Shown here piece after piece: positions 1 to 64,000 of a stretch of DNA of 64,000 nucleotides. Both the position numbers and the translations under genes were made by a program. Under the pieces are notes generated by a model, which worked only from the letters and a program-made list of their open reading frames with translations, was not told where the DNA came from and ran no database searches. Origin of the DNA: Glycomyces sp. TRM65418 (GTDB lineage: Bacteria > Actinomycetota > Actinomycetes > Mycobacteriales > Micromonosporaceae); contig NZ_JAJFAX010000001.1 of assembly GCF_019710475.1 (NCBI RefSeq), positions 992,001-1,056,000 on the forward strand. Direction: 5' to 3'. The first letter of the stretch is position 1, and every line of letters begins with the position of its first letter.

Positions 1-171
1 CACAAGACCCGGCGCCGGTGGAACGTCAACCTGCAGAGCAAGCGGTACTTCCTGCCGAGCGAGGGGCGGCACGTGCGGCTCCGAGTGTCGGCGAAGGGGA
101 TCAAGATCATCGACCGCGACGGCGTCGAGGCCGTCGTCCAGCGGATGCGGGCGGCGGGAAAGCAGGTCTGA
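1..171 (+). CDS. rpmB: 50S ribosomal protein L28, C-terminal part (5' end outside window)
   Basis: The reading frame open from base 1 gives 56 residues beginning [12 protein letters not shown] and ending AAGKQV, then TGA. The H-x-T-x-R-R-W-x-x-N-L motif and the R-L-R-V-S block are typical of bL28, a 50S subunit protein. The N-terminus, where zinc-binding forms carry their first CxxC, lies outside the window, so zinc dependence cannot be judged directly. The gene order rpmB-rpmG-rpsN is that of the zinc-independent paralogue operon that Zur represses in mycobacteria and streptomycetes, so this is probably rpmB2 (inference). Confidence 0.85.
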
Positions 172-180
172 AGCCCGTGT

Positions 181-315
181 CCGGGACGAGGATCGGCGGG
201 GCCGCCGAAGGCGATGAACCGCAGGCCGGGACGGGAATCCGCGCCGGAGCAGAAGGCGATGAGCGGAAGACCGGGACGACGACCCGCACCGCGGCAAAGG
301 GCAATGAACGGAAGG
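181..315 (+). repeat. three imperfect 45-nt tandem repeats between rpmB and rpmG
   Basis: Units run 181-225, 226-270 and 271-315. Each starts CCGGGACG and carries a conserved core close to AAGGCGATGAACGG near its 3' end. The unit length is a multiple of three and the region has an open frame (15-residue units such as GTRIGGAAEGDEPQA), but that frame runs out of rpmB antisense-like sequence and into rpmG, so I do not treat it as a gene. The array ends 10 nt before the rpmG start, so it forms the rpmG leader. Confidence 0.75.
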
Positions 316-325
316 AAGGCCTGAC

Positions 326-496
326 ATGGCGAACAAGAGCACCGACATTCGGCCGGTCATCAAGCTGCGCTCCACGGCGGGCACCGGCTTCACGTACGTG
401 ACCCGGAAGAACCGCCGGAACGACCCGGACCGGATGGTCCTCAAGAAGTACGACCCGGTCGTGCGCAGGCACGTGGAATTCAGAGAGGACCGTTGA
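326..496 (+). CDS. rpmG: 50S ribosomal protein L33, cysteine-free form
   Basis: A 56-residue protein with the bL33 signature ([19 protein letters not shown]). It contains no cysteine, so both CxxC zinc knuckles of the zinc-binding form are missing. This is the C-minus paralogue that replaces the zinc form when zinc is short. The start is ATG after GGAAGG. It lies between rpmB and rpsN, and its stop is 2 nt before the rpsN ATG, which indicates one transcript. Regulation by Zur is expected from the family, but the operon promoter lies outside the window. Confidence 0.9.
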
Positions 497-498
497 CG

Positions 499-804
499 AT
501 GGCCAAGAAGAGCGCGATCGCCAAGCAGCACCGGCGCGAGGTCCTCGTGGACCGGTACCGGGAGCGGCGGGCCGAGCTGAAGCGGCTGGTCGCCCACCCG
601 GACACGGACCCCGAGGTGCGCGCGGAGGCCGTGCGGCGACTCCAGAAGCTGCCTCGGGACTCCTCGGCCGTCAGGCTGCGGAACCGGGACGCCGTGGACG
701 GGCGTCCCCGCGGCTTCAACCGAAAGTTCGGACTGTCGCGTGTCCGACTCAGGGCGATGGCGCACCGCGGCGAATTGCCCGGTCTGCGCAAAGCGTCCTG
801 GTAG
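499..804 (+). CDS. rpsN: 30S ribosomal protein S14, cysteine-free 101-aa form
   Basis: A 101-residue uS14 protein (start [13 protein letters not shown]; conserved [19 protein letters not shown] block). There are no cysteines, so this is the long zinc-independent class rather than the 61-aa zinc-ribbon class. ATG at 499 is 2 nt after the rpmG stop; a TTG at 493 is also in frame but overlaps rpmG. In many actinobacteria rpsR2 follows this gene. Here the operon stops after rpsN and no rpsR is visible. Confidence 0.92.
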
Positions 805-844
805 GAACCTCCACAGAATCGGGCAAAGGACACATCGGAGTTCC

Positions 845-897
845 GTCCCCTTGCGATACGACGACACGAAACCGGCATGCGAACGTCGCAGGGGGAC
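845..897 (+). terminator. long stem-loop after rpsN
   Basis: GTCCCCTTGCGA (845-856) pairs with TCGCAGGGGGAC (886-897) with one G.T wobble and a 29-nt loop. It lies 40 nt after the rpsN stop. No U-tract follows, so its role as a terminator is tentative. Confidence 0.35.
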
Positions 898-991
898 GCT
901 AACGTGGGCGTTGCGAGTGCGCTGTGAGACTGCTCTCATGTCCGGAACCATGTGAGCCGCTCCTGCGTTTGACTCAGTGAATGAAGGAGTC

Positions 992-1192
992 ATGACAGCG
1001 ATGGTCCAGCAATTGGAGACGGCCCCGGCCGAAGCGAGCGAACCTGCCGCCGAGGTCCCGCAAACCGATGTGCCCACCAGCCCTGCGTCCCTGTGGGCGT
1101 CTGAGAGCCGGGTCCACTACTCCATCACGCACGTCGAGCAGCGCGACGCCCGCGCATGGGTCGACTGTGACTGCGTCATCCACAGCGAATAG
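992..1192 (+). CDS. small peptide with Cys-containing C-terminus, function unknown
   Basis: A 66-residue frame starting MTAMVQQLE and ending WVDCDCVIHSE. AAGGAG (984-989) sits only 2 nt before ATG 992 and 11 nt before a second in-frame ATG at 1001, so the true start may be either; GTG 977 is a third option. The N-terminal half is rich in Ala, Pro and Glu. The only two cysteines are two residues apart, eight residues from the end, after a Ser/Thr-containing segment. That layout resembles a leader-core RiPP precursor, but no modification enzyme gene is nearby, so this is a guess. The gene stands alone between rpsN and a convergent membrane protein gene. Confidence 0.45.
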   Translation: MTAMVQQLETAPAEASEPAAEVPQTDVPTSPASLWASESRVHYSITHVEQRDARAWVDCDCVIHSE

Positions 1193-1264
1193 CCCGCTCG
1201 CGGCGAGCGGGGGCACCGCAGCGCCGTATCGCGCGACCACGGCGCTCCTCCGCCGAAGCGGGCT

Positions 1265-2476
1265 TCAGTCGACCTCGATCACCGAGCGGCACCGCTCCGC
1301 GGCCGCCTCGCCGTCGTCGCCGACCGACGCGCCGCCTTCGGCGTCCAGTCTCGCGTAGAGGCCGTCGACCCAGATCGGGCAGCTCACCATCGCGGTGCGC
1401 TCCTGCCCGTCTTCGACGATCCGCGCCGACACCTGCGCCTCCCCCGGCACGGCCGTCTGCAGGCGGTAGCCCAGGCCGTACTCGTACCAGAGCTGTTCGG
1501 CCGACACCTGCGGGTAGACGGTGACCTCCCAGACCGCGCCCGGCGCCAGAGCGAGTTCGCGCTCGGGGTCCTCGGGGAAGGCGAACGGGCACCCTTCGCG
1601 GGAAGGGTCCGCGGCGCAGGCGTCGTAGTGATCCCGGAGGGCGGCCTCCACGGCGTTCGCGCCCTCCTCGGTCACCGACGGCCAGGGCGCCGGCATCCAC
1701 TCTTCGGGGACCTCGCCGCCGAGCGGGAGGAACGCGTCGCCCAGCACCAGCATCCCGGCGGGGTCGTCGATGCCGACCGTGGGCGGCAGGTCCGGGTAGA
1801 ACTCGTAGAGCCCGGGCAGGAGGTAGACGTGCGCGAAGCCCGCGTCCGGGTTCATGTCGAGTCGGACGCCGTTCATGTCGAGGTACTCGAAGGCGCCCCA
1901 GGCCTCGGCTATGGGGATCGCCCCTTCCAGCTCGGCCTTCCCGCGCTCGACCGCGACGTGGTACCGGTGGCCGACGCGGGTCCCGTCGTAGGCCTCGATC
2001 TCGGCGTAGACCTGCGCCACGGCCCGGCCTTCCTGCACGCTGTGCTGGAAGCCGACCTGAGCGACGGTGACGATCTCCCAGCGCGGGTCGAGGGCCTCGG
2101 GCACCAGGTAGTCGGCGCGGGTGGCGCCCCAGGCCGGGCCCTCGTCGGAATCGGATTCGGGCTCGGGATCGGCGATGTCGGCCTGGTTCGTGTGCGAGAG
2201 CGCTTCCTGCACGTCGCCGTCGCGGACGGCTTCCAGGAACGAGAGGACCGCGGCCTCGGCGACGGGCCGGTGGAGCGGGGACCATTTCACCGCCGTGACG
2301 GCCGCGGCGACCAGCGCGATGGCGACCGCGGCATAGGCGAGGGCGATGTTGGGGACGTACCGGTACCGGCGCGGGGGCGAGGGTTCGGGGATCCGGTCCG
2401 CTACGGGCCCTTCGACGGCGCCGAGGTCGATCGCAGGGGCCTGCTCCCAGGGCTGCGGCGAGGCGGCATCGGACAC
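1265..2476 (-). CDS. membrane-anchored extracytoplasmic protein, unknown function
   Basis: A 403-residue protein. GTG at 2476 is chosen because GGGAG lies 5 nt upstream. Residues 1-35 are Pro-rich and cytosolic, residues about 40-60 form one transmembrane segment (ALAYAAVAIALVAAAVTAV), and the remaining ~340 residues would lie outside the membrane. That outer part has two short-spaced cysteines (DACAADPSREGCP) and more near the C-terminus, consistent with disulfides. I recognise no catalytic motif. It is divergent from the gene at 2684, which has the same design (N-terminal anchor plus acidic outer domain), so the two may work together. Confidence 0.7.
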   Translation of the reverse strand: MSDAASPQPWEQAPAIDLGAVEGPVADRIPEPSPPRRYRYVPNIALAYAAVAIALVAAAVTAVKWSPLHRPVAEAAVLSFLEAVRDGDVQEALSHTNQADIADPEPESDSDEGPAWGATRADYLVPEALDPRWEIVTVAQVGFQHSVQEGRAVAQVYAEIEAYDGTRVGHRYHVAVERGKAELEGAIPIAEAWGAFEYLDMNGVRLDMNPDAGFAHVYLLPGLYEFYPDLPPTVGIDDPAGMLVLGDAFLPLGGEVPEEWMPAPWPSVTEEGANAVEAALRDHYDACAADPSREGCPFAFPEDPERELALAPGAVWEVTVYPQVSAEQLWYEYGLGYRLQTAVPGEAQVSARIVEDGQERTAMVSCPIWVDGLYARLDAEGGASVGDDGEAAAERCRSVIEVD

Positions 2477-2606
2477 CTTCGCTCCCGTCGCTCGACTGCT
2501 ACCGTGGTTGGGAAAGCCCTGCTGTGCAAAGTGTAGCGTTCCCGGCCGGCCTTCGAACGCCCTCGATGCGGCGGTTGCGGCAAGCTCGGAGGCAGGCGGC
2601 CGAGGT

Positions 2607-2697
2607 AGAACGGTCGAAGAAGAACGGTTGCGACAAACACTGGAATAGAGCGGTCGAGGAAGCGCTGGGATAGAGCGGTTGCGATGAAGCGGTTGAT
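2607..2697 (+). repeat. degenerate 25-26-nt tandem repeats in the 2684 gene leader
   Basis: Units starting AGARCGGTYG occur at 2607 (partial, 14 nt), 2621, 2647 and 2672. The second and fourth share AGARCGGTTGCGA. The last copy contains the ATG at 2684 and the first codons of the downstream gene, so the repeat expansion reaches the start codon. Confidence 0.6.
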
Positions 2698-3562
2698 CAG
2701 GCGCGGTGCCCGCGCCGTGCGGGAGGCGGTGGCGCGCGCGCACCTGCGGGCCGATCTGCTCCCGCGGCTTCCCTTCGGCGTCGCGATCGCCGTGGCGGCG
2801 GTGGCGCTGGTCGTGGCCCTCGAGCACGATCCGCGGACCGACGAGAACGTCGTCACGGTCGAGGAGCTGCCGTCCGGTCCGCCCACGCTCTACGAAGGCG
2901 AGTACTTCGAGGAGGAGGCGGAGCTGGAGCTCCTCGAATACGGGTTCAGCAAGGTCACGGACGCGCATGGCAGGGAGCGGATCCTCGCCGCCGCGGTCGT
3001 GCGCAATCCCCATGACGCGCAGCTGCTGCCCGGCGGCCTCTCGATCCACACCGAGACCGCGAGCGGCTATCCGCGCACGCTGGAGGACATCTACATCGGC
3101 ATCATGGCGCCCGAGTCGACCGCCGCGGTCGGTTACGTGGTGCTCGCCGACGTGGACGGCATCGAGCCGGAGGACTTGCAGCTGAAGGCGCTGGATTCGA
3201 CCATGCTCTACCCGAATGTCTCATGGGAGACCGAGGAGGTCTTCGCCCCGAATCCGCTGCCCGAGGTCGAGTTCGTGCGGACCGAGCCGCTGACCAGTCC
3301 GGACGGGTATCGGGTGCACTTCCGGACCGAGTCCGCCGCGGCCGCGGTCGACATGCACCTCTCGGTGCTGTTCCGGGACGGCGAGGGGCGGCTGCTCGGC
3401 GGGATGCCGGCCACTTCGGATCCGATGTCGATCGAGAGCGGCATCGGCGGGGCGTACCGGGCCGTGCCCGCGGGCGAGTCGTTCCAGCACTTCGACCTGC
3501 ACGCGTCGTGGATACCGGACGGGGCCGACCTCGATCGGATCGAGATCGGCCCCAGTCACTGA
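2684..3562 (+). CDS. membrane-anchored protein, unknown function
   Basis: A 292-residue protein with a basic N-terminus (MKRLIRRGARAVREAVARAH), one transmembrane helix at about residues 30-47 (PFGVAIAVAAVALVVAL) and an acidic outer domain of ~240 residues. That domain carries a short acidic stretch (EGEYFEEEAELELLEYG) and looks beta-rich. No cysteines are seen in the outer domain and no enzyme motif is recognised. The start sits within a tandem-repeat array and lacks a clear Shine-Dalgarno. Its 3' end converges with glyS, 52 nt away. Confidence 0.7.
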   Translation: MKRLIRRGARAVREAVARAHLRADLLPRLPFGVAIAVAAVALVVALEHDPRTDENVVTVEELPSGPPTLYEGEYFEEEAELELLEYGFSKVTDAHGRERILAAAVVRNPHDAQLLPGGLSIHTETASGYPRTLEDIYIGIMAPESTAAVGYVVLADVDGIEPEDLQLKALDSTMLYPNVSWETEEVFAPNPLPEVEFVRTEPLTSPDGYRVHFRTESAAAAVDMHLSVLFRDGEGRLLGGMPATSDPMSIESGIGGAYRAVPAGESFQHFDLHASWIPDGADLDRIEIGPSH

Positions 3563-3614
3563 TGTCCGCGAGGCGCGGGGACGCCGGTTCCCGGTCTCGT
3601 CGTCCCGTCGGCGG

Positions 3615-4991
<1,377 letters not shown>

Positions 4992-5255
4992 GATGATTCC
5001 TCTCGATCCGGCTGGCGGTCGGTGAGACTGCGGATACGTTCTCGGTTGAGATCCTCTGAACAGATCGTCCAGACCGGCGGACTCCCGGTCGACCCGGTTT
5101 CAGTGCCGAATCGACGCTCGGGATGCACGCGAAGTGCGGGTCCGCCAGTCAGCAAGCGTACCTCGCGATACAGGTCGCACCGTTGCCGCCCCGCTTCGCG
5201 AGTCGCGCCGGTCAACCTTCCGCGGGGCCGGTGCGAGGGGGGCGAGCCGGCCCGG

Positions 5256-8200
5256 TCAGGACTCCGCGGCGCTCTGCCTGAGGTCGGCGAGGTGCTGTTC
5301 GAAACCCTCCCTGGCCTCGGTGTGCTCGGGGGCGGCGAGCCAGGTCAGGGCGTCCTCCCCGATCTCGATCGCGCCCTGCGTGTCGCCGAGTTCCGACAGG
5401 AGCCACATGGTCTGGTGCGCGGTCAGGCTCGCGCGTTCCAGCAGCAGCGTGCCCTCGCGGAACACCACCAGCGCCCGGCGCTGCAGGTCGAGCACCGGTT
5501 CGGCCTCGTCGCGGCGCAGGCCCGCTTCGCCGGCCTGGCTCTCCAGGAACTGGTAGGTCAGCAGGGCGTGCTGGCGGTAGGTCTCACCGAGCTCGAAGCG
5601 GGCGGCCTCGCGGAGCCCTTGGGGCGCTTGCGGGTCGGCGCGCACGGCGTGGAGTCGCGCGGCGATCTGCGCCATGGTCTGGAGTCCGTCGCCGAAGGCG
5701 TTGTCGCCCATGATGGTGCGCAGCAGCCAGGCGCGGGCGCGGCTGACGCGGGTCCAGGAGGTGAGGTCGCCGAGGGCGTCGGCGGCCTCGACGGCCCGGG
5801 TGTAGACCTCCAGGGCGTGCTCGTGCTCGCCGAGCTTCTCCAAGAGCTCCCCGGTGAGGAACAGCGTGTCGGCGTAGAGGGTGACGAGGTGGTCCTCGTC
5901 CGCGGCCTCCATGAGCGCGAGGGCGGCGAGCCCGTGTTCGACGCCTTGGCGGGCGTCGCCTTGGCGGTCGTAGCACTCGGCGAGGTTGAAGCGGACGTTG
6001 CAGACCCGCCACAGCTCCTGGTCGGGGAGGTCTTCGAGGGCGGCCTCCAGGAGCGGGACGGCTTCGGCGCGGCGGTCCTGCTCGACGAGCGCCACGCCCA
6101 TGAGGTGCCGGGCGACGGCGGCGGGCACGGTCATGCCGGCGGCGTCGCAGTGGATGGAGGCGGCGAGGGCGTGCTCGTAGGTCGCGGGGTGGTCGGCGGC
6201 GCGCATGGTGAACTCGGCGGCCTGGAGGTGGAGCTTCGCGGCGATGGTGTGGGAGGGCTCGTCGCCGAGGGCGGCGAGGCCTTCGCGGGTGATGGCGAGG
6301 GCGCGGTCGAAGTCGCCGGTGAGGCCCACTTGGTCGGCGAGGTCGGCGCTGGCGCGGGCGATGGCCCACCCGGCGCCGGAGGTGCGGGCGACGTCGAGCC
6401 CGGCGTTGAGCAGGGCGGTCTTGGCGGCGGGGTCGGGTTCGAGGCGGGCGCGCAGGTCGATGAGGTCGCAGCGGCGGATGAGGGCGTAGCGCTGCCCGGC
6501 GCAGTCCGCGAGCTCGGCTTCCAGGGCGCGGACGCGTTCGCCGAGGTCGGCGGCGAAGGTCTGCGGGTCGGCGGGGAGGTCCGGACGGCCGGCACCGGCC
6601 GGGCCGCCTGAACCGTCCAGGCTGTGGGGACCGCTCGGAACGCTGAGGTCGCCGGCCTCCTCCTCGTCGCCGAACCCGCTCGGGCTGCTCGGGTCGCTGG
6701 GGTTGCGGGAACCGCTTGCGTCGTCGGGGCCGCTTGGGCCGGTCGGACTTGCGAAGAGGGTCCCGGCAGTGCTCGCGGCGAGGTATTCGGCGCGCATGGC
6801 GAGGACCTGGCAGGTGTGGTAGCTGCGGTCGTCGATGCGCTGCTCGGCGCGCAGGGCCCGGGCGGCGGCCACGATGCGCGCGGCCCCCTCGCGGGTCTCC
6901 GCGAACTCGGCCTCGGCGCTGTGGATGAGCAGGAACGCCTCGGCGACGAGGGCCCGGCCGGGCTGCCCGGCGACGTTGAAGAGCTCGACGGCGCGGCGCA
7001 GGCCCGCGACGATCTGCTCGGGGTCGTCGGCTTGGGCGGACTCGGCGTGGGCGATCTCGGCGCGGTGCTCGGCGATGAGCTCGATGCCGAGCGCGTCGGC
7101 GAGCGCGCCGACCTTCAGCCAGGCCTTCCAGGTGTCGGGCGAGCAGTCGTCGAAGGCGGCGTACGCGGCGTCGATCGCGGCGTCCAGGTCCGGTCCCCGC
7201 ACGGGGCCGGGCACGGGCGGCTCGTCGGGCCGCTTCGGTTTGAGTTCCTTGAGGCCCAGGTGGACCGGCTGCTCGTAGGGGGTGGAGTCGATGACGCATT
7301 CGGACATGGCCGAGTGGTGGTCGTTGCCGTTGCGGGCGTCGAAGCGGGCGCAGATCGCCTGGCGTTCGGCCTCGGCCCAGTCGTGGAGGGTCTCGGCGGT
7401 CCAGTCGGCGCCCGAGGGGCCGGGCATCGCGTTGTCGGTGAAGCCGAGGGCCTTGAGGCGGCGGCAGGTGAGGACGGTGACCTCCATGAGGCGCTGGCGG
7501 TCGCGCACGCCGAGGTCGAGGTCGTAGAAGCGGGCGTGGTCGGCGAGGATCTCGACGGCGCGGTGCTCGTTGCCGGTGAGGGCGCAGAACTCGACGTGGA
7601 GGGTGATCATGCCGATCATGTCCTCCTTGCCCTTGCACATCTGGTAGCCGCGCAGGTGATTGGCGCGGGCCTGGTCGGTGCGGCCGAGTTCGACGAGCGG
7701 CAGGAGGGAGAGCGCGAGCCCGTAGTGGGGTTCGTGGGCGCACGTGTACTCGCCGGAGAGGACCGGTTCGAGCATCTCCATGGCGGCGTCGGCGGAGTCC
7801 TCTTCGGCGTAGAAGACGATGGTGGCGAGGGAGGTGTACTGGCAGGCGGTGCAGTCGGACATCTCGTCCTCTTCGGCTTCGCCGAGGGCCTCGATGGCGG
7901 CGGCGACCCGGTCGTAGTCGCCGACGTGGTAGGCCAGCTGCATCTCGTACGCGGCGGGGGCGTGCATCGAGTAGCCGGCCTCGGCGTAGCGGCGGCGCAT
8001 CTCCTGGAGCCAGTGCTCGATGGATTCGAGGGGGACGTCGGGCTGCTCGATCATCTTGTCGACGATCCACTTGAACGTCCAGTACAGGGACCGGGTCAGG
8101 TAGGCGTCGAAGTGCTCGGGCTGGGAGTCGAAGTTGCGCAGGAGCCTCGCGAAGGGCACGAGGAGCCGGGTCGAGTCGCGGGAGAACTCGTACGCGTTGA

Positions 8201-8357
8201 CCAGTCCGTTGAGCGCGTAGTTGGTGAGCTCGGGGTCGCCGACGGCGTCGGCGGCCTCGACCGCGCGCTCCAGGGCCGCGACCTTCGCTTCGCTGGCCTC
8301 TTCGAAGCGGGCCTCGTTGAGCAGTCGCCAGATCTCGTCGGGGTCGGGAGTGGCCAT
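5256..8357 (-). CDS. large tetratricopeptide-repeat protein paired with Hsp90
   Basis: A 1033-residue soluble protein made almost wholly of helical repeats of TPR type (for example AVEAADALGDLTSWTRVSRARAW and repeated G-[DE]-x-x-A segments). A low-complexity Ser/Pro/Gly/Asp linker near residue 540 splits it into two repeat halves. There is no signal peptide and no transmembrane helix. Scattered cysteines (DCTACQY) occur in the N-terminal half. AAGGA lies 5 nt before the ATG. It follows the Hsp90-family gene by 85 nt on the same strand, so the two are probably co-transcribed. A co-chaperone or client-adaptor role is inferred from that pairing only. Confidence 0.85.
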   Translation of the reverse strand: MATPDPDEIWRLLNEARFEEASEAKVAALERAVEAADAVGDPELTNYALNGLVNAYEFSRDSTRLLVPFARLLRNFDSQPEHFDAYLTRSLYWTFKWIVDKMIEQPDVPLESIEHWLQEMRRRYAEAGYSMHAPAAYEMQLAYHVGDYDRVAAAIEALGEAEEDEMSDCTACQYTSLATIVFYAEEDSADAAMEMLEPVLSGEYTCAHEPHYGLALSLLPLVELGRTDQARANHLRGYQMCKGKEDMIGMITLHVEFCALTGNEHRAVEILADHARFYDLDLGVRDRQRLMEVTVLTCRRLKALGFTDNAMPGPSGADWTAETLHDWAEAERQAICARFDARNGNDHHSAMSECVIDSTPYEQPVHLGLKELKPKRPDEPPVPGPVRGPDLDAAIDAAYAAFDDCSPDTWKAWLKVGALADALGIELIAEHRAEIAHAESAQADDPEQIVAGLRRAVELFNVAGQPGRALVAEAFLLIHSAEAEFAETREGAARIVAAARALRAEQRIDDRSYHTCQVLAMRAEYLAASTAGTLFASPTGPSGPDDASGSRNPSDPSSPSGFGDEEEAGDLSVPSGPHSLDGSGGPAGAGRPDLPADPQTFAADLGERVRALEAELADCAGQRYALIRRCDLIDLRARLEPDPAAKTALLNAGLDVARTSGAGWAIARASADLADQVGLTGDFDRALAITREGLAALGDEPSHTIAAKLHLQAAEFTMRAADHPATYEHALAASIHCDAAGMTVPAAVARHLMGVALVEQDRRAEAVPLLEAALEDLPDQELWRVCNVRFNLAECYDRQGDARQGVEHGLAALALMEAADEDHLVTLYADTLFLTGELLEKLGEHEHALEVYTRAVEAADALGDLTSWTRVSRARAWLLRTIMGDNAFGDGLQTMAQIAARLHAVRADPQAPQGLREAARFELGETYRQHALLTYQFLESQAGEAGLRRDEAEPVLDLQRRALVVFREGTLLLERASLTAHQTMWLLSELGDTQGAIEIGEDALTWLAAPEHTEAREGFEQHLADLRQSAAES

Positions 8358-8442
8358 ACCGGTCCTTACTGTCCTGTGAGGAGTGAGCGCGGTCCCTTGG
8401 TCGAGGAGTGAGCCGGGGACGGGCGGGGCGACGCTGAGCGGC

Positions 8443-10314
8443 TCATTCCTCCCGTTCGTCGTGCTCCCGTCGAGGGCTATGGGGGCCCTCGGGGGCGCTG
8501 GGGGTCTGCGTGACGTGTCCGAGCAGGTTCATGAAGGACCGGTTGAGCAGCGCGGTGTCGGCGCTGCGCAGCGGCCGGTGGCTCATGAGGAGCGCCTGCC
8601 CGTAGAGGGACTCGACCGCGGTGCCCGCGAGCTCGGGATCGCCGATGGCGCTGACACGGCGGACGGTGGGGTTGCGGTGGTTGAGGACCAGCTGGGCGCG
8701 CGGGGCGTGCCGCTTGATCGAGGCGAGGATCCCGCCCCACAGGTCGTCGGCCTGGGCCTCGGCCTCGGCGCGCTGGCGCTCGCGGCGGGCATCGCGGTCG
8801 TCGAGCAGGAGCGCGGGCACCGAGACGGGGTTGAACTCGCGGAGCACGACGTCCACGTCGACGGTGTCGAGGCGGGCGCGGGCGGCGTTCAGGAAGCCCT
8901 GGAGCGCGAGTTCGGAGCGGGCGTCGAGGGGGTCGAGGCTCGCGGAGATGACGCCGGGCTGGAGCGACTCGACCTTGGTCTGCGGGTCCAGGCGCGGCAG
9001 CGCCTGCACGAGTTCCGCGTCGTAGGTGTAGCCGCCGTTGACGACGCCGATGCCCTGGGCGGAGGCGATCTGGGCGACCTGCCGGTACTCGTCCACGGTG
9101 GACGCCAGGTAGATCGGCTGGTAGGCGCGGGCGAAGTCGAGGAGGTTGGTGTGGCCGGCGGTGGTCTCGAAGCGCAGCCACGGCAGCATGGCCGCGAGCA
9201 GGTCGGCGTCGTGGCGCGCGAGGGCCTTGACGCCGAGCTCGTGCACGGCGAGGAAGGACTCGAGACGGGTCGGGTCCTCGGCGGCCAGGCGTGCGATCCA
9301 CTCGCGGATCTGCGCGCCGATCGCGTCCCGGGCGACCGCGAGGGCCTCGTCGTCGTAGAGGGACTCGCGGGAGGCCGTGGGGCGCAGGGAGTCCGTGTCG
9401 ACCACGCAGCGCACGAAGAAGGCCCACTCGGGGACCAGGTTGTCGGCGGTGTCGGTCAGCAGCATGCGCTTGAGGTGCACGCGATGCGCGGGACGGGCCG
9501 AGGGCGAGGTCGCGTGCGGGAGGACGAACGCGACGCCCTTGATGCCGGCGAGCGGCACGTCCAGGTCGACGACGTCGAGCGGCGGGAAGCCCATCACGGA
9601 CTCGCAGTACTCGTTCAGAGCGAGGCGGCGCGCGGTCGGCGTCGGGTGCGCCCGTTCCCACGGCGGCGGCGTGTCGGTGATCTGGACGGGCTCGCCGCCG
9701 TCAGAGACCGTGATGCCGATCGGCAGGAGCGAGCCGTACTCGCGGGCGAGGTCGACGACCCGCTTGGGCTGCAACCAGTCCTCGCCGGGACGGGCCACGA
9801 GTTCCACGGTGGTGCCCGGCTCGGGGTGCTCGGCGGTCGGCGCTTCCGTGACGGTGTAGGAGCCGTCGTCGCGGGCGGCCCAGCGGACCACCGGGGCCGC
9901 GGGGTCCTTCGCCGAACGCGAGGTCACCGTGATGACCGAGGCGACCGTGAAGCACGCGAGCAGGCCGATGCCGAACTGGCCGAGGAAGTCCCGGCGGGCG
10001 CCCTCGATCTCCTCGTCCCGTTTGGAGGAGCCGCCGATCGTCGCGAGCAGTTTGTGGACCTCTTCGAGCGTGAGACCCACGCCGGGGTCGGTGATGCGCA
10101 GCCGCTTGCCGTCCGCGACGATCCGGACCTCGCAGGGGGCCGCGGCGTCGAAGCCCGGGTCGACGAGGCGGCGGGCCGTGACGGCGTCCACGGCGTTCTG
10201 CAGCAGCTCACGGACGTAGACCTTCGGCGAGGAGTACAGGTGGTGCGACAAGAGGTCCACCAGGCCGCGCAGATCCACCTGGAAGGTATGGGAAGTGGGC
10301 GTTGTCTCAGCCAC
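8443..10314 (-). CDS. Hsp90-family (HtpG-like) ATPase
   Basis: A 623-residue protein with the GHKL ATPase Bergerat fold. N-box is ELLQNAVDAVTARR, G1 is ITDPGVGLTLEEV, the lid region ends GGSSK, and G2 is FLGQFGIGLLACF; these match HtpG's ELISNASDA, DTGIGM and FIGQFGVGF. Middle and C-terminal domains follow, more diverged than in standard HtpG. GTG 10314 is preferred because the family starts just before SHTFQVDLRGLVDLL; an in-frame ATG at 10374 is an alternative with no close Shine-Dalgarno. The C-terminus (RREHDEREE) is not an MEEVD tail. It is the first gene of a pair with the TPR protein downstream. Confidence 0.9.
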   Translation of the reverse strand: MAETTPTSHTFQVDLRGLVDLLSHHLYSSPKVYVRELLQNAVDAVTARRLVDPGFDAAAPCEVRIVADGKRLRITDPGVGLTLEEVHKLLATIGGSSKRDEEIEGARRDFLGQFGIGLLACFTVASVITVTSRSAKDPAAPVVRWAARDDGSYTVTEAPTAEHPEPGTTVELVARPGEDWLQPKRVVDLAREYGSLLPIGITVSDGGEPVQITDTPPPWERAHPTPTARRLALNEYCESVMGFPPLDVVDLDVPLAGIKGVAFVLPHATSPSARPAHRVHLKRMLLTDTADNLVPEWAFFVRCVVDTDSLRPTASRESLYDDEALAVARDAIGAQIREWIARLAAEDPTRLESFLAVHELGVKALARHDADLLAAMLPWLRFETTAGHTNLLDFARAYQPIYLASTVDEYRQVAQIASAQGIGVVNGGYTYDAELVQALPRLDPQTKVESLQPGVISASLDPLDARSELALQGFLNAARARLDTVDVDVVLREFNPVSVPALLLDDRDARRERQRAEAEAQADDLWGGILASIKRHAPRAQLVLNHRNPTVRRVSAIGDPELAGTAVESLYGQALLMSHRPLRSADTALLNRSFMNLLGHVTQTPSAPEGPHSPRREHDEREE

Positions 10315-10592
10315 GGCGCGTCCTGCTTCGCTCGGAGGTCCTTCAGCAGCAGTCAGACTAGCAAACCGCCGCATCCCGGGAACGCGTGAAAAGGCTCCTC
10401 AGTGCGAACGAGGACGCGAAGCCCTTGGGGCCCTTCCGTGTCCGCTCGCACACGCCCGGAGTCGGAGTAAACCGCGCGAAAGCCGTCGAATCCGCGCGAG
10501 CCGGCCCGTACCGGCTCAACGGGCCCCACCGGGACGGGCACCGTCCGGTAAGGTGACCGCTACCGCATCCCCAGTCCCGAGGACCTCGCCCC

Positions 10593-11480
10593 ATGACCAT
10601 GCCGCCCCCGCCCCCGGACCGCATGCACCTCCAGTACCGGCCGGTGCCGCCGCCTCCGCCGGGGTCCCCCCGGCCGCAGACGGCGGGCCCGGGCGGCGCG
10701 TACGGCCCGCTGCAGCGGCCGATGGGCGGCATGGCCGCAGGCGGGGCGGCCGAACCGCAGCGGCCTGCGGCGCGCCCCCGCGCGGTCGCCATCGCCGCGA
10801 TCGCACTCGGCCTCCTCGCGGCCGTGGCCGCCTGGCAGATCTGGCTGTACATCGAGGACATCCTCGGCTACCTCGAGTGGGCCCGGGAGAACGGTTCTCG
10901 GAACCCCGAGTCGTACACGCTGGTCGGCGAGCTCTTCAGCGGCACGTTCCCACAGCCCGGGGCGTGGGTCGCCGCCTACGCGGTGGTCCTCGTCTGCGCG
11001 GTGATCACGATTCCCGCCCTGCTCAAAGGCGCGGCATTCGGTCGGATCTTCGGACTCGTCTGGTCGATCCCGGCGATCGTCACCGGCGGATACGCGTTGT
11101 ACCGCTCCATCGACGTCTACAACGAGTTGTTCGCCGTCACCGGGATGCCGCTGTTCTCAGGACCGGAGCCCTACGGCTGGTATCTGGCCGCCGACACCGC
11201 GTTCCTGACCGCCGCGCTCGCGGTCTTCGTCTTCACGCTGGTGCCCGGGGTCAGGGCCTGGACGCCCGTGAAGCCTTCCGGTCCGATCCCCATGATGGTC
11301 CCCATGGGACAGCCCCAGGTCCAGCAGCAGTACCAGCAGTACCAGCCGCCGCAGCAAGGCGGGCCGCCTCCCCGGCACGGTCCCGCGCCGCAAGGAGGGC
11401 CGGGCCCGCAGTCCGGCCCGTACGGCGGACCTCAACAGGGGAATCAGGCGCCGCGGCAGCAGCCGTACGGGCCTTACTGA
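10593..11480 (+). CDS. four-helix membrane protein with Pro-rich N-terminus and Gln/Pro-rich C-terminus
   Basis: A 295-residue protein. Residues 1-65 are Pro/Gly-rich and disordered. Four hydrophobic segments follow: about 68-88 (AVAIAAIALGLLAAVAAWQIWLY is its core), about 125-145, about 150-170 and about 197-217. A Gln/Pro-rich tail (QVQQQYQQYQPPQQGG) ends the protein. This is the common actinobacterial 'Pro-rich plus TM' design, and no function is assigned. ATG follows GAGGACCTC. Its stop overlaps the 3' end of the convergent gene by 7 nt. Confidence 0.75.
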   Translation: MTMPPPPPDRMHLQYRPVPPPPPGSPRPQTAGPGGAYGPLQRPMGGMAAGGAAEPQRPAARPRAVAIAAIALGLLAAVAAWQIWLYIEDILGYLEWARENGSRNPESYTLVGELFSGTFPQPGAWVAAYAVVLVCAVITIPALLKGAAFGRIFGLVWSIPAIVTGGYALYRSIDVYNELFAVTGMPLFSGPEPYGWYLAADTAFLTAALAVFVFTLVPGVRAWTPVKPSGPIPMMVPMGQPQVQQQYQQYQPPQQGGPPPRHGPAPQGGPGPQSGPYGGPQQGNQAPRQQPYGPY

Positions 11481-12532
11481 CCCGTCGAGGACCGCCAGCC
11501 GCAGACCCTCGTGTCGAGCGTCTCGGAGGACTGCTCGATCTCGATGCTCAGGTCGATGGCGGTGCCGTCGTCGAATTCGACCGTGACCGCCGTGTCGCTG
11601 GTGCTCATCGGCTGGACTTCGGCGCCCTCGGCGTCCCAGGACTCCCACTCGGCGAGGTACTCCTCGACGGGGCGGTCCCGGTAGTCCTCGCAGAGCATCG
11701 CGTAGGCCTGGTCCCAGTCCTCCTCGGCGATCGCGCCGATGAACTCCTCGGCGGTGGCCTCGACCTTGTCGGCGACCGAGTTCGCGAAGACGACGAACGC
11801 GGCGATCACCGCGACGACGATGCCGATGAGCAAGAGCGCGCCGCCGCCGATGCCGAGCCCCAGTTTCAGGCCGAAGTTCCGGGAGCGCTCGGAAGGCGGG
11901 ACCGCGAACGGGACTCGGGTGCCGGTGGGCTGCGGCGGGGCCGAGGGCGCGGGAGGCGGCTCGACCTCCTTGGTGGTCGGCGGCAGCGCGAGCGTCTCGG
12001 CGGTCCCGGGTGAGACCGAGGCAGGGGCTTCGGCGTCGGGCGCGACCGGTTCGGGCATGGACGGCTCGGGTTCGAGCGGGATCGGGGGCGCCCCGGGGTC
12101 GGGCGCGATCTGGGCGGGGGCGGCGGGGTCGGCGACCGCTTCGACGGACGTGTGCGGCTCGGCCTCGACCGGCGCCCGATGCGGCGACGACTCCGGCTCG
12201 GGCGGGGGCCCGGCGGTCGAGGACGGCTGCGGGGAGTCGGCCTGCGGGGACCCGAGCGGAATCGGTTCGTTCGTCGCGGTCTCGATCGGCACCGGTTCGC
12301 CGGAGGCGGGTTCGTTCCGGGCGGGCCGGTCGGTCGCGATCGGCGCGGGCTCGCTCAGTGCGCCTTCGCTCGGTGCACGGCCGCCCGTCGCGGGCGGCGC
12401 CGCCGCTGACCGGTTCGGCGTCGGTTCGTCGGGAGCCGGCTCGCGCGGCGCGGACCGGCCCGGATCGGGGTCGATCGGCACGGGCTCGGACGGGCCGCGT
12501 TGCGGTTCCTGAGGATTCGGCCGATCGGTCAT
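11474..12532 (-). CDS. Pro/Glu-rich single-pass protein with DUF4878-like outer domain
   Basis: A 352-residue protein. Residues 1-225 are a Pro/Glu/Ala-rich cytosolic region with many PEP and EPVPIE repeats. One transmembrane helix follows (LGIGGGALLLIGIVVAVIAA), then a ~110-residue outer domain. The outer domain has the pattern of small lumenal domains that count on AEEFIGAIAEEDWDQAYAMLC, with cysteines that could pair (MLCEDY and RVCGW). ATG 12532 overlaps the upstream stop as ATGA, indicating coupling with the ABM-domain gene. Function is unknown; mycobacterial and Streptomyces surface proteins often share this form. Confidence 0.75.
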   Translation of the reverse strand: MTDRPNPQEPQRGPSEPVPIDPDPGRSAPREPAPDEPTPNRSAAAPPATGGRAPSEGALSEPAPIATDRPARNEPASGEPVPIETATNEPIPLGSPQADSPQPSSTAGPPPEPESSPHRAPVEAEPHTSVEAVADPAAPAQIAPDPGAPPIPLEPEPSMPEPVAPDAEAPASVSPGTAETLALPPTTKEVEPPPAPSAPPQPTGTRVPFAVPPSERSRNFGLKLGLGIGGGALLLIGIVVAVIAAFVVFANSVADKVEATAEEFIGAIAEEDWDQAYAMLCEDYRDRPVEEYLAEWESWDAEGAEVQPMSTSDTAVTVEFDDGTAIDLSIEIEQSSETLDTRVCGWRSSTGQ

Positions 12533-12900
12533 CGGGAGGCCTCCCGGCGGGCTTCGTCGGGGTCCGGGGTGCGGTCGGAGCCGGTGCGCCGCGGCTCGCC
12601 GCCGGGCTCGCACTCGGCGAGGACCTCGAAGCCGGAGGCCTCGGGGAGGGCGCGGGACAGGAGCGGCGTGGCCATCTTCACCTGGAAGTTCGACAGGGCC
12701 CGGCGATAGGACCCGACGCCGTTCCACTCGGTCCAGAGCATCCAGGTCGCGGCCTCGGCGCCGAAGTCGTCGATGGCGCGGCCGAGGCCGCCGCGCAGGT
12801 AGCCCTCGCAGGAGGCGAGCGCCGCCAGCGCGCCCTCGGCGTCGCGGGCGAAGGTCTCCGTCTCGCCTTCGCTTACGGCGAAACGATATAGAACCAGCAC
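12529..12900 (-). CDS. ABM-domain (dimeric alpha/beta barrel) protein
   Basis: A 123-residue cytosolic protein. Residues 1-95 look like an antibiotic biosynthesis monooxygenase (ABM) fold: a first strand (LVLYRFAV), a helix (FARDAEGALAALASCEGYLRGGLGRA), a strand (TWMLWTEWNG) and a second helix. The C-terminal 25 residues are Pro/Arg/Asp-rich and disordered. The start is GTG. It follows zur by 10 nt, so it may be read from the zur transcript. The substrate is unknown, and many ABM proteins have no known activity. Confidence 0.7.
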   Translation of the reverse strand: MLVLYRFAVSEGETETFARDAEGALAALASCEGYLRGGLGRAIDDFGAEAATWMLWTEWNGVGSYRRALSNFQVKMATPLLSRALPEASGFEVLAECEPGGEPRRTGSDRTPDPDEARREASR

Positions 12901-12910
12901 GGTCCCAACC

Positions 12911-13321
12911 CTACTTGGCGCAGTCGGCGCACAGGCCGTGGAGTTCGAGCGTGTGTCCGACGTCGGTGAACCCGTGGTCGGCGGCGACCTTGTTGGCCCA
13001 GCGTTCGACGGTGGGCCCGGCGACCTCGACGGTCTTGCCGCACGAGCGGCACACCAGGTGGTGGTGGTGTTCCTCGGCCGAGCAGAGGCGGTAGAGGTGG
13101 TCGCCGCCGGGCAGGCGCATGACGTCGACGATCTCGGCCTCCGCGAAGGCCTGGAGGGTGCGGTAGACGGTGGTGAGGCCGATCTTGGACCCGGCGTCGC
13201 GGAGGATGGCGTGGAGGTCCTGGGCGCTGCGGAAGGCGTCGTCGTGCTCGAGCAGTTCGAGGATCGCGGTCCGCTGCTTGGTGGACCGGGCCATGTTCTC
13301 GGCGGGAGGCTTCGAGGCCAC
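12911..13321 (-). CDS. zur: Fur-family zinc uptake regulator
   Basis: A 136-residue Fur-family repressor. The winged helix is at residues about 10-80 (recognition segment SKIGLTTVYRTLQAFAEAEIV). The metal domain has the HHHHLVCRSCGKTVEV hinge and a C-terminal CADC; the two CxxC pairs form the structural zinc site. GTG 13321 overlaps the upstream smtB stop by one base (TAGTG); an ATG at 13294 (MARSTKQR) is an alternative. Gene order smtB-zur matches the mycobacterial smtB-furB pair. Its target here is the perfect box at 16704-16718 upstream of znuA. Assignment as Zur rather than Fur rests on this context. Confidence 0.9.
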   Translation of the reverse strand: MASKPPAENMARSTKQRTAILELLEHDDAFRSAQDLHAILRDAGSKIGLTTVYRTLQAFAEAEIVDVMRLPGGDHLYRLCSAEEHHHHLVCRSCGKTVEVAGPTVERWANKVAADHGFTDVGHTLELHGLCADCAK

Positions 13322-13638
13322 TAGCGTTCCTCTCGGGCGTGGTGGACGGCGTCGGTGACGATGTGGGCGATGTGGTCGTCGATGAGCGAGTAGGAGATCT
13401 CGCGCCCCGACCTGGTGCCGCGCACGATACCCGCTCCCCGCAGGACCCGCAAATGCTGTGAGACCAGGGGCTGGGTGACGCGGAGGGTCTCCACGATCTG
13501 GTGCACGTACTTCGGTCCCTCGGCCAGTTCCATGACGATGGCGATGCGCAGGGGTGCGGCGAGGGCGCGCAGGAGCTCCCCCGCCGCTTCATAGTCGGCT
13601 GGGGTGGACTCTTCGGCTAGCTCGGTCTCGGTCCGCAC
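13321..13638 (-). CDS. ArsR/SmtB-family zinc-sensing repressor
   Basis: A 105-residue winged-helix repressor. The recognition helix lies in VTQPLVSQHLRVLRGAGIV. The last helix carries D-x-H and H-x-x-E (DDHIAHIVTDAVHHARE) with the 10-residue spacing of the alpha5 zinc site of SmtB and CzrA, so it should sense Zn(II). It lacks an ELCVC loop, so it is not an arsenic or lead sensor. Start GTG 13638 was chosen because the family begins shortly before ELAEEST; upstream in-frame codons would overlap the znuB region. It is read with zur and probably controls it, as SmtB does in mycobacteria (inference). Confidence 0.88.
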   Translation of the reverse strand: MRTETELAEESTPADYEAAGELLRALAAPLRIAIVMELAEGPKYVHQIVETLRVTQPLVSQHLRVLRGAGIVRGTRSGREISYSLIDDHIAHIVTDAVHHAREER

Positions 13639-13700
13639 CCCGCAAAAATATCGCGTCTCGGTTCCATCTGCGGGTTCAGGTGCCGCGGGTCCCGTTCGGA

Positions 13701-14645
13701 TCATGCGCTCGGGGACGGCTGCGGGCCGTCGGGACGGCCGCCGGACGGCCGGGAACCGGGGAGTTCGACTTCGAGCGGCTCGCCTTCAGGCGGGAGGTGG
13801 CCGCGTCCGGTGCGGCGCAGGCCGCGGACGAGCGCGGCGGCGAGCGCGGTGGCGACGAAGACGGCGACGCCGATGAGGACGATCGTGGAGCCGGGCGGGA
13901 CGTCCTTGGCGGCGGAGGCGAAGACGCCCGTGCCGGCGATGAGGAGGCCGGCGGCCATCGCGCTGAACATGGTGGCTTTGAACGAGCGGGTGAACTGCTG
14001 GACGGTGACGACCGGGATGACGAGGAGGGCGCTCACGAGCAGGAGGCCGACCGCGCGCATGGAGACCGAGACGGTGACGGCGGTGGTGATGAGGAGCAGC
14101 AGGTTGAGCGCGGCGACGGGCAGGCCCGAGACGCGCGCGTACTGCTCGTCGGCGCAGATGGCGGCGAGCCAGGGCCGGAGGACGAGCATGAGGGCGGCGA
14201 CGAGCGCGCCGCCGATCGCGATGGTCCAGACCTCTGCCCATCCAGCGGTCAGGAGCGAGCCGAAGAGGTACTGCTGGAGGTTGGCGACGCCTTTGTCGGA
14301 GGCGATGCCGGTGAGGTAGACGCCGCCGGCGATGCCGCCGTAGAACATCATGGCGAGGGCGACGTCGCCGGAGGTCTTGGAGTGGCTGCGGAGCAGTTCC
14401 ATGACGATGGAGGCGGCCACGGTGACGGCGAGGGTCGTCCACATGGGAGCCGCGCCGGTGATGAAGCCGATGGCGACGCCGGTGAGGGCGATGTGGCCGA
14501 GGCCGTCGCCGATGAGGGCGAGGCGCTTCTGGACGAGGAAGACGCCGACGGCGGGCGCGCAGAGGCCGACGACGAGCGCGCTGATGAGGGCGCGCTGCAT
14601 GAACTCGTACTGGAAGTAGTCGAGGATCGACAGGTCGAGGTTCAC
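13701..14645 (-). CDS. znuB: zinc ABC transporter permease
   Basis: A 314-residue membrane protein of the ABC-3 family with about eight hydrophobic helices. It starts VNLDLSILDYFQYEFMQRAL and contains the typical GLGHIALTGVAIGF segment. It moves zinc delivered by ZnuA, powered by ZnuC. GTG 14645 is set by GGAG 6 nt upstream. The C-terminal ~35 residues (after ALVRGLRRTGRG) are Pro/Gly/Glu-rich and cytosolic. It is separated from znuC by 112 nt of repetitive GC-rich DNA rich in GAGTCGACGG, which is unusual because such genes normally overlap. Confidence 0.92.
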   Translation of the reverse strand: MNLDLSILDYFQYEFMQRALISALVVGLCAPAVGVFLVQKRLALIGDGLGHIALTGVAIGFITGAAPMWTTLAVTVAASIVMELLRSHSKTSGDVALAMMFYGGIAGGVYLTGIASDKGVANLQQYLFGSLLTAGWAEVWTIAIGGALVAALMLVLRPWLAAICADEQYARVSGLPVAALNLLLLITTAVTVSVSMRAVGLLLVSALLVIPVVTVQQFTRSFKATMFSAMAAGLLIAGTGVFASAAKDVPPGSTIVLIGVAVFVATALAAALVRGLRRTGRGHLPPEGEPLEVELPGSRPSGGRPDGPQPSPSA

Positions 14646-14757
14646 TTGCCGCTCCGGGGGTCGGGGTGGGCGGGAGTCGACGGCTCGGCGGCCGCGGAGG
14701 CGGTTCGCCGCCGGAGGAGTCGCCGGCCTCGGGAGTCGACGGATCGGCGATCGGTGC

Positions 14758-15573
14758 TCATTTGCCGCCCCAGAAGTCGTCGGTGCCGTCGGCGTTGCCG
14801 AAGGAGATCCGGGGCGCGGCCCCGTCGAGTTTGGGGCGCGGGTGGGGCGAGGGGTGGGGGTGGACGTGCTGGTGGGCGGGGTCGGCGTGCTCGCCGACGG
14901 GGCGCGGCGGGGCGCCGTCGTGGACGACTTCGCCGTCGGCGAGGACCACGGCGCGGTCGAGGCGGTCGGTGAGCGGCCCGAGTTCGTGGGTGACGAGGAG
15001 GACGGCGCATCCGGCGTCGACGCGGTCGGCGATGACCTTCGCGAGGGCGGCCTGGGTCTCGGCGTCGACGCCGACGGTGGGCTCGTCCATGATGAGCAGT
15101 TCGGGGTCGGTGGCGAGGGCGCGGGCGATGAGGACGCGCTGCTGCTGGCCGCCGGAGAGGGTGTCGACGGAGCAGTGGGCGTGCTCGGCGAGGCCGACTT
15201 CGGCGAGGCTGCGGACGACGGCGTCGCGGTCGGCGCGGCCGGCGGGCATGCCGAGGAAGCGGTGGGCGAGGCGGCCTTGGGAGACGACTTCGGCGGCCGT
15301 GGAGGGGACGCCGGAGGCGGCACCGGTGCGCTGCGGGACGTAGCCGATGCGTTTCCAGGCGCGGAAGCGCTTCTGGGGGGTGCCGAAGAGCTCGATGGCG
15401 CCGTTCGCGAGCGGGACGAGCCCGGCGACGGCCTTGATCAGCGTGGACTTGCCGGAGCCGTTGGCGCCCATGAGGGCCACGGCCTCTCCGGATTCGACGG
15501 CGAGGTCCACGCCGCGGACGACGGCGCGACCGCCGTAGGAGACGGTCGCGCCGCGGACGTTGAGGACGGGCAT
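14758..15573 (-). CDS. znuC: zinc ABC transporter ATP-binding protein with His-rich tail
   Basis: A 271-residue ABC ATPase. Walker A is GANGSGKST, the signature is LSGGQQQR, Walker B is LLIMDEP and the switch His is in VTHE. After residue ~215 there is a Pro/His-rich tail (EHADPAHQHVHPHPSPHPRP) that could bind zinc; ZnuC tails of this sort are known in some bacteria. It couples ATP hydrolysis to ZnuB. Its ATG is 15 nt after the znuA stop, so they share a transcript. Confidence 0.93.
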   Translation of the reverse strand: MPVLNVRGATVSYGGRAVVRGVDLAVESGEAVALMGANGSGKSTLIKAVAGLVPLANGAIELFGTPQKRFRAWKRIGYVPQRTGAASGVPSTAAEVVSQGRLAHRFLGMPAGRADRDAVVRSLAEVGLAEHAHCSVDTLSGGQQQRVLIARALATDPELLIMDEPTVGVDAETQAALAKVIADRVDAGCAVLLVTHELGPLTDRLDRAVVLADGEVVHDGAPPRPVGEHADPAHQHVHPHPSPHPRPKLDGAAPRISFGNADGTDDFWGGK

Positions 15574-15588
15574 TCGTCTAATGCTGCC

Positions 15589-16683
15589 CTACGCCGCACC
15601 GAGGGCGGTCTGCAACTCGGCGAGGTTCTCGCGCATCACAGTGAAGTAGTCGGCGCCGGCGTCGACCTGCTCGTCGGTGAGGCCTTCGAGCGGGTTGAGG
15701 ACGGCGGTCCGGGCCCCGGTCTCGGCCGCGAGCGTGTCGGCGATGTCGGGCGAGACGAGGGTCTCGAAGAAGATCGTGGTGACGCCGTTGGCCTCGACGT
15801 ATTCGGCGACCTCGGCCATGCGCTGGGTGTCGGGCTCCTGGTCGGGGCTCAGGCCGGAGATGGCGACCTGGTCGAGGCCGTAGCGGTCGGCGAGGTAGCC
15901 GAAGGCGGCGTGGGAGGTGACGATGGCGTCGCCGCCGCGGGCGGCGAGGCCGTCGGCGATCTCGGCGTCGAGGGCGGTGAGGTCGTCGGCGAAGGCCTGC
16001 GCCGCGGCCTCGTAGTCGTCGGCGTTGGCGTCGTCGAGTCCGGCGAGGCCGTCGGCGATGGCGGTGCCGATCGCGGCGTAGCGGGTCGGGTCGAGCCAGA
16101 CGTGGGGGTCGGTGCCTTCGAGTTCCTCGTCGTGGTCGTGGCCCTCTTCGCTGTGCTCGTCCTCGGAGGGGTCGGCTTCGGCGGAGGCGTCTTCGGAGGC
16201 GGTGGCTTCTTCGCTGTGCTCGTTTTCGGCGTGGTCGTGGCCGTCTTCGGAGTGCTCGTCCGTGTGCTCTTCCTCGGTGTGCGCTTCCTCGGCGTGGCCG
16301 TCTTCGAAGACCTCGGTGGAGTCGTAGCCGAGGGTGTCGACGGCGGTGAGCACGTCGAGGGACTTGTCGGCGGCGTACTCCTCGATGGCGGCGTCGAGTT
16401 CGGGGATGAAGCCCTTGAGGTAGACGACGTATTCGGCCTCTTCGATGGCCGCGATGTCGGAGGGCGAGAGTTCGAGGTCGTGGGGTTCCTGGCCGGCCGG
16501 GGTCAGGTTGGTGACCGAGACGTGGTCGCCGCCGACCCGCTCGGTGGCGAAGGTCAGGGGGTAGAAGGCGGTGACGACGTCGATCTCGCCGTCGGCGGCG
16601 TCGTCGCCGCCGCCGCAGGCGGCGAGGGCGGCGGCCGCGGCGAGTCCGGCGATGGGCACGAGGATGAATCGGGAACGGCGCAT
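15589..16683 (-). CDS. znuA: zinc-binding lipoprotein of ABC importer (cluster A-I)
   Basis: A 364-residue lipoprotein. Start ATG 16683 gives a signal peptide ending in lipobox LAAC. Two ZnuA lobes follow with metal-ligand His residues (GGDH near residue 50, DPHVW near 195, and HAAF near 260). An insertion of ~55 residues between about 130 and 190 is very rich in His, Asp and Glu (repeated EEHTDEHSEDGHDHAE-like units). This is the His-rich zinc-scavenging loop known from other ZnuA proteins, here unusually acidic. It is the first gene of znuACB, and the Zur box lies 21 nt upstream of its start codon. Confidence 0.94.
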   Translation of the reverse strand: MRRSRFILVPIAGLAAAAALAACGGGDDAADGEIDVVTAFYPLTFATERVGGDHVSVTNLTPAGQEPHDLELSPSDIAAIEEAEYVVYLKGFIPELDAAIEEYAADKSLDVLTAVDTLGYDSTEVFEDGHAEEAHTEEEHTDEHSEDGHDHAENEHSEEATASEDASAEADPSEDEHSEEGHDHDEELEGTDPHVWLDPTRYAAIGTAIADGLAGLDDANADDYEAAAQAFADDLTALDAEIADGLAARGGDAIVTSHAAFGYLADRYGLDQVAISGLSPDQEPDTQRMAEVAEYVEANGVTTIFFETLVSPDIADTLAAETGARTAVLNPLEGLTDEQVDAGADYFTVMRENLAELQTALGAA

Positions 16684-16703
16684 GATTGAACTCTGCCCAG
16701 TCA

Positions 16704-16718
16704 TGACAATCATTGTCA
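16704..16718. promoter_or_regulatory. Zur box upstream of znuA
   Basis: TGACAATCATTGTCA is a perfect 7-1-7 inverted repeat. It matches the actinobacterial Zur operator pattern TGAnAATnATTnTCA. It lies 21-35 nt before the znuA start codon, where a bound repressor would block the promoter. Confidence 0.9.
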
Positions 16719-16722
16719 ACAC

Positions 16723-17119
16723 CTAATATGTGCGGCGTGGAGCGAAGCCATGGAGATGACCAGGGCAAATGCCGTTCGCGCGGAGGCACGGCGACACGAG
16801 CGGATGACAGGTATCACCTGGCTTCTGCGCCGACCCGGCGCCGAATCACACGAACGGAGGAATCCCGAGGCCGCCGGGCCCGGCTTGTCGTACCCCTCGG
16901 GCACCGTTGAAAACCGGGGGCCCAGCCCGCCGGCTCCCGTGAGTGTCCGACGTGCCCGGCGGCCGGAGGCGCCGACCGGCTCCGCGGAGCCGACGCCGGC
17001 AGCCGACCGCAGCGGGCGGCCGGCTCGGCGGGATCGGCGCGGGCGGCCGATCCCCGCGCGTTTGGCGGCGCACCGGCTCCACCGGGGCGGCGGCGGCCGA
17101 CCCCGGCACGGTCCGGGGC
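16723..17119. other. 397-nt intergenic region without a gene
   Basis: This lies between the znuA start and the end of the TIGR03943-family gene. Open frames exist on both strands but have no Shine-Dalgarno and are low-complexity Arg/Pro/Ala. I see no RNA structure or repeat. Confidence 0.5.
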
Positions 17120-17839
17120 CTACTGGTACTCGTTCTCCGGGCTCGGGATCTCGGTGATCGACTCGACCTCGATGTACGGCACGAGCGCCCCGTTGATCTC
17201 GTCCCGGCCCTGCTGGGGCGAGTACTCGCCGATGACCTCCACCCACTGGTCGGGTTCCAGGCCGGACGGGATCTCGCCGTCGAAGCCGATCTTCACCGGC
17301 CGCGCGTCGGCCGCGCAGCACGAGACGACCATGCGCGCCAGCTGCGGCTCGTCGCCGTCGTAGAGGATGAACCCGCGCAGCTGGATCCGGTGGCCTTCGA
17401 GCGTCTCGCCCTCGTCGAAGATCGCCCGCGCGGCGTAGTCGAGCAGGGTCAGCGGCACCGGGTCCACGTCGTCCGGGAGTTCGGGGTAGGTCGAGCGGTT
17501 CTCCTCAGCGCCCAGCACGGTGCCGGTCCGCTCGGCCTCGTAGGAGCCGAGCGCGTCAGGAGCCACCAAGAGCATCCCGATCACGGGCGCGAGGAGGAGC
17601 CACGCGACCTTCGGTTCGCCGTGGCCGTCGTGGCAGCCGTCGGCGTCGACCGCCTCCTGCTTGTCGCGCCAGGCGTTCCAGCCGGTGATCGCGGCGACCG
17701 CGACGAGGATGATCCCGGCCGGGACGATGAGCCAGAACGCGTAGGGCTTCACGTAGTTGAGGTACTCCCCCGTCCAGGCCAGGCGGAGCATGCCGCCGCC
17801 CACGAGAAGCAGGATGACCGCCTGCGCATCGCGTCTCAC
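17120..17839 (-). CDS. TIGR03943/DUF1980-family permease subunit (YcgQ-like)
   Basis: A 239-residue membrane protein. Two or three hydrophobic helices fill residues 1-90 (AVILLLVGGGMLRLAW and YAFWLIVPAGIILVAVAAI), and the C-terminal domain carries the conserved VVSCCAADARP motif followed by the G-[FY]-D-G segment. GTG 17839 overlaps the upstream permease stop (GTGA), so the two are translationally coupled. The family is always found with a DUF318 permease and is thought to form a two-subunit transporter; the substrate is not established. The position next to the zinc block suggests metal transport (inference). Confidence 0.88.
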   Translation of the reverse strand: MRRDAQAVILLLVGGGMLRLAWTGEYLNYVKPYAFWLIVPAGIILVAVAAITGWNAWRDKQEAVDADGCHDGHGEPKVAWLLLAPVIGMLLVAPDALGSYEAERTGTVLGAEENRSTYPELPDDVDPVPLTLLDYAARAIFDEGETLEGHRIQLRGFILYDGDEPQLARMVVSCCAADARPVKIGFDGEIPSGLEPDQWVEVIGEYSPQQGRDEINGALVPYIEVESITEIPSPENEYQ

Positions 17840-18885
17840 AGCCAGATCACTCCCATCAGGACGCTCGCCGCCACGGCCGCGCAGAACGCGGCCGGCGCGA
17901 AGCGGGCCGCGAAGCCGCGGCCGAAGGTCCCGGCCTGCATGGCCGCGAGTTTCACGTCGATGAACGGCCCGACGACCATGAACGCCAGCTTCGCGGTGGG
18001 CGAGAACTGCGTCAGCGAGGCGGCCACGAACGCGTCCGATTCGGAGCAGATCGAGACCAGCACCGCCAGGACCGCCAGCGCGAGGACCCCGAGGACGGGG
18101 TGCTCGGCGATCGGCGCGAGCCAGGTCTCGGGGACGAGCGTGTTGAGGCTCGCGGCGATGGCGGCGCCGATGACGAGGTAGCCGCCGGCGTGGAGGAAGT
18201 CGTGCCGGATCGCGGCCCAGAACGCGGCCCATCTGCCGTCGTCGTGGTGGCGGTGCTTGGGGAGGTTGAGCCATTCGGTCTTGCCGAGGCGGGCCCAGAG
18301 CCAGCCGATCGAGATGGCGGCGGCGAGCGAGGCGGTGACGCGGGCGGCGACCATCTCCGGGTCGCCGGGGAAGGCCACGAAGGTCGAGACGACGACGATC
18401 GGGTTGATCGCCGGGGAGGCGAGCATGAAGGTGAAGGCGGCGGCGGGGGCGACGCCGCGGCGGACGAGGGCCCCGGCGACGGGCACGGACGCGCATTCGC
18501 ACGCGGGCAGGACGGCCCCGGCGACGCCGGCGGCGGGGACGGCCAGGACGGTGCGCTTGGGGACGACCTTGTGGAAGAAGCCGGCCGGGACGAACGCGGC
18601 GATCGCGGCGGAGAGGACGACGCCGAGGACGAGGAACGGGAAGGCCTGGACGCAGACGGCGACGAAGCGGGCGGCCCAGGCCTGAGCGACGGGGGCGGCG
18701 AAGATCTCGGTGAGGCCGGGCCGGGCGGTGAGGCCGAAGATGAGCAGGAGCGCGAGGGCCTCGATGGAGGTGAGCCCGCGCCGTCGCCGGGGCGCGGCGA
18801 GGGGCGGAGACTCCGAAGAGCTCTCTGGGCTGGCGAGGTCGGCGCTCACGCTGTCATTGTGCGGCATGGACCGCGGTGCGTGCAC
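17836..18885 (-). CDS. DUF318-family permease (YcgR/YraQ-like)
   Basis: A 349-residue protein with eight or so transmembrane helices. Two conserved blocks of the family are clear: LPACECASVPVAGALVRRG with SPAINP, and CSESDAFVAAS with GPFIDVK. The cysteines in CEC and CSES could bind metal or take part in redox chemistry. GTG 18885 has GGAGAGG 5-6 nt upstream; an ATG at 18867 lacks one. It forms a coupled pair with the TIGR03943 gene. No Zur box is visible upstream. Confidence 0.88.
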   Translation of the reverse strand: MHAPRSMPHNDSVSADLASPESSSESPPLAAPRRRRGLTSIEALALLLIFGLTARPGLTEIFAAPVAQAWAARFVAVCVQAFPFLVLGVVLSAAIAAFVPAGFFHKVVPKRTVLAVPAAGVAGAVLPACECASVPVAGALVRRGVAPAAAFTFMLASPAINPIVVVSTFVAFPGDPEMVAARVTASLAAAISIGWLWARLGKTEWLNLPKHRHHDDGRWAAFWAAIRHDFLHAGGYLVIGAAIAASLNTLVPETWLAPIAEHPVLGVLALAVLAVLVSICSESDAFVAASLTQFSPTAKLAFMVVGPFIDVKLAAMQAGTFGRGFAARFAPAAFCAAVAASVLMGVIWL

Positions 18886-19052
18886 GTCCGCCTCTCCGTC
18901 TCACCCGGCGCACGCGGCGGCGCGGTCGGCATGGTTCGAGCAGGCGCCCGCTCAGCTCCGCCGCCCTCCGGCGGCTTCACCGCGCGGTGTCGGACGTGCG
19001 CATCCCTTACCTCTGCAGCTGGGAGCGTGCCAGGACTCATTACTCTGATGCG

Positions 19053-19907
19053 GTGCGTGTTCCCACCCTAGGTACCGACCCGAGCCGCGTCCCCGCCGCT
19101 TGCAGGGCCCTCTTGGCCCACCGGCGGTTCCAGATGCTGTCCATGTCGGTGATCGTCCTCAACGGGGCGGTGCTGGGCGCGATGACGTTCCCGGCCGCGG
19201 TGCGGTCGGCCGAGGAGTTCCTCCTCTGGGTCGACCACGTGTGCCTGGGGTTCTTCACGTTCGAGGTCGTGGCGGGGATCCTCTCGTTCGGGCGGCGGCC
19301 GTGGCGGTACTTCCGCGACGGGTGGAACATCTTCGACTTCGCGATCGTCGCGGCCTCGTTCCTGCCGGGGGTGCGGGAGAACGTGACGATCCTGCGGATG
19401 CTGCGGCTGGCGCGTGTGGTGCGGATCTTCCGGAACATGCCGTCGCTGCGGTTGATCCTGGTGGCGGCCGGGAAGGCGCTGCCGAAGTCGGCGGGCGTGT
19501 TCGCGTTGACCGGGCTGGTCATGTACCTGTGGGCGATGATCGGCTGGATCGCGTTCAGCGCTACCGACCCCCAGCACTTCGGCACGGTGGGCAGGGCCCT
19601 GCTGAACCTGTTCCAGCTGGTGGCGTTCGACGACATGGGCAACGTCATCCGCGACAGCATGGCCGAGAACGTGTGGACGCTGCCGTACTACATCGTGTTC
19701 ATCCTGTTCGGCGCGTTCATCCTCGTGAACATCATGATCGGCGTGGTGCTGGCCTCGATGGAGGAGGCGCAGAAGCTCGACGACGAGGACGGCCAGGTGT
19801 CGGCCGACACGGCGCTGCTGCTGGAGCGGATCGACAGTCTTCAGGTCGCGGTCGACAAGCTGACCGCGAACCAGGAGCGGGCGCGCGAGTACACGCCGTT
19901 CCGGTGA
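19053..19907 (+). CDS. voltage-gated cation channel (NaChBac superfamily), Asp-Asp filter
   Basis: A 284-residue six-helix channel. S1-S3 occupy residues about 20-110 (with WNIFDFAIV as S3), S4 has Arg every third position (ILRMLRLARVVRIFRN), and S5, pore loop and S6 follow (PYYIVFILFGAFILVNIMIGVV). The pore loop reads FQLVAFDDMGN where sodium channels have FQVMTLESWSM. The selectivity Glu is thus Asp, followed by another Asp, and the conserved Trp is lost. A C-terminal helix (ADTALLLERIDSLQVAVDKL) is a likely coiled coil for tetramerisation. GTG 19053 has no Shine-Dalgarno, but TACTCT ends 6 nt before it, suggesting a leaderless mRNA. Confidence 0.85.
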   Translation: MRVPTLGTDPSRVPAACRALLAHRRFQMLSMSVIVLNGAVLGAMTFPAAVRSAEEFLLWVDHVCLGFFTFEVVAGILSFGRRPWRYFRDGWNIFDFAIVAASFLPGVRENVTILRMLRLARVVRIFRNMPSLRLILVAAGKALPKSAGVFALTGLVMYLWAMIGWIAFSATDPQHFGTVGRALLNLFQLVAFDDMGNVIRDSMAENVWTLPYYIVFILFGAFILVNIMIGVVLASMEEAQKLDDEDGQVSADTALLLERIDSLQVAVDKLTANQERAREYTPFR

Positions 19908-19941
19908 ACGGCGTGAGCCGACGCCCGCCGGCGCTGCGAGC

Positions 19942-20727
19942 TCAGGTCGCCACCGGGTTGGGCTCGGCTCCGCCGAAGCGGCGGTCGCGGCTGGCGTAGA
20001 CCTCGCAGGCGTGCCAGAGGTGGCGGCGGTCGAAGTCCGGCCAGAGGACGTCGAGGTACACCATCTCGGCGTACGCCGACTGCCACGGCAGGAAGTTCGA
20101 GGTCCGCTGCTCCCCCGACGGGCGCAGGAACAGGTCCACGTCCGGCAGGTCGGGGTTGTAGAGGTAGCGGGCGAAGGTCTTCTCGGTGACGCGCTCGGGG
20201 TTGACCTTCCCGGCCTTCACGTCGCGGGCGAGGGCCGCGGCGGCGTCGGCGAGCTCGGCGCGGCCGCCGTAGTTCACGCAGAACTGGAGCGTGATCTTGT
20301 CGTTGTGCTTCGACATCTCCTCGGCCACTTCGAGTTCCTTGATGACGCTCTTCCACAGTCGGGGGCGGCGACCGGCCCAGCGGATGCGCACGCCCATGGC
20401 GTGGAGCTCGTCGCGGCGGCGGTGGATGACGTCGCGGTTGAAACCCATGAGCCAGCGGACCTCGTCGGGGCTGCGGCGCCAGTTCTCGGTCGAGAACGCG
20501 TAGGCCGAGAGGGTGCCGATGCCCATCTCGATGGCGCCTTCGATGGTGTCGAAGAGCGAGGCCTCGCCCATGGTGTGGCCTTCGGTGCGCTTGAGGCCGC
20601 GTTCCTTGGCCCAGCGGCCGTTGCCGTCCATGACGAGCGCCACGTGCCGCGGGACGAGCTCGCGCGGCAGCGCGGGCGGGGTCGCACCCGAGGGGTGCGG
20701 CTTGGGCGGCTCGTACGTGCGGCTCAC
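19942..20727 (-). CDS. uppS: cis-prenyltransferase (isoprenyl diphosphate synthase, UppS type)
   Basis: A 261-residue Z-type prenyltransferase that condenses IPP onto FPP or a longer primer to make the C50-C55 lipid carrier for the cell wall. It has the catalytic Asp in [14 protein letters not shown], the AYAFSTENW motif, the [11 protein letters not shown] block and the C-terminal [23 protein letters not shown] 20727 follows GGAGG by 5 nt. The N-terminal 20 residues are Pro-rich. Another IPP-consuming enzyme is present in this window (37846). It is converged upon by the channel gene. Confidence 0.95.
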
Positions 20728-20854
20728 TGGACCTCCAAGGCGGACAAGTCGTCGGCGGGGCCTCGATCGTAGACCGGTCGGAGCGGCGGTCGAGCGCACC
20801 TCCCGTGCGAAGGGGCGGCCGCGAACCGGTGATCCGCTCGGGTTCGCCTCGGCC

Positions 20855-21607
20855 TCAGGTCTGGTGCGGCACGTACTTCAGCGTCTTCAAGGGACGCTCC
20901 GAGTGCCACTGGAAGTGAGCGGCGATCAGGCCGGCCGCCTCGGTGCGCTGGCGGGGGTCGGCGGCGGTGGCGTTCGACCAGTCGCCCGCTTCGAGGGCCC
21001 GCATGAGTTCGAGCGACGCCGGGGCGGGCACCGTCGCGCCGCCCGGGCGGCAGTCGCCGCAGACCGCGCCGCCCGCCGCGACCGAGAACGCCCGGTGCGA
21101 GCCGGCCTTGCCGCAGCTCGCGCATTCGCTCAGCGACGGCGCCCACCCGGCGGACTTCATGCCGCGCAGCAGGTAGGAGTCCATGACGAGCACCGGCGGC
21201 AGGTCCGTCTCGGCCAGCGCCCGGAACGCGCCGAGCGTGAGCTGGAAGACGTCGAGGTCGGGCTGATGGTCTTCGGGGACGAGCCGCTCGGCGGCCTCGG
21301 CGATGACGCACGCGGCGGTGTACGCGGCCCAGTCGGAGCTGATCGCACCGCCGGAGAGGTGCAGGCCCACGGCCTGGGTGACGGTGTGGAGCTCGCTGCG
21401 ACCCTCGATGAGCTGGAGGTCGACGTGGCTGAAGGGCGCCAGCCGTGCGCCGAACTTGGAGGAGGTGCGGCGCAGTCCCTTGGCCATGGCCCGGTAGCGG
21501 CCGCGCTGTCGGCCGAGGAGCGAGACGATCGCGTCGGCTTCGCCGAGTTTGAAGGTGCGCAGGACCACCGCGTCGTCGCGGAACAGCTTTCGAGTGCTCA
21601 CCCCCAC
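20855..21607 (-). CDS. recO: DNA repair protein RecO
   Basis: A 250-residue RecO with an OB fold at the N-terminus ([27 protein letters not shown]), a helical domain and a zinc finger with the pairs CASCGK and CGDC. RecO loads RecA on SSB-coated DNA in the RecFOR pathway. ATG 21607 begins [11 protein letters not shown]. It lies upstream of uppS on the same strand, with 127 nt between them. The uppS-recO neighbourhood is typical of actinobacteria. Confidence 0.95.
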
Positions 21608-21683
21608 GTGGCAAGCCTAGCCGGAGGGCCCGACACCGCTAACTGGGTTGAGGCCCGACGCCGGGCTCGTTAGGCTCCGGCAG

Positions 21684-22337
21684 ATGGAGATCCTCTCGGT
21701 GAACGTGGGCAGGCCTCGTGACAATCCCTGGAAGGACGCGCCGAAGACGTACATCGACAAGCGGCCGGTCGAGGGGCCGGTGCAGGTGACCGCTCCGGGG
21801 CCGAAGGGCGACGGGTCGGTCGGCCTCGCGGGTGACCGGGTCGGCGACGTGGAGCACCACGGCGGCACGGACCAGGCCGTGTACGTCTACGCGAGTGAGG
21901 ACTACGGGCGTTTCGGCGCGTTGGTGGGCCGCGAGTTCGGTCCGGGCGCGTTCGGGGAGAACCTGACGACCGCCGGGTACGACGTCAACGGCGCGCGGAT
22001 CGGCGAGCGGTGGGCGGGTCCGGGCGGGCTGGTGCTCGAGGTGACCGGGGCGCGGATCCCGTGCTCGACGTTCCGGGGCTGGATCGCCGAGCGCGGGTGG
22101 CTGAAGACGTTCACGCGGGAGGCGCGGCCGGGCCCGTACATGCGGGTGGTCGAGCCGGGCCATGTCGAGGCGGGGGCCGCGCTGGAGGTGGTCCACCGAC
22201 CCGACCACGAGGTGACGGTCGCGCTGTTCTTCCGGGCCGCCATGGGCGAGTCCGAGCTCATCCCGGGGATCCTCGAAACACCCGGGCTGCCGCCGGGCGA
22301 GGCGGCGTTCCTCCGCGAGCGGTACAACGGCGGATGA
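21684..22337 (+). CDS. MOSC-domain protein (YiiM-like)
   Basis: A 217-residue cytosolic protein. It starts MEILSVNVGRP, and the MOSC core covers residues ~25-160 with DQAVYVYASEDY, GAFGENLTTAG and the conserved Cys in ARIPCSTFRGW. MOSC domains bind molybdenum cofactor or mediate sulfur transfer; YiiM reduces N-hydroxylated compounds. The C-terminal part resembles the YiiM helical tail (FFRAAMGESELIPGIL). It stands alone and is followed by a strong terminator. The substrate is not known. Confidence 0.9.
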   Translation: MEILSVNVGRPRDNPWKDAPKTYIDKRPVEGPVQVTAPGPKGDGSVGLAGDRVGDVEHHGGTDQAVYVYASEDYGRFGALVGREFGPGAFGENLTTAGYDVNGARIGERWAGPGGLVLEVTGARIPCSTFRGWIAERGWLKTFTREARPGPYMRVVEPGHVEAGAALEVVHRPDHEVTVALFFRAAMGESELIPGILETPGLPPGEAAFLRERYNGG

Positions 22338-22340
22338 ACC

Positions 22341-22390
22341 GAACGACGCGAGCAGCGCCCCGGCCGTCAGGTCGGGGCGCTGCGTCGTTC
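22341..22390 (+). terminator. terminator hairpin after the MOSC gene
   Basis: GCAGCGCCCCG pairs perfectly with CGGGGCGCTGC (11 bp), extended by GAACGAC/GTCGTTC with a 4-nt bulge. It begins 3 nt after the stop codon. Confidence 0.8.
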
Positions 22391-22475
22391 AGGTCGAGGC
22401 GGGGGCGCACGGCGCTCCCCGTGCGTGAAGCGCTTCGGGGCCGCCGTGCTCAAACGGTTCGAGGGGCCTCGCGGC

Positions 22476-22925
22476 TCAGGCGGTCACGAGTTCGGGCTTG
22501 CGGAAGAAGCGGTTGGCGCTGGGGCTGAACATCAGGCCGGTGGCGAGGAGGACGGCGGCGATGTGGACGAGGCGGACCACGAAGAACGCGATCGCGAAGT
22601 CGCCGTCGCCGCCGACGGCGGACACGAGCGACGCCCCGTCGCGCAGCTGCATCGCCGCGGGCACGACCATCGCGGCGAGGCCGACGACCGAGAGCAGCAC
22701 GGTGAGCGAGCCGCGGGCCCAGCGGCGCCCGCCGGCGAAGTTCGCCACGAGCACGAGCGCTCCGATGTAGATCACCGAGCGCACGCCGACGTTCATCCAG
22801 ACACCGGCGTCGAGCCCCGAGTCCCGCGCGATCGCGCTGACGGCGAGCACGGTCTCGATCATGCCGGCCGCGATGGCGGTGGTCCACAGGAGCGCGGCGT
22901 GTTTGACGGTTTCAGGCTTTTCCAT
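22476..22925 (-). CDS. four-helix membrane protein, unknown function
   Basis: A 149-residue protein with four transmembrane helices spread evenly (WTTAIAAGMIETVLAVSAI, VIYIGALVLVANFAGG, LTVLLSVVGLAAMVVPAAM and FFVVRLVHIAAVLLATGLMF). It ends in a short basic tail (RFFRKPELVTA). The start is ATG 22925 by position; no strong Shine-Dalgarno is seen. It resembles small actinobacterial integral membrane proteins, and no function is assigned. Confidence 0.72.
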   Translation of the reverse strand: MEKPETVKHAALLWTTAIAAGMIETVLAVSAIARDSGLDAGVWMNVGVRSVIYIGALVLVANFAGGRRWARGSLTVLLSVVGLAAMVVPAAMQLRDGASLVSAVGGDGDFAIAFFVVRLVHIAAVLLATGLMFSPSANRFFRKPELVTA

Positions 22926-23035
22926 GGGGAAGACGGTAGGGCTGCGCGGCAGCGGAAGCCATCCTGTGAGCGCCACTGCCGGAGGTAGGGACGGCCCTAC
23001 CTCGCGGCGCTTCCCGAACGACCCGGACCGCGCGG

Positions 23036-23725
23036 CTACCCGGCCGCGGCGAGGCGCTTGCGGCCGAGTCGGTCGGCGGCGCGGATCGGTTCGGGGAGCC
23101 GGTAGCGCGGGGCGAGCTCGAGCACGAGATCGCGGGCCGTCGCGAGGGTGCAGCGGTGGCCGACCGAGACGTAGACGGGCTTCACCTCGTCCTGGGTGCG
23201 CACGGCGCAGCCGACGGTCTCGCCGCTGGCGGTGATCGGGGTCCACTCGCCGCGGATCGGGCCGGGCGCGTCCACGGGGAGGTGCGGCGGGTTCTTCGCG
23301 ACGCCGATCGCGGGCGCGTCGAGGACGACGCCGAGGTGGCAGGCCAGGCCGAAGCGGCGCGGGTGGGTGAGGCCGTAACCGTCGCAGACGTAGAGGTCGG
23401 GGGTCACCGTGAGCGCCTCGATCGCCTGGAGCAGCAGGGGAAGCTCGCGGAAGGCGAGGAGGCCGGGAACGTACGGGAAGTCGGAGACGCCGTGGACGAC
23501 GGCCTGGTCGAGCACCGTCAGGTCGTCGCGGCGCAGGACCACGGCGGTGGCGACGGCGGTTTCGCCGTCCTTGTCGTAGGCGATGTCGAGCCCGGCGACG
23601 GTCGAGACAGGACTGTCGTCGTCGGCGACGACCACGCACCCGGCCAACTCGGCCTGCATCGTCACCGCTTCGGCTTCGTCGCTGGGCAGACGGGCGTAAG
23701 CGGCTCGGGGATTGTCGTCAGTCAC
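23036..23725 (-). CDS. nfi: endonuclease V (deoxyinosine 3' endonuclease)
   Basis: A 229-residue repair nuclease that cuts the second phosphodiester 3' of deoxyinosine. Catalytic residues are seen as the Asp in AGLDIAYD, the Glu in LAFRELPLL, and the Asp and His in VCDGYGLTHPRRFGLACHLGV. The wedge motif region is FPYVPGLLAFRE. Length matches the family. ATG 23725 begins MTDDNPRAAY. It is monocistronic. Confidence 0.94.
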   Translation of the reverse strand: MTDDNPRAAYARLPSDEAEAVTMQAELAGCVVVADDDSPVSTVAGLDIAYDKDGETAVATAVVLRRDDLTVLDQAVVHGVSDFPYVPGLLAFRELPLLLQAIEALTVTPDLYVCDGYGLTHPRRFGLACHLGVVLDAPAIGVAKNPPHLPVDAPGPIRGEWTPITASGETVGCAVRTQDEVKPVYVSVGHRCTLATARDLVLELAPRYRLPEPIRAADRLGRKRLAAAG

Positions 23726-23924
23726 AACGAGAGCCTAACCAACGGGCGGGGCCGCGAATGCCGCCCCGACCGGAACGCGATCGGACCGGCGCGTCGCGGC
23801 CTCTCACGCCGACCGACGCGGTCCCGGGCTCGGTGCACGCCCAAGGAACCGCGCCGACGATGGGACGGATGCCGACGCCCGCCCGAGGACCGCCCTCGAG
23901 GGAACCGGCGGCCGGCCGGTTCGG

Positions 23925-24197
23925 TCAGCCCTCGCCGCCGAGGTCGAACGGGAAGTCGTCGGCGTCGACGTCGGCCGCCTCGGTCTCGAAGCTGCCGTCG
24001 CTCTCGGCCTCGTAGAAGATCTCGTCGACGCCGTCGCCGACGTCGAGATCGAGCGCCTCGTCCGGGACGAGGTCCTCGGCGACCGCTTCGGAGGGGTCCT
24101 CGTCGGGTCCGGCTTCGAGCGACGAGAAGAAGGCGTCGTCGAAATCGGCGCCGTCGTCGTCCGCGCCGCTGTAGAGGCCGGCACTGTCGTCGGTCAT
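23925..24197 (-). CDS. small acidic protein, unknown function
   Basis: A 90-residue protein. ATG 24197 is supported by GGAGG 5 nt upstream. About a third of the residues are Asp or Glu, there is no cysteine or lysine, and it ends DDFPFDLGGEG. The composition suggests a disordered, strongly negative protein. I recognise no family. It is divergent from the epimerase-like gene at 24342. Confidence 0.6.
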   Translation of the reverse strand: MTDDSAGLYSGADDDGADFDDAFFSSLEAGPDEDPSEAVAEDLVPDEALDLDVGDGVDEIFYEAESDGSFETEAADVDADDFPFDLGGEG

Positions 24198-24341
24198 CGC
24201 GGCCTCCACGTCCCCTCGGTCGCCGCCTTCGGCTCCTCCTTCCACCATATTGCGCGGGTGCGACATCCGCATCGCCCTCGCGCGATCCGCTCCAGGCGAA
24301 CAGCGGTTGCCCGCCGCCCCGCGGGGGTCCATCCTGACGGG

Positions 24342-25445
24342 ATGAGCACCGGAGCGAACCGGGTCCTCGTCCTCGGCGGGACCGTCTACCTGTCACAGAC
24401 CATCGCGCGCCTGGCCGTCGAACGCGGCCACCGCGTCACCGTCGCCGCCCGCGGCAGCAGCGGCGCACCCCCGCCGGGGGTCGAGTTCGTCCGCATCGAC
24501 CGGACCACCGGCGAGGGATTCGACGCCCTGCGGGGCGGGGACTTCGACGCCGTGTTCGACGTCGCGCGCATTCCCGCGCAGGTCGGCCCGGTCCTCGACC
24601 TCCTCGCCGACCACGTCGGCCACTGGTCGTTCGTGTCCACGATCTCCGTCTACGCCGAGTTCGGCGCGGTGTCGGACACACTGCTGGAGCCGACCGCGGC
24701 CGACTCCGCCGACCCGGCCGTCGAGCGCTACGGCGCCAGCAAGGTCGCCTGCGAGCAGCTCGTGCGTGAGCGGCTGGGCGACCGGGCGCTCATCACCCGG
24801 CCCGGCCTCATCATCGGCCCCCGGGACCCGAACGACCGCATCGGCTACTGGCCGCTGCGCTTCGCCGAAGGCGGCGAGGTGCTCGCGCCCGGCGACCCTG
24901 AGCGACCGGTCCAGTGGATCGACGTCGAGGACTATGCGGCCTGGCTGCTCGACGCCGCCGGTCTGGCCGGCACCGATGCCGACGGCACCGGTCCCGACGG
25001 CGGCGCCGCCCTGACCGGGACGCTCGACGCGATCGGCCCGCCGGTCGGGATGGGCGCGTTCCTGGACGGGATCGCCGAAGCGCTCCTGGACATGGGCGTC
25101 ATCGCGGAGCGGCCGACGCTGACCTGGGTGCCGCAGGAGTTCCTGGCGGAGCAGGGCGTCAACCCCTGGGCCGGGCCCGACTCGCTCGGCATGTGGGTGC
25201 CCTCGCCCGACTACGACGGCTTCCAGAGCCGCCCCTCGGACCCGGCGGTCGAGGCCGGACTGCGGCTCTCACCGCTGGGCGACACGATCGAGCGCTGGTG
25301 GCGCGCGAAGGCCGACGCGCCGAAGCTGGACTCCGGGCTGTCCCGCGAGAAGGAGGGGGCCGTGCTGGGGGCCTGGCACGACCGGGAGCGCCGGTTCACC
25401 GTGCCGGAGCGGCCGGAGGAGCCGGAGGACTCAGCGGCTTCGTGA
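24342..25445 (+). CDS. NAD(P)-dependent epimerase/reductase-like protein (SDR, extended type)
   Basis: A 367-residue protein. A Rossmann start is seen (RVLVLGGTVYLSQTIARLA), with the glycines spaced as in atypical extended SDRs, and Y-x-x-x-K as YGASKVACEQ. The active-site strand FVSTISVYAEFG follows, and WIDVEDYAAW is the usual ribbon late in the fold. It is related to mycobacterial and Streptomyces NAD-dependent epimerase-like proteins that lack a proven substrate. A poorly conserved linker (GTDADGTGPDGG) occurs near residue 215. It is followed by a perfect terminator. Confidence 0.88.
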   Translation: MSTGANRVLVLGGTVYLSQTIARLAVERGHRVTVAARGSSGAPPPGVEFVRIDRTTGEGFDALRGGDFDAVFDVARIPAQVGPVLDLLADHVGHWSFVSTISVYAEFGAVSDTLLEPTAADSADPAVERYGASKVACEQLVRERLGDRALITRPGLIIGPRDPNDRIGYWPLRFAEGGEVLAPGDPERPVQWIDVEDYAAWLLDAAGLAGTDADGTGPDGGAALTGTLDAIGPPVGMGAFLDGIAEALLDMGVIAERPTLTWVPQEFLAEQGVNPWAGPDSLGMWVPSPDYDGFQSRPSDPAVEAGLRLSPLGDTIERWWRAKADAPKLDSGLSREKEGAVLGAWHDRERRFTVPERPEEPEDSAAS

Positions 25446-25456
25446 CGCGGACGATG

Positions 25457-25496
25457 CAGCGCGGCGGCCCCGCCCTCCGGCGGGGCCGCCGCGCTG
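25457..25496. terminator. perfect 18-bp bidirectional terminator
   Basis: CAGCGCGGCGGCCCCGCC (25457-25474) pairs without mismatch with 25479-25496 across a CTCC loop. It lies between two convergent genes and can serve both. Confidence 0.85.
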
Positions 25497-25499
25497 TCG

Positions 25500-26243
25500 C
25501 TACTGCTGGGGCGGCTGCGGGCCGGGCGGCTCGGAGCCCGGCGGCTGCTCGCCGGGCGGAGCCTGGCCCGGTTGGCCCGGCTGCTGCCCGTAGGGCGGCT
25601 GGCCGTACGGCGGCTGGCCGGTGTACGGGCCCATGGCGGTCTCCTCCTTGCGGAAGAACTCGTTCGAGGCCGGGACCGCCAACAGGATGATGATGAGCAG
25701 GGAGCCGAGCGTCAGCGCGACCGCCACCGCCCACGACAGGGCGTTGAGCCAGCCGGGAGTCGCGTCCAGAAGGGACTGCGCCATCTCGTCCTGGTAGGGG
25801 TCGCCGGAGTTGACGCTCATGGCCGTCCCGATCTGGGACAGCAGCGTGTACGGTCCGCAGCAGACCAGCGCGATGCCCGAGAGGATCCAGCTGAGGATGC
25901 GGGCGGGCCGCTTGGCCTTGTTGTTCAGCAGTCCGAGCACGATGTAGAAGGCCGCGAAGACCACGAACGCCACGGCCACGAACACGAAGCCGACCGTCAC
26001 CGCGTTCGAGATGTCCGACTCGGTGAGGCCCGAGGTGTCGTAGTTCGGGTCCCGCTGCAGCTCGGTCAACACCGCGTCGCTGACCGCCGACTGCACCGAG
26101 AACATGCCGAGGCCGGTGAGGATCAGCAGCGCCGCCGTGGCGAACTGGGTCCACACCGCGGCGGTGACGACGCCGGGCCGGGTCTTCGGCCCCTGCGACG
26201 GTGGCGGCTGTTGCGGGTACTGCGGCGCCGGCGGATAGGTCAT
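25500..26243 (-). CDS. membrane protein with Pro/Gln-rich termini
   Basis: A 247-residue protein. ATG 26243 begins MTYPPAPQYPQQPPP. Four transmembrane helices occur at about 25-45, 82-105, 115-135 and 170-195. The C-terminus is PYGQPPYGQQPGQPGQ, a low-complexity tail like that of the protein at 10593. It has the same build (Pro-rich, several TM, PxxGQ tail) as other DUF-type actinobacterial membrane proteins, and no function can be given. Confidence 0.75.
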   Translation of the reverse strand: MTYPPAPQYPQQPPPSQGPKTRPGVVTAAVWTQFATAALLILTGLGMFSVQSAVSDAVLTELQRDPNYDTSGLTESDISNAVTVGFVFVAVAFVVFAAFYIVLGLLNNKAKRPARILSWILSGIALVCCGPYTLLSQIGTAMSVNSGDPYQDEMAQSLLDATPGWLNALSWAVAVALTLGSLLIIILLAVPASNEFFRKEETAMGPYTGQPPYGQPPYGQQPGQPGQAPPGEQPPGSEPPGPQPPQQ

Positions 26244-26405
26244 GGGCGGCCTCCGATTCTCACTGTTGGATCTGGTCGGGCGAAACGGTCTCAGACCCCT
26301 CATCGTACGGAGTCCCCGGCGCCTCGCGCCACGTATCCTCAATGGCCGGAAGCCGCAGGACCGCCACCGCGCGGATGTCGAAGCGGGACTCCGGGAGACG
26401 GCGAA

Positions 26406-26429
26406 CGCCCCGCCGGGACCGGCGGGGCG
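26406..26429 (-). terminator. terminator hairpin after the HemD-like regulator gene
   Basis: CGCCCCGCCGG (26406-26416) pairs with CCGGCGGGGCG (26419-26429), 60 nt beyond the stop of the regulator gene on the minus strand. Confidence 0.65.
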
Positions 26430-26488
26430 ACGCGAGCGGCGCTCGACCGCGGGCGGGCGCCGATGCCGGCGATCGAGCGGGGCGGGCT

Positions 26489-27643
26489 TCAGACCTCGAG
26501 GTTCAAGCGGTAGCCGCGCTTGATGACGGTCTCCACGCAGGACCGGAGCTGGACGGCGTCGCGCAGACGCGTCACGGCCATCTCCACGGCGTGCCCGTCC
26601 GCGCCGCGCGGCAGGTGGCCCAGCAGCTCGGTGCGCGAGAGGACCTTGCCGTTCGCGGTGGCCAGGGCTCTTATGACGGCCATCGGCGCGGGCGGCAGCT
26701 GGAACGGCTCGTCGTCGAGCAGGACCATGTGCCCGCGCAGTTCGATCCGGTGGCCCGTGGCGAGCCGGAGCTTCCGCGAGCGCCGCGGCAGCGCCGAGGC
26801 CACGGTGCGCACCAGCGCGCCGAGCCGCGCCCGCTGCGGCTGGACCGACTCGACGCCGAGCCGCGTCAGCGGCGCGGCGGTGACGGGGCCGACCGAGACG
26901 GGGAGGACGCCGTTGTCCTCCGCCGAGGCCCGGAACGCCTCCAGCATGTCGGCGGCCTGGTCGCCCGCGATGCGCAGCAGCGCGTTCGCGGCCGGGGCCG
27001 AAGTGAAGGTGACCGCGTCGATCCGGCGGGCGCAGATCGCGTCCACGAGCCGCTGGACGGGCGTGATGTCGGTGGGCAGGGTCCAGCGGTAGACCGGGAC
27101 GGGCACGGCCGCGCCGCCGCCGGCGCGGACGGTGCGGATGAAGTCCTCGGCCGGGTCGCCGTGGAGCTGGATCGCGACCCGCTGGCCGGAGACGCCGCGG
27201 TCGCGCAGGTGCTCGACGACTTCGTCGCCGGTCTCGCTGGGCGCGGTCCACTCCTCCGTGAGCCCGGCCGCGCGCACCGCGCCGAGGGCCTTGGGCCCGC
27301 GGCACAGGATCTTCGCGCGGCCCATCACCCGCAGGAGGTCCTCGCCCATGCCCCAGCCCTCGGCGGCTTCGAGCCAGCCGCGGAAGCCGATGCCGGTGGT
27401 CGCCACCACGAGGTCGGGGGCCTCGCGGATGAGCTCCACGGTGGCCGCGCGCAGCGCCTCGTCGTCCGGCAGCGGGACGATGCGCAGCGTCGGGGCGACC
27501 ACCGTGCGGGCGCCGCGGCGCTCCAGGAGGGTCGCCAGCTCGTCGGCGCGCCGCTGCGCGGTGACGGCCACGGTGTAGCCGGTCAGCGGGGCGAGCGCCG
27601 ACCGGGCTTCGGACTCGCGGATGGGGGCCCCGGCGCCGGCCAT
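26489..27643 (-). CDS. HemD-like winged-helix regulator of nitrite/nitrate assimilation (NnaR type)
   Basis: A 384-residue protein. Residues 1-270 have the uroporphyrinogen-III synthase fold (GYTVAVTAQRRADELATLLERRG and DAVTFTSAPAANALL), and residues ~290-384 are an OmpR-like winged helix (KVLSRTELLGHL, VEMAVTRLRDAV and VIKRGYRLNLEV). This fusion is the NnaR type described in streptomycetes and mycobacteria, a regulator that assists GlnR at nitrate-assimilation promoters. ATG 27643 overlaps the nirD stop (TGATG). The position at the end of the nirBD operon supports the role; enzymatic HemD activity cannot be excluded. Confidence 0.88.
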   Translation of the reverse strand: MAGAGAPIRESEARSALAPLTGYTVAVTAQRRADELATLLERRGARTVVAPTLRIVPLPDDEALRAATVELIREAPDLVVATTGIGFRGWLEAAEGWGMGEDLLRVMGRAKILCRGPKALGAVRAAGLTEEWTAPSETGDEVVEHLRDRGVSGQRVAIQLHGDPAEDFIRTVRAGGGAAVPVPVYRWTLPTDITPVQRLVDAICARRIDAVTFTSAPAANALLRIAGDQAADMLEAFRASAEDNGVLPVSVGPVTAAPLTRLGVESVQPQRARLGALVRTVASALPRRSRKLRLATGHRIELRGHMVLLDDEPFQLPPAPMAVIRALATANGKVLSRTELLGHLPRGADGHAVEMAVTRLRDAVQLRSCVETVIKRGYRLNLEV

Positions 27644-27999
27644 CAGGCGCCCGCTTTCACTTCCGAGACCGCGCCGACGCGGACCGCGCCGTCGACGACC
27701 TCGACGGCGAAGACCTCCAGCGCCACGGTCTCGTCGTCGAGGCAGACGCCGCTCTTCAGGGAGAACGCCTGCTTGAGCAGCGGGCTGGTGACGACCGGCT
27801 CGCCGCCGCGGTCGCCGACGATGCCGCGGCTGATGACGTTGGCGCGCATGAACGGGTCGCGGTTGGACACGGCGTACAGGCTGTCGTCGTGGAGGCGGAA
27901 GACGGCGACCTGGGTGCCGTCCCCGAGCAGGGCCGCGGCGCCGCGGCCTGGGATGAGCAGGTCGAAGTCGCAGATGGATTCGAAACGAGGCTCGGTCAT
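27643..27999 (-). CDS. nirD: nitrite reductase small subunit (Rieske-like)
   Basis: A 118-residue NirD with the Rieske fold. The family lost the Cys/His cluster ligands, and here there are none in the right positions (FDLLIPGRGAAALLGDG and SPLLKQAFSLKSGVCLDD). It pairs with NirB for NADH-dependent reduction of nitrite to ammonium in the cytosol. ATG 27999 is 2 nt after the nirB stop, and its stop overlaps the regulator's ATG. Confidence 0.93.
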   Translation of the reverse strand: MTEPRFESICDFDLLIPGRGAAALLGDGTQVAVFRLHDDSLYAVSNRDPFMRANVISRGIVGDRGGEPVVTSPLLKQAFSLKSGVCLDDETVALEVFAVEVVDGAVRVGAVSEVKAGA

Positions 28000-28001
28000 C
28001 G

Positions 28002-30494
28002 CTACTTCCCTTCTGAACGGAGCGTGACGGGAATGCCGAGGGCGACCGGCGCGGCGTGCGAGCGGGCGGTCGTCCCGGCCGGGAACTTCTGGCCGCGGAC
28101 GGTCTCGAACTCGATCGACGGGTCGGGGGTCTCCGGCGCGTTCACGAAGGACACGAAGCGCTGGAGCTTCTCGGGGTCGTCGATGACGCCCTTCCACTCG
28201 TCGGCGTAGTTCTCGACGTGCTTCTCCATGAGGGCGTCGAGTTCGGCGCAGATGCCGAGCCGGTCGTCCACGATGACCTCGCGGAGGTAGTCGATGCCGC
28301 CTTCGAGGCCCTCGACCCACTTGGAGGTGCGCTGGAGCCGGTCGGCGGTGGAGATGTAGAACATGAGGAACCGGTCGATCGTGCGCACCAGCGTCTCGGT
28401 GTCCACGTCGGACAGGAGCAGGTCGGCGTGGCGCGGCGTGAAACCGCCGTTGCCGCCGACGTACAGGTTCCAGCCGTGCTCGGTGGCGATGACGCCGAAG
28501 TCCTTGCCGCGGGCCTCGGCGCATTCGCGCGCGCAGCCGGAGACGGCGGACTTGAGCTTGTGGGGGCTGCGCAGGCCCCGGTAGCGCAGTTCCAGGTCGA
28601 TGGCCATCTTCACCGAGTCCTGGACGCCGTAGCGGCACCAGTCGGTGCCGACGCAGGACTTCACGGTACGCAGGGCCTTGCCGTAGGCGTGCCCGGACTC
28701 GAAGCCGGCGTCCACGAGCTTGCGCCAGATCTTCGGCAGGTCCTCCACGCGGGCGCCGAACATGTCGATGCGCTGGCCGCCGGTGATCTTGGTGTAGAGA
28801 TCGAACTCCTTGGCGACCTCGCCGATGACGATGAGCTTCTCCGGGGTGATCTCGCCGCCGGGGATGCGCGGGACCACCGAGTAGGTGCCGTTGCGCTGCA
28901 GGTTCGCCAGGAAGTGGTCGTTGGTGTCCTGGAGGGCGGCCTGCTCGCCTTCGAGGATGTGCCCGTTCGAGAGGCTCGCGAGGATCGAGGCGACGGTGGG
29001 CTTGCACAGGTCGCAGCCGACGCCGGCGCCGTAGCGGGCGATGAGCTCGGAGAACGTCGTGATGCCGGTGACCTTGACGATGTCGAACAGCTCGGCCCGG
29101 GACTGGGCGAAGTGCTCGCACACGGCCTTGGAGACCTCGACGCCGCCCTCGGTGAGGAGCTGCTTGAGCATCGGGATGCACGAGCCGCACGAGGTGCCGG
29201 CCTTGGTGCAGGCCTTGAGTTCGGCGACGTCGTGGCAGCCCTCGTGGATGGCGCCCATGATCTCGCCCTTGGTGACGGCGTTGCACGAGCACACCTGCGC
29301 GCCCTCGGGCAGCGCCGCGTCCACTTCGCCGCCCGAGAGCAGGTCGGCGAGCGCGCCGGGGACCTTCCCGCCGACGCTGGCGCGCAGCAGCGGGTAGGGC
29401 TCGGCGTTGCCGACGAGCATCCCGCCGAGGAGGGTCGTGGCGTCGTCGGAGAGGACGAGCTTGGCGTAGGTGCCGTTCACCGGGTCCAGGTAGGTGGTGG
29501 CGAGCGGCCCGTCGAACGCGCCGAACTGGGCGACGTCGACGCCGAGGAGCTTGAGCTTGGTCGACATGTCCGCGCCCGGGAAGGTGGCCTCGCCGCCGGC
29601 GAGCCGGTCGGCGACGACCTCGGCCATCGAGTAGCCGGGGGCGACGAGCCCGTAGCACATGCCCTCCATCGCGGCGACCTCGCCGATGGCGTACACGTCG
29701 GGGTCGGAGGTCTGGCAGGACAGGTCGGTGAGGATGCCGCCGCGTTCGCCGACCTCGATGCCGCAGTCGCGGGCGAGCTGGTCGCGGGGGCGCACGCCCG
29801 CCGCGAAGACGATCAGGTCGGTGTCGAAGGCGACGCCGTCGCGGTTGGTCTCCATGCGCAGGCGGCCGTCGACCGCCTCGATCCTGGAGCCGCCGGTGCC
29901 GCAGTCGACCTTGATGCCGAGTTTCTCGATGTGCTGCTTGAGGATGCCGCCGCCGGCCTCGTCGAGCTGGCGGGCCATGAGCCACGGCGCGAACTCGACG
30001 ATCTGGGTCTCCAGGCCGAGGAGCTTCAGCGCGTTCGCCGCTTCGAGGCCGAGCAGGCCGCCGCCGATGACGACGCCGTGGCGGCGTCCCTCGGCGTGGG
30101 CCTTGATCGACTCGAGGTCCTCGATGGTGCGGTAGACGAACACGCCGTCGAGGTCCGCGCCCTCCATCGGCGGCACGAACGCGTACGAGCCGGTGGCGAA
30201 CACGAGCTTGTCGTAGGGGTACTCGCCGGACTCGGAGCGCACCGCCTTCGCGTCGCGGTCGACGGCGACCGCGGGCTCGCCGAGCCGGACCTCCACACCG
30301 GGCAGGTCCGAGGCGAGCGAGAGCTCCTCGGCGCTCACCCCGTCGAAGAACGCCGACAGGCGCACCCGGTCGTAGGCCGGGCGCGGCTCCTCGCACAGGA
30401 CCGTGACGTCCCAGGACGGGTCGCGCTGGGTGACCGCCTCCAGGAACCGGCGGCCGACCATGCCGTCGCCGATGACTACCAAACGCTTGCTCAT
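28002..30494 (-). CDS. nirB: NADH-dependent assimilatory nitrite reductase large subunit
   Basis: An 830-residue enzyme. The N-terminal FAD/NAD(P) domain has GDGMVGRRF and GGGLLGLEAAN. The BFD [2Fe-2S] region has CSCNAVTKG and GTSCGSC. The C-terminal siroheme/[4Fe-4S] domain has the ferredoxin-like half and cluster ligands in SGCARECAEA, with GTDWC upstream. It reduces nitrite to ammonium with NADH. Full length for the family. ATG 30494 overlaps the stop of the upstream oxidoreductase by 4 nt, so the whole block 31930-26489 reads as one operon. Confidence 0.96.
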   Translation of the reverse strand: MSKRLVVIGDGMVGRRFLEAVTQRDPSWDVTVLCEEPRPAYDRVRLSAFFDGVSAEELSLASDLPGVEVRLGEPAVAVDRDAKAVRSESGEYPYDKLVFATGSYAFVPPMEGADLDGVFVYRTIEDLESIKAHAEGRRHGVVIGGGLLGLEAANALKLLGLETQIVEFAPWLMARQLDEAGGGILKQHIEKLGIKVDCGTGGSRIEAVDGRLRMETNRDGVAFDTDLIVFAAGVRPRDQLARDCGIEVGERGGILTDLSCQTSDPDVYAIGEVAAMEGMCYGLVAPGYSMAEVVADRLAGGEATFPGADMSTKLKLLGVDVAQFGAFDGPLATTYLDPVNGTYAKLVLSDDATTLLGGMLVGNAEPYPLLRASVGGKVPGALADLLSGGEVDAALPEGAQVCSCNAVTKGEIMGAIHEGCHDVAELKACTKAGTSCGSCIPMLKQLLTEGGVEVSKAVCEHFAQSRAELFDIVKVTGITTFSELIARYGAGVGCDLCKPTVASILASLSNGHILEGEQAALQDTNDHFLANLQRNGTYSVVPRIPGGEITPEKLIVIGEVAKEFDLYTKITGGQRIDMFGARVEDLPKIWRKLVDAGFESGHAYGKALRTVKSCVGTDWCRYGVQDSVKMAIDLELRYRGLRSPHKLKSAVSGCARECAEARGKDFGVIATEHGWNLYVGGNGGFTPRHADLLLSDVDTETLVRTIDRFLMFYISTADRLQRTSKWVEGLEGGIDYLREVIVDDRLGICAELDALMEKHVENYADEWKGVIDDPEKLQRFVSFVNAPETPDPSIEFETVRGQKFPAGTTARSHAAPVALGIPVTLRSEGK

Positions 30495-31930
30495 CGCGCT
30501 GACACCTCATTCAATTGCGCAGTGCCCATCTTCTCGGCGGCCCGGCCGATGCCAGCGACAGTGCTGTTCAACCATTTGCAGAGTCCAGCGACGTCCTCGG
30601 CACACGTGCCGCAGCCGGTCGAGGCCTGCGTCGCCTCCGACAGGGCCTCAGGCGTCCGCGCCCCGTTGAGGAACGCGGAGCCGAGCTCCTTCTTCGTGAC
30701 GTTGTTGCAGCGGCAGACCACGACCTCGTCGGGCATGGACGCCGGGGTATCGGGGGCCACCGACACGGATTCGCCGGGGCGGCCCATCAGGAGGGTGCGG
30801 CGGTCGTGCGGCACCGGGTCGCCGGTGTCGAACAGCTGGACCACCTGGCCGACCATGGGGTTGTCGCCGAGCATGACCGCGCCCGCGAGGCGGCCCTCGG
30901 CGTCGATGACCAGGCGGGCGTAGGTGCCGCGGGCGGGATCGGCGAAGGAGACGACCTCGTCCCCTTCGACCTCGCCCATCGCGGCCAGGTCGATGCCGGA
31001 GGCCTTGAGGCGGGTCACCAGGCGCGAGCCCTCGTAGGCCGCGTCCGGGTTCACGCCGGAGAGGAGGTCGACGACCACGTCGGCCTGCTCCCAGGCGGGG
31101 CCGACCAGGCCGTAGGGGACGCCGCGGTGCTCGGCGCAGTCGCCCACGGCGAACACGTCCGGGTGGGAGGTGCGGCACTGGTCGTCGATGATCACGGCCT
31201 TGCCGCAGTCGATCCCCATGGCGCGGGCCAGGTCCGCGTTGGGGCGGATGCCGCAGGAGACGACCATGAGCTGCCCGGATACGGTGCGGCCGTCGGCCAG
31301 CACGAGGGTCAGGCCGTCGTCGCCGTGGATGACGCGCGTGGTCTGTGCATCCACAATGGACTCGACGCCGACCTCGGCGTACGCGTCGGCGAGGACCTTC
31401 GCGCCCAAGGGGTCGAGCTGGCGGTCCATGAGGTGCCCGGCGGCGTGCACCACCGTGACGTCCATGCCGCGCTTGGCGAGGCCGCGGGCGGCCTCGAGGC
31501 CGAGCAGGCCCCCGCCGAGCACGATCGCGCTGGCGCGGTTGGCGGCCTCGGTGAGGATGTTCCGGGCGTCGTCGATGGTGCGCAGGACGTACGCGCCGGT
31601 GGGCAGCGGCGCCAGGCCGGGGATCGGCGGGACGAACGCTTCGGCGCCGGTCGCGAGGACGAGCTTGTCGAAGGCGACCCCGTTCACGGTCTTCGCTTCG
31701 AGATCGACGTGCTCGACGGCCTCGCCGAGGCGCAGTTCGACGTGCTCGGGCGGGACCGGCAGGGCGATCTCGGTCTCGGACTGCTTGCCGGCGATCATGC
31801 TCGAGAGCAGGATGCGGTTGTAGGCGGCCTCGGACTCCGCTCCGAACACGGTGACCTCGACGCCGCGGCGCCCGAGTTCGCGGGCGATGCGGGCCCCGGC
31901 CATGCCGTAACCGACGATGGCGACCTTCAC
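30491..31930 (-). CDS. FAD/[2Fe-2S] oxidoreductase, nitrate reductase electron-transfer subunit (NasB-like)
   Basis: A 479-residue protein homologous to the N-terminal half of NirB. It has an FAD motif (GYGMAGARIARELG), an NAD motif (GGGLLGLEAARGL), the ATG-type FAD contact LVLATGAEAF and GDCAEHRG. A C-terminal BFD-like [2Fe-2S] domain has VVCRCNNVTKKE and STGCGTC. It most likely passes electrons from NADH to the nitrate reductase at 41599, as NasB does for NasC. It is the first gene of the nirBD operon. Confidence 0.88.
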   Translation of the reverse strand: MKVAIVGYGMAGARIARELGRRGVEVTVFGAESEAAYNRILLSSMIAGKQSETEIALPVPPEHVELRLGEAVEHVDLEAKTVNGVAFDKLVLATGAEAFVPPIPGLAPLPTGAYVLRTIDDARNILTEAANRASAIVLGGGLLGLEAARGLAKRGMDVTVVHAAGHLMDRQLDPLGAKVLADAYAEVGVESIVDAQTTRVIHGDDGLTLVLADGRTVSGQLMVVSCGIRPNADLARAMGIDCGKAVIIDDQCRTSHPDVFAVGDCAEHRGVPYGLVGPAWEQADVVVDLLSGVNPDAAYEGSRLVTRLKASGIDLAAMGEVEGDEVVSFADPARGTYARLVIDAEGRLAGAVMLGDNPMVGQVVQLFDTGDPVPHDRRTLLMGRPGESVSVAPDTPASMPDEVVVCRCNNVTKKELGSAFLNGARTPEALSEATQASTGCGTCAEDVAGLCKWLNSTVAGIGRAAEKMGTAQLNEVSAR

Positions 31931-35263
<3,333 letters not shown>

Positions 35264-35286
35264 GAGGCCTCCGTACCCGTTTCTGA

Positions 35287-35316
35287 TTGATCACTATGAT
35301 TCACACTGAATATTCT
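35287..35316 (+). promoter_or_regulatory. probable sigma-70-type promoter of the DUF4239 gene
   Basis: TTGATC (35287-35292) and TATTCT (35311-35316) with an 18-nt spacer, in a locally AT-rich patch. Expected start of transcription is near 35323, which favours the translation start at 35341 over the in-frame ATG 35296. Confidence 0.5.
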
Positions 35317-35340
35317 GCTTTATGGGGTTTGGTGAGTTCA

Positions 35341-36126
35341 ATGGCCATTTGGTGGCAAGGATTGCTGTTCGCACTCGTGGTGGTCGCTGGGGCCAGCGTG
35401 GTGGTGGCGCTGCTGCAGAAGTTCGCGCCGCCGACGGCGCGAGGACACAACAATGAACTCGGCACGACGCTGTTCGAGCTGCTCACGGTCCTGTACGCGA
35501 TCGTGCTGGCGTTCGTGCTCATCACGGCGTGGGAGAACAAGAACGAAGCGGGCCACGTGACCTTCAAGGAGGCGAACGAGCTGGTCGACGTCTACTGGTC
35601 GGCCGCGGCCTTCGAGCCCGCGCAGCGGGACGAGGTGCGGGCGGCGGTGCGGGCTTACACGAACGAGGTCATCGAGGAGGAGTGGCCCGCGATGCGAGAG
35701 CAGGATCCGGTCTCGTCGGAGGGCCTGCTGCTGCTGGACGCGATCCGGGCGCCGATCGCGGCCGTGCAGGCCGACGAGGACGCGGTCCAGGCGCGGCTTG
35801 ACACCACGCGCGACGGGATCCTGGCGGTGTCGGAATACCGCACCGACCGGCTGTTCCAGGCGCAGCGGGGGCTGGGCCCGGTCATGTGGACGGTGCTGGT
35901 GCCGGGGGCGCTCCTGGTGTTCGCGGTCATGCTCACGCTCGGCACGCCGACCCGGAAGTACCAGTTCGTGCTCGTGGGGCTCATCTCCGGCATGGTGGCG
36001 CTCATGCTGTTCGCCGCCTACCAGCTCGAGTTCCCGTTCAGCCGCGGCGGGGCCACCGGGCCGACGGCCTACCAGACGGCGGTCGAGCGCTTCGACGCGA
36101 TTGACGAGCTCTATACGCGTTTATGA
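35341..36126 (+). CDS. DUF4239 (bestrophin-like) membrane protein
   Basis: A 261-residue protein. Two N-terminal transmembrane helices (GLLFALVVVAGASVVVAL and LFELLTVLYAIVLAFVLITAW) are followed by a soluble helical region of ~120 residues and two C-terminal helices (VMWTVLVPGALLVFAVML and FVLVGLISGMVALMLFAAYQ). This is the DUF4239 layout; function is unknown. ATG 35341 has GGTGAG 4-5 nt upstream and lies 18 nt from the predicted transcription start; ATG 35296 would add 15 residues but overlaps the promoter. It lies between the geosmin synthase and the encapsulin. Confidence 0.82.
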   Translation: MAIWWQGLLFALVVVAGASVVVALLQKFAPPTARGHNNELGTTLFELLTVLYAIVLAFVLITAWENKNEAGHVTFKEANELVDVYWSAAAFEPAQRDEVRAAVRAYTNEVIEEEWPAMREQDPVSSEGLLLLDAIRAPIAAVQADEDAVQARLDTTRDGILAVSEYRTDRLFQAQRGLGPVMWTVLVPGALLVFAVMLTLGTPTRKYQFVLVGLISGMVALMLFAAYQLEFPFSRGGATGPTAYQTAVERFDAIDELYTRL

Positions 36127-36216
36127 CACGTATGAGTGAATTGATGCCACAAAAGGTTTTTATCCAGTTAGCATCTATATCGAGCCTTAACCGCCTCAAC
36201 GTGAGGAAATGTGCAC

Positions 36217-37641
36217 ATGACCGATTCCGCCGTCGAAAGCACTCCGGCCGTCCCTTCGCAGACGTCGAACGGACAGCAACCGCAGACCAGCCTCAGCACC
36301 GCCGCCGCTCGCAACCTCGCCAGCACCACCAAGTCCGCTCCGCAGATGCAGGAGATCACCTCTCGGTGGCTCCTGAAGATCCTGCCGTGGGTGCAGACCC
36401 AGGGCGGCGCGTTCCGGGTCAACCGGCGGCTGACGCACACCGTCGGCGACGGTCGCGTGGAGTTCACCAATGAAGGGGACGACGTCCGCGTCATCCCCAC
36501 TGAACTCGGCGAGATCGCGCACCTGCGCGGCATCGACGACGAAGCGGTCCTGAGCGCGCTCGCCGACCGCTTCGAGCAGCGCGAGGTCGGCGCCGGGGAG
36601 CACCTGGCCCAGCGGGGCCGGCCGATCGACGGCCTGCACCTCATCGCGCACGGCCGCGTCGAGCAGTTCGGTTCGGGCCCCTTCGGCGACCAGTCCTCGC
36701 TCGGCCTCATGGTCGACGGCGACCACTTCGGCGACGAGATCCTCACCGAGGACGGACCGGTGTGGGACCACGACGTCATCGCGGCGACCCCGGCCATCGT
36801 GCTCACCCTCCCGGCGTCCGCGGTCGCCGAACTCGTGGAGCGGATCCCGGTGCTGGCCCGGCACCTCGAGCAGTTCCGGGCGAACCGCTCCGCCAAGACG
36901 AACAAGCACGGCGAGTCGGCGATCGACATCGCGGCGGGCCACACCGGCGAGCCGGACCTGCCGCGCACGTTCGTGGACTACGAGCTCAAGCCGCGCGAGT
37001 ACGAGCTGTCGGTGGCGCAGACCGTGCTGCGCGTCCACACGCGCGTCGCGGACCTGTACAACAAGCCGATGAACCAGATGGAGCAGCAGCTGCGGCTCAC
37101 CGTGGAAGCCCTGCGCGAGCAGCAGGAGGAGCAGATGGTGAACAACCGCGAGTTCGGGCTCCTGCACAACGCGTCGCTCGACCAGCGCATCCCCACCCGT
37201 TCGGGCCCGCCGACCCCGGACGACATGGACGAGCTGATCAGCCGCCGCCGCAAGCCCGAGTACCTGCTCGCCCACCCGAAGGCGATCGCCGCGCTCGGCC
37301 GCGAGTGCACCAAGCGGGGCATCTACCCGAACACGGTGGACTTCCACGGGCACCACATCCCGGCGTGGCGCGGGATCCCGATCCTGCCGTGCAACAAGAT
37401 CCCGATCACCTCGGCGAACACCACGTCGATCCTCTGCATGCGCACCGGCGAGGAGGAGCAGGGCGTCGTCGGCCTGCACCAGACCGGCCTGCCCGACGAG
37501 TACGAGCCCGGCCTCTCGGTGCGCTTCATGGGCATCGACGAGAAGGCGGTCATGTCCTACCTCGTCAGCGCCTATTTCTCCGTGGCGGTCCTGGTCCCCG
37601 ACGCGCTCGGCATCCTCGAGCACGTCGAGATCGGACGCTGA
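36217..37641 (+). CDS. Family 2B encapsulin shell protein with cNMP-binding-like domain
   Basis: A 474-residue HK97-fold shell protein of the EshA/Family 2B type. Residues 1-45 are a disordered Ser/Thr/Gln-rich arm. Residues ~46-98 and ~216-474 form the split capsid fold, including [25 protein letters not shown], the long helix [23 protein letters not shown], and the A-domain-like [43 protein letters not shown]. Residues ~100-215 are an inserted Crp/Fnr-type cyclic-nucleotide-binding domain ([16 protein letters not shown] and [10 protein letters not shown]) that lacks a clear RxA phosphate-binding Arg, so ligand binding is doubtful. RBS GAGGA is 9 nt before the ATG. A polyprenyl synthase follows, the expected cargo. 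Confidence 0.95.
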
Positions 37642-37646
37642 GCAGC

Positions 37647-37685
37647 CCCGGGCGGCCGCACCGCGCACCACCGCGGCCGCCCGGG
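37647..37685 (+). terminator. 13-bp hairpin after the encapsulin gene
   Basis: CCCGGGCGGCCGC (37647-37659) pairs perfectly with 37673-37685, loop 13 nt. It starts 5 nt after the encapsulin stop and has no U-tract. It may end most shell transcripts while allowing some read-through. Confidence 0.6.
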
Positions 37686-37742
37686 CCCCCGCCCGTGTCC
37701 GAGCACGGCGCTTCGAGAGCACAGTTGACGAGAGTGTCGAAC

Positions 37743-37771
37743 GTCGCGAAGCGGCACCGCCGCTTCGCGAC
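37743..37771 (+). repeat. 12-bp hairpin upstream of the polyprenyl synthase gene
   Basis: GTCGCGAAGCGG (37743-37754) pairs perfectly with CCGCTTCGCGAC (37760-37771), loop CACCG. It is 75 nt upstream of the synthase start. It could be an operator or an RNA structure; no family is recognised. Confidence 0.55.
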
Positions 37772-37845
37772 GCCGTCCGGAGACCGAGCACCGCAGACCC
37801 CATCGAGCCGGAGCGCCGCGTTCCGCCACCGCCCAGGGAGGCCCC

Positions 37846-39102
37846 ATGACCGTCCTGACCGACCGCCACCGTGCCAGCAAGTACCGCGCCGAACGCGAGG
37901 CCATCGACGACGGACTGCGCGCGGCCGCCGGCAGGCTGCCGGGCCCCGCGGCCCGCATCGCGGCCTACCACTTCGGCTGGACCGACACCGCGGGCGAACC
38001 CGTCGAGGCCAACTCCGGCAAGGCCCTCCGGCCGCTGCTGACGCTGCTGGCAGCCAAGGCGATCGACGACGAGGCCTGGCGGCAGGCCGTCCCCGCCGCC
38101 GTGGCCGTCGAGATGATCCACAACTTCTCCCTCATCCACGACGACATCATCGACCGCGACAGCCTCCGGCGGCACCGGCCGACCGCCTGGAAGGTCTACG
38201 GCGTCAACGACGCGATCCTGGTCGGCGACGCCCTGCACGCGCTCGCGTTCGAGATCATCGCCGAAGCCGGCGGCGACCGGGCCGCGGTGGGGGCGGGCGT
38301 GCTCGCGCAGACGGTGCGGTCCCTCATCGAAGGGCAGCTGGCGGACACGCGTTTCGAGACCCGCGACCGCGTCGAGCTCGACGAGTGCGTGGCGATGTCC
38401 GAGGCGAAGACCGCCTCGCTCATGGGCTGCGCCACGGCCCTCGGGGCCCTCTTCGGCGGCGGCACCCGCGAGCAGGTGGACGCGCTGCGGGACTTCGGAT
38501 TCCGCCTGGGTCTCGCCTTCCAGCACGTGGACGACCTGCTCGGGATCTGGGGTGACCCCGCGGTCACCGGCAAGGCCGTGTACTCGGACCTGCGCAACCG
38601 CAAGAAGTCGCTGCCGGTGACGGCGGCGCTGGGATCCGGCCACGCCGACGCGCCCGAACTCGCCGAGCTCTACAACGCCACCGGCCAGCTCACCGAGGCC
38701 GAACTGCGCCGGGCCGCCGATCTGGTGGAGGCGTGCGGTGGACGGCACGCGAGCCGCCGATCGGCCGAGACGCTCACCGAGGCGGCCACCGGCAGCCTCG
38801 CCGCGGCCGGGCTGCGGCCCGAGGTGGTGGCCGAGCTGACGGGCCTGGCCGCGAGCACGGTCGACAGGGCCAATTTATGGCGCAGGAGCAACGGCGAGAC
38901 AGTGGATCGCAGGACCGCGAACCGCCCCGAGAGCACCCGCCTCCGGCCGGCCGGCCCCCCCGGGGTCAGCGGGCGAGCGCGGCCCGGCGCGTGCTGCTGC
39001 CCGCGCCGCGGTCGTTCTGCGCCGGGGTGGAACGGGCGATCGAGATCGTCGAGCGGCTCCTGGAGCAGCACGGGCCGCCGGTGTACGTGCGCAACCAAAT
39101 AG
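37846..39102 (+). CDS. all-trans polyprenyl diphosphate synthase, predicted encapsulin cargo
   Basis: A 418-residue frame. The prenyltransferase fold covers residues ~1-345. Motifs are GKALRP (residues 59-64), first Asp-rich motif DDIID (99-103), basic RRHR downstream, KT near 188-189, and the second Asp motif written DDLLG (229-233) as in other actinobacterial enzymes. It elongates IPP onto an allylic primer; product length is probably C15-C20 but cannot be fixed. GGGAGG precedes the ATG. There is no stop at the domain end: from residue ~345 the frame gives a basic, Cys/Arg/Ser-rich tail (ending RRCTCATK) that is the -1 frame of ispH, overlapping it by 226 nt. Confidence 0.9.
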   Translation: MTVLTDRHRASKYRAEREAIDDGLRAAAGRLPGPAARIAAYHFGWTDTAGEPVEANSGKALRPLLTLLAAKAIDDEAWRQAVPAAVAVEMIHNFSLIHDDIIDRDSLRRHRPTAWKVYGVNDAILVGDALHALAFEIIAEAGGDRAAVGAGVLAQTVRSLIEGQLADTRFETRDRVELDECVAMSEAKTASLMGCATALGALFGGGTREQVDALRDFGFRLGLAFQHVDDLLGIWGDPAVTGKAVYSDLRNRKKSLPVTAALGSGHADAPELAELYNATGQLTEAELRRAADLVEACGGRHASRRSAETLTEAATGSLAAAGLRPEVVAELTGLAASTVDRANLWRRSNGETVDRRTANRPESTRLRPAGPPGVSGRARPGACCCPRRGRSAPGWNGRSRSSSGSWSSTGRRCTCATK

Positions 39103-39914
39103 TCCACAATGCACACGTGGTGGCCGACCTGGAGTCGCGGGGCGCGGTGTTCGTCAGCGAGCTCGACGAGGTGCCCGAGCAGGCGCTGGTGGTGTTCAGC
39201 GCCCACGGGGTGGCCCCGGCGGTGGAGCAGGAGGCGGCCGAACGCGGACTCGACGCGGTGGACGCGACGTGCCCGCTGGTGGCGAAGGTCCACGCGGAGG
39301 CCAAGCGCGCCGCCGACGCCGGCGACACGGTGATCTTGATCGGACACGAGGGCCACGAGGAGGTCGTGGGGACGATGGGCATCGCCCCGGGGCGGACCCT
39401 CCTGATCGAATCGGCGGACGAGGTCCCGGATCTGCGGGTGGAGAACCGGGACAAGATCACGTACCTGAGCCAGACCACGCTCGCGGTGCCCGAGGTCGAG
39501 GCGATCGCCGCAGCGCTGAAGCGGCGCTTCCCGATGATCAAGGGCCAGGGCGCGGACGACATCTGCTACGCGACGACGAACCGCCAGGCGGCCGTGGCGG
39601 CCGTGGTCGACGAGGCGGACCTGGTGCTGGTCGTGGGTTCGGCCAACTCGAGCAACAGCACTCGGCTCGTGGAACTGGCCCGGAACGCCGGGGTGGAGGC
39701 CCACTTGATCGAGAACGCCGGCGCCATGCGCGCCGCTTGGCTGGCGAACGCGAGGACCGTCGCCGTGACGGCGGGGGCCTCGGCACCGCCGAGGCTGGTG
39801 GACGAGGTGGTCGCCGCGATCGCGGCGGAGGGCCCGATCGAGGTGGTCGAGCGGCGTATCGCCGAGGAGACGCAGGAATTCCTGCTGCCGCAGCGGCTTC
39901 GCAACTGCGGCTAG
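38877..39914 (+). CDS. ispH: 4-hydroxy-3-methylbut-2-enyl diphosphate reductase with N-terminal extension
   Basis: A 345-residue [4Fe-4S] enzyme of the MEP pathway that reduces HMBPP to IPP and DMAPP. The three cluster cysteines are Cys48 (APRSFCAGVERA), Cys132 (DATCPLVAK) and Cys230 (DDICYATTNRQ). Substrate-binding HGVAP, GHEGHEE and SSNS motifs are present. ATG 38877 has AGGG 7 nt upstream and gives a ~37-residue charged, Pro/Arg-rich lead before the normal start of the fold (RRVLLPAP), which most IspH proteins lack. Its first 75 codons lie inside the polyprenyl synthase frame. A later start (GTG 38991) is possible but has no Shine-Dalgarno. This may be a second IspH dedicated to the encapsulin operon. 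Confidence 0.93.
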   Translation: MAQEQRRDSGSQDREPPREHPPPAGRPPRGQRASAARRVLLPAPRSFCAGVERAIEIVERLLEQHGPPVYVRNQIVHNAHVVADLESRGAVFVSELDEVPEQALVVFSAHGVAPAVEQEAAERGLDAVDATCPLVAKVHAEAKRAADAGDTVILIGHEGHEEVVGTMGIAPGRTLLIESADEVPDLRVENRDKITYLSQTTLAVPEVEAIAAALKRRFPMIKGQGADDICYATTNRQAAVAAVVDEADLVLVVGSANSSNSTRLVELARNAGVEAHLIENAGAMRAAWLANARTVAVTAGASAPPRLVDEVVAAIAAEGPIEVVERRIAEETQEFLLPQRLRNCG

Positions 39915-39973
39915 GCCCCGCACAACCACCGGGCGCGCCCGCCGCACGTCACGTGACGAGGCCGCTCGATGGC

Positions 39974-40201
39974 ATGCCGGCCTACATGGCACGCACTGCC
40001 GTGAAGATCTCCGACCAACTCGGCCCCAGGCTGCGCCATGCGGTTGCGCGACGCGGGATGACCGTTTCAGAGCTCACCAGGAAGCGATCGAGTCGCATCT
40101 CGGAGGCGTCTCATGGCCGCGCGAGCGGGCCACAGCGGTCGAAGCGACGCTCAGCACGCGTTGAGGAGCTCCTTCGCGATGAGCGGGGCCGGGGCGCATG
40201 A
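39974..40201 (+). pseudogene. RHH (CopG-like) antitoxin with two compensating frameshifts
   Basis: A 75-codon open frame (an ATG at 39986 gives the usual MARTAVKIS start). The N-terminal 31 residues match ribbon-helix-helix antitoxins (LGPRLRHAVARRGMTVSELTR). The next expected residues EAIESHLGG are found one frame away, from 40081, and that frame continues as VSWPRERATAVEATLS. At 40156 the original frame resumes with RVEELLRDERGRGA, a typical antitoxin end. A lost base at 40079-40081 and an extra base near 40156 explain this. The residues between (KRSSRISEASHG...) are probably not the ancestral sequence. The stop overlaps an ATG that gives only 18 codons, so the toxin gene is missing. Confidence 0.7.
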
Positions 40202-40255
40202 GTCGCATCGCTCGTCCGAAGCACTGCGCGCACTTCGACATCGAGCCGTCGTAAT

Positions 40256-40282
40256 GCCCGGCCGCGCACAGCGCGGCCGGGC
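40256..40282. terminator. 11-bp terminator between convergent genes
   Basis: GCCCGGCCGCG (40256-40266) pairs with CGCGGCCGGGC (40272-40282), loop CACAG, followed by TTCTGGTTT. It serves both the antitoxin relic and the convergent hydrolase gene. Confidence 0.75.
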
Positions 40283-40302
40283 TTCTGGTTTCCCGGTGCG
40301 GC

Positions 40303-41448
40303 TCAGGGGTTGTGGAACTCGACCTCGGGCCAGGCCTCGTCGGGGCCGTCGAGGATCGGGCGGTCGTCGCCTCGCAGGTGCTCGTCGACGAACGCGGTGA
40401 GGTAGGCGCGGGACAGGTCGTCGGCGCGGAAGCCGTCGAGTTCGAACTCGTTGAGTCCGGCCTGCTCGGCGAGCGGCCCGAGGTCGGTCATCGAGCTGTG
40501 GCCGGTGCCGTCCACGGTGATCCAGCGCTTCCAGCCGTCCAGGTGCTTCCACGCCTTGGTCCAGGTCTTGTCGGCGCCGGGCCGGCCGTGGTCTTCGGCG
40601 CCGATCATCATGAACGGCCGGTCGAACTTGTGCCGGTCGAGGGCGAAGAACGTGCCGTCCAGGTTGAAGCCGGCGTCGAAGCGGTCGTCGGCGGCCATGA
40701 CGCGATGGCTGCTCGCGCCGCCGATCGAGTGGCCGCCCACGGCGATGCGGTCCTCGTCGATGACGCCGCCGTCCTCCCACGCGGCGTCGTCGCCGGTGAG
40801 TTCGTCGAGCACGAACGAGAGGTCCTCGGCGCGGTTCGGCACCAGCGCGTCCGCGTCGAGGTCCTCGGTGCAGGTGAGGCATTCGGTGGTGCGCCCGTCG
40901 GGGAAGCTGATCGGGGCCTCGTAGGCGTGCCCGACGGCGGCGACGGCGTAGCCGTGGCTGGCGAGTTCTTCGGCGATGCCGGTGAGGGTCGCGCGCGGGA
41001 ACGAGAACCCGGGCGAGAGCATCACGAGCGGCAGGGTCCCGTCGTCGGCGAGCGGTTCGGCCCCGGTGATCGCGTTCGTCTCGACGGAGGCGATCAGGTC
41101 GCCGGGGACCTGCAGTTGGGCGCCGAAGAGCGCGCCCTCGTCGGCGGTCATGTACGGGGCGGTCGCGCCGTCGGTCTCGTCGGTCGGGTACCACATGGTG
41201 ACCATGAGTTCGCGGTCTCGTTCGGGGACCCACACGTCGGCGCGGGCCTCGTCCACGAGATGGAGCTGCGTGGTGCCGACGGCGTGCTCGCCGCCCGGTG
41301 CGGGGATCGCCAGCGCCGCCGCGGGTTCCGGCGCGTCCGCCGGTTCGGTGGCCTGGGCCGTGGCGCTGTGGAGGGTGAAGACGCCCGCGCTTGCGGCGAC
41401 GGCCGCGGCGGTCGCCCCGAGGAGGGCGGTTCGCATTGAGCGTTGCAA
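40303..41448 (-). CDS. secreted alpha/beta hydrolase (PAF-acetylhydrolase-like)
   Basis: A 381-residue exported serine hydrolase. The nucleophile Ser is in GGHSIGGASSH, the Asp is probably in NLDGTFF or DHGRPGADK, and the His is in GTGHSSM. The oxyanion segment LVMLSPGFSF resembles PAF-acetylhydrolase and polyester hydrolase proteins. The signal peptide is MRTALLGATAAAVAASAG... ending near TAQA. A TTG start at 41448 has AGGAAG 4-5 nt upstream; the ATG at 41436 would put it 16 nt away, so TTG is favoured. ECLTC may form a disulfide. The substrate is unknown. Confidence 0.86.
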   Translation of the reverse strand: MQRSMRTALLGATAAAVAASAGVFTLHSATAQATEPADAPEPAAALAIPAPGGEHAVGTTQLHLVDEARADVWVPERDRELMVTMWYPTDETDGATAPYMTADEGALFGAQLQVPGDLIASVETNAITGAEPLADDGTLPLVMLSPGFSFPRATLTGIAEELASHGYAVAAVGHAYEAPISFPDGRTTECLTCTEDLDADALVPNRAEDLSFVLDELTGDDAAWEDGGVIDEDRIAVGGHSIGGASSHRVMAADDRFDAGFNLDGTFFALDRHKFDRPFMMIGAEDHGRPGADKTWTKAWKHLDGWKRWITVDGTGHSSMTDLGPLAEQAGLNEFELDGFRADDLSRAYLTAFVDEHLRGDDRPILDGPDEAWPEVEFHNP

Positions 41449-41598
41449 GGTGCTTCCTAACGGTGGAGGGTCCGGTGCGGCCCGCTTCGGGGCCGCTCCT
41501 CCACCGTAGGTTCGCAGGGTCCTTGTCGCCCTGGGCAATTCGACCGGCGTGGGTCGGCCGTTCGACGGATCTTTCGGCCCGGTCGACCCTGACGGACG

Positions 41599-43683
41599 TT
41601 AAGGCCTCGCGGCGGGCGCGATCTTGACGGCGCAGACCTTGAACTCGGGCATGCGGCTGATCGGGTCGAGCACGTCCGAGACGGCGGCGTTGGCGTTGGC
41701 CGCGCCGGGGAAGTGGAACGGGCTGAAGACGGTGTCGGGCCGGATGTCGGCGGTGAGCCGCGCCGGTGCGGTGTAGGAGCCGCGCCGGGAGGTGATGCGG
41801 ACCCAGTCGCCTTCGCCGATGCCGTGGCGCACGGCGGTGTCGGGGTGGATCTGGAGGAACTGCTCGCTGTCGGGGGTGCCGCCGAGGGATTCGATGAGGC
41901 GGGTCTGCGCGCCGGACTGGTACTGGGTGAGGACGCGGCCCGTGGTGAGGTACAGCGGGTAGACGTTGTCGCGGCGTTCGGCGGGGTGTCGGTGGTCGAC
42001 GGCGACGAACTTGGCCTTGCCGTCCGGGGTGTTGAACGTGAAGTCGGCGAACATGCGCGGGGTGCCGTCGTGGTCGGGGCTCGGGACGGGCCACTGGAAG
42101 GTGCGTGCTTCAAGGCGCTCATAGGAGACGCCGGAGTAGTCGGCCTTGCCGCCGGCGGAGGCGCGGCCGAGTTCCTCGAAGATCGACGCGGGGTCGGTGG
42201 AGTAGGCGCCGGGGGCGTCGAGGCGGTCGGCCAGTTCCTTCATGATCCACAGGTCGGAGTGGACGCCGTCGGGGGCGTCTCGGAGGGACCGGCGGCGGAT
42301 GATGCGGCCTTCGAGGTCGGTCATGGTGCCGTCCTCTTCGGCCCATTGGGTGACGGGGAGGACCACTTCGGCGAGCTGGGCGGTCTCGGAGAGGACGAAG
42401 TCGAACGAGACGAGGCAGTCGAGGGCTTTGAGGCGGTCGGCGACGCGTGCGGCGCGGGGGGCCGAGACGATCGGGTTGGAGCCGAGCACGAAGAGCATCT
42501 TGACGTCGTCGCCGCATTTGCGGAGCAGTTCGACCGCGGAGACGCCGGCGCCGGGGAGGGTCTCGGGGGCGACGCCCCACACCTTCGCGACGTGTTCGCG
42601 GGCGGCCGGGTCGGTGATCGAGCGGTAGCCGGGGAGCTGGTCGGCCTTCTGGCCGTGCTCGCGGCCGCCTTGGCCGTTGCCTTGGCCGGTGATGCAGCCG
42701 TAGCCGGAGGAGGGCTTGCCGGGCAGGCCGAGGGCGAGCGCGAGGTTGATCCAGGCGGTGACGGTGTCGACGCCCTTGGCGTGCTGCTCGGAGCCGCGCG
42801 CGGTGAGGATGACGGTCTTCTTGGGTCTCGGCGATCCTTGCGGGTCGTCAATGGGCCCCGCCATGAGGCGGGCGGCCGCGTAGAGGTCCGGGACCGAGAC
42901 GCCGGTGATGCGCTCGACGAACGCGGGCCAGTAGCCGGCGGCGGTCTGGCGGACCTCGTCGAAGCCGGTGGTGTGGGCGTCGATGTAGTCGTGGTCGAGG
43001 TAGCCCTGCTCGATCGCGATGTGCAGGAGGCCGTTCGCGAGCGCGAGGTCGGTGCCGGGGGCCGGCTGGAGGTGGAGCTGGGCCTGCTCGGCGGTGGCGG
43101 TGCGCCGGGGGTCGACGACGATGAGCTCGGCGTTCGCGAGGAACCGCATGAGCGGCGGCATGGTCTCGGCGGGGTTGGCGCCAACGAGGACGACGACGTC
43201 GGCGTCTTTCAGGTCGTCCTTGGGGAAGGGCAGGCCGCGGTCGACGCCGAAGGAGCGGTTGAGCGCGCCTGCCGCGGAGGACATGCAGAAGCGGCCGTTG
43301 TAGTCGATGTGCTTGCTGCCGAGGGCGAGCCGGGTCCACTTGCCGAGCTGGTAGACCTTCTCGTTCGTGAGGCCGCCGCCGCCGAAGACGCCGACGGCGT
43401 CCTTGCCGTGCGCGGCCTGGACGGCGCGGATGCGGTCGGCGACGTGGTCGAGGGCGGTCTCCCAGGAGACGGGTTCGCCGTGGAGCAGCGGGGTGGTGAG
43501 CCGCTTCGGGTGGTCGAGGAGCTCGGGCGCGGTCCAGCCCTTCTTGCACATGCCGCCGCCGCGGGGCGAGGCGGTGACCGTGCCTTCGGTGTCCTCCTCC
43601 AGGCGCATGCCGCACTGCAGCGCGCAGTACGGGCAGTGGGTGTCGGCGGTGCGGACGACGGGGAGGGCGGTGCGAACGGTCAT
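41599..43683 (-). CDS. nasC: assimilatory nitrate reductase catalytic subunit (Mo-bis-MGD)
   Basis: A 694-residue molybdoenzyme. The N-terminal [4Fe-4S] site is CPYCALQCGM with CKKGW further on, then the Mo-MGD domains (NGRFCMSSAAGALNRSFGVDRG, GANPAETMPPLM and ARGSEQHAKG) and the C-terminal MGD-binding domain (LTTGRVLTQYQSG). The conserved MoCo-ligand Cys is in RFCMSS. It reduces nitrate to nitrite in the cytosol; electrons likely come from the FAD protein at 30491. Length fits the form without a C-terminal BFD domain. It is downstream of narK on the same strand, separated by 156 nt and a hairpin. Confidence 0.94.
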   Translation of the reverse strand: MTVRTALPVVRTADTHCPYCALQCGMRLEEDTEGTVTASPRGGGMCKKGWTAPELLDHPKRLTTPLLHGEPVSWETALDHVADRIRAVQAAHGKDAVGVFGGGGLTNEKVYQLGKWTRLALGSKHIDYNGRFCMSSAAGALNRSFGVDRGLPFPKDDLKDADVVVLVGANPAETMPPLMRFLANAELIVVDPRRTATAEQAQLHLQPAPGTDLALANGLLHIAIEQGYLDHDYIDAHTTGFDEVRQTAAGYWPAFVERITGVSVPDLYAAARLMAGPIDDPQGSPRPKKTVILTARGSEQHAKGVDTVTAWINLALALGLPGKPSSGYGCITGQGNGQGGREHGQKADQLPGYRSITDPAAREHVAKVWGVAPETLPGAGVSAVELLRKCGDDVKMLFVLGSNPIVSAPRAARVADRLKALDCLVSFDFVLSETAQLAEVVLPVTQWAEEDGTMTDLEGRIIRRRSLRDAPDGVHSDLWIMKELADRLDAPGAYSTDPASIFEELGRASAGGKADYSGVSYERLEARTFQWPVPSPDHDGTPRMFADFTFNTPDGKAKFVAVDHRHPAERRDNVYPLYLTTGRVLTQYQSGAQTRLIESLGGTPDSEQFLQIHPDTAVRHGIGEGDWVRITSRRGSYTAPARLTADIRPDTVFSPFHFPGAANANAAVSDVLDPISRMPEFKVCAVKIAPAARP

Positions 43684-43745
43684 GGGGCGAGTGTGCCCAG
43701 GGGTCGTTTCGGCGTCACGTGAGCCGTGTTTCCGGGATGCTAAGT

Positions 43746-43780
43746 GGCCCGCAATCGTCCTCGGGTGGCGATTGCGGGCC
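43746..43780 (-). terminator. 12-bp hairpin between narK and nasC
   Basis: GGCCCGCAATCG (43746-43757) pairs perfectly with CGATTGCGGGCC (43769-43780), loop 11 nt. It sits 60 nt after the narK stop and would attenuate read-through into nasC. Confidence 0.6.
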
Positions 43781-43839
43781 GGGCGTGCGACCGTGCGACG
43801 ACGATGTCCCAGTCGAGGGGCGCGGGGATCGGACCGGGG

Positions 43840-45243
43840 TCAGACCTTGGCGTAGGCGAGGCTCGGGGCGCGGTCGACGAAGACCTTGCGCTGGTAGAAC
43901 CACCAGTTCAGACCCAGGAAGACCGCGTAGCCGGCGAGGAAGACGTACATGGCGACGACGACCGAGCCGGTCTGCTCGTTGGAGATGCGGAAGCCCTGAT
44001 TGATGAGGAACCCGCCGAACGCGCCGATGGCGGAGATCCAGCCGAGCGCGGCGGCGGTGAGCTTCTTGGCCTGCACGACCTCGGCCTCGGTGGTCGGGCG
44101 TCCGGCGGAGGCGGCGGCCTCGGCCTGGAAGATCGCCGGGATGGACCGGTAGGTCGAGCCGTTGGCGATGCCGCTCATGAGGAACAGGACCATGAAGGAG
44201 GTGAAGAACAGCGCGAACGAGCCGGTGTCGATGCCGGCGATCGCGCCGAGGACGCCGCCGCCCATCACGATGAACGCGAGGCTGGTGATCGGGGCGCCGG
44301 CCCGCTTGTCGGCGAGCCAGCCGCCGACGGGGCGCGCGAGGGAGCCGACCAGCGGCCCGAGCGCGGCCAGCCACAGCGACTGGAAGGCGGGGAACTCGAT
44401 CTTGATGACCAGCGGGAACGCGAACGAGTAGCCGATGAACGACCCGAACGTGCCGATGTAGAGGACGCTCATGATCCAGGTGTGCCTGCGCGTCAGGGCG
44501 GGCAGCTGCTGGCGCAGGGGCGTGCGGGAGACGGCGAGGTTGTCCATCGCGCGCCAGGCCATGAACGCGGCGAAGACGGCCAGGCCCATCCACAGCAGCG
44601 GCACGTTGTGGAGGAAGAACGCCGAGCCGGACTCGGTGGTGCCCTGCGAGGCGCCGACGACGCCGAGGCCGATGACCAGGGGGCCGACGAACTGGACGAC
44701 CGAGACGCCGATGTTGCCGCCGGCGGCGTTCACGCCGAGGGCGGCGCCCCGGTAGCGCTCGGGGTAGAAGTAGGAGATGTTGGCCATCGAGGAGGCGAAG
44801 TTGCCGCCGCCGAACCCGGCGGCGACCCCCGCGACGACGAACAGCCAGTACGGCGTGCCCGGCGTCATCACGCAGTAGGTGAGCAGCGAGGTCGGGACGA
44901 CCAGGAGCGCCGCGGAGATGACGGTCCAGTTGCGGCCGCCGAAGAGGGCGACCGCCGCGGTGTAGGGGATGCGCAGGAACGCGCCGACGAGGTTCGGGAC
45001 GGCGGTGAGCCAGAACAGCTGGCTGGTGCTGAAGCCGAAGCCCGCGGCGGCGAGGTAGGGGGTGATGATGCTGAACATCGTCCAGACCGAGAAGCCCAGG
45101 TGCTCGGCGAGCACCGACCAGCCGAGGTTGCGTTTGGCGACCTTGCGGCCGGTCTCGCGCCAGAAGGTCTCGTCGTCGGGGCGCCAGTCGGTGATCCAGC
45201 CCTTCCGGGCGGGACTCTCGGGTTTCGTCAGTGTCGCGGTCAT
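43840..45243 (-). CDS. narK: nitrate/nitrite MFS transporter
   Basis: A 467-residue NarK/NasA transporter with 12 transmembrane helices. It has the NNP signature GGGNFASSMANISYFYPERYRGAALG and a second copy at SGIANGSTYRSIPAIF. It imports nitrate (and can export nitrite) for the nitrate reductase downstream. The N-terminus (WRPDDETFWRETGRKVAKRNL) is characteristic of the NarK2/NarU-like actinobacterial subgroup. It is the first gene of its transcript. Confidence 0.95.
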   Translation of the reverse strand: MTATLTKPESPARKGWITDWRPDDETFWRETGRKVAKRNLGWSVLAEHLGFSVWTMFSIITPYLAAAGFGFSTSQLFWLTAVPNLVGAFLRIPYTAAVALFGGRNWTVISAALLVVPTSLLTYCVMTPGTPYWLFVVAGVAAGFGGGNFASSMANISYFYPERYRGAALGVNAAGGNIGVSVVQFVGPLVIGLGVVGASQGTTESGSAFFLHNVPLLWMGLAVFAAFMAWRAMDNLAVSRTPLRQQLPALTRRHTWIMSVLYIGTFGSFIGYSFAFPLVIKIEFPAFQSLWLAALGPLVGSLARPVGGWLADKRAGAPITSLAFIVMGGGVLGAIAGIDTGSFALFFTSFMVLFLMSGIANGSTYRSIPAIFQAEAAASAGRPTTEAEVVQAKKLTAAALGWISAIGAFGGFLINQGFRISNEQTGSVVVAMYVFLAGYAVFLGLNWWFYQRKVFVDRAPSLAYAKV

Positions 45244-45565
45244 GGCGCAACCTTCCGCGAGCGGCGTTGCCTGGTTGTGCGGCGACTGTGCCGGAGCGAT
45301 GAAGTTCGGCGCACGGTCGTGTTACGGAGGGTGTGAACGATGCGCGGCCCGCGCGGCGGTGTCGGGCCTTTCGGCGTGATCGCGGCCGGGGCGCTCGGGC
45401 TGCCCGTTCTGCGGTCTGATGCCGGATTCGCCCGCTTGCACGTTCCGCGGCCGTGCGCGGCGCCGTCCCCGCGCCGGCGCCGATTCGCCGCCGCGCGCTT
45501 CGGAACGCGCGCACCGCGAGGCCGAGAACCCGATCACATCGGGCGATGGCATAGCGTTAGCCGGT
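45244..45565. other. 322-nt divergent intergenic region
   Basis: Promoters of narK (minus) and of the ABC exporter (plus) must lie here. GTTAC at 45320 and GTGAAC seven bases later resemble GlnR half-sites but the spacing is off by one. I see no gene. Confidence 0.45.
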
Positions 45566-46483
45566 ATGGACGCCGCCATCGAGGTCGCCGACCTCCGCAA
45601 GACCTACCGCGGCCGGAGGACCGGTGAGGTCCGCGCCGTCGACGGGGTGAGCTTCCGCGTCGAGCGCGGCGAGTTCTTCGGGATCCTCGGCCCCAACGGG
45701 GCCGGGAAGACCACCACCCTGGAGATCGTCGAAGGACTGCGCAAGCCCGACTCCGGGACCGTGCGCCTCCTCGGGCGGTCCCCGTGGCCCCACTCCCCCG
45801 AACTGACCGGCCGCCTCGGCGTGCAGCTCCAGGCGTCCTCGTTCTTCGAGTTCCTGACCGCGAAGGAGCAGATCGAGACGTTCGCGGAACTGTACGGGGC
45901 CGCGAAGGGCCGAGGCGACGAGATGCTCGACCTGGTCGGCCTCACCGAGCACGCCGACGTCCGCTGCGAGAAGCTCTCCGGCGGCCAGCAGCAGCGGCTG
46001 TCGTTGGCCTGCGCGCTCGTGGGCGACCCCGAACTGGTGTTCCTCGACGAGCCGACCGCGGCCCTCGACCCGCAGGCGCGGCGCAACCTCTGGGACCTCA
46101 TGCGCGCGATCAACGCCGAAGGCCGCACCGTGGTGCTGACCACGCACTACATGGAGGAGGCCGAGGCGCTCTGCGACCGGGTCGCCATCATGGACGCCGG
46201 GAAGATCAAGGCCGTCGACTCCCCCGCCGGATTCGTGCGGGCCCTCGACGCCCCGACCCGGGTGACCATCGCGGCCGGGCAGCTCAGCGAGGAGCGCGTC
46301 AAGGAGCTCGCGTCCGGTGAGTCCGTCACCGCGGGCGAGACCCAGGTCGTGTTCGAGACGCGCGACCCGCGGAAGCTCCTGACGGCCCTCGCCTCGGACG
46401 GGGCCCTGGAGGACCTGTCGGTGCGCACGGCGAACCTCGAAGACGTCTTCTTGCACGTGACCGGACGGGAGTGGCGGGAATGA
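45566..46483 (+). CDS. ABC-2 type exporter ATP-binding protein (DrrA-like)
   Basis: A 305-residue ABC ATPase. Walker A is GPNGAGKTTT, the signature is LSGGQQQRLSLACAL, Walker B is LVFLDEP, and the switch His is in TTHYMEEAEAL. Its C-terminal part (VTIAAGQLSEERVKELASGE...) is typical of DrrA-type exporters for drugs or lipids. ATG 45566 has no clear Shine-Dalgarno. Its stop overlaps the permease ATG as ATGA. Confidence 0.92.
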   Translation: MDAAIEVADLRKTYRGRRTGEVRAVDGVSFRVERGEFFGILGPNGAGKTTTLEIVEGLRKPDSGTVRLLGRSPWPHSPELTGRLGVQLQASSFFEFLTAKEQIETFAELYGAAKGRGDEMLDLVGLTEHADVRCEKLSGGQQQRLSLACALVGDPELVFLDEPTAALDPQARRNLWDLMRAINAEGRTVVLTTHYMEEAEALCDRVAIMDAGKIKAVDSPAGFVRALDAPTRVTIAAGQLSEERVKELASGESVTAGETQVVFETRDPRKLLTALASDGALEDLSVRTANLEDVFLHVTGREWRE

Positions 46484-47583
46484 GCCTCGATACGGCCGAA
46501 GCGCGCACCGGGCGGCCCCGGATCAGCGCGAGCCGGGCGTACCCGGCGCTGGTGCGGGCGCTCGGGCGCGGGTGGCTGCGCGACCGCAGCCAGGTGTTCT
46601 TCACGATCCTGCTGCCGCTGATGTTCATGGTGCTGCTGGCGAGCGTGTTCGGTTCCACCGCGAACACGGTTTCGCGCGTGATCGCGGTCGGCGACGTCGC
46701 GGTGCTCGACGAGGCGGATCCCGACACGTTCACCGTCACCGAGGCGGCCGGTCTCGACGAGGCGCTGGCGGTGATGCGCGCGGGCGACGCGGACGCCGCG
46801 GTCGTCCAGGACGGCGACACCGTGCGGATCTACCCGTCGTCGACGAACTCGACCTCGGGCGCGATCGCCGCGGGGAACCTGTCGGCGCTGGTCGACGACG
46901 TGAACGTGGAGGTCCTGGCGGAGGCCGCGCCGAGCGAGCCGGTGCTGACCACCGAGGTCGAGGAGGCCGAGGGCGGCGCGATGCGGCCGATCCAGTACCT
47001 GGCGCCGGGGATCCTGGCGTGGGGCATCGCGATCGCGGGCGTGTTCGGCGCGGCCGGCACGATGGTGGACTGGAAGCGGGACAAGCTCCTGCGGCGGCTG
47101 CGGCTGACGCCCGCGTCGGTGAAGACGTTCCTGGGCGCGAAGGTCTCGGTGAACCTCGCGGTCGCGGTCGTGCAGACCGCGGTGTTCCTCGCGGTGGCGG
47201 CCCTCGCCTTCGGGCTGGAGCTGTCGGCGTGGACGTGGTTCGCGGTGCCGCTGGTGGTGCTCGGGACGTTCGCATTCCTCGCGATCGGCGTGGTCATCGG
47301 CGGCATCGCCCAGACGAGCCCGGCCGCGGCCGGGTTGAGCAACCTCGTGACGATGCCGATGGCGTTCGTGTCCGGGGCGTTCTATCCGCTGGCGCTGTCG
47401 CCGGAGTGGGTGCAGTGGCTCTCGTACCTCTCGCCGATGCGGTACCTCAACGAGGCGCTGCAGGCGGTGGTGGTCTACGGCTCGCCGCCGTCGTCGGTGC
47501 TGCCGCAGGTGGGGATGCTGGCGGCCTTCGCCGTGGCGATCGGCCTGGTGTCGTGGAAGACCTTCAAGTTCGACGAGCTGTGA
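46480..47583 (+). CDS. ABC-2 type exporter permease (YhgE/DrrB-like)
   Basis: A 367-residue membrane protein. One transmembrane helix near residue 40 (FFTILLPLMFMVLLASVF) is followed by a ~120-residue outer domain (VLDEADPDTFTVTEAAGLDEAL...), then five helices including GILAWGIAIAGVFGAAGTMV, the LSYLSPMRYLNEALQAVVV motif and the last helix MLAAFAVAIGL. This is the ABC2_membrane family layout. Its partner is the ATPase that overlaps it by 4 nt. The substrate is unknown. Confidence 0.9.
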   Translation: MSLDTAEARTGRPRISASRAYPALVRALGRGWLRDRSQVFFTILLPLMFMVLLASVFGSTANTVSRVIAVGDVAVLDEADPDTFTVTEAAGLDEALAVMRAGDADAAVVQDGDTVRIYPSSTNSTSGAIAAGNLSALVDDVNVEVLAEAAPSEPVLTTEVEEAEGGAMRPIQYLAPGILAWGIAIAGVFGAAGTMVDWKRDKLLRRLRLTPASVKTFLGAKVSVNLAVAVVQTAVFLAVAALAFGLELSAWTWFAVPLVVLGTFAFLAIGVVIGGIAQTSPAAAGLSNLVTMPMAFVSGAFYPLALSPEWVQWLSYLSPMRYLNEALQAVVVYGSPPSSVLPQVGMLAAFAVAIGLVSWKTFKFDEL

Positions 47584-47625
47584 GCGTCGCACCCGCGCGC
47601 GCGTCTCGTCGCAAGCCGAACTGAC

Positions 47626-47742
47626 GCCGACTCGTACGACGCCCTCCACGTCGCGCTCGCTGAGCGACTCGGCCGTCCCCCGCTGACCGCGGAGGCCCGC
47701 ATCGAGCACCGCACGGTGCGCGAGTGCGACCATTCCCCCTGA
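47626..47742 (+). pseudogene. VapC/PIN-domain toxin, C-terminal fragment
   Basis: A 38-codon stretch ending at TGA 47740-47742 reads ADSYDALHVALAERLG then RPPLTAEARIEHRTVRECD. The Y-D-A-x-x-V-A-L-A-E and L-T-A-[DE]-A-R blocks are the C-terminal signature of VapC toxins (usually YDAAYVALAEALG...LLTADARLA). No start codon, N-terminal domain or first catalytic Asp is found upstream; this is a relic left behind the ABC permease gene. Its antitoxin gene is not adjacent. Confidence 0.75.
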
Positions 47743-47756
47743 CGGGGAATCCCCGC

Positions 47757-48608
47757 TCAGTCGGCCTTGAGGACCGCTTCGTAGACGTCGCGGCGGCTCA
47801 CACCGAAGCGGAGCGCCACCGTCTTCATCGCGATCTTGCGGTCGGTCCCGGTCGCCTCCAGGGCGGCGACCGCCGCGGCCATCGCCTCCGGGGTCGCCTC
47901 GCTCGCGGCGGGGCCCGTCCAGCCCGAGACCACCAGGGTGATCTCGCCGCGCGGCGGGTCGGCCTCCGCGCCCTCGGCCAGCGCGGCGAGGCCGCCGCGG
48001 CGGACCTCCTCGTGGGTCTTCGTCAGCTCCCGGCACAGCGCCGCGGGCCGGTCGTCGCCGAAGACGGCGGCCATGGCGCGCAAGGTGTCCGTGACGCGCC
48101 GCGGCGACTCGAAGAACACCATGGTGCGCTTCTCCTCGGCGAGCTCGGTGAACAGGCGCCGCCGCTCGCCGTCCTTGCGCGGGGCGAAGCCCTCGAAGCA
48201 GAACCGGTCGCACGGCATCCCCGAGAGCGCCAGCGCGGTCGTCACGGCGCTCGCGCCCGGCGCGCAGGTGATCGGGATGCCCGCGTCGACGGCGGCCTTG
48301 ACGAGGCGGAAGCCCGGGTCGGAGACGGAGGGCATCCCGCCGTCGGTGATGATCGCGACCCGCTTCCCGTCGTGCAGCCGTTCGAGGAGGGCGGTGGTCT
48401 TGCCCGCTTCGTTCGCTTCGAAATACGACGTGATCACCGCTCCTGGAACGACTTCCAGCTCGCTCAGGAGCCGCCGGAGCCGCCGGGTATCCTCTGCGGC
48501 GATGACGTCGGCGCGGGCCAGCTCGGTCCGGAGCCGAGGCGAGGCGTCCTCTGGATTTCCCAGCGGCGCACCGAGAAGCACCAAAACGCCGGTTGTTGAT
48601 GTCGACAC
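47757..48608 (-). CDS. rsmI: 16S rRNA (cytidine-1402-2'-O)-methyltransferase
   Basis: A 283-residue SAM-dependent methyltransferase of the tetrapyrrole-methylase fold that modifies the ribosomal decoding centre. Motifs are VLVLLGAPLGNPEDASPR, AAEDTRRLRRLL, the SAM loop IITDGGMPSVSDPG and CAPGASAVTTALALSGM. GTG 48608 was chosen from family length; no strong Shine-Dalgarno is seen, GGGGG being 12 nt upstream. The C-terminal helices (IAMKTVALRFGVSRRDVYEAVLK) are usual. Confidence 0.93.
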   Translation of the reverse strand: MSTSTTGVLVLLGAPLGNPEDASPRLRTELARADVIAAEDTRRLRRLLSELEVVPGAVITSYFEANEAGKTTALLERLHDGKRVAIITDGGMPSVSDPGFRLVKAAVDAGIPITCAPGASAVTTALALSGMPCDRFCFEGFAPRKDGERRRLFTELAEEKRTMVFFESPRRVTDTLRAMAAVFGDDRPAALCRELTKTHEEVRRGGLAALAEGAEADPPRGEITLVVSGWTGPAASEATPEAMAAAVAALEATGTDRKIAMKTVALRFGVSRRDVYEAVLKAD

Positions 48609-48843
48609 CAGGCCAGTATCCCCCACCGGCCTCGGCGGGGGACGGGCTCGGTGAGCGCGTCGCGACGGGCCGCACATGCAGGCTGTCGATCCATGCTGTC
48701 GGGTACCGGACATTGCCCTTACGCGTGAGCGAACGGTAACGGATACTTGAAGTGACATCACAGGAGACAAAACGCCAGCCGCCTCTCGGCGATGCTTGCG
48801 AGCCGTAAGTCCGTCGAGCCCTCTGGACCAAGTGGAGGCCGCC

Positions 48844-49503
48844 ATGTCCGTGATCCTCAGAGTCGGAGCGGGAATCGCCGTTCTCGTCCTCGGTTACTTC
48901 GTTCTCGGATTCATAGCGGACCATTGGGCCTGGTTCGCGTCGGTGGCGATGTTGTTGGGGGGCACGGCCCTCGCGGGATGGATCCTGTTCCGCAGCCGCG
49001 GCCACGAGACCCGCGACAGGACCATGACGGCCGAGCGGCACGATCTCATGCGCAGCGTCGACAAGATGAACATCCCGGCATTCGACGCGATGGTGGGCCA
49101 GCTGCTGGTCGGTCTGGACGCCAAGCGGGTCAAGAAGTTCGGGCACCGCAAGAACGACTTGGGCTGCAACTTCGTGGTGACGTTCACCAACGGCAAGCGG
49201 ATCATCGTGCGCGCCAAGAAGGACGACAAGACCTTGCGCCGGCGCAACGGCAACCGGCACGTGCAGATCCTCGGCGGCGAGATCAAGGCCCGCTGGGACT
49301 GCGACGCGGGCGTGCTCATCACCAACGCGAACCTGCACTGGATGCACCACGCCGCCCGCAACGAGGCCGTCGCGCACCAGTTGGGCGTCCTCATCGTAGA
49401 CCGCGACCGCCTGGCCGAGTGGATCGACACCGGCATCGCCCCGGTGGAGCTGCGCCCCGCGCGGGCCGCGCTCCAGGCGACGAGCACCAACAGCTCGCAG
49501 TGA
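48844..49503 (+). CDS. membrane-anchored Mrr-type restriction-fold protein, likely inactive
   Basis: A 219-residue protein. Two transmembrane helices at residues 3-24 and 28-48 are followed by an Mrr_cat-like endonuclease fold. Core segments are FDAMVGQLLVGLD (usually FExxxxxLL), DLGCNFVVTFTNGKRIIVRAKK (usually D-G-G-x-D ... V-Q-x-K), VQILGGEIKARWDCDAGVLITNANL and a final VDRDRLAEWID. In the active site the catalytic Asp of GGxD is replaced by Asn109 and the Gln or Glu of QxK by Arg123, so cleavage seems unlikely. GGAGG precedes the ATG by 5 nt. It stands alone. Membrane-anchored Mrr-like proteins are common in actinobacteria; their role is unclear. Confidence 0.82.
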   Translation: MSVILRVGAGIAVLVLGYFVLGFIADHWAWFASVAMLLGGTALAGWILFRSRGHETRDRTMTAERHDLMRSVDKMNIPAFDAMVGQLLVGLDAKRVKKFGHRKNDLGCNFVVTFTNGKRIIVRAKKDDKTLRRRNGNRHVQILGGEIKARWDCDAGVLITNANLHWMHHAARNEAVAHQLGVLIVDRDRLAEWIDTGIAPVELRPARAALQATSTNSSQ

Positions 49504-49587
49504 ACGCACCGGGGACGACGTGCCGCGCACGGTTGGGCGCTGTACGACGTTCCCGGTGCGGCGTTCTCCGGACCTGATCGCGCGACG

Positions 49588-49616
49588 GCGGCCCCGAGCC
49601 TCTGGCTCGGGGCCGC
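49588..49616. terminator. 13-bp terminator between convergent genes
   Basis: GCGGCCCCGAGCC (49588-49600) pairs with GGCTCGGGGCCGC (49604-49616), loop TCT, followed by GTTC. It separates the Mrr-like gene and the HtrA gene. Confidence 0.8.
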
Positions 49617-49655
49617 GTTCCGCCGATGTGTCCGCGTCGAGACGCGAAGGGCCGG

Positions 49656-51041
49656 TTAGGAGGCGGCGAGGGTCGCCGTCGTCTCCTGCTCTTCCTGGCC
49701 GCGGAGGTAGGTGATCACGACCTCGGTGCCCGAGGACGTGCCCTGCACCGCGGAGACGACCGCGGAGGCGCTGGTGACGGGTTCGCCGTCGATCGCGATG
49801 ATCACGTCGCCCTCCTGGAGTCCGGCCTCGGCGGCCGGGGAGCCGGGCTCGACGCTGAGGATCATGGCCCCGTTGCCGTCGGTGTCGCCCACCGAGACCC
49901 CGAGGTAGCCCCGCTCGACCGAGCCGTTCTCGATGAGCTGCTCCACCGTGTCCTGCACGATGTTCGACGGGATCGCGAAGCCCAGCCCGATCGAACCCGA
50001 GTCGGTGGTCGCGATGGCCGTGTTGATGCCGATGAGCTCGCCGCCGCCGTCGACGAGCGCGCCGCCGGAGTTGCCGGAGTTGATCGCCGCGTCGGTCTGG
50101 AGCAGCCCGGTCAGCGTCTGGCCCTGCTGCTGGCGGGGACTCTGGGAGTCCTCCCCCGCGACGGTCATCGAACGGTCGAGGGCCGAGACGATCCCGGTCG
50201 TCACCGTGCCCTCGAGGCCCAGCGGCGAGCCGATCGCGACGGTCACGTCGCCGACCTGCACGGCGTCGGAGTCGCCGAAGGTGATCGGGGTCAGGTCGTC
50301 CGCACCGGAGACCTGGATGACCGCGAGGTCCTGGGTCGCGTCCGTGGCCACGATCGAGGCGTCGGCGGTGGTGCCGTCCGAGAACCGGACCTGCACGGTC
50401 TGGGCGCCGTCGACCACGTGGTTGTTCGTGACGATGTAGCCGTCCTCGGAGTAGACCACGCCCGAGCCCTCGGCCGCGTCGGTCACGATGGTGACCACCG
50501 AGGGGCGGACCTTGTCCACGATCTCCGTGTAGGTCATGCCCTCGCCGGCGTCCATGGACACGGACTGGACCACCGTGGAACCGGTGTCGCTGTCGTTGAG
50601 GAACCAGCCGGCGACGCCGCCCGCGCCGCCCGCGAGCAGTGCCAGCGCGAGCGCCCCGGCGACGAGCTTGCCGCGGGCCTTGCCGGGGCCGGACGGCGCG
50701 CCCGGCCGCTGGTACATCGGCGGGACGGGCGGCCCGGCGTGCTGCCAGGCGGGGGCCTCCCCGGGACCGGCCATGTGCGGGGCTCCGGCGGGCGCGCCTT
50801 GGAGCACGCGGGTGTGATCGGAGGGCGGGGCCGGGTGGGCCGCCGCGGGCTGGTGCTGCGGGACGGTGTGGTGGGCGGGCGCCGGGTTCGCGGGCGGTTC
50901 GTGGGCGGGCGCGCCGCTCGGAGGCAGGCTCGTCGCGGGCGCGTCGGCCGCTGCGGCTTCGGGGTGGTCGGCCCCTTCGGGGCGCTGCGGTCCGGTCCCC
51001 TCGGGGCCGGTGCTCTCAGTGCTGCTCATATAAGGCAGCAT
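49656..51041 (-). CDS. HtrA/DegP-family serine protease with PDZ domain (PepD-like)
   Basis: A 461-residue membrane-anchored protease. Residues ~1-130 are a Pro-rich cytosolic region, a transmembrane helix is near 135-155 (KLVAGALALALLAGGAGGVAGWFL), and the trypsin-like domain follows with His in VTNNHVVDG, Asp in TQDLAVIQV and Ser in INSGNSGGALVD. A PDZ domain ends the protein (EPGSPAAEAGLQEGDVIIAIDG). It degrades or refolds misfolded exported proteins. Two ATGs (51041, 51029) compete and neither has a clear Shine-Dalgarno. It lies next to the two-component genes, as PepD does beside MprAB in mycobacteria. Confidence 0.92.
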   Translation of the reverse strand: MLPYMSSTESTGPEGTGPQRPEGADHPEAAAADAPATSLPPSGAPAHEPPANPAPAHHTVPQHQPAAAHPAPPSDHTRVLQGAPAGAPHMAGPGEAPAWQHAGPPVPPMYQRPGAPSGPGKARGKLVAGALALALLAGGAGGVAGWFLNDSDTGSTVVQSVSMDAGEGMTYTEIVDKVRPSVVTIVTDAAEGSGVVYSEDGYIVTNNHVVDGAQTVQVRFSDGTTADASIVATDATQDLAVIQVSGADDLTPITFGDSDAVQVGDVTVAIGSPLGLEGTVTTGIVSALDRSMTVAGEDSQSPRQQQGQTLTGLLQTDAAINSGNSGGALVDGGGELIGINTAIATTDSGSIGLGFAIPSNIVQDTVEQLIENGSVERGYLGVSVGDTDGNGAMILSVEPGSPAAEAGLQEGDVIIAIDGEPVTSASAVVSAVQGTSSGTEVVITYLRGQEEQETTATLAAS

Positions 51042-51217
51042 GCAGGGCGCAGCTCGCGGCCCGCTGCGAAAACGCCTTAAAACCCTTTAATGATCCGAGT
51101 CTCGTCCGGAAGCAAGCCGCCTGGTCAGACGGCTCGGCCGCGCGTCGCCGCATCCGCAGGGCATCGACGGACCTCAACGTTTTCCAAGCATCCCCTGTGG
51201 GCGCCGCCGCCGCGTCC

Positions 51218-52714
51218 CTACTCGGGGGCGGGTTCGGCCGTCAGGAGGACGGTGAAGGCGGTGCCCTCGCCGGGTTCGGAGGCGACCTGGACGGTGCCGC
51301 CGTGGGATTTGACGATGGCCGCCACGATCGCGAGACCGAGTCCCGAGCCCGGGTGGTCGACCTCGTCGGACCGGAAGAAGCGCTCGAAGACGCGTTCGGT
51401 CGTGGCGGGAGCCATGCCGGGCCCGTCGTCGGCGACGGTGAGCCGCACCTGCTCGCCTTCGGAGGCGACCTCGACGCCGACCTTCGTGCCGGGCGGGGTG
51501 TGCCGGACGGCGTTCGAGAGCAGGTTGTCGAGGACCTGGCGCATGCGGGCCCGGTCGGCGGCGACGACGGTGGACGCGCCCGGGGCGCTGCTGAAGCGGA
51601 ACTCGTGCGTCTCGGACATGACCGCGTGGGCCGCGACGGCCTCGTGGCCGAGGACGGCGAGGTCCACCGGCTCGGTCTCGACCGGACGCTCCTGCCCGAG
51701 CCGGGCGAGGTGCAGCAGGTCCCCCACGAGCAGGCCCATACGTTTGGCGGCCTCCTCGATCTGTCCGATGTAGTGCTGCCGGTCGGCCTCGGGCATCTGC
51801 GGGTTGGTGCGCACCAGCTCCGCGTAGCCGCGCACGCTCGTCAGGGGGGTGCGCAGCTCGTGGGAGGCGTCGGCGATGAACTCGCGCATGCGCTCCTCGG
51901 AGTCGTGCGCGCGCTCCTCGGAGTACTCGCGGGCGCGGATGGCGCCCTCGATCTTGGTGAGCATCGTGTTGATGGCGTAGCCGACGCGGCCGACCTCGGT
52001 GTTGGGGTCGTGGTCGGGGACGCGCCGCGAGTAGTTCCCGGCGGCGATCATCGCGGCGGTGTTCTCGATCTGTCGCAGCGGCGAGAGGCTCGCGCGGACC
52101 AGGCCGACGCCGATCGCGGCGAGGCCCGCGAGGACGCCCGCGCCGATGAGGATGTCGACCCACACGAGCCCGGCGACGGTCTTGTCGAAGTGCGAGAGCT
52201 TGTAGGAGAGGACGTAGTAGGTCTCGGGGTCGAGGTTGTGCGCCTGGGGGTCGTACTCGGGGTCCTTGCTGCCGACCTTGGAGCCGGGCAGGGCCAGGAC
52301 GCGCCAGCGCGTGACGCCGTCGGCGCCGAGCGCCGTGAACGCCTGCCCGTCGGCGGCGGCGAGTCGCTCGTAGTCGAAGACCGGGTAGTCGCTGCGGTCG
52401 GCGGGTCGGTCGAGGCGGTTCCCGGCGGGGGTGAGGAAGCTGAAGATGTACTGCTCGGGGCGCAGGCCGGGGGCCTCTTCGGAGTTCTCGAAGTTGGTGG
52501 GGTCGAAGAACTCGGGGTACCAGCTGGTCAGCTGGGTCTCGAGCTCCTCGTCGACGGTGCCGAGGAAGTAGGAGTGCAGCGCCAGGATCGTGGAGACGCT
52601 GATGAGGATGAGCGAGCCCGCGACGAGGACGAGCACGGCCACGGTGAGCCGGACCCGCAGCGGGGTGCGGTCCCACCTGTCACGGACGCCTGCCAGGACT
52701 CGTGGAGAGCTCAA
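51218..52714 (-). CDS. sensor histidine kinase
   Basis: A 498-residue kinase. Transmembrane helices lie at about residues 25-48 and 175-200, separated by a ~125-residue extracytoplasmic sensor. HAMP, HisKA (FIADASHELRTPLTSVRGYAEL, phospho-His), N-box (RQVLDNLLSNAVRHT), G1 (VADDGPGMAP) and G2 (GSGLGLAIV) follow. TTG 52714 overlaps the response-regulator stop as TTGA, with GGGAG 8 nt upstream, so the kinase is translationally coupled. It phosphorylates the regulator encoded just upstream. Confidence 0.93.
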   Translation of the reverse strand: MSSPRVLAGVRDRWDRTPLRVRLTVAVLVLVAGSLILISVSTILALHSYFLGTVDEELETQLTSWYPEFFDPTNFENSEEAPGLRPEQYIFSFLTPAGNRLDRPADRSDYPVFDYERLAAADGQAFTALGADGVTRWRVLALPGSKVGSKDPEYDPQAHNLDPETYYVLSYKLSHFDKTVAGLVWVDILIGAGVLAGLAAIGVGLVRASLSPLRQIENTAAMIAAGNYSRRVPDHDPNTEVGRVGYAINTMLTKIEGAIRAREYSEERAHDSEERMREFIADASHELRTPLTSVRGYAELVRTNPQMPEADRQHYIGQIEEAAKRMGLLVGDLLHLARLGQERPVETEPVDLAVLGHEAVAAHAVMSETHEFRFSSAPGASTVVAADRARMRQVLDNLLSNAVRHTPPGTKVGVEVASEGEQVRLTVADDGPGMAPATTERVFERFFRSDEVDHPGSGLGLAIVAAIVKSHGGTVQVASEPGEGTAFTVLLTAEPAPE

Positions 52715-53430
52715 CGAGGCTGCTCCCGCAGGACGTAGCCGATGCCGCGGAGGGTCTGGATGAGCTTGGGCTCCCCGGTGTCGATCTTGCGGCGCAGATA
52801 GGAGACGTAGGACTCGACGATGCCGTCGTCGCCGCGGAAGTCGTAACGCCACACGTGGTCGAGGATCTGGGCCTTGGAGAGGACGCGCCCGGCGTTGATC
52901 ATGAAGTAGCGCAGCAGTTTGAACTCGGTGGGCGAGAGCTGCACGGCCTTGCCGGCGCGCCAGACCTCGTGGGTCTCCTCGTCGAGTTCGAGGTCGGCGT
53001 ACTGGAGGCGCGAGGGCCGGGGCAGTTCCCCGGAGGAGCGGCGCAGGACGGCGCGGATGCGGGCGACGACCTCTTCGAGCGCGAAGGGCTTGGTGATGTA
53101 GTCGTCGCCGCCGACGGACAGGCCGGTGACCGTGTCGGCGGTGTCGTCGCGGGCGGTGAGGAAGAGCACGGGGGTGTGGTCGGAGCCCGAGCGCATCCGG
53201 CGCACGACTTCGAAGCCGTCGAAGTCGGGGAGGTTCACGTCGAGGACGACCAGGTCGGGGCGGTGCCGGGCGATGGAGCGGAGCGCCTCGTCGCCGGTGC
53301 CGACGGCGTGGACGGCGAAGCCCGCGTACCGCAGCGAGGTGGCGAGCAGCTCGCAGATGTTCTCCTCGTCTTCGACGACGAGCAGGGTGGCCTCGGTCTC
53401 GGTGCTCGGCTGGCTGGTCGAAAGCGGCAT
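52711..53430 (-). CDS. OmpR-family response regulator (PhoP/TcrX-like)
   Basis: A 239-residue regulator. The receiver has acidic pocket VVEDEEN, the phospho-Asp in VVLDVNLPDFDGFE, T in FLTARDD and K in YITKPF. The winged helix has SPTEFKLLRYFMINAGRVLSKAQIL and DHVWRYDFRGDDGIVESYVSYLRRKID, very close to mycobacterial PhoP in wording. ATG 53430 begins MPLSTSQPS; longer in-frame starts give a low-complexity lead without Shine-Dalgarno. It is the first gene of an operon with the kinase. The signal is not known. Confidence 0.93.
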   Translation of the reverse strand: MPLSTSQPSTETEATLLVVEDEENICELLATSLRYAGFAVHAVGTGDEALRSIARHRPDLVVLDVNLPDFDGFEVVRRMRSGSDHTPVLFLTARDDTADTVTGLSVGGDDYITKPFALEEVVARIRAVLRRSSGELPRPSRLQYADLELDEETHEVWRAGKAVQLSPTEFKLLRYFMINAGRVLSKAQILDHVWRYDFRGDDGIVESYVSYLRRKIDTGEPKLIQTLRGIGYVLREQPR

Positions 53431-53737
53431 AGGCCTCTCACAGGGTCGGCGGTCAGCGGTCCGCAGGTCACGGGTGGTTTTGAAGCATACGCCGAGACGT
53501 GGGGCGCGCCAACCGGTCCGGATCGGATCGCGGTGCGCGGGGGCGGGGCTCCGGCACGCGTGACGCTGCGCAGCGACGCCCGCCACGTTCGGGTGACCTT
53601 TATCTGAGGTGTGCGCGGGTTTGAGTGAAACGCTCGTGCGCGAACCGCCTTCCCTCGTACCGGTCGGATAGACTTTGTGGCGCAGCCGGGCACGGCACGT
53701 GCTCGGGCCGGGGCATCCTACCGAATCAGGTGAGTTC
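53431..53737. other. 307-nt divergent intergenic region
   Basis: It lies between the response regulator and the STAS gene. TAGACT near 53669 is a possible -10 element for the STAS gene. I see no gene or repeat. Confidence 0.4.
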
Positions 53738-54091
53738 ATGACGCTGTCAATCGAGACCGCCACGACCGATGCCGGGGTCGTCACCGTGGAGCTGGCCGGC
53801 GAGGTCGATTACGCGACCGCACCGCAGATCCGCGAGACGATCACCAACGCCCTCGAGGCCGGGGGCGCCACGGCCATCCGGGTCGACGTCGCCAAGGTGA
53901 CGGTCCTCGACTCCACCGGCATCGGCACCATCGTGGTGGCGTACCGCATCGCCCGCGAGATGGGCGTCGCGCTCGCCGTCGTCAACCCCAACCGTTTCAT
54001 CACCCGCCTGTTCACCGTCGTCGGCGCCGAGGAACTCCTCGAAGAGCCGACCGAGACGTTCTCGGGCAAGGAGCGCAGCGCGGCCGGCTGA
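53738..54091 (+). CDS. STAS-domain anti-sigma factor antagonist
   Basis: A 117-residue SpoIIAA/RsbV-like protein. The phosphorylation site Ser is in VLDSTGIGTIV, and the C-terminal strand-helix of the STAS fold ends in ITRLFTVVGAEELL. It would bind an anti-sigma kinase and free an alternative sigma factor when unphosphorylated; phosphorylation reverses this. No kinase or sigma gene is adjacent. ATG 53738 follows AGGTGAG. Confidence 0.9.
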   Translation: MTLSIETATTDAGVVTVELAGEVDYATAPQIRETITNALEAGGATAIRVDVAKVTVLDSTGIGTIVVAYRIAREMGVALAVVNPNRFITRLFTVVGAEELLEEPTETFSGKERSAAG

Positions 54092-54109
54092 CCGCACTGC
54101 GAGGCCGTT

Positions 54110-54134
54110 CGCGCCCCGGGTCCCCCGGGGCGCG
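54110..54134 (+). terminator. 11-bp terminator after the STAS gene
   Basis: CGCGCCCCGGG (54110-54120) pairs with CCCGGGGCGCG (54124-54134), loop TCC. It lies 18 nt after the stop codon. Confidence 0.75.
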
Positions 54135-54386
54135 ATTGCGCTGTCCGCCCTGTCCGAGGGCGGGCACTTCTCCGCACATCGCAATGCCCGCGATCGTGCG
54201 AAACGCCGATGTGGCGAACGAGACCCTTCCCCGCATTCACCTGCTGCGCAGCGGCTTCGCGGCGGTGTCAGTGACCGGTCCCGCAACGGCGTTACCGGTA
54301 CTACACTTTCTCCTCCTCCCGGTTACCCTTGAGTCCGGGGACTACCGTCCCCGTCCACGCAGCGTCAAAGAAGAGGCGATTCAGTC

Positions 54387-57300
54387 GTGTCGAGTGCGAC
54401 TCCGGGCAATCCGTTGACCGATTTCGGTGCCAATGAATGGCTGGTCAACGAGATGTATGAGCGTTACCGCGAAAACCCCGACAGTGTCAGCGCCGGGTGG
54501 CGCGAATTCTTCGGCGGCGATCCCCAGCACACGTCGTTCGCCGACGACGGCGCGACCCGGGCGGCGGCCGAGCCCGCGGCGGCGAAGCCCGCCGAAGCGG
54601 CTCCCGCCCGGAAGCCCGAGCCGGTCGCGGCGGCGCCCGCGACGCGATCCGACGAGCCCGAGCCGGCGAAGCCCGCGGCCGAGCCCGCCGCTGCGTCCCC
54701 CTCCTCGGCGACGCGCGCCGACCGCGCGTCGGACGAGACCGAACCTGCGAAGAAGGCGACTCCACACGTGAACGAACCCGCCGCGACCGACGGCTCCGCA
54801 GGCGCCGTGACCAAGCCGCTCAAAGGCGTCGCCGCCAAGGTCGCCCAGAACATGGACGCGTCCCTGGAGATCCCCACGGCCACCTCGGTCCGGGCGATCC
54901 CCGCGAAGCTCCTGTTCGACAACCGGATCGTCATCAACAACCACCTCAAGCGCGGCCAGGGCGGGAAGGTCTCCTTCACGCACCTCATCGGCTACGCGCT
55001 GGTGCAGGCCGTCAAGGCCCACCCGGGCATGAACGCCTCCTACAAGGTCGTCGACGGCAAGCCGCAGCTGGTCACGCCCGAGCACATCAACCTCGGCCTC
55101 GCGATCGACCTGTCCCGGCCCGACGGCACCCGCACGCTCGTGGTCCCGTCGATCAAGAACTGCGAGTCCATGGACTTCCGCGAGTTCTTCCAGGCCTACG
55201 AGGACCTGGTCCGCAAGGCCCGGAGCAACAAGCTCACGATGGAGGACCACGCCGGGGCGACGCTGACGCTCACCAATCCCGGCGGCATCGGCACCGTCCA
55301 CTCCGTCCCGCGCCTGATGAAGGGCCAGGGCCTCATCGTCGGCGTCGGCGCCATGGAGGTGCCCGCCGAATTCGCCGGAGCCTCCGACGAGACCCTGTCC
55401 GACCTGGGCGTCTCCCGGATCATGACGGTGACGTCGACCTATGACCACCGGATCATCCAGGGCGCCGAGTCCGGCCAGTTCCTCGCGACCCTGCACCGGC
55501 TGCTGCTCGGCGACGCGTTCTTCGACGAGGTCTTCCGCTCGCTGATGATCCCCTACGAGCCGGTGCGCTGGGTCCGCGACGTCTCGAAGACCCACGAGGG
55601 CCAGATCGACAAGAACGCCCGGGTCATCGAGCTCATCCACGCCTACCGGGTCCGCGGCCACCTCATGGCCGACACCAACCCGCTGCACTACGAGATCCGC
55701 CGCCACCCCGACCTCGACATCCTGTCGCACGGCCTCACCCTGTGGGACCTGGACCGGACCTTCCCCGTGGGCGGCTTCGCGGGCCAGCAGCGCATGAAGC
55801 TGCGCGACATCCTCGGCGTCCTGCGCGACTCCTACTGCCGTCGCGTCGGCGTGGAGTACATGCACATCCAGGACCCCGAGGAGCGCTCCTGGATCCAGCG
55901 CCGCATCGAGGTCCCGTTCGAGAAGCCGAAGGTCGAGGAGCAGAAGCACATCCTCGGGCGGCTCAACGCCGCCGAGGCCTTCGAGACGTTCCTGCAGACC
56001 AAGTTCGTCGGCCAGAAGCGCTTCAGCCTCGAAGGCGGCGAGTCGCTCATCCCGCTGCTCGACCGCGTCCTCAACGAGGCCGCGACCGCCGACATCGACG
56101 AGGTCGTCATCGGCATGCCCCACCGCGGGCGCCTGAACGTCCTCGCCAACATCGTCGGCAAGAAGCTCTCCAAGATCTTCACCGAGTTCGAGGGGCACAT
56201 CGACCCCAAGAGCATCGGCGGCTCCGGCGACGTCAAGTACCACCTGGGCCTCACCGGCAAGTTCACCTCCCCCGACGGGAGGCACGAGACCGTCGTGTCG
56301 GTCGCGGCGAACCCCTCGCACCTGGAGGCCGTGAACCCGGTGCTCGAAGGGATCGTGCGCGCCAAGCAGGACCGGCTCGACCTCGGCGAGGACGGCTTCA
56401 CCGTCATGCCCGTGGCGATCCACGGCGACGCGGCCTTCGCGGGCCAGGGCGTGGTGGCCGAGACGCTGAACCTCTCGCAGCTGCGCGGCTACCGCACCGG
56501 CGGCACCGTGCACGTCGTCGTCAACAACCAGGTCGGCTTCACCACCGCCCCGGCGTACTCGCGCTCGAGCCTGTACTGCACCGACGTCGCCCGCATGATC
56601 CAGGCGCCGATCTTCCACGTCAACGGGGACGACCCCGAGGCCGTGTGCGAGGTCGCGAAGCTCGCGTTCGCCTACCGCCAGCAGTTCCGCAAGGACGTCG
56701 TCATCGACATGGTCTGCTACCGCCGGCGCGGCCACAACGAGGGCGACGACCCCAAGATGACCAACCCGCAGATGTACCAGGTCATCGACGGCAAGCAGTC
56801 CGTGCGCAAGCTCTACACCCGCGCGCTCATCGGCCGCGGCGACATCACCATGGAGGACGCCGAGGAGGCGCTCGCGGACTACCAGGCCCAGCTCGAACGG
56901 GTCTTCCGCGAGACCAAGGAGGCCCTGGCCGGGCAGACCGGCCCGCTGCCGTGGCGCCACCAGCCCGAGCCCGTGGCCGACATCGACACCGCCGTCGACG
57001 CCGAGACCATCGCGATGATCGGCAAGGCCCACACCACGCTGCCGGAGGGCTTCACGCCGCACAAGGCCGTCCGCAAGGTCCTCGAGAAGCGCAGCGAGAT
57101 GTCCACGTCCGGCACCGTCGACTGGGCGTTCGCCGAGACCCTCGCGTTCGGGTCGCTCCTCATGCAGGGCAAGGCCGTGCGCCTCGCCGGGCAGGACTCG
57201 CGGCGCGGCACGTTCGTGCAGCGCCACGCGGTCGTCGTCGACCAGGCCACCGGCGCGGAGTACACGCCGCTGGCCCACCTGGGCGAGCAGGCCGCGAAGT

Positions 57301-58160
57301 TCTTCGTCTACGACTCGCTGCTCAGCGAGTTCGCCGCGCTCGGCTTCGAGTACGGCTACTCGGTGGAGAACCCCGAGATGCTCGTCCTGTGGGAGGCCCA
57401 GTTCGGCGACTTCGTCGACGGCGCCCAGACCATCACCGACGAGTTCATCTCCTCGGGCGAGGCCAAGTGGGGCCAGCACTCCGGCGTCACGCTGCTGCTG
57501 CCGCACGGCCACGAGGGCGCGGGCCCCGACCACACCTCGGGCCGCATCGAGCGGTTCCTGCAGCTGTGCGCCGACGAGAACATGCGCGTGGTCAACTCCA
57601 CGAGCCCGGCCAACTACTTCCACCTGCTGCGCCGCCAGGCCCTCGACCCGGTCAAGAAGCCCCTGGTCGTCTTCACCCCGAAGTCGCTGCTGCGCCACAA
57701 GGCCGCGGTCAGCCCGCTCGAGGAGTTCACCAGCGGCGGCTTCCGGCCGGTCCTCACCGACCCGGCCGTCGCGAGCGGCCAGATCCGGCCGGAGGACGTC
57801 AAGCGGGTCCTGCTGTGCGCGGGCAAGGTCTACTACGACCTGGCCGCCGCCCGCCAGAGCCGCGGCGTCACCGACACCGCGATCCTCCGCGTCGAGCAGC
57901 TCTACCCGCTGCCGGCCGAGGAGCTGAAGCGCGCCCTCGGCGCCTTCCCGAACGCGGAGGACACCGCGTGGGTCCAGGAGGAGCCGGCGAACCAGGGCGC
58001 CTGGTCGCACATCGCGCTCAACCTGCTGGAACAGCTCGGCGGGGTCCACCTGCGCCGCATCTCGCGCCCGGCCGCCGCCGCGCCGTCCACCGGCTCGCCG
58101 AAGGTCCACGAAGTCGAGCAGCAGGCGCTCGTCGACGTCGCGGTGCCGCAGCCGCAGTAG
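54387..58160 (+). CDS. kgd: multifunctional 2-oxoglutarate decarboxylase/dehydrogenase (E1-E2 fusion)
   Basis: A 1257-residue actinobacterial KGD. It begins with the E1o N-terminal motif [16 protein letters not shown], then an Ala/Pro/Glu-rich linker (about 45-125). An E2-like succinyltransferase domain follows ([15 protein letters not shown] ... [19 protein letters not shown], with catalytic DHR), then the ThDP-dependent E1 domain ([31 protein letters not shown] and HNEGDDP). It has no lipoyl domain, as in the family. It decarboxylates 2-oxoglutarate in the TCA cycle, working with E2/E3 of pyruvate dehydrogenase. GTG 54387; AGAGG is about 10 nt upstream. Confidence 0.96.
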
Positions 58161-58175
58161 TCGCCCGGAACCGTC

Positions 58176-58203
58176 GCGGGGGAGGCCTTCGGGCCTCCCC
58201 CGC
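58176..58203 (+). terminator. Rho-independent terminator after kgd
   Basis: GCGGGGGAGGC (58176-58186) pairs with GCCTCCCCCGC (58193-58203), loop CTTCGG, followed by TTTCGT. Confidence 0.85.
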
Positions 58204-58221
58204 TTTCGTCCCTGATGAGGT

Positions 58222-58231
58222 TTACCGGTAA
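58222..58231. promoter_or_regulatory. possible LacI-family operator
   Basis: TTACCGGTAA is a perfect palindrome, followed by CGTTTTCGT. LacI-family regulators of actinobacterial sugar transporters often bind such sites; no regulator gene is adjacent. Confidence 0.4.
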
Positions 58232-58292
58232 CGTTTTCGTATCAACCTGGCCTCACCTGCGTTTTTATAATGGTTGCGCTAAAGGCGGGCTC

Positions 58293-58320
58293 TTGACTCC
58301 GGGGATGAGAACGATAACAA
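58293..58320 (+). promoter_or_regulatory. probable promoter of the sugar ABC importer
   Basis: TTGACT (58293-58298) and TAACAA (58315-58320), 16-nt spacer, about 60 nt upstream of the first gene of the operon. Confidence 0.55.
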
Positions 58321-58383
58321 TGGCAGAGCGGCCCGCCCCTCGGACGGCCGTCCCGACAACGATCACATTGGAGTGATGCATTG

Positions 58384-59706
58384 ATGCCGAATCATCCCTC
58401 GCCACCTGGATCCGTTTCCAGGCGGGCACTCCTCACCGGCACGGCGGCCGTCGCCGGGATCGGACTGACCGGCTGCGGTTCGGCCACTGACGCGTTCAGC
58501 GGCCAGACCACGGTCAAGCAGTGGAACCTGCTGGCAGGCTCCGACGGCGCGATCATGACCGACATGCACGCCCAGTTCATGGACGAGACCGGGATCAACC
58601 TCAAGGCCACCACCTTCGCCTGGGGCACGCCGTTCTACACCAAACTGGTCATGGGCGCCTCCGGCGGCAACGCCGCCGACGTCGCCACCATCCACCTCTC
58701 CCGGCTCGGCAGCCTCTCGCCCGACACCCTCCTCGACGAGATCGGGCTCGACGAACTCGCCGCCGCGGGCCTCGACCCCGAGGACTTCTCGCCGACGATC
58801 TGGGAACGGTGCTTCGCGGACGACCGCCTGTACGCCATCCCGCTCGACACGCACGTCCTGGTCAACTACTACAACCGCACCATCTGCGGCGAGGCGGGCG
58901 TGCTGAACGCCGACGGCACGCTCCTGGAGACCCACGGCGTCGAGGAGTACTTCGACCTGCTCAGGGCCGTCAAGGACGTCACCGGCGAGTACGGCACCTC
59001 GCTCGACACCAACGCCGGATGGCGCCAGTTCTGGGCCTGGTACCGCCAGCAGGACGGCGAGTGGATCTTCCACGAGGACGGCCACGAGCTCGACGACGAC
59101 AAGGCCCTGGCCGCCATCGACGTCATGTGGCGCATGGCCGAGGAGGGGCTGTGCCCGCGCATCTCCGACGGCGGGGCCACCGCCGCCAACTTCGAGAACG
59201 GCGCCGCGGGCCTGGTGCAGGTCGGCAACTGGGAGATCGCCCGATTCCGCGCCTTCGACGAGGCGCAGGGACTCGACTTCTCCATGACCGAGATGCCCGA
59301 CTTCTTCGGCAACCGGCGCACCCAGGGCGACGTCCACTCATTCGTCCTCCCCCGGCACAACAGCTGGGACCCCGAGGTCCGCTCGGCCACGCTCGAGTAC
59401 ATCTCATGGATGCTCCAGAACAGCTTCCAGTGGGGTGCGGGAGCGGGGCACACCCCCGCGTACCTGCCCGTCACCGAGAGCCCCGAGTACCAGGAGCTGG
59501 AGCCCAACGCCGAGTACGCCGGCGTGGTCGACAACGTGCAGTTCGACCCCCAGGTCTGGTTCTCCGGGTCCGCCGCGCGCCTGGCCGATGAGGTCGCCCA
59601 GGTGCTCGCCGGCGTGTACGCGGGCAACACCACGCCCGAGCAGGCACTCGACGGCATCAAGGCGCGCGCGCAGACGCTGGTCGAACTCCCCAACCCGATC
59701 GATTGA
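58384..59706 (+). CDS. carbohydrate-binding lipoprotein of ABC importer
   Basis: A 440-residue solute-binding protein. It has a twin-arginine-like signal (SVSRRALLTGTAAVAG) and lipobox LTGC, so it is probably a Tat-exported lipoprotein. The fold is SBP_bac_1 (family 1): TTVKQWNLLAGSDGAI, GGNAADVATIHLSRLG and YAIPLDTHVLVNYYN. The mature form delivers a sugar to the two permeases downstream; the sugar is unknown. TTG 58381 and ATG 58384 are both possible starts (GGAG 58370-58373). No ATPase gene is in the operon, so a shared MsiK-type ATPase is expected. Confidence 0.9.
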   Translation: MPNHPSPPGSVSRRALLTGTAAVAGIGLTGCGSATDAFSGQTTVKQWNLLAGSDGAIMTDMHAQFMDETGINLKATTFAWGTPFYTKLVMGASGGNAADVATIHLSRLGSLSPDTLLDEIGLDELAAAGLDPEDFSPTIWERCFADDRLYAIPLDTHVLVNYYNRTICGEAGVLNADGTLLETHGVEEYFDLLRAVKDVTGEYGTSLDTNAGWRQFWAWYRQQDGEWIFHEDGHELDDDKALAAIDVMWRMAEEGLCPRISDGGATAANFENGAAGLVQVGNWEIARFRAFDEAQGLDFSMTEMPDFFGNRRTQGDVHSFVLPRHNSWDPEVRSATLEYISWMLQNSFQWGAGAGHTPAYLPVTESPEYQELEPNAEYAGVVDNVQFDPQVWFSGSAARLADEVAQVLAGVYAGNTTPEQALDGIKARAQTLVELPNPID

Positions 59707-59729
59707 AACGATGCATAGGGACCTCTCTC

Positions 59730-60668
59730 ATGACTACTGACACCGAAACGCCCGCGGCGGCGTCGACGGCGAAGCAGCCGCCGTCCCGCGCGGCGCGGGC
59801 GCCCAAACGCCGTTCGTGGCTCGGGCTCTGGTTCGTCCTGCCGTTCACCGCCGTCTACGCGGTCTTCCTGCTCTGGCCGATGATCCTCGGCCTCTACTAC
59901 TCCTTCACCGACAAGAGCCTCACCGGCCGCCCCGTCACCTGGATCGGCCTGGAGAACTGGGCCGAGGCCTTCGGCGACGCCAAGGCCTGGGACTCGCTGT
60001 GGAACACCGCGTGGTTCACGATCCTGAGCACGCCCCCGCTGGTGATCCTCGGCCTCGCCTTCGCGCTCCTGGCCCACCGCGCCCGCAAGATGGGCTGGTT
60101 CCTGCGGCTCTCGTTCTTCGCGCCGTTCGTCATCCCCGTCTCCGTGGTCACCATGATCTGGGTGTGGATGTACCAGCCCGCCGGCGGTCTGATCAACCAC
60201 TACCTCGGCGAATGGGGCCTCGGCGGCGACCGGCTCTGGGTCTTCCAGGAAGACGCCATGGGCTCGGTCGTCATCACCACCGTGTGGTGGACGCTGGGCT
60301 TCAACTTCCTGCTCTACCTCGCCGCCCTCCAGACCATCCCGACCGAGGTCTACGAGGCGGCCGACATCGACGGCGCCAACCCGCTCCAGAAACTGTGGAG
60401 CATCACTCTGCCGCTGCTCAAGCGCACCACGGCGCTGGTGATCGTGCTGCAGCTGATCAACTCGCTGCGCATCTTCGACCAGTATTACCTCATGGCCGGC
60501 GGCGGATCGAACCTCTCGCCGGAGAACGTCTTCATCCAGTACATCTACAACGCCGGCTTCGTCGGGTTCAGGGTCGGCTACGCCTCGGCGCTGTCGTACA
60601 TCCTGTTCGTCTTCATCCTGATCGTCGCCCTGGTCCAGTTCCGACTGCTGTCAAGGAAGGAGGACTGA
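59730..60668 (+). CDS. sugar ABC transporter permease (MalF type)
   Basis: A 312-residue inner-membrane protein with six helices. An Arg/Pro-rich cytosolic N-terminus is followed by the first helix (WLGLWFVLPFTAVYAVFLLWPMI) and the EAA loop EAADIDGANPLQKLWSITLPLL, which docks the ATPase. ATG 59730 follows AGGGA. It pairs with the MalG-type permease directly downstream, 1 nt after its stop. Confidence 0.93.
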   Translation: MTTDTETPAAASTAKQPPSRAARAPKRRSWLGLWFVLPFTAVYAVFLLWPMILGLYYSFTDKSLTGRPVTWIGLENWAEAFGDAKAWDSLWNTAWFTILSTPPLVILGLAFALLAHRARKMGWFLRLSFFAPFVIPVSVVTMIWVWMYQPAGGLINHYLGEWGLGGDRLWVFQEDAMGSVVITTVWWTLGFNFLLYLAALQTIPTEVYEAADIDGANPLQKLWSITLPLLKRTTALVIVLQLINSLRIFDQYYLMAGGGSNLSPENVFIQYIYNAGFVGFRVGYASALSYILFVFILIVALVQFRLLSRKED

Positions 60669-60669
60669 C

Positions 60670-61560
60670 GTGACCGCTGTGCAAACGAGGCCGCCTGCCT
60701 CTGAAAGCGAACCCCGCACCATCGCGCGCAAGCGCGGGAGGATCACCGTCGGCACCGCTCTGGTGTACTTCGCGGCCTTCTTCCTGGCCGTGCTGTGGCT
60801 GGTGCCGTTCCTGTGGGCGCTGTCCACTTCGTTCAAGACCGAGACCGAGGCCAGCCTCGGCCAGCCCATCCACTGGATCCCCGAGACGTGGTCCGTGGAG
60901 GGCTACCGGGTCCTGTTCGAACGCGGCGACCACCTCGCCTGGATGATCAACTCCACGGTGGTCTCCACGATCGTCACCGTCCTGACCCTCGGGCTGTGCG
61001 TCCTGGCCGCCTACGGCTTCTCCAGGCTCGACTTCCCGGGCAAGAAGGTCATCTACGCGGTGATCCTCGCCGGCATCATGATCCCGCCGCAGGCGCTGAT
61101 CATCCCGCTGTTCGACGTCGTCAGCGCCCTGAAGATGGTCGACACCTACTGGGGCCTCGCGCTCCCGCAGGTGGTCGCGCCGGTGATGATCTTCATCCTC
61201 AAGCGCTTCTTCGACGCCATCCCCCGCGACTACGAGGAGGCGGCGAAGCTCGACGGGGCCGGGCACCTCCGGATCCTGTGGAGCGTCATCCTGCCGCTGT
61301 CGGGACCGATCCTCGCCGCGGTCGGCATCTTCACCTTCATCGGCTCCTGGAACAACTTCCTGTGGCCGCTGCTGGTGGCGAACGACCCGTCGATCATGAC
61401 CCTGCCGGTCGGCCTCGGCGTCGTCGCCGGAGGCTACGGCCTGTTCTACGCGCAGAACATGGCCGCCGCCATCCTCGGCGCGCTGCCGCTGCTGATCGTG
61501 TTCATGCTGTTCCAGAAGCAGATCGTCAAGGGCGTGGCCGGCGTCGGCCTCAGCCGCTGA
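60670..61560 (+). CDS. sugar ABC transporter permease (MalG type)
   Basis: A 296-residue membrane protein with six helices and the EAA loop EEAAKLDGAGHLRILWSVILPL. It starts GTG 60670 after AAGGAGG, which overlaps the end of the MalF-type gene. Together with MalF and the lipoprotein it forms a carbohydrate importer. The operon ends with a terminator. Confidence 0.93.
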   Translation: MTAVQTRPPASESEPRTIARKRGRITVGTALVYFAAFFLAVLWLVPFLWALSTSFKTETEASLGQPIHWIPETWSVEGYRVLFERGDHLAWMINSTVVSTIVTVLTLGLCVLAAYGFSRLDFPGKKVIYAVILAGIMIPPQALIIPLFDVVSALKMVDTYWGLALPQVVAPVMIFILKRFFDAIPRDYEEAAKLDGAGHLRILWSVILPLSGPILAAVGIFTFIGSWNNFLWPLLVANDPSIMTLPVGLGVVAGGYGLFYAQNMAAAILGALPLLIVFMLFQKQIVKGVAGVGLSR

Positions 61561-61574
61561 CCGGTTCGAGCGAA

Positions 61575-61610
61575 GGAGGCGGGGTCCGGTTCGCACCGGG
61601 CCCCGCCTCC
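61575..61610. terminator. terminator between convergent genes
   Basis: GGAGGCGGGG (61575-61584) pairs with 61601-61610, and the inner CCGG/CCGG extends it after a T.G pair. It separates the sugar importer operon from the convergent SH3-like gene. Confidence 0.75.
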
Positions 61611-61629
61611 CGTCTCCGCCGTTCCCGCC

Positions 61630-62121
61630 TCAGAAGACGCCCTGCTTGACGAGGCAGGAGGCGGGGCTGAAGCCGACCGAGTCGCCGTGCCGGACCCGGA
61701 TCCACTCGGTCTCCCAGCGCAGGCCCGCGCAGCCGATCGTCCGCTCGCCCGCCGTGGCCCCGCAGGACCCCTCGACCTCGGTGTCGTCGTAGAGGCGCGC
61801 GAGCCGGCGCGCGCCCATGTCGGGCTCGGTGAAGATCGAGACCCCGAACGTGGCCTCCACGCGGTAGCGGCACAGCAGCAGCTGCTCCTCGGTCCAGCCC
61901 TCGGAGAGGATCGCCCGCTGCACCGCGATCGGGCGCGCCTCGGTCCCTGCGACCTCCGCGTCGCCTTCGGAGGCCGCGCTCTCCCCGTGTTCGGCGAGCG
62001 TGATGGCGACGACCGTGATCGCCGCCGCGATCGCGATTCTCACCAGGAGCTTCTTCGCGAGGACCCACGTGCTCCCGGCGGCGGACTTGAAGCCGCCCTT
62101 GACCCGTCCCATTACCGACAT
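61630..62121 (-). CDS. membrane-anchored protein with SH3-like outer domain
   Basis: A 163-residue protein. One N-terminal helix (LLVRIAIAAAITVVAITLAE) is followed by a short acidic linker and a domain of ~90 residues. That domain has a cysteine pattern (LLLCRYRVEATFGVSIFTEPDMGARRLARLYDDTEVEGSC ... TIGCAGLRWETEWIRVRHGDSVGFSPASCLV) resembling bacterial SH3 (SH3b) surface domains, with R-V-x-V-x-H-G-D-x-V near its end. Signal anchor and SH3b suggest cell-wall binding (inference). GGGAGAG is 6-7 nt before the ATG. Confidence 0.7.
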   Translation of the reverse strand: MSVMGRVKGGFKSAAGSTWVLAKKLLVRIAIAAAITVVAITLAEHGESAASEGDAEVAGTEARPIAVQRAILSEGWTEEQLLLCRYRVEATFGVSIFTEPDMGARRLARLYDDTEVEGSCGATAGERTIGCAGLRWETEWIRVRHGDSVGFSPASCLVKQGVF

Positions 62122-62302
62122 GGTCGCTCTCCCCTGCCCTCGGCGCTCGAATCCCCCGTTGGCGAGCGCTCGGCGTCCGATGCCCGGCGCGCCCGGCGCC
62201 GGGCGGGCGTGACATCAGTTCCAGGGTGCGGGCAGGGAGGGCCGCCGCGCGGGCGAACCCGTGAGAAACCGCCGCCACTGTCGCAATTGCGACCGTGGAG
62301 CC

Positions 62303-63265
62303 CTAGTCGCGGGTGACGACGACCTTGCCGAAGGCGTCGCCGGAGTCGAGGCGGCGCAGGGCCGCTTCGGCGTCGGCGAGCGGGTAGGCGGAGTCGATGA
62401 CGGGCTTGACGTCGCGTTCGGCGCAGAACCGGATGAGCTCGACGAGCTCGGCGCGGGTGCCCATGGTCGAGCCGAGGATCTCGAGCTGCTTGAAGAAGAC
62501 GTGGCGCAGGTCGATCTTCGGCGCGTGGCCGCCGGTGACGCCGCAGTTGACGAGCCGCCCGCCGGGCTTGAGGGACTTGATCGAGTGCTCCATGACCGGC
62601 TCGCCGACCGAGTCGATCACGATGTCGACGCGCTCGGGCAGGCGGCCGCCGGCCTCGATCGGGACGGCGCCGAGTTCGGCGGCCTTCTCGCGGCGCTCGG
62701 GGCTGCGGCCGGTGGCGTAGACGCGGGCGCCGAGGGCCTTGGCGAGGACGATCGCGGCGGTGGCGACGCCGCCGCCGGTGCCTTGGACGAGGACGGCCCC
62801 TTCGGCGTGGAGGCGGCCCCGGCTCATGAGCATGCGCCAGGCGGTGAGGTAGGCGGTGGGCAGGCACGCGGCCTCCGCGGCGGTCCAGCCCTTCGGGGCG
62901 GGGATCAGGTTGCGCTCGGGCACGGCGACCTGTTCGGCGAGCGTGCCGGGGTGGAGCTCGGAGAGCAGCGTCCGCTTGGGGTCGAGGGTCTCGTCGTCGA
63001 GCGAGGCGTCGGCGATGACCGGGTAGACGACGACCTCGTCGCCGTTCGCGGTGCGGCCGACGGCGTCGGTCCCGAGGATCATGGGGCACTGGTCGGCGCG
63101 GAGGCCGACGCCGGCGAGCGACCAGAGGTCGTGGTGGTTGAGCGAGGCGGCCACGAGGTCGACGCGGGTCCAGTCCTCGGGGACGTCCGGGGGTTCGATC
63201 TCGCCGACCGTGAGGGCCGAGAAGGGGTCGTCGGGGTTCACGTTGCGGGCGTAGGCGGCGAGCAT
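62303..63265 (-). CDS. zinc-free medium-chain dehydrogenase/quinone reductase-like
   Basis: A 320-residue MDR protein. NAD(P)-binding GTGGGVATAAIVLAKALGARV and the N-terminal GroES-like fold (ASLNHHDLWSLAG and GTDAVGRTANGDEVVVY) are clear. The structural-zinc Cys cluster of alcohol dehydrogenases is absent, and the catalytic zinc Cys is replaced, so it is closer to quinone oxidoreductases or enoyl reductases. ATG 63265 follows GGAGG by 9 nt. The substrate is unknown. Mycobacterial Rv1895-like proteins have this form. Confidence 0.88.
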   Translation of the reverse strand: MLAAYARNVNPDDPFSALTVGEIEPPDVPEDWTRVDLVAASLNHHDLWSLAGVGLRADQCPMILGTDAVGRTANGDEVVVYPVIADASLDDETLDPKRTLLSELHPGTLAEQVAVPERNLIPAPKGWTAAEAACLPTAYLTAWRMLMSRGRLHAEGAVLVQGTGGGVATAAIVLAKALGARVYATGRSPERREKAAELGAVPIEAGGRLPERVDIVIDSVGEPVMEHSIKSLKPGGRLVNCGVTGGHAPKIDLRHVFFKQLEILGSTMGTRAELVELIRFCAERDVKPVIDSAYPLADAEAALRRLDSGDAFGKVVVTRD

Positions 63266-63510
63266 CGGGATTGACCTCCATCGTTGCGGCGCTTGCCGGC
63301 GGGCTGCCGGCGGGCTCGGCGTGCGATCGGTGGTCGGCCTCGGCGCTGCTTCCGAGCCGGCGACGGGCCGAGCGCCGATTGCACTGTCCATCATGGTGTT
63401 CCGTGAGGAACGGTCTGCGTCTCTAACTCTAGGGGCCGGACCGAAAGAGGCCTCCGGAGAGGTAGGGTCGGCAGTGGAATCACACCCACTGGAAAGAAGC
63501 TGGAGGGCTC

Positions 63511-63921
63511 ATGTTCAAGCCTCTGTTCAAGCGGCTGCTGCCGCAGGTCTCGGCTTCGGCTCACTGCGACCTGCCGTGCGGGGTCTACGACCCGGCCCAG
63601 GCCCGCATCGAAGCGGAGTCGATCAAGGGCATCTGCGAGAAGTACCAGGCCAACGAGGACCCGGAGTTCCGCACCCGCGCGCTGATCATCAAGGAGCAGC
63701 GTGCGCAGCTGGTCAAGGAGCACCTGTGGGTGCTGTGGACCGACTACTTCAAGCCGCCGCACTTCGAGAAGTACCCGCAGCTGCACTCCCTCGTCAACGA
63801 GGCGACGAAGCTCGCCGGGGCCTCCGGCGCCAAGGGCTCCGCCGACCCGCAGGTCGCCGAGGAGCTGCTGGGGAAGATCGACGAGATCGCGAAGATCTTC
63901 TGGGAGACCAAGCAGGCCTGA
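63511..63921 (+). CDS. sodN: nickel superoxide dismutase precursor
   Basis: A 136-residue precursor. After a 17-residue leader (MFKPLFKRLLPQVSASA) the mature protein starts HCDLPCGVYDP, the Ni hook whose His1, Cys2 and Cys6 bind nickel. A four-helix bundle follows (KGICEKYQANEDPEFRTRALIIKEQ...). The leader must be cut by the SodX peptidase. It dismutes superoxide in the cytosol. GGAGGG precedes the ATG. A perfect terminator follows, and no sodX-like gene begins before the window ends. Confidence 0.96.
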   Translation: MFKPLFKRLLPQVSASAHCDLPCGVYDPAQARIEAESIKGICEKYQANEDPEFRTRALIIKEQRAQLVKEHLWVLWTDYFKPPHFEKYPQLHSLVNEATKLAGASGAKGSADPQVAEELLGKIDEIAKIFWETKQA

Positions 63922-63947
63922 CGCCGTCACGGCACGCAGCGCTCGCA

Positions 63948-63989
63948 CGAAGCGCCCGGCCCCGCGATCCGGCGGGGCCGGGCGCTTCG
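63948..63989 (+). terminator. 18-bp perfect terminator after sodN
   Basis: CGAAGCGCCCGGCCCCGC (63948-63965) pairs without mismatch with 63972-63989, loop GATCCG. It starts 26 nt after the sodN stop. Confidence 0.85.
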
Positions 63990-64000
63990 GCGTCGACGGC

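Follow-up and report, generated by a model that had tools for sequence, protein, structure and literature searches.

Family 2B encapsulin systems with terpene cyclases and prenyl transferases have been described, and the linkage of precursor genes to their operons was published earlier (PMC8346489). The geosmin-synthase-like cyclases of these operons contain the sequence GPTGLGTSAAR, a possible targeting sequence, and the prenyl transferases have a disordered N terminus of 50 to 100 residues (PMC8346489). In the two-component shell of S. lydicus, Enc2 is the component reported to be able to self-assemble alone, and the Enc1-type luminal loop has been proposed as a possible loading site (PMC12407261). 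We analyzed a window of 64,000 nucleotides from Glycomyces sp. TRM65418 (contig NZ_JAJFAX010000001.1, positions 992,001 to 1,056,000). The original prediction had placed there a Family 2B shell in an operon with a prenyl synthase and IspH, and its simplest reading was a compartment in which a prenyl diphosphate is made or held.

Results

The shell gene is on the forward strand, with an ATG at 36217 and a stop at 37641, and encodes 474 residues. The search with the Family 2B profile that the original prediction had proposed confirmed the assignment, because the protein scored 763.4 bits against NF041163, for which the cut-off is 400 bits. It contains an SrpI HK97-type domain (PF19307, 469 bits) with an inserted cNMP-like domain (PF00027, 45 bits). 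The solved Family 2B shells 9bhu, 9bje, and 9bix match it over nearly the full length (E value of about 1e-195), and the 9bhu alignment spans 452 residues. The closest named shell is that of Glycomyces luteolus, at 92% identity. Icosahedral assembly is inferred from these homologues. The cNMP-binding-like domain (36580 to 36843, forward strand) was aligned to CRP-family structures, and there is no Arg in its 21-residue phosphate-binding cassette. The earlier doubt about control by a second messenger is therefore upheld, and the cNMP-like domains of such shells are stated not to bind cyclic nucleotides (PMC12407261).

This is the only Family 2B shell gene in the genome. Judged by the motifs defined for the S. 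lydicus components, motif 1 is RRRK, as in Enc2, and the 10-residue luminal loop is closer to that of Enc1. Since the RRRK motif is that of the component that assembles alone, we expect the Glycomyces locus to produce one self-assembling shell.

The geosmin synthase that had been noted nearby is indeed present, two genes upstream of the shell on the same strand (32079 to 35093). It is a two-domain terpene cyclase of the geosmin synthase type and the only member of its family in the genome. PF19086 matches it in two stretches, and the metal-binding motifs are DDHFL, NDLFSY, DDFYP, and NDVCSY. It scored 1,094 bits against NF041168, below the cut-off of 1,200 bits, which is passed in just 9 of the 39 genomes that have such a cyclase. 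The C-terminal 240 residues or so form a disordered tail. Between the two cyclase domains is a 12-residue candidate cargo tag (33258 to 33293, forward strand) that matches the published GPTGLGTSAAR consensus.

We then asked how the tag is distributed among 37 geosmin synthases whose position is clear. It is present in all 23 shell-linked enzymes and in 4 of the 14 unlinked ones, and 2 further unlinked copies are degenerate (Fisher P = 3e-6, or 8e-5 if the degenerate copies are counted as tagged). However, the unlinked enzymes are all from one genus, so that the test is partly confounded by ancestry and the association is support rather than proof. Most other taxa have a second copy of the tag at the C terminus. 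This copy is absent from the Glycomyces enzymes, and in five of the six a PPSWR(D/T)YL stretch takes its place. On the strength of the published candidate Family 2 tag, the geosmin synthase is the likeliest cargo.

The gene between the geosmin synthase and the shell (35287 to 36126, forward strand) encodes a bestrophin-like membrane protein (PF14023, 173 bits). We searched 39 genomes in total and found such a gene near a shell in none of the other 38. We also asked whether the bestrophin-like protein might be a partner of encapsulins in general and rejected the idea, because these genomes gave no linkage outside Glycomyces. Weak bestrophin-like matches do occur near 12 non-Glycomyces shells.

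The prenyl synthase and IspH genes follow the shell gene on the same strand, as had been claimed. The first (37846 to 39102, forward strand) encodes an all-trans prenyl diphosphate synthase (PF00348, 200 bits), whose native body is residues 1 to 343. The remainder is a tail caused by a lost stop codon, which is TTA here (38875 to 38877, forward strand) and TGA in three relatives (L007, L009, and L011). The loss, found in Glycomyces sp. TRM65418 alone, adds about 75 out-of-frame residues that overlap the IspH gene. This tail is rich in Arg and Ser and lies outside every family model. It could be without effect, or it could reflect an error in sequencing. A fusion of prenyl synthase and IspH, or a programmed frameshift, was rejected because the relatives end at the TGA and the stop is lost in this one strain.

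The prenyl synthase scored 420.6 bits against NF041169, the model for encapsulin polyprenyl transferase cargo, which has a cut-off of 450 bits. Scores among the copies compared range from 341 to 435 bits under the cut-off and from 451 to 500 over it. The score of 421 bits had suggested that an enzyme of the hopanoid type was captured next to the shell gene, and the tree did not support this: the protein falls on the shell-linked side (SH-aLRT of 98), so that its kinship is with the shell-linked transferases. The disordered N-terminal domain of 50 to 100 residues is not present, and the native protein begins at the fold. The search for the cargo tag on the prenyl synthase and on IspH gave best scores at the background level. 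The second-best NCBIfam match of the synthase is the GGPP synthase IdsB, and a Phe occupies position -5 before the DDIID motif. A Phe at this position is usually tied to C20 GGPP synthases.

These features bear on whether the prenyl synthase could itself be the main cargo, in a shell devoted to making, channeling, or storing a prenyl diphosphate from precursors supplied by IspH. The gene lies directly 3' of the shell gene, its product groups with shell-linked synthases, and polyprenyl transferases accompany the shell in about 900 published systems (PMC8346489). However, the enzyme has neither the disordered N-terminal domain nor a tag, its NF041169 score is under the cut-off, and the same conserved set of genes includes a tagged cyclase. 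We consider this arrangement unlikely. In a second arrangement, the shell would take up both enzymes, with the tag bringing in the geosmin synthase and some other contact the prenyl synthase, and would convert C5 units to geosmin in two steps. The 165 published systems that encode both a cyclase and a prenyl transferase (PMC8346489) are in keeping with such coloading, as is a single shell whose motif 1 is of the Enc2 type and whose luminal loop, a proposed loading site (PMC12407261), is like that of Enc1. But we found no second loading signal on the prenyl synthase, and we regard coloading as rather improbable.

The IspH gene (38877 to 39914, forward strand) is one of two in the genome. The protein scored 297 bits against TIGR00216 (cut-off, 188 bits), and alignment to the solved E. 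coli IspH showed that every active-site residue is present, including those for the Fe-S cluster and the substrate. We placed 56 IspH proteins in a tree. One side of a branch (SH-aLRT of 97) comprises 27 proteins, which either are linked to a prenyl synthase or share that lineage; another branch (96) unites 28 unlinked copies, among them the housekeeping IspH of Glycomyces sp. TRM65418. The exception is a shell-adjacent IspH (genome G131, locus L163) that sits on a long branch among the unlinked copies. By its place in this tree, the IspH next to the prenyl synthase is a dedicated second copy with its own history.

The prenyl-synthase-linked IspH clade has members both with and without shells. 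At one actinobacterial locus, L154, the IspH/prenyl synthase pair is accompanied by a squalene/phytoene synthase, a squalene-hopene cyclase, and a radical SAM protein, and no shell is nearby. At locus L166, the prenyl synthase, IspH, DXP synthase, and IspG genes are consecutive. The hopanoid pathway also consumes farnesyl diphosphate. Because the same pairing is found in a hopanoid cluster that has no shell, the pair seems to be a module that supplies precursors to different cyclases and not the content of a compartment. For this reason, and because the tag is on the geosmin synthase and not on the prenyl synthase, the locus is not best read as encoding a compartment for making or holding a prenyl diphosphate.

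The order geosmin synthase, bestrophin-like gene, shell, prenyl synthase, and IspH is kept in all five named Glycomyces relatives, which argues against a chance grouping. Geosmin synthase, shell, prenyl synthase, and IspH are also found together in Phytomonospora (L037), in Nocardiopsis (L021), and in the genomes G071 and G099. We had asked whether the shell was lost from G099 and dropped the idea, since its contig ends inside a shell gene. A prenyl synthase gene is found at 34 of the 80 closest Family 2B loci. At 12 of the 34, an IspH gene follows it, always on the same strand and within about 0.8 kb. Shell loci with both genes include those of Nocardiopsis, Amycolatopsis, Saccharothrix, and Phytomonospora. 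The genomes in the comparison are 5 to 10 Mb in size and most have one or two IspH genes, so that the recurrent adjacency is not what a chance neighborhood would give. In Streptomyces, single shells are accompanied by prenyl transferases alone.

That the genes form one operon, as originally proposed, is likely, but a strong GC hairpin directly 3' of the shell stop codon (37647 to 37685, forward strand; -33 kcal/mol) tempers this reading. It follows the shell gene in all six Glycomyces genomes as a perfect or near-perfect hairpin of -33 to -43 kcal/mol, and its sequence differs in G. arizonensis. It is a possible terminator or attenuator, and by limiting read-through it may keep the shell protein in excess over enzyme. 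A scan of the cluster for sigma-70-type promoters and T-tract terminators gave no excess over shuffled sequences. In two relatives, the prenyl synthase stop and the IspH start overlap in a GTGA, which suggests that these two genes are coupled.

The hairpin and the gap of 82 to 220 bp after the shell gene would also suit genes that are mere neighbors. In that case, the prenyl synthase and IspH would feed some other isoprenoid pathway, as the occurrence of the pair in a hopanoid cluster could suggest, and the shell would hold the geosmin synthase only, or nothing. However, several actinobacterial families have the shell gene next to those for the prenyl synthase and IspH, and both trees put the Glycomyces copies with the linked lineages, which leaves this explanation quite improbable.

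The cargo tag resembles the N-terminal arm of the shell itself, in a 10-residue motif at 36292 to 36321 (forward strand). Family 2B shells share a conserved start. We built a seven-column scoring matrix from 20 distinct cyclase tags only and ran it on the 1,194 predicted proteins of the loci. Its best site was the N-arm, in an 11-residue segment, in 86 of 88 shells. Forty shells outscored all 1,069 unrelated proteins, and column-permuted matrices gave at most three (300 trials). The two sets overlap exactly, as some shells have LGTSAAR and one cyclase tag is LGTAAAR. The N-arm of Glycomyces sp. TRM65418, LSTAAAR, has a high score, but not one that exceeds that of every unrelated protein. This result suggests that the cargo tag mimics the shell N-arm. 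We found no mention of the likeness in the literature searched.

Discussion

Our preferred reading, to which we assign a probability of about 0.6, is that the shell holds the geosmin synthase and that IspH and the prenyl synthase supply its C15 substrate. It builds on gene identities, conserved gene order, the tag, and paralogue history, all of which were read from sequence. The shell would probably be a T=1 particle of about 60 subunits and would probably take in the geosmin synthase via its tag. IspH would convert HMBPP to IPP and DMAPP as a dedicated supply for the enclosed cyclase, and the prenyl synthase would extend these to a longer prenyl diphosphate, which is probably farnesyl diphosphate (C15). 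Both enzymes would most likely act outside the shell. The parts of this scheme that we infer are assembly, loading, the chain length of the product, and the site at which the prenyl synthase and IspH act. Several points run counter to it. The Streptomyces shells that have prenyl transferases alone indicate that prenyl transferases may be cargo by another route, and the Phe at -5 and the IdsB match hint at C20 GGPP as the product. The partial confounding of the tag test by ancestry and the lack of the C-terminal tag copy in Glycomyces also weigh against it.

As for loading, the Family 2B tag (LGTSAAR) could be a mimic that docks in a groove that the N-arm of another subunit (LGTAAAR) can occupy, an idea that we offer tentatively and hold to be somewhat doubtful. 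A resolved N-arm is reported for S. lydicus Enc1 alone; in Enc2, where the two-fold pore is wide, the arm is not resolved (PMC12407261). An unoccupied groove may therefore exist. However, cargo density in family 2A lies at the three-fold axis (PMC8049743), which counts against a simple replacement of the N-arm. A family 2A parallel was considered and set aside, because the cargo motif LARLANEFFS (PMC8049743) and the 2A N-arm AARQLAN have only a partial resemblance. If the idea is right, loading would make use of N-arm sites that are reported as unresolved by cryo-EM for most shells of Family 2B, and a heavier cargo load could come at the expense of shell stability and pore width. The match between tag and N-arm makes cargo recognition by Family 2B shells directly testable. 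More broadly, our analysis names the geosmin synthase as the likely cargo in place of the prenyl synthase, which alters what is worth assaying, and it reveals the linked IspH as a dedicated paralogue with its own history.

Comparison with known systems

The structure 9bhu is reported to be that of S. griseus SgEnc (EshA), which goes with a 2-methylisoborneol synthase. The Glycomyces system shares with it an alignable shell, a tagged terpene cyclase, and the cNMP-like domain. The cyclase is monoterpenoid in S. griseus and of the geosmin type in Glycomyces, and the S. griseus pairing reportedly includes no prenyl synthase or IspH. The L154 hopanoid cluster has in common with the Glycomyces locus an IspH of the same paralogue lineage paired with a prenyl synthase. 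However, squalene/phytoene synthase and squalene-hopene cyclase stand there in place of the geosmin synthase, and its prenyl synthase is in a separate clade from that of Glycomyces.

Fold, cNMP-like domain, and, for Enc2, the RRRK motif are shared with the two-component shell of S. lydicus, whereas Glycomyces has one shell gene, with an Enc1-like luminal loop in its product (PMC12407261). The published terpene operons and the Glycomyces locus both have a Family 2B shell, a geosmin-synthase-like cyclase with a GPTGLGTSAAR-like tag, a prenyl transferase, and a precursor gene (PMC8346489). Glycomyces differs from them in having one shell gene, whereas operons with both a cyclase and a transferase often have two; in a prenyl synthase without the 50- to 100-residue disordered N terminus; and in an interposed bestrophin-like gene and a cyclase without the C-terminal tag copy. 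The Glycomyces set belongs with these published Family 2B systems (PMC8346489) and adds one more genus to the terpene encapsulins.

Genomic setting of the cassette

Two adjacent NirB-like genes (28002-31930) and a molybdopterin oxidoreductase gene with an MFS transporter gene (41599-45243) lie on opposite sides of the encapsulin cassette, which apparently is located within a nitrate-assimilation region. The flanking gene order is mostly common to the other Glycomyces.

Features of individual cassette genes

The geosmin synthase ends in a C-terminal tail of about 240 residues (34360-35093) that is rich in Gly, Ser, and Ala. A PPSWR(D/T)YL stretch in this tail is conserved in five of the six Glycomyces and is absent from G. 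arizonensis. At L007 and L009, the loci of two Glycomyces relatives, the geosmin synthase frame continues into the bestrophin-like gene. In several loci of Kitasatospora and Streptomyces type (L016, L017, L032, L044, L053, L060, and L083), the shell gene is followed within roughly 2 kb by weak bestrophin-like matches.

A very stable GC hairpin (37647-37685) lies 3' of the shell gene. Its position is conserved in all six Glycomyces, and its sequence is replaced in one. Further downstream, the prenyl synthase gene has lost its stop codon (38875-38877) in Glycomyces sp. TRM65418 only, leaving an out-of-frame tail of about 75 residues (38878-39102) that overlaps the ispH start.

Two IspH proteins of the prenyl synthase-linked lineage, one at L037 of Phytomonospora (16377-17669) and one at L166 (6593-7873), where DXP synthase and IspG are also encoded, are extended at the N-terminus by about 110 residues. 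The extension of the L037 protein, the one tested, had no Pfam match. Glycomyces IspH lacks this extension. Another IspH (L163, 8018-8935, minus strand) adjoins two family 2B shells; it forms a long branch among the housekeeping IspHs, in contrast to all other shell-linked copies.
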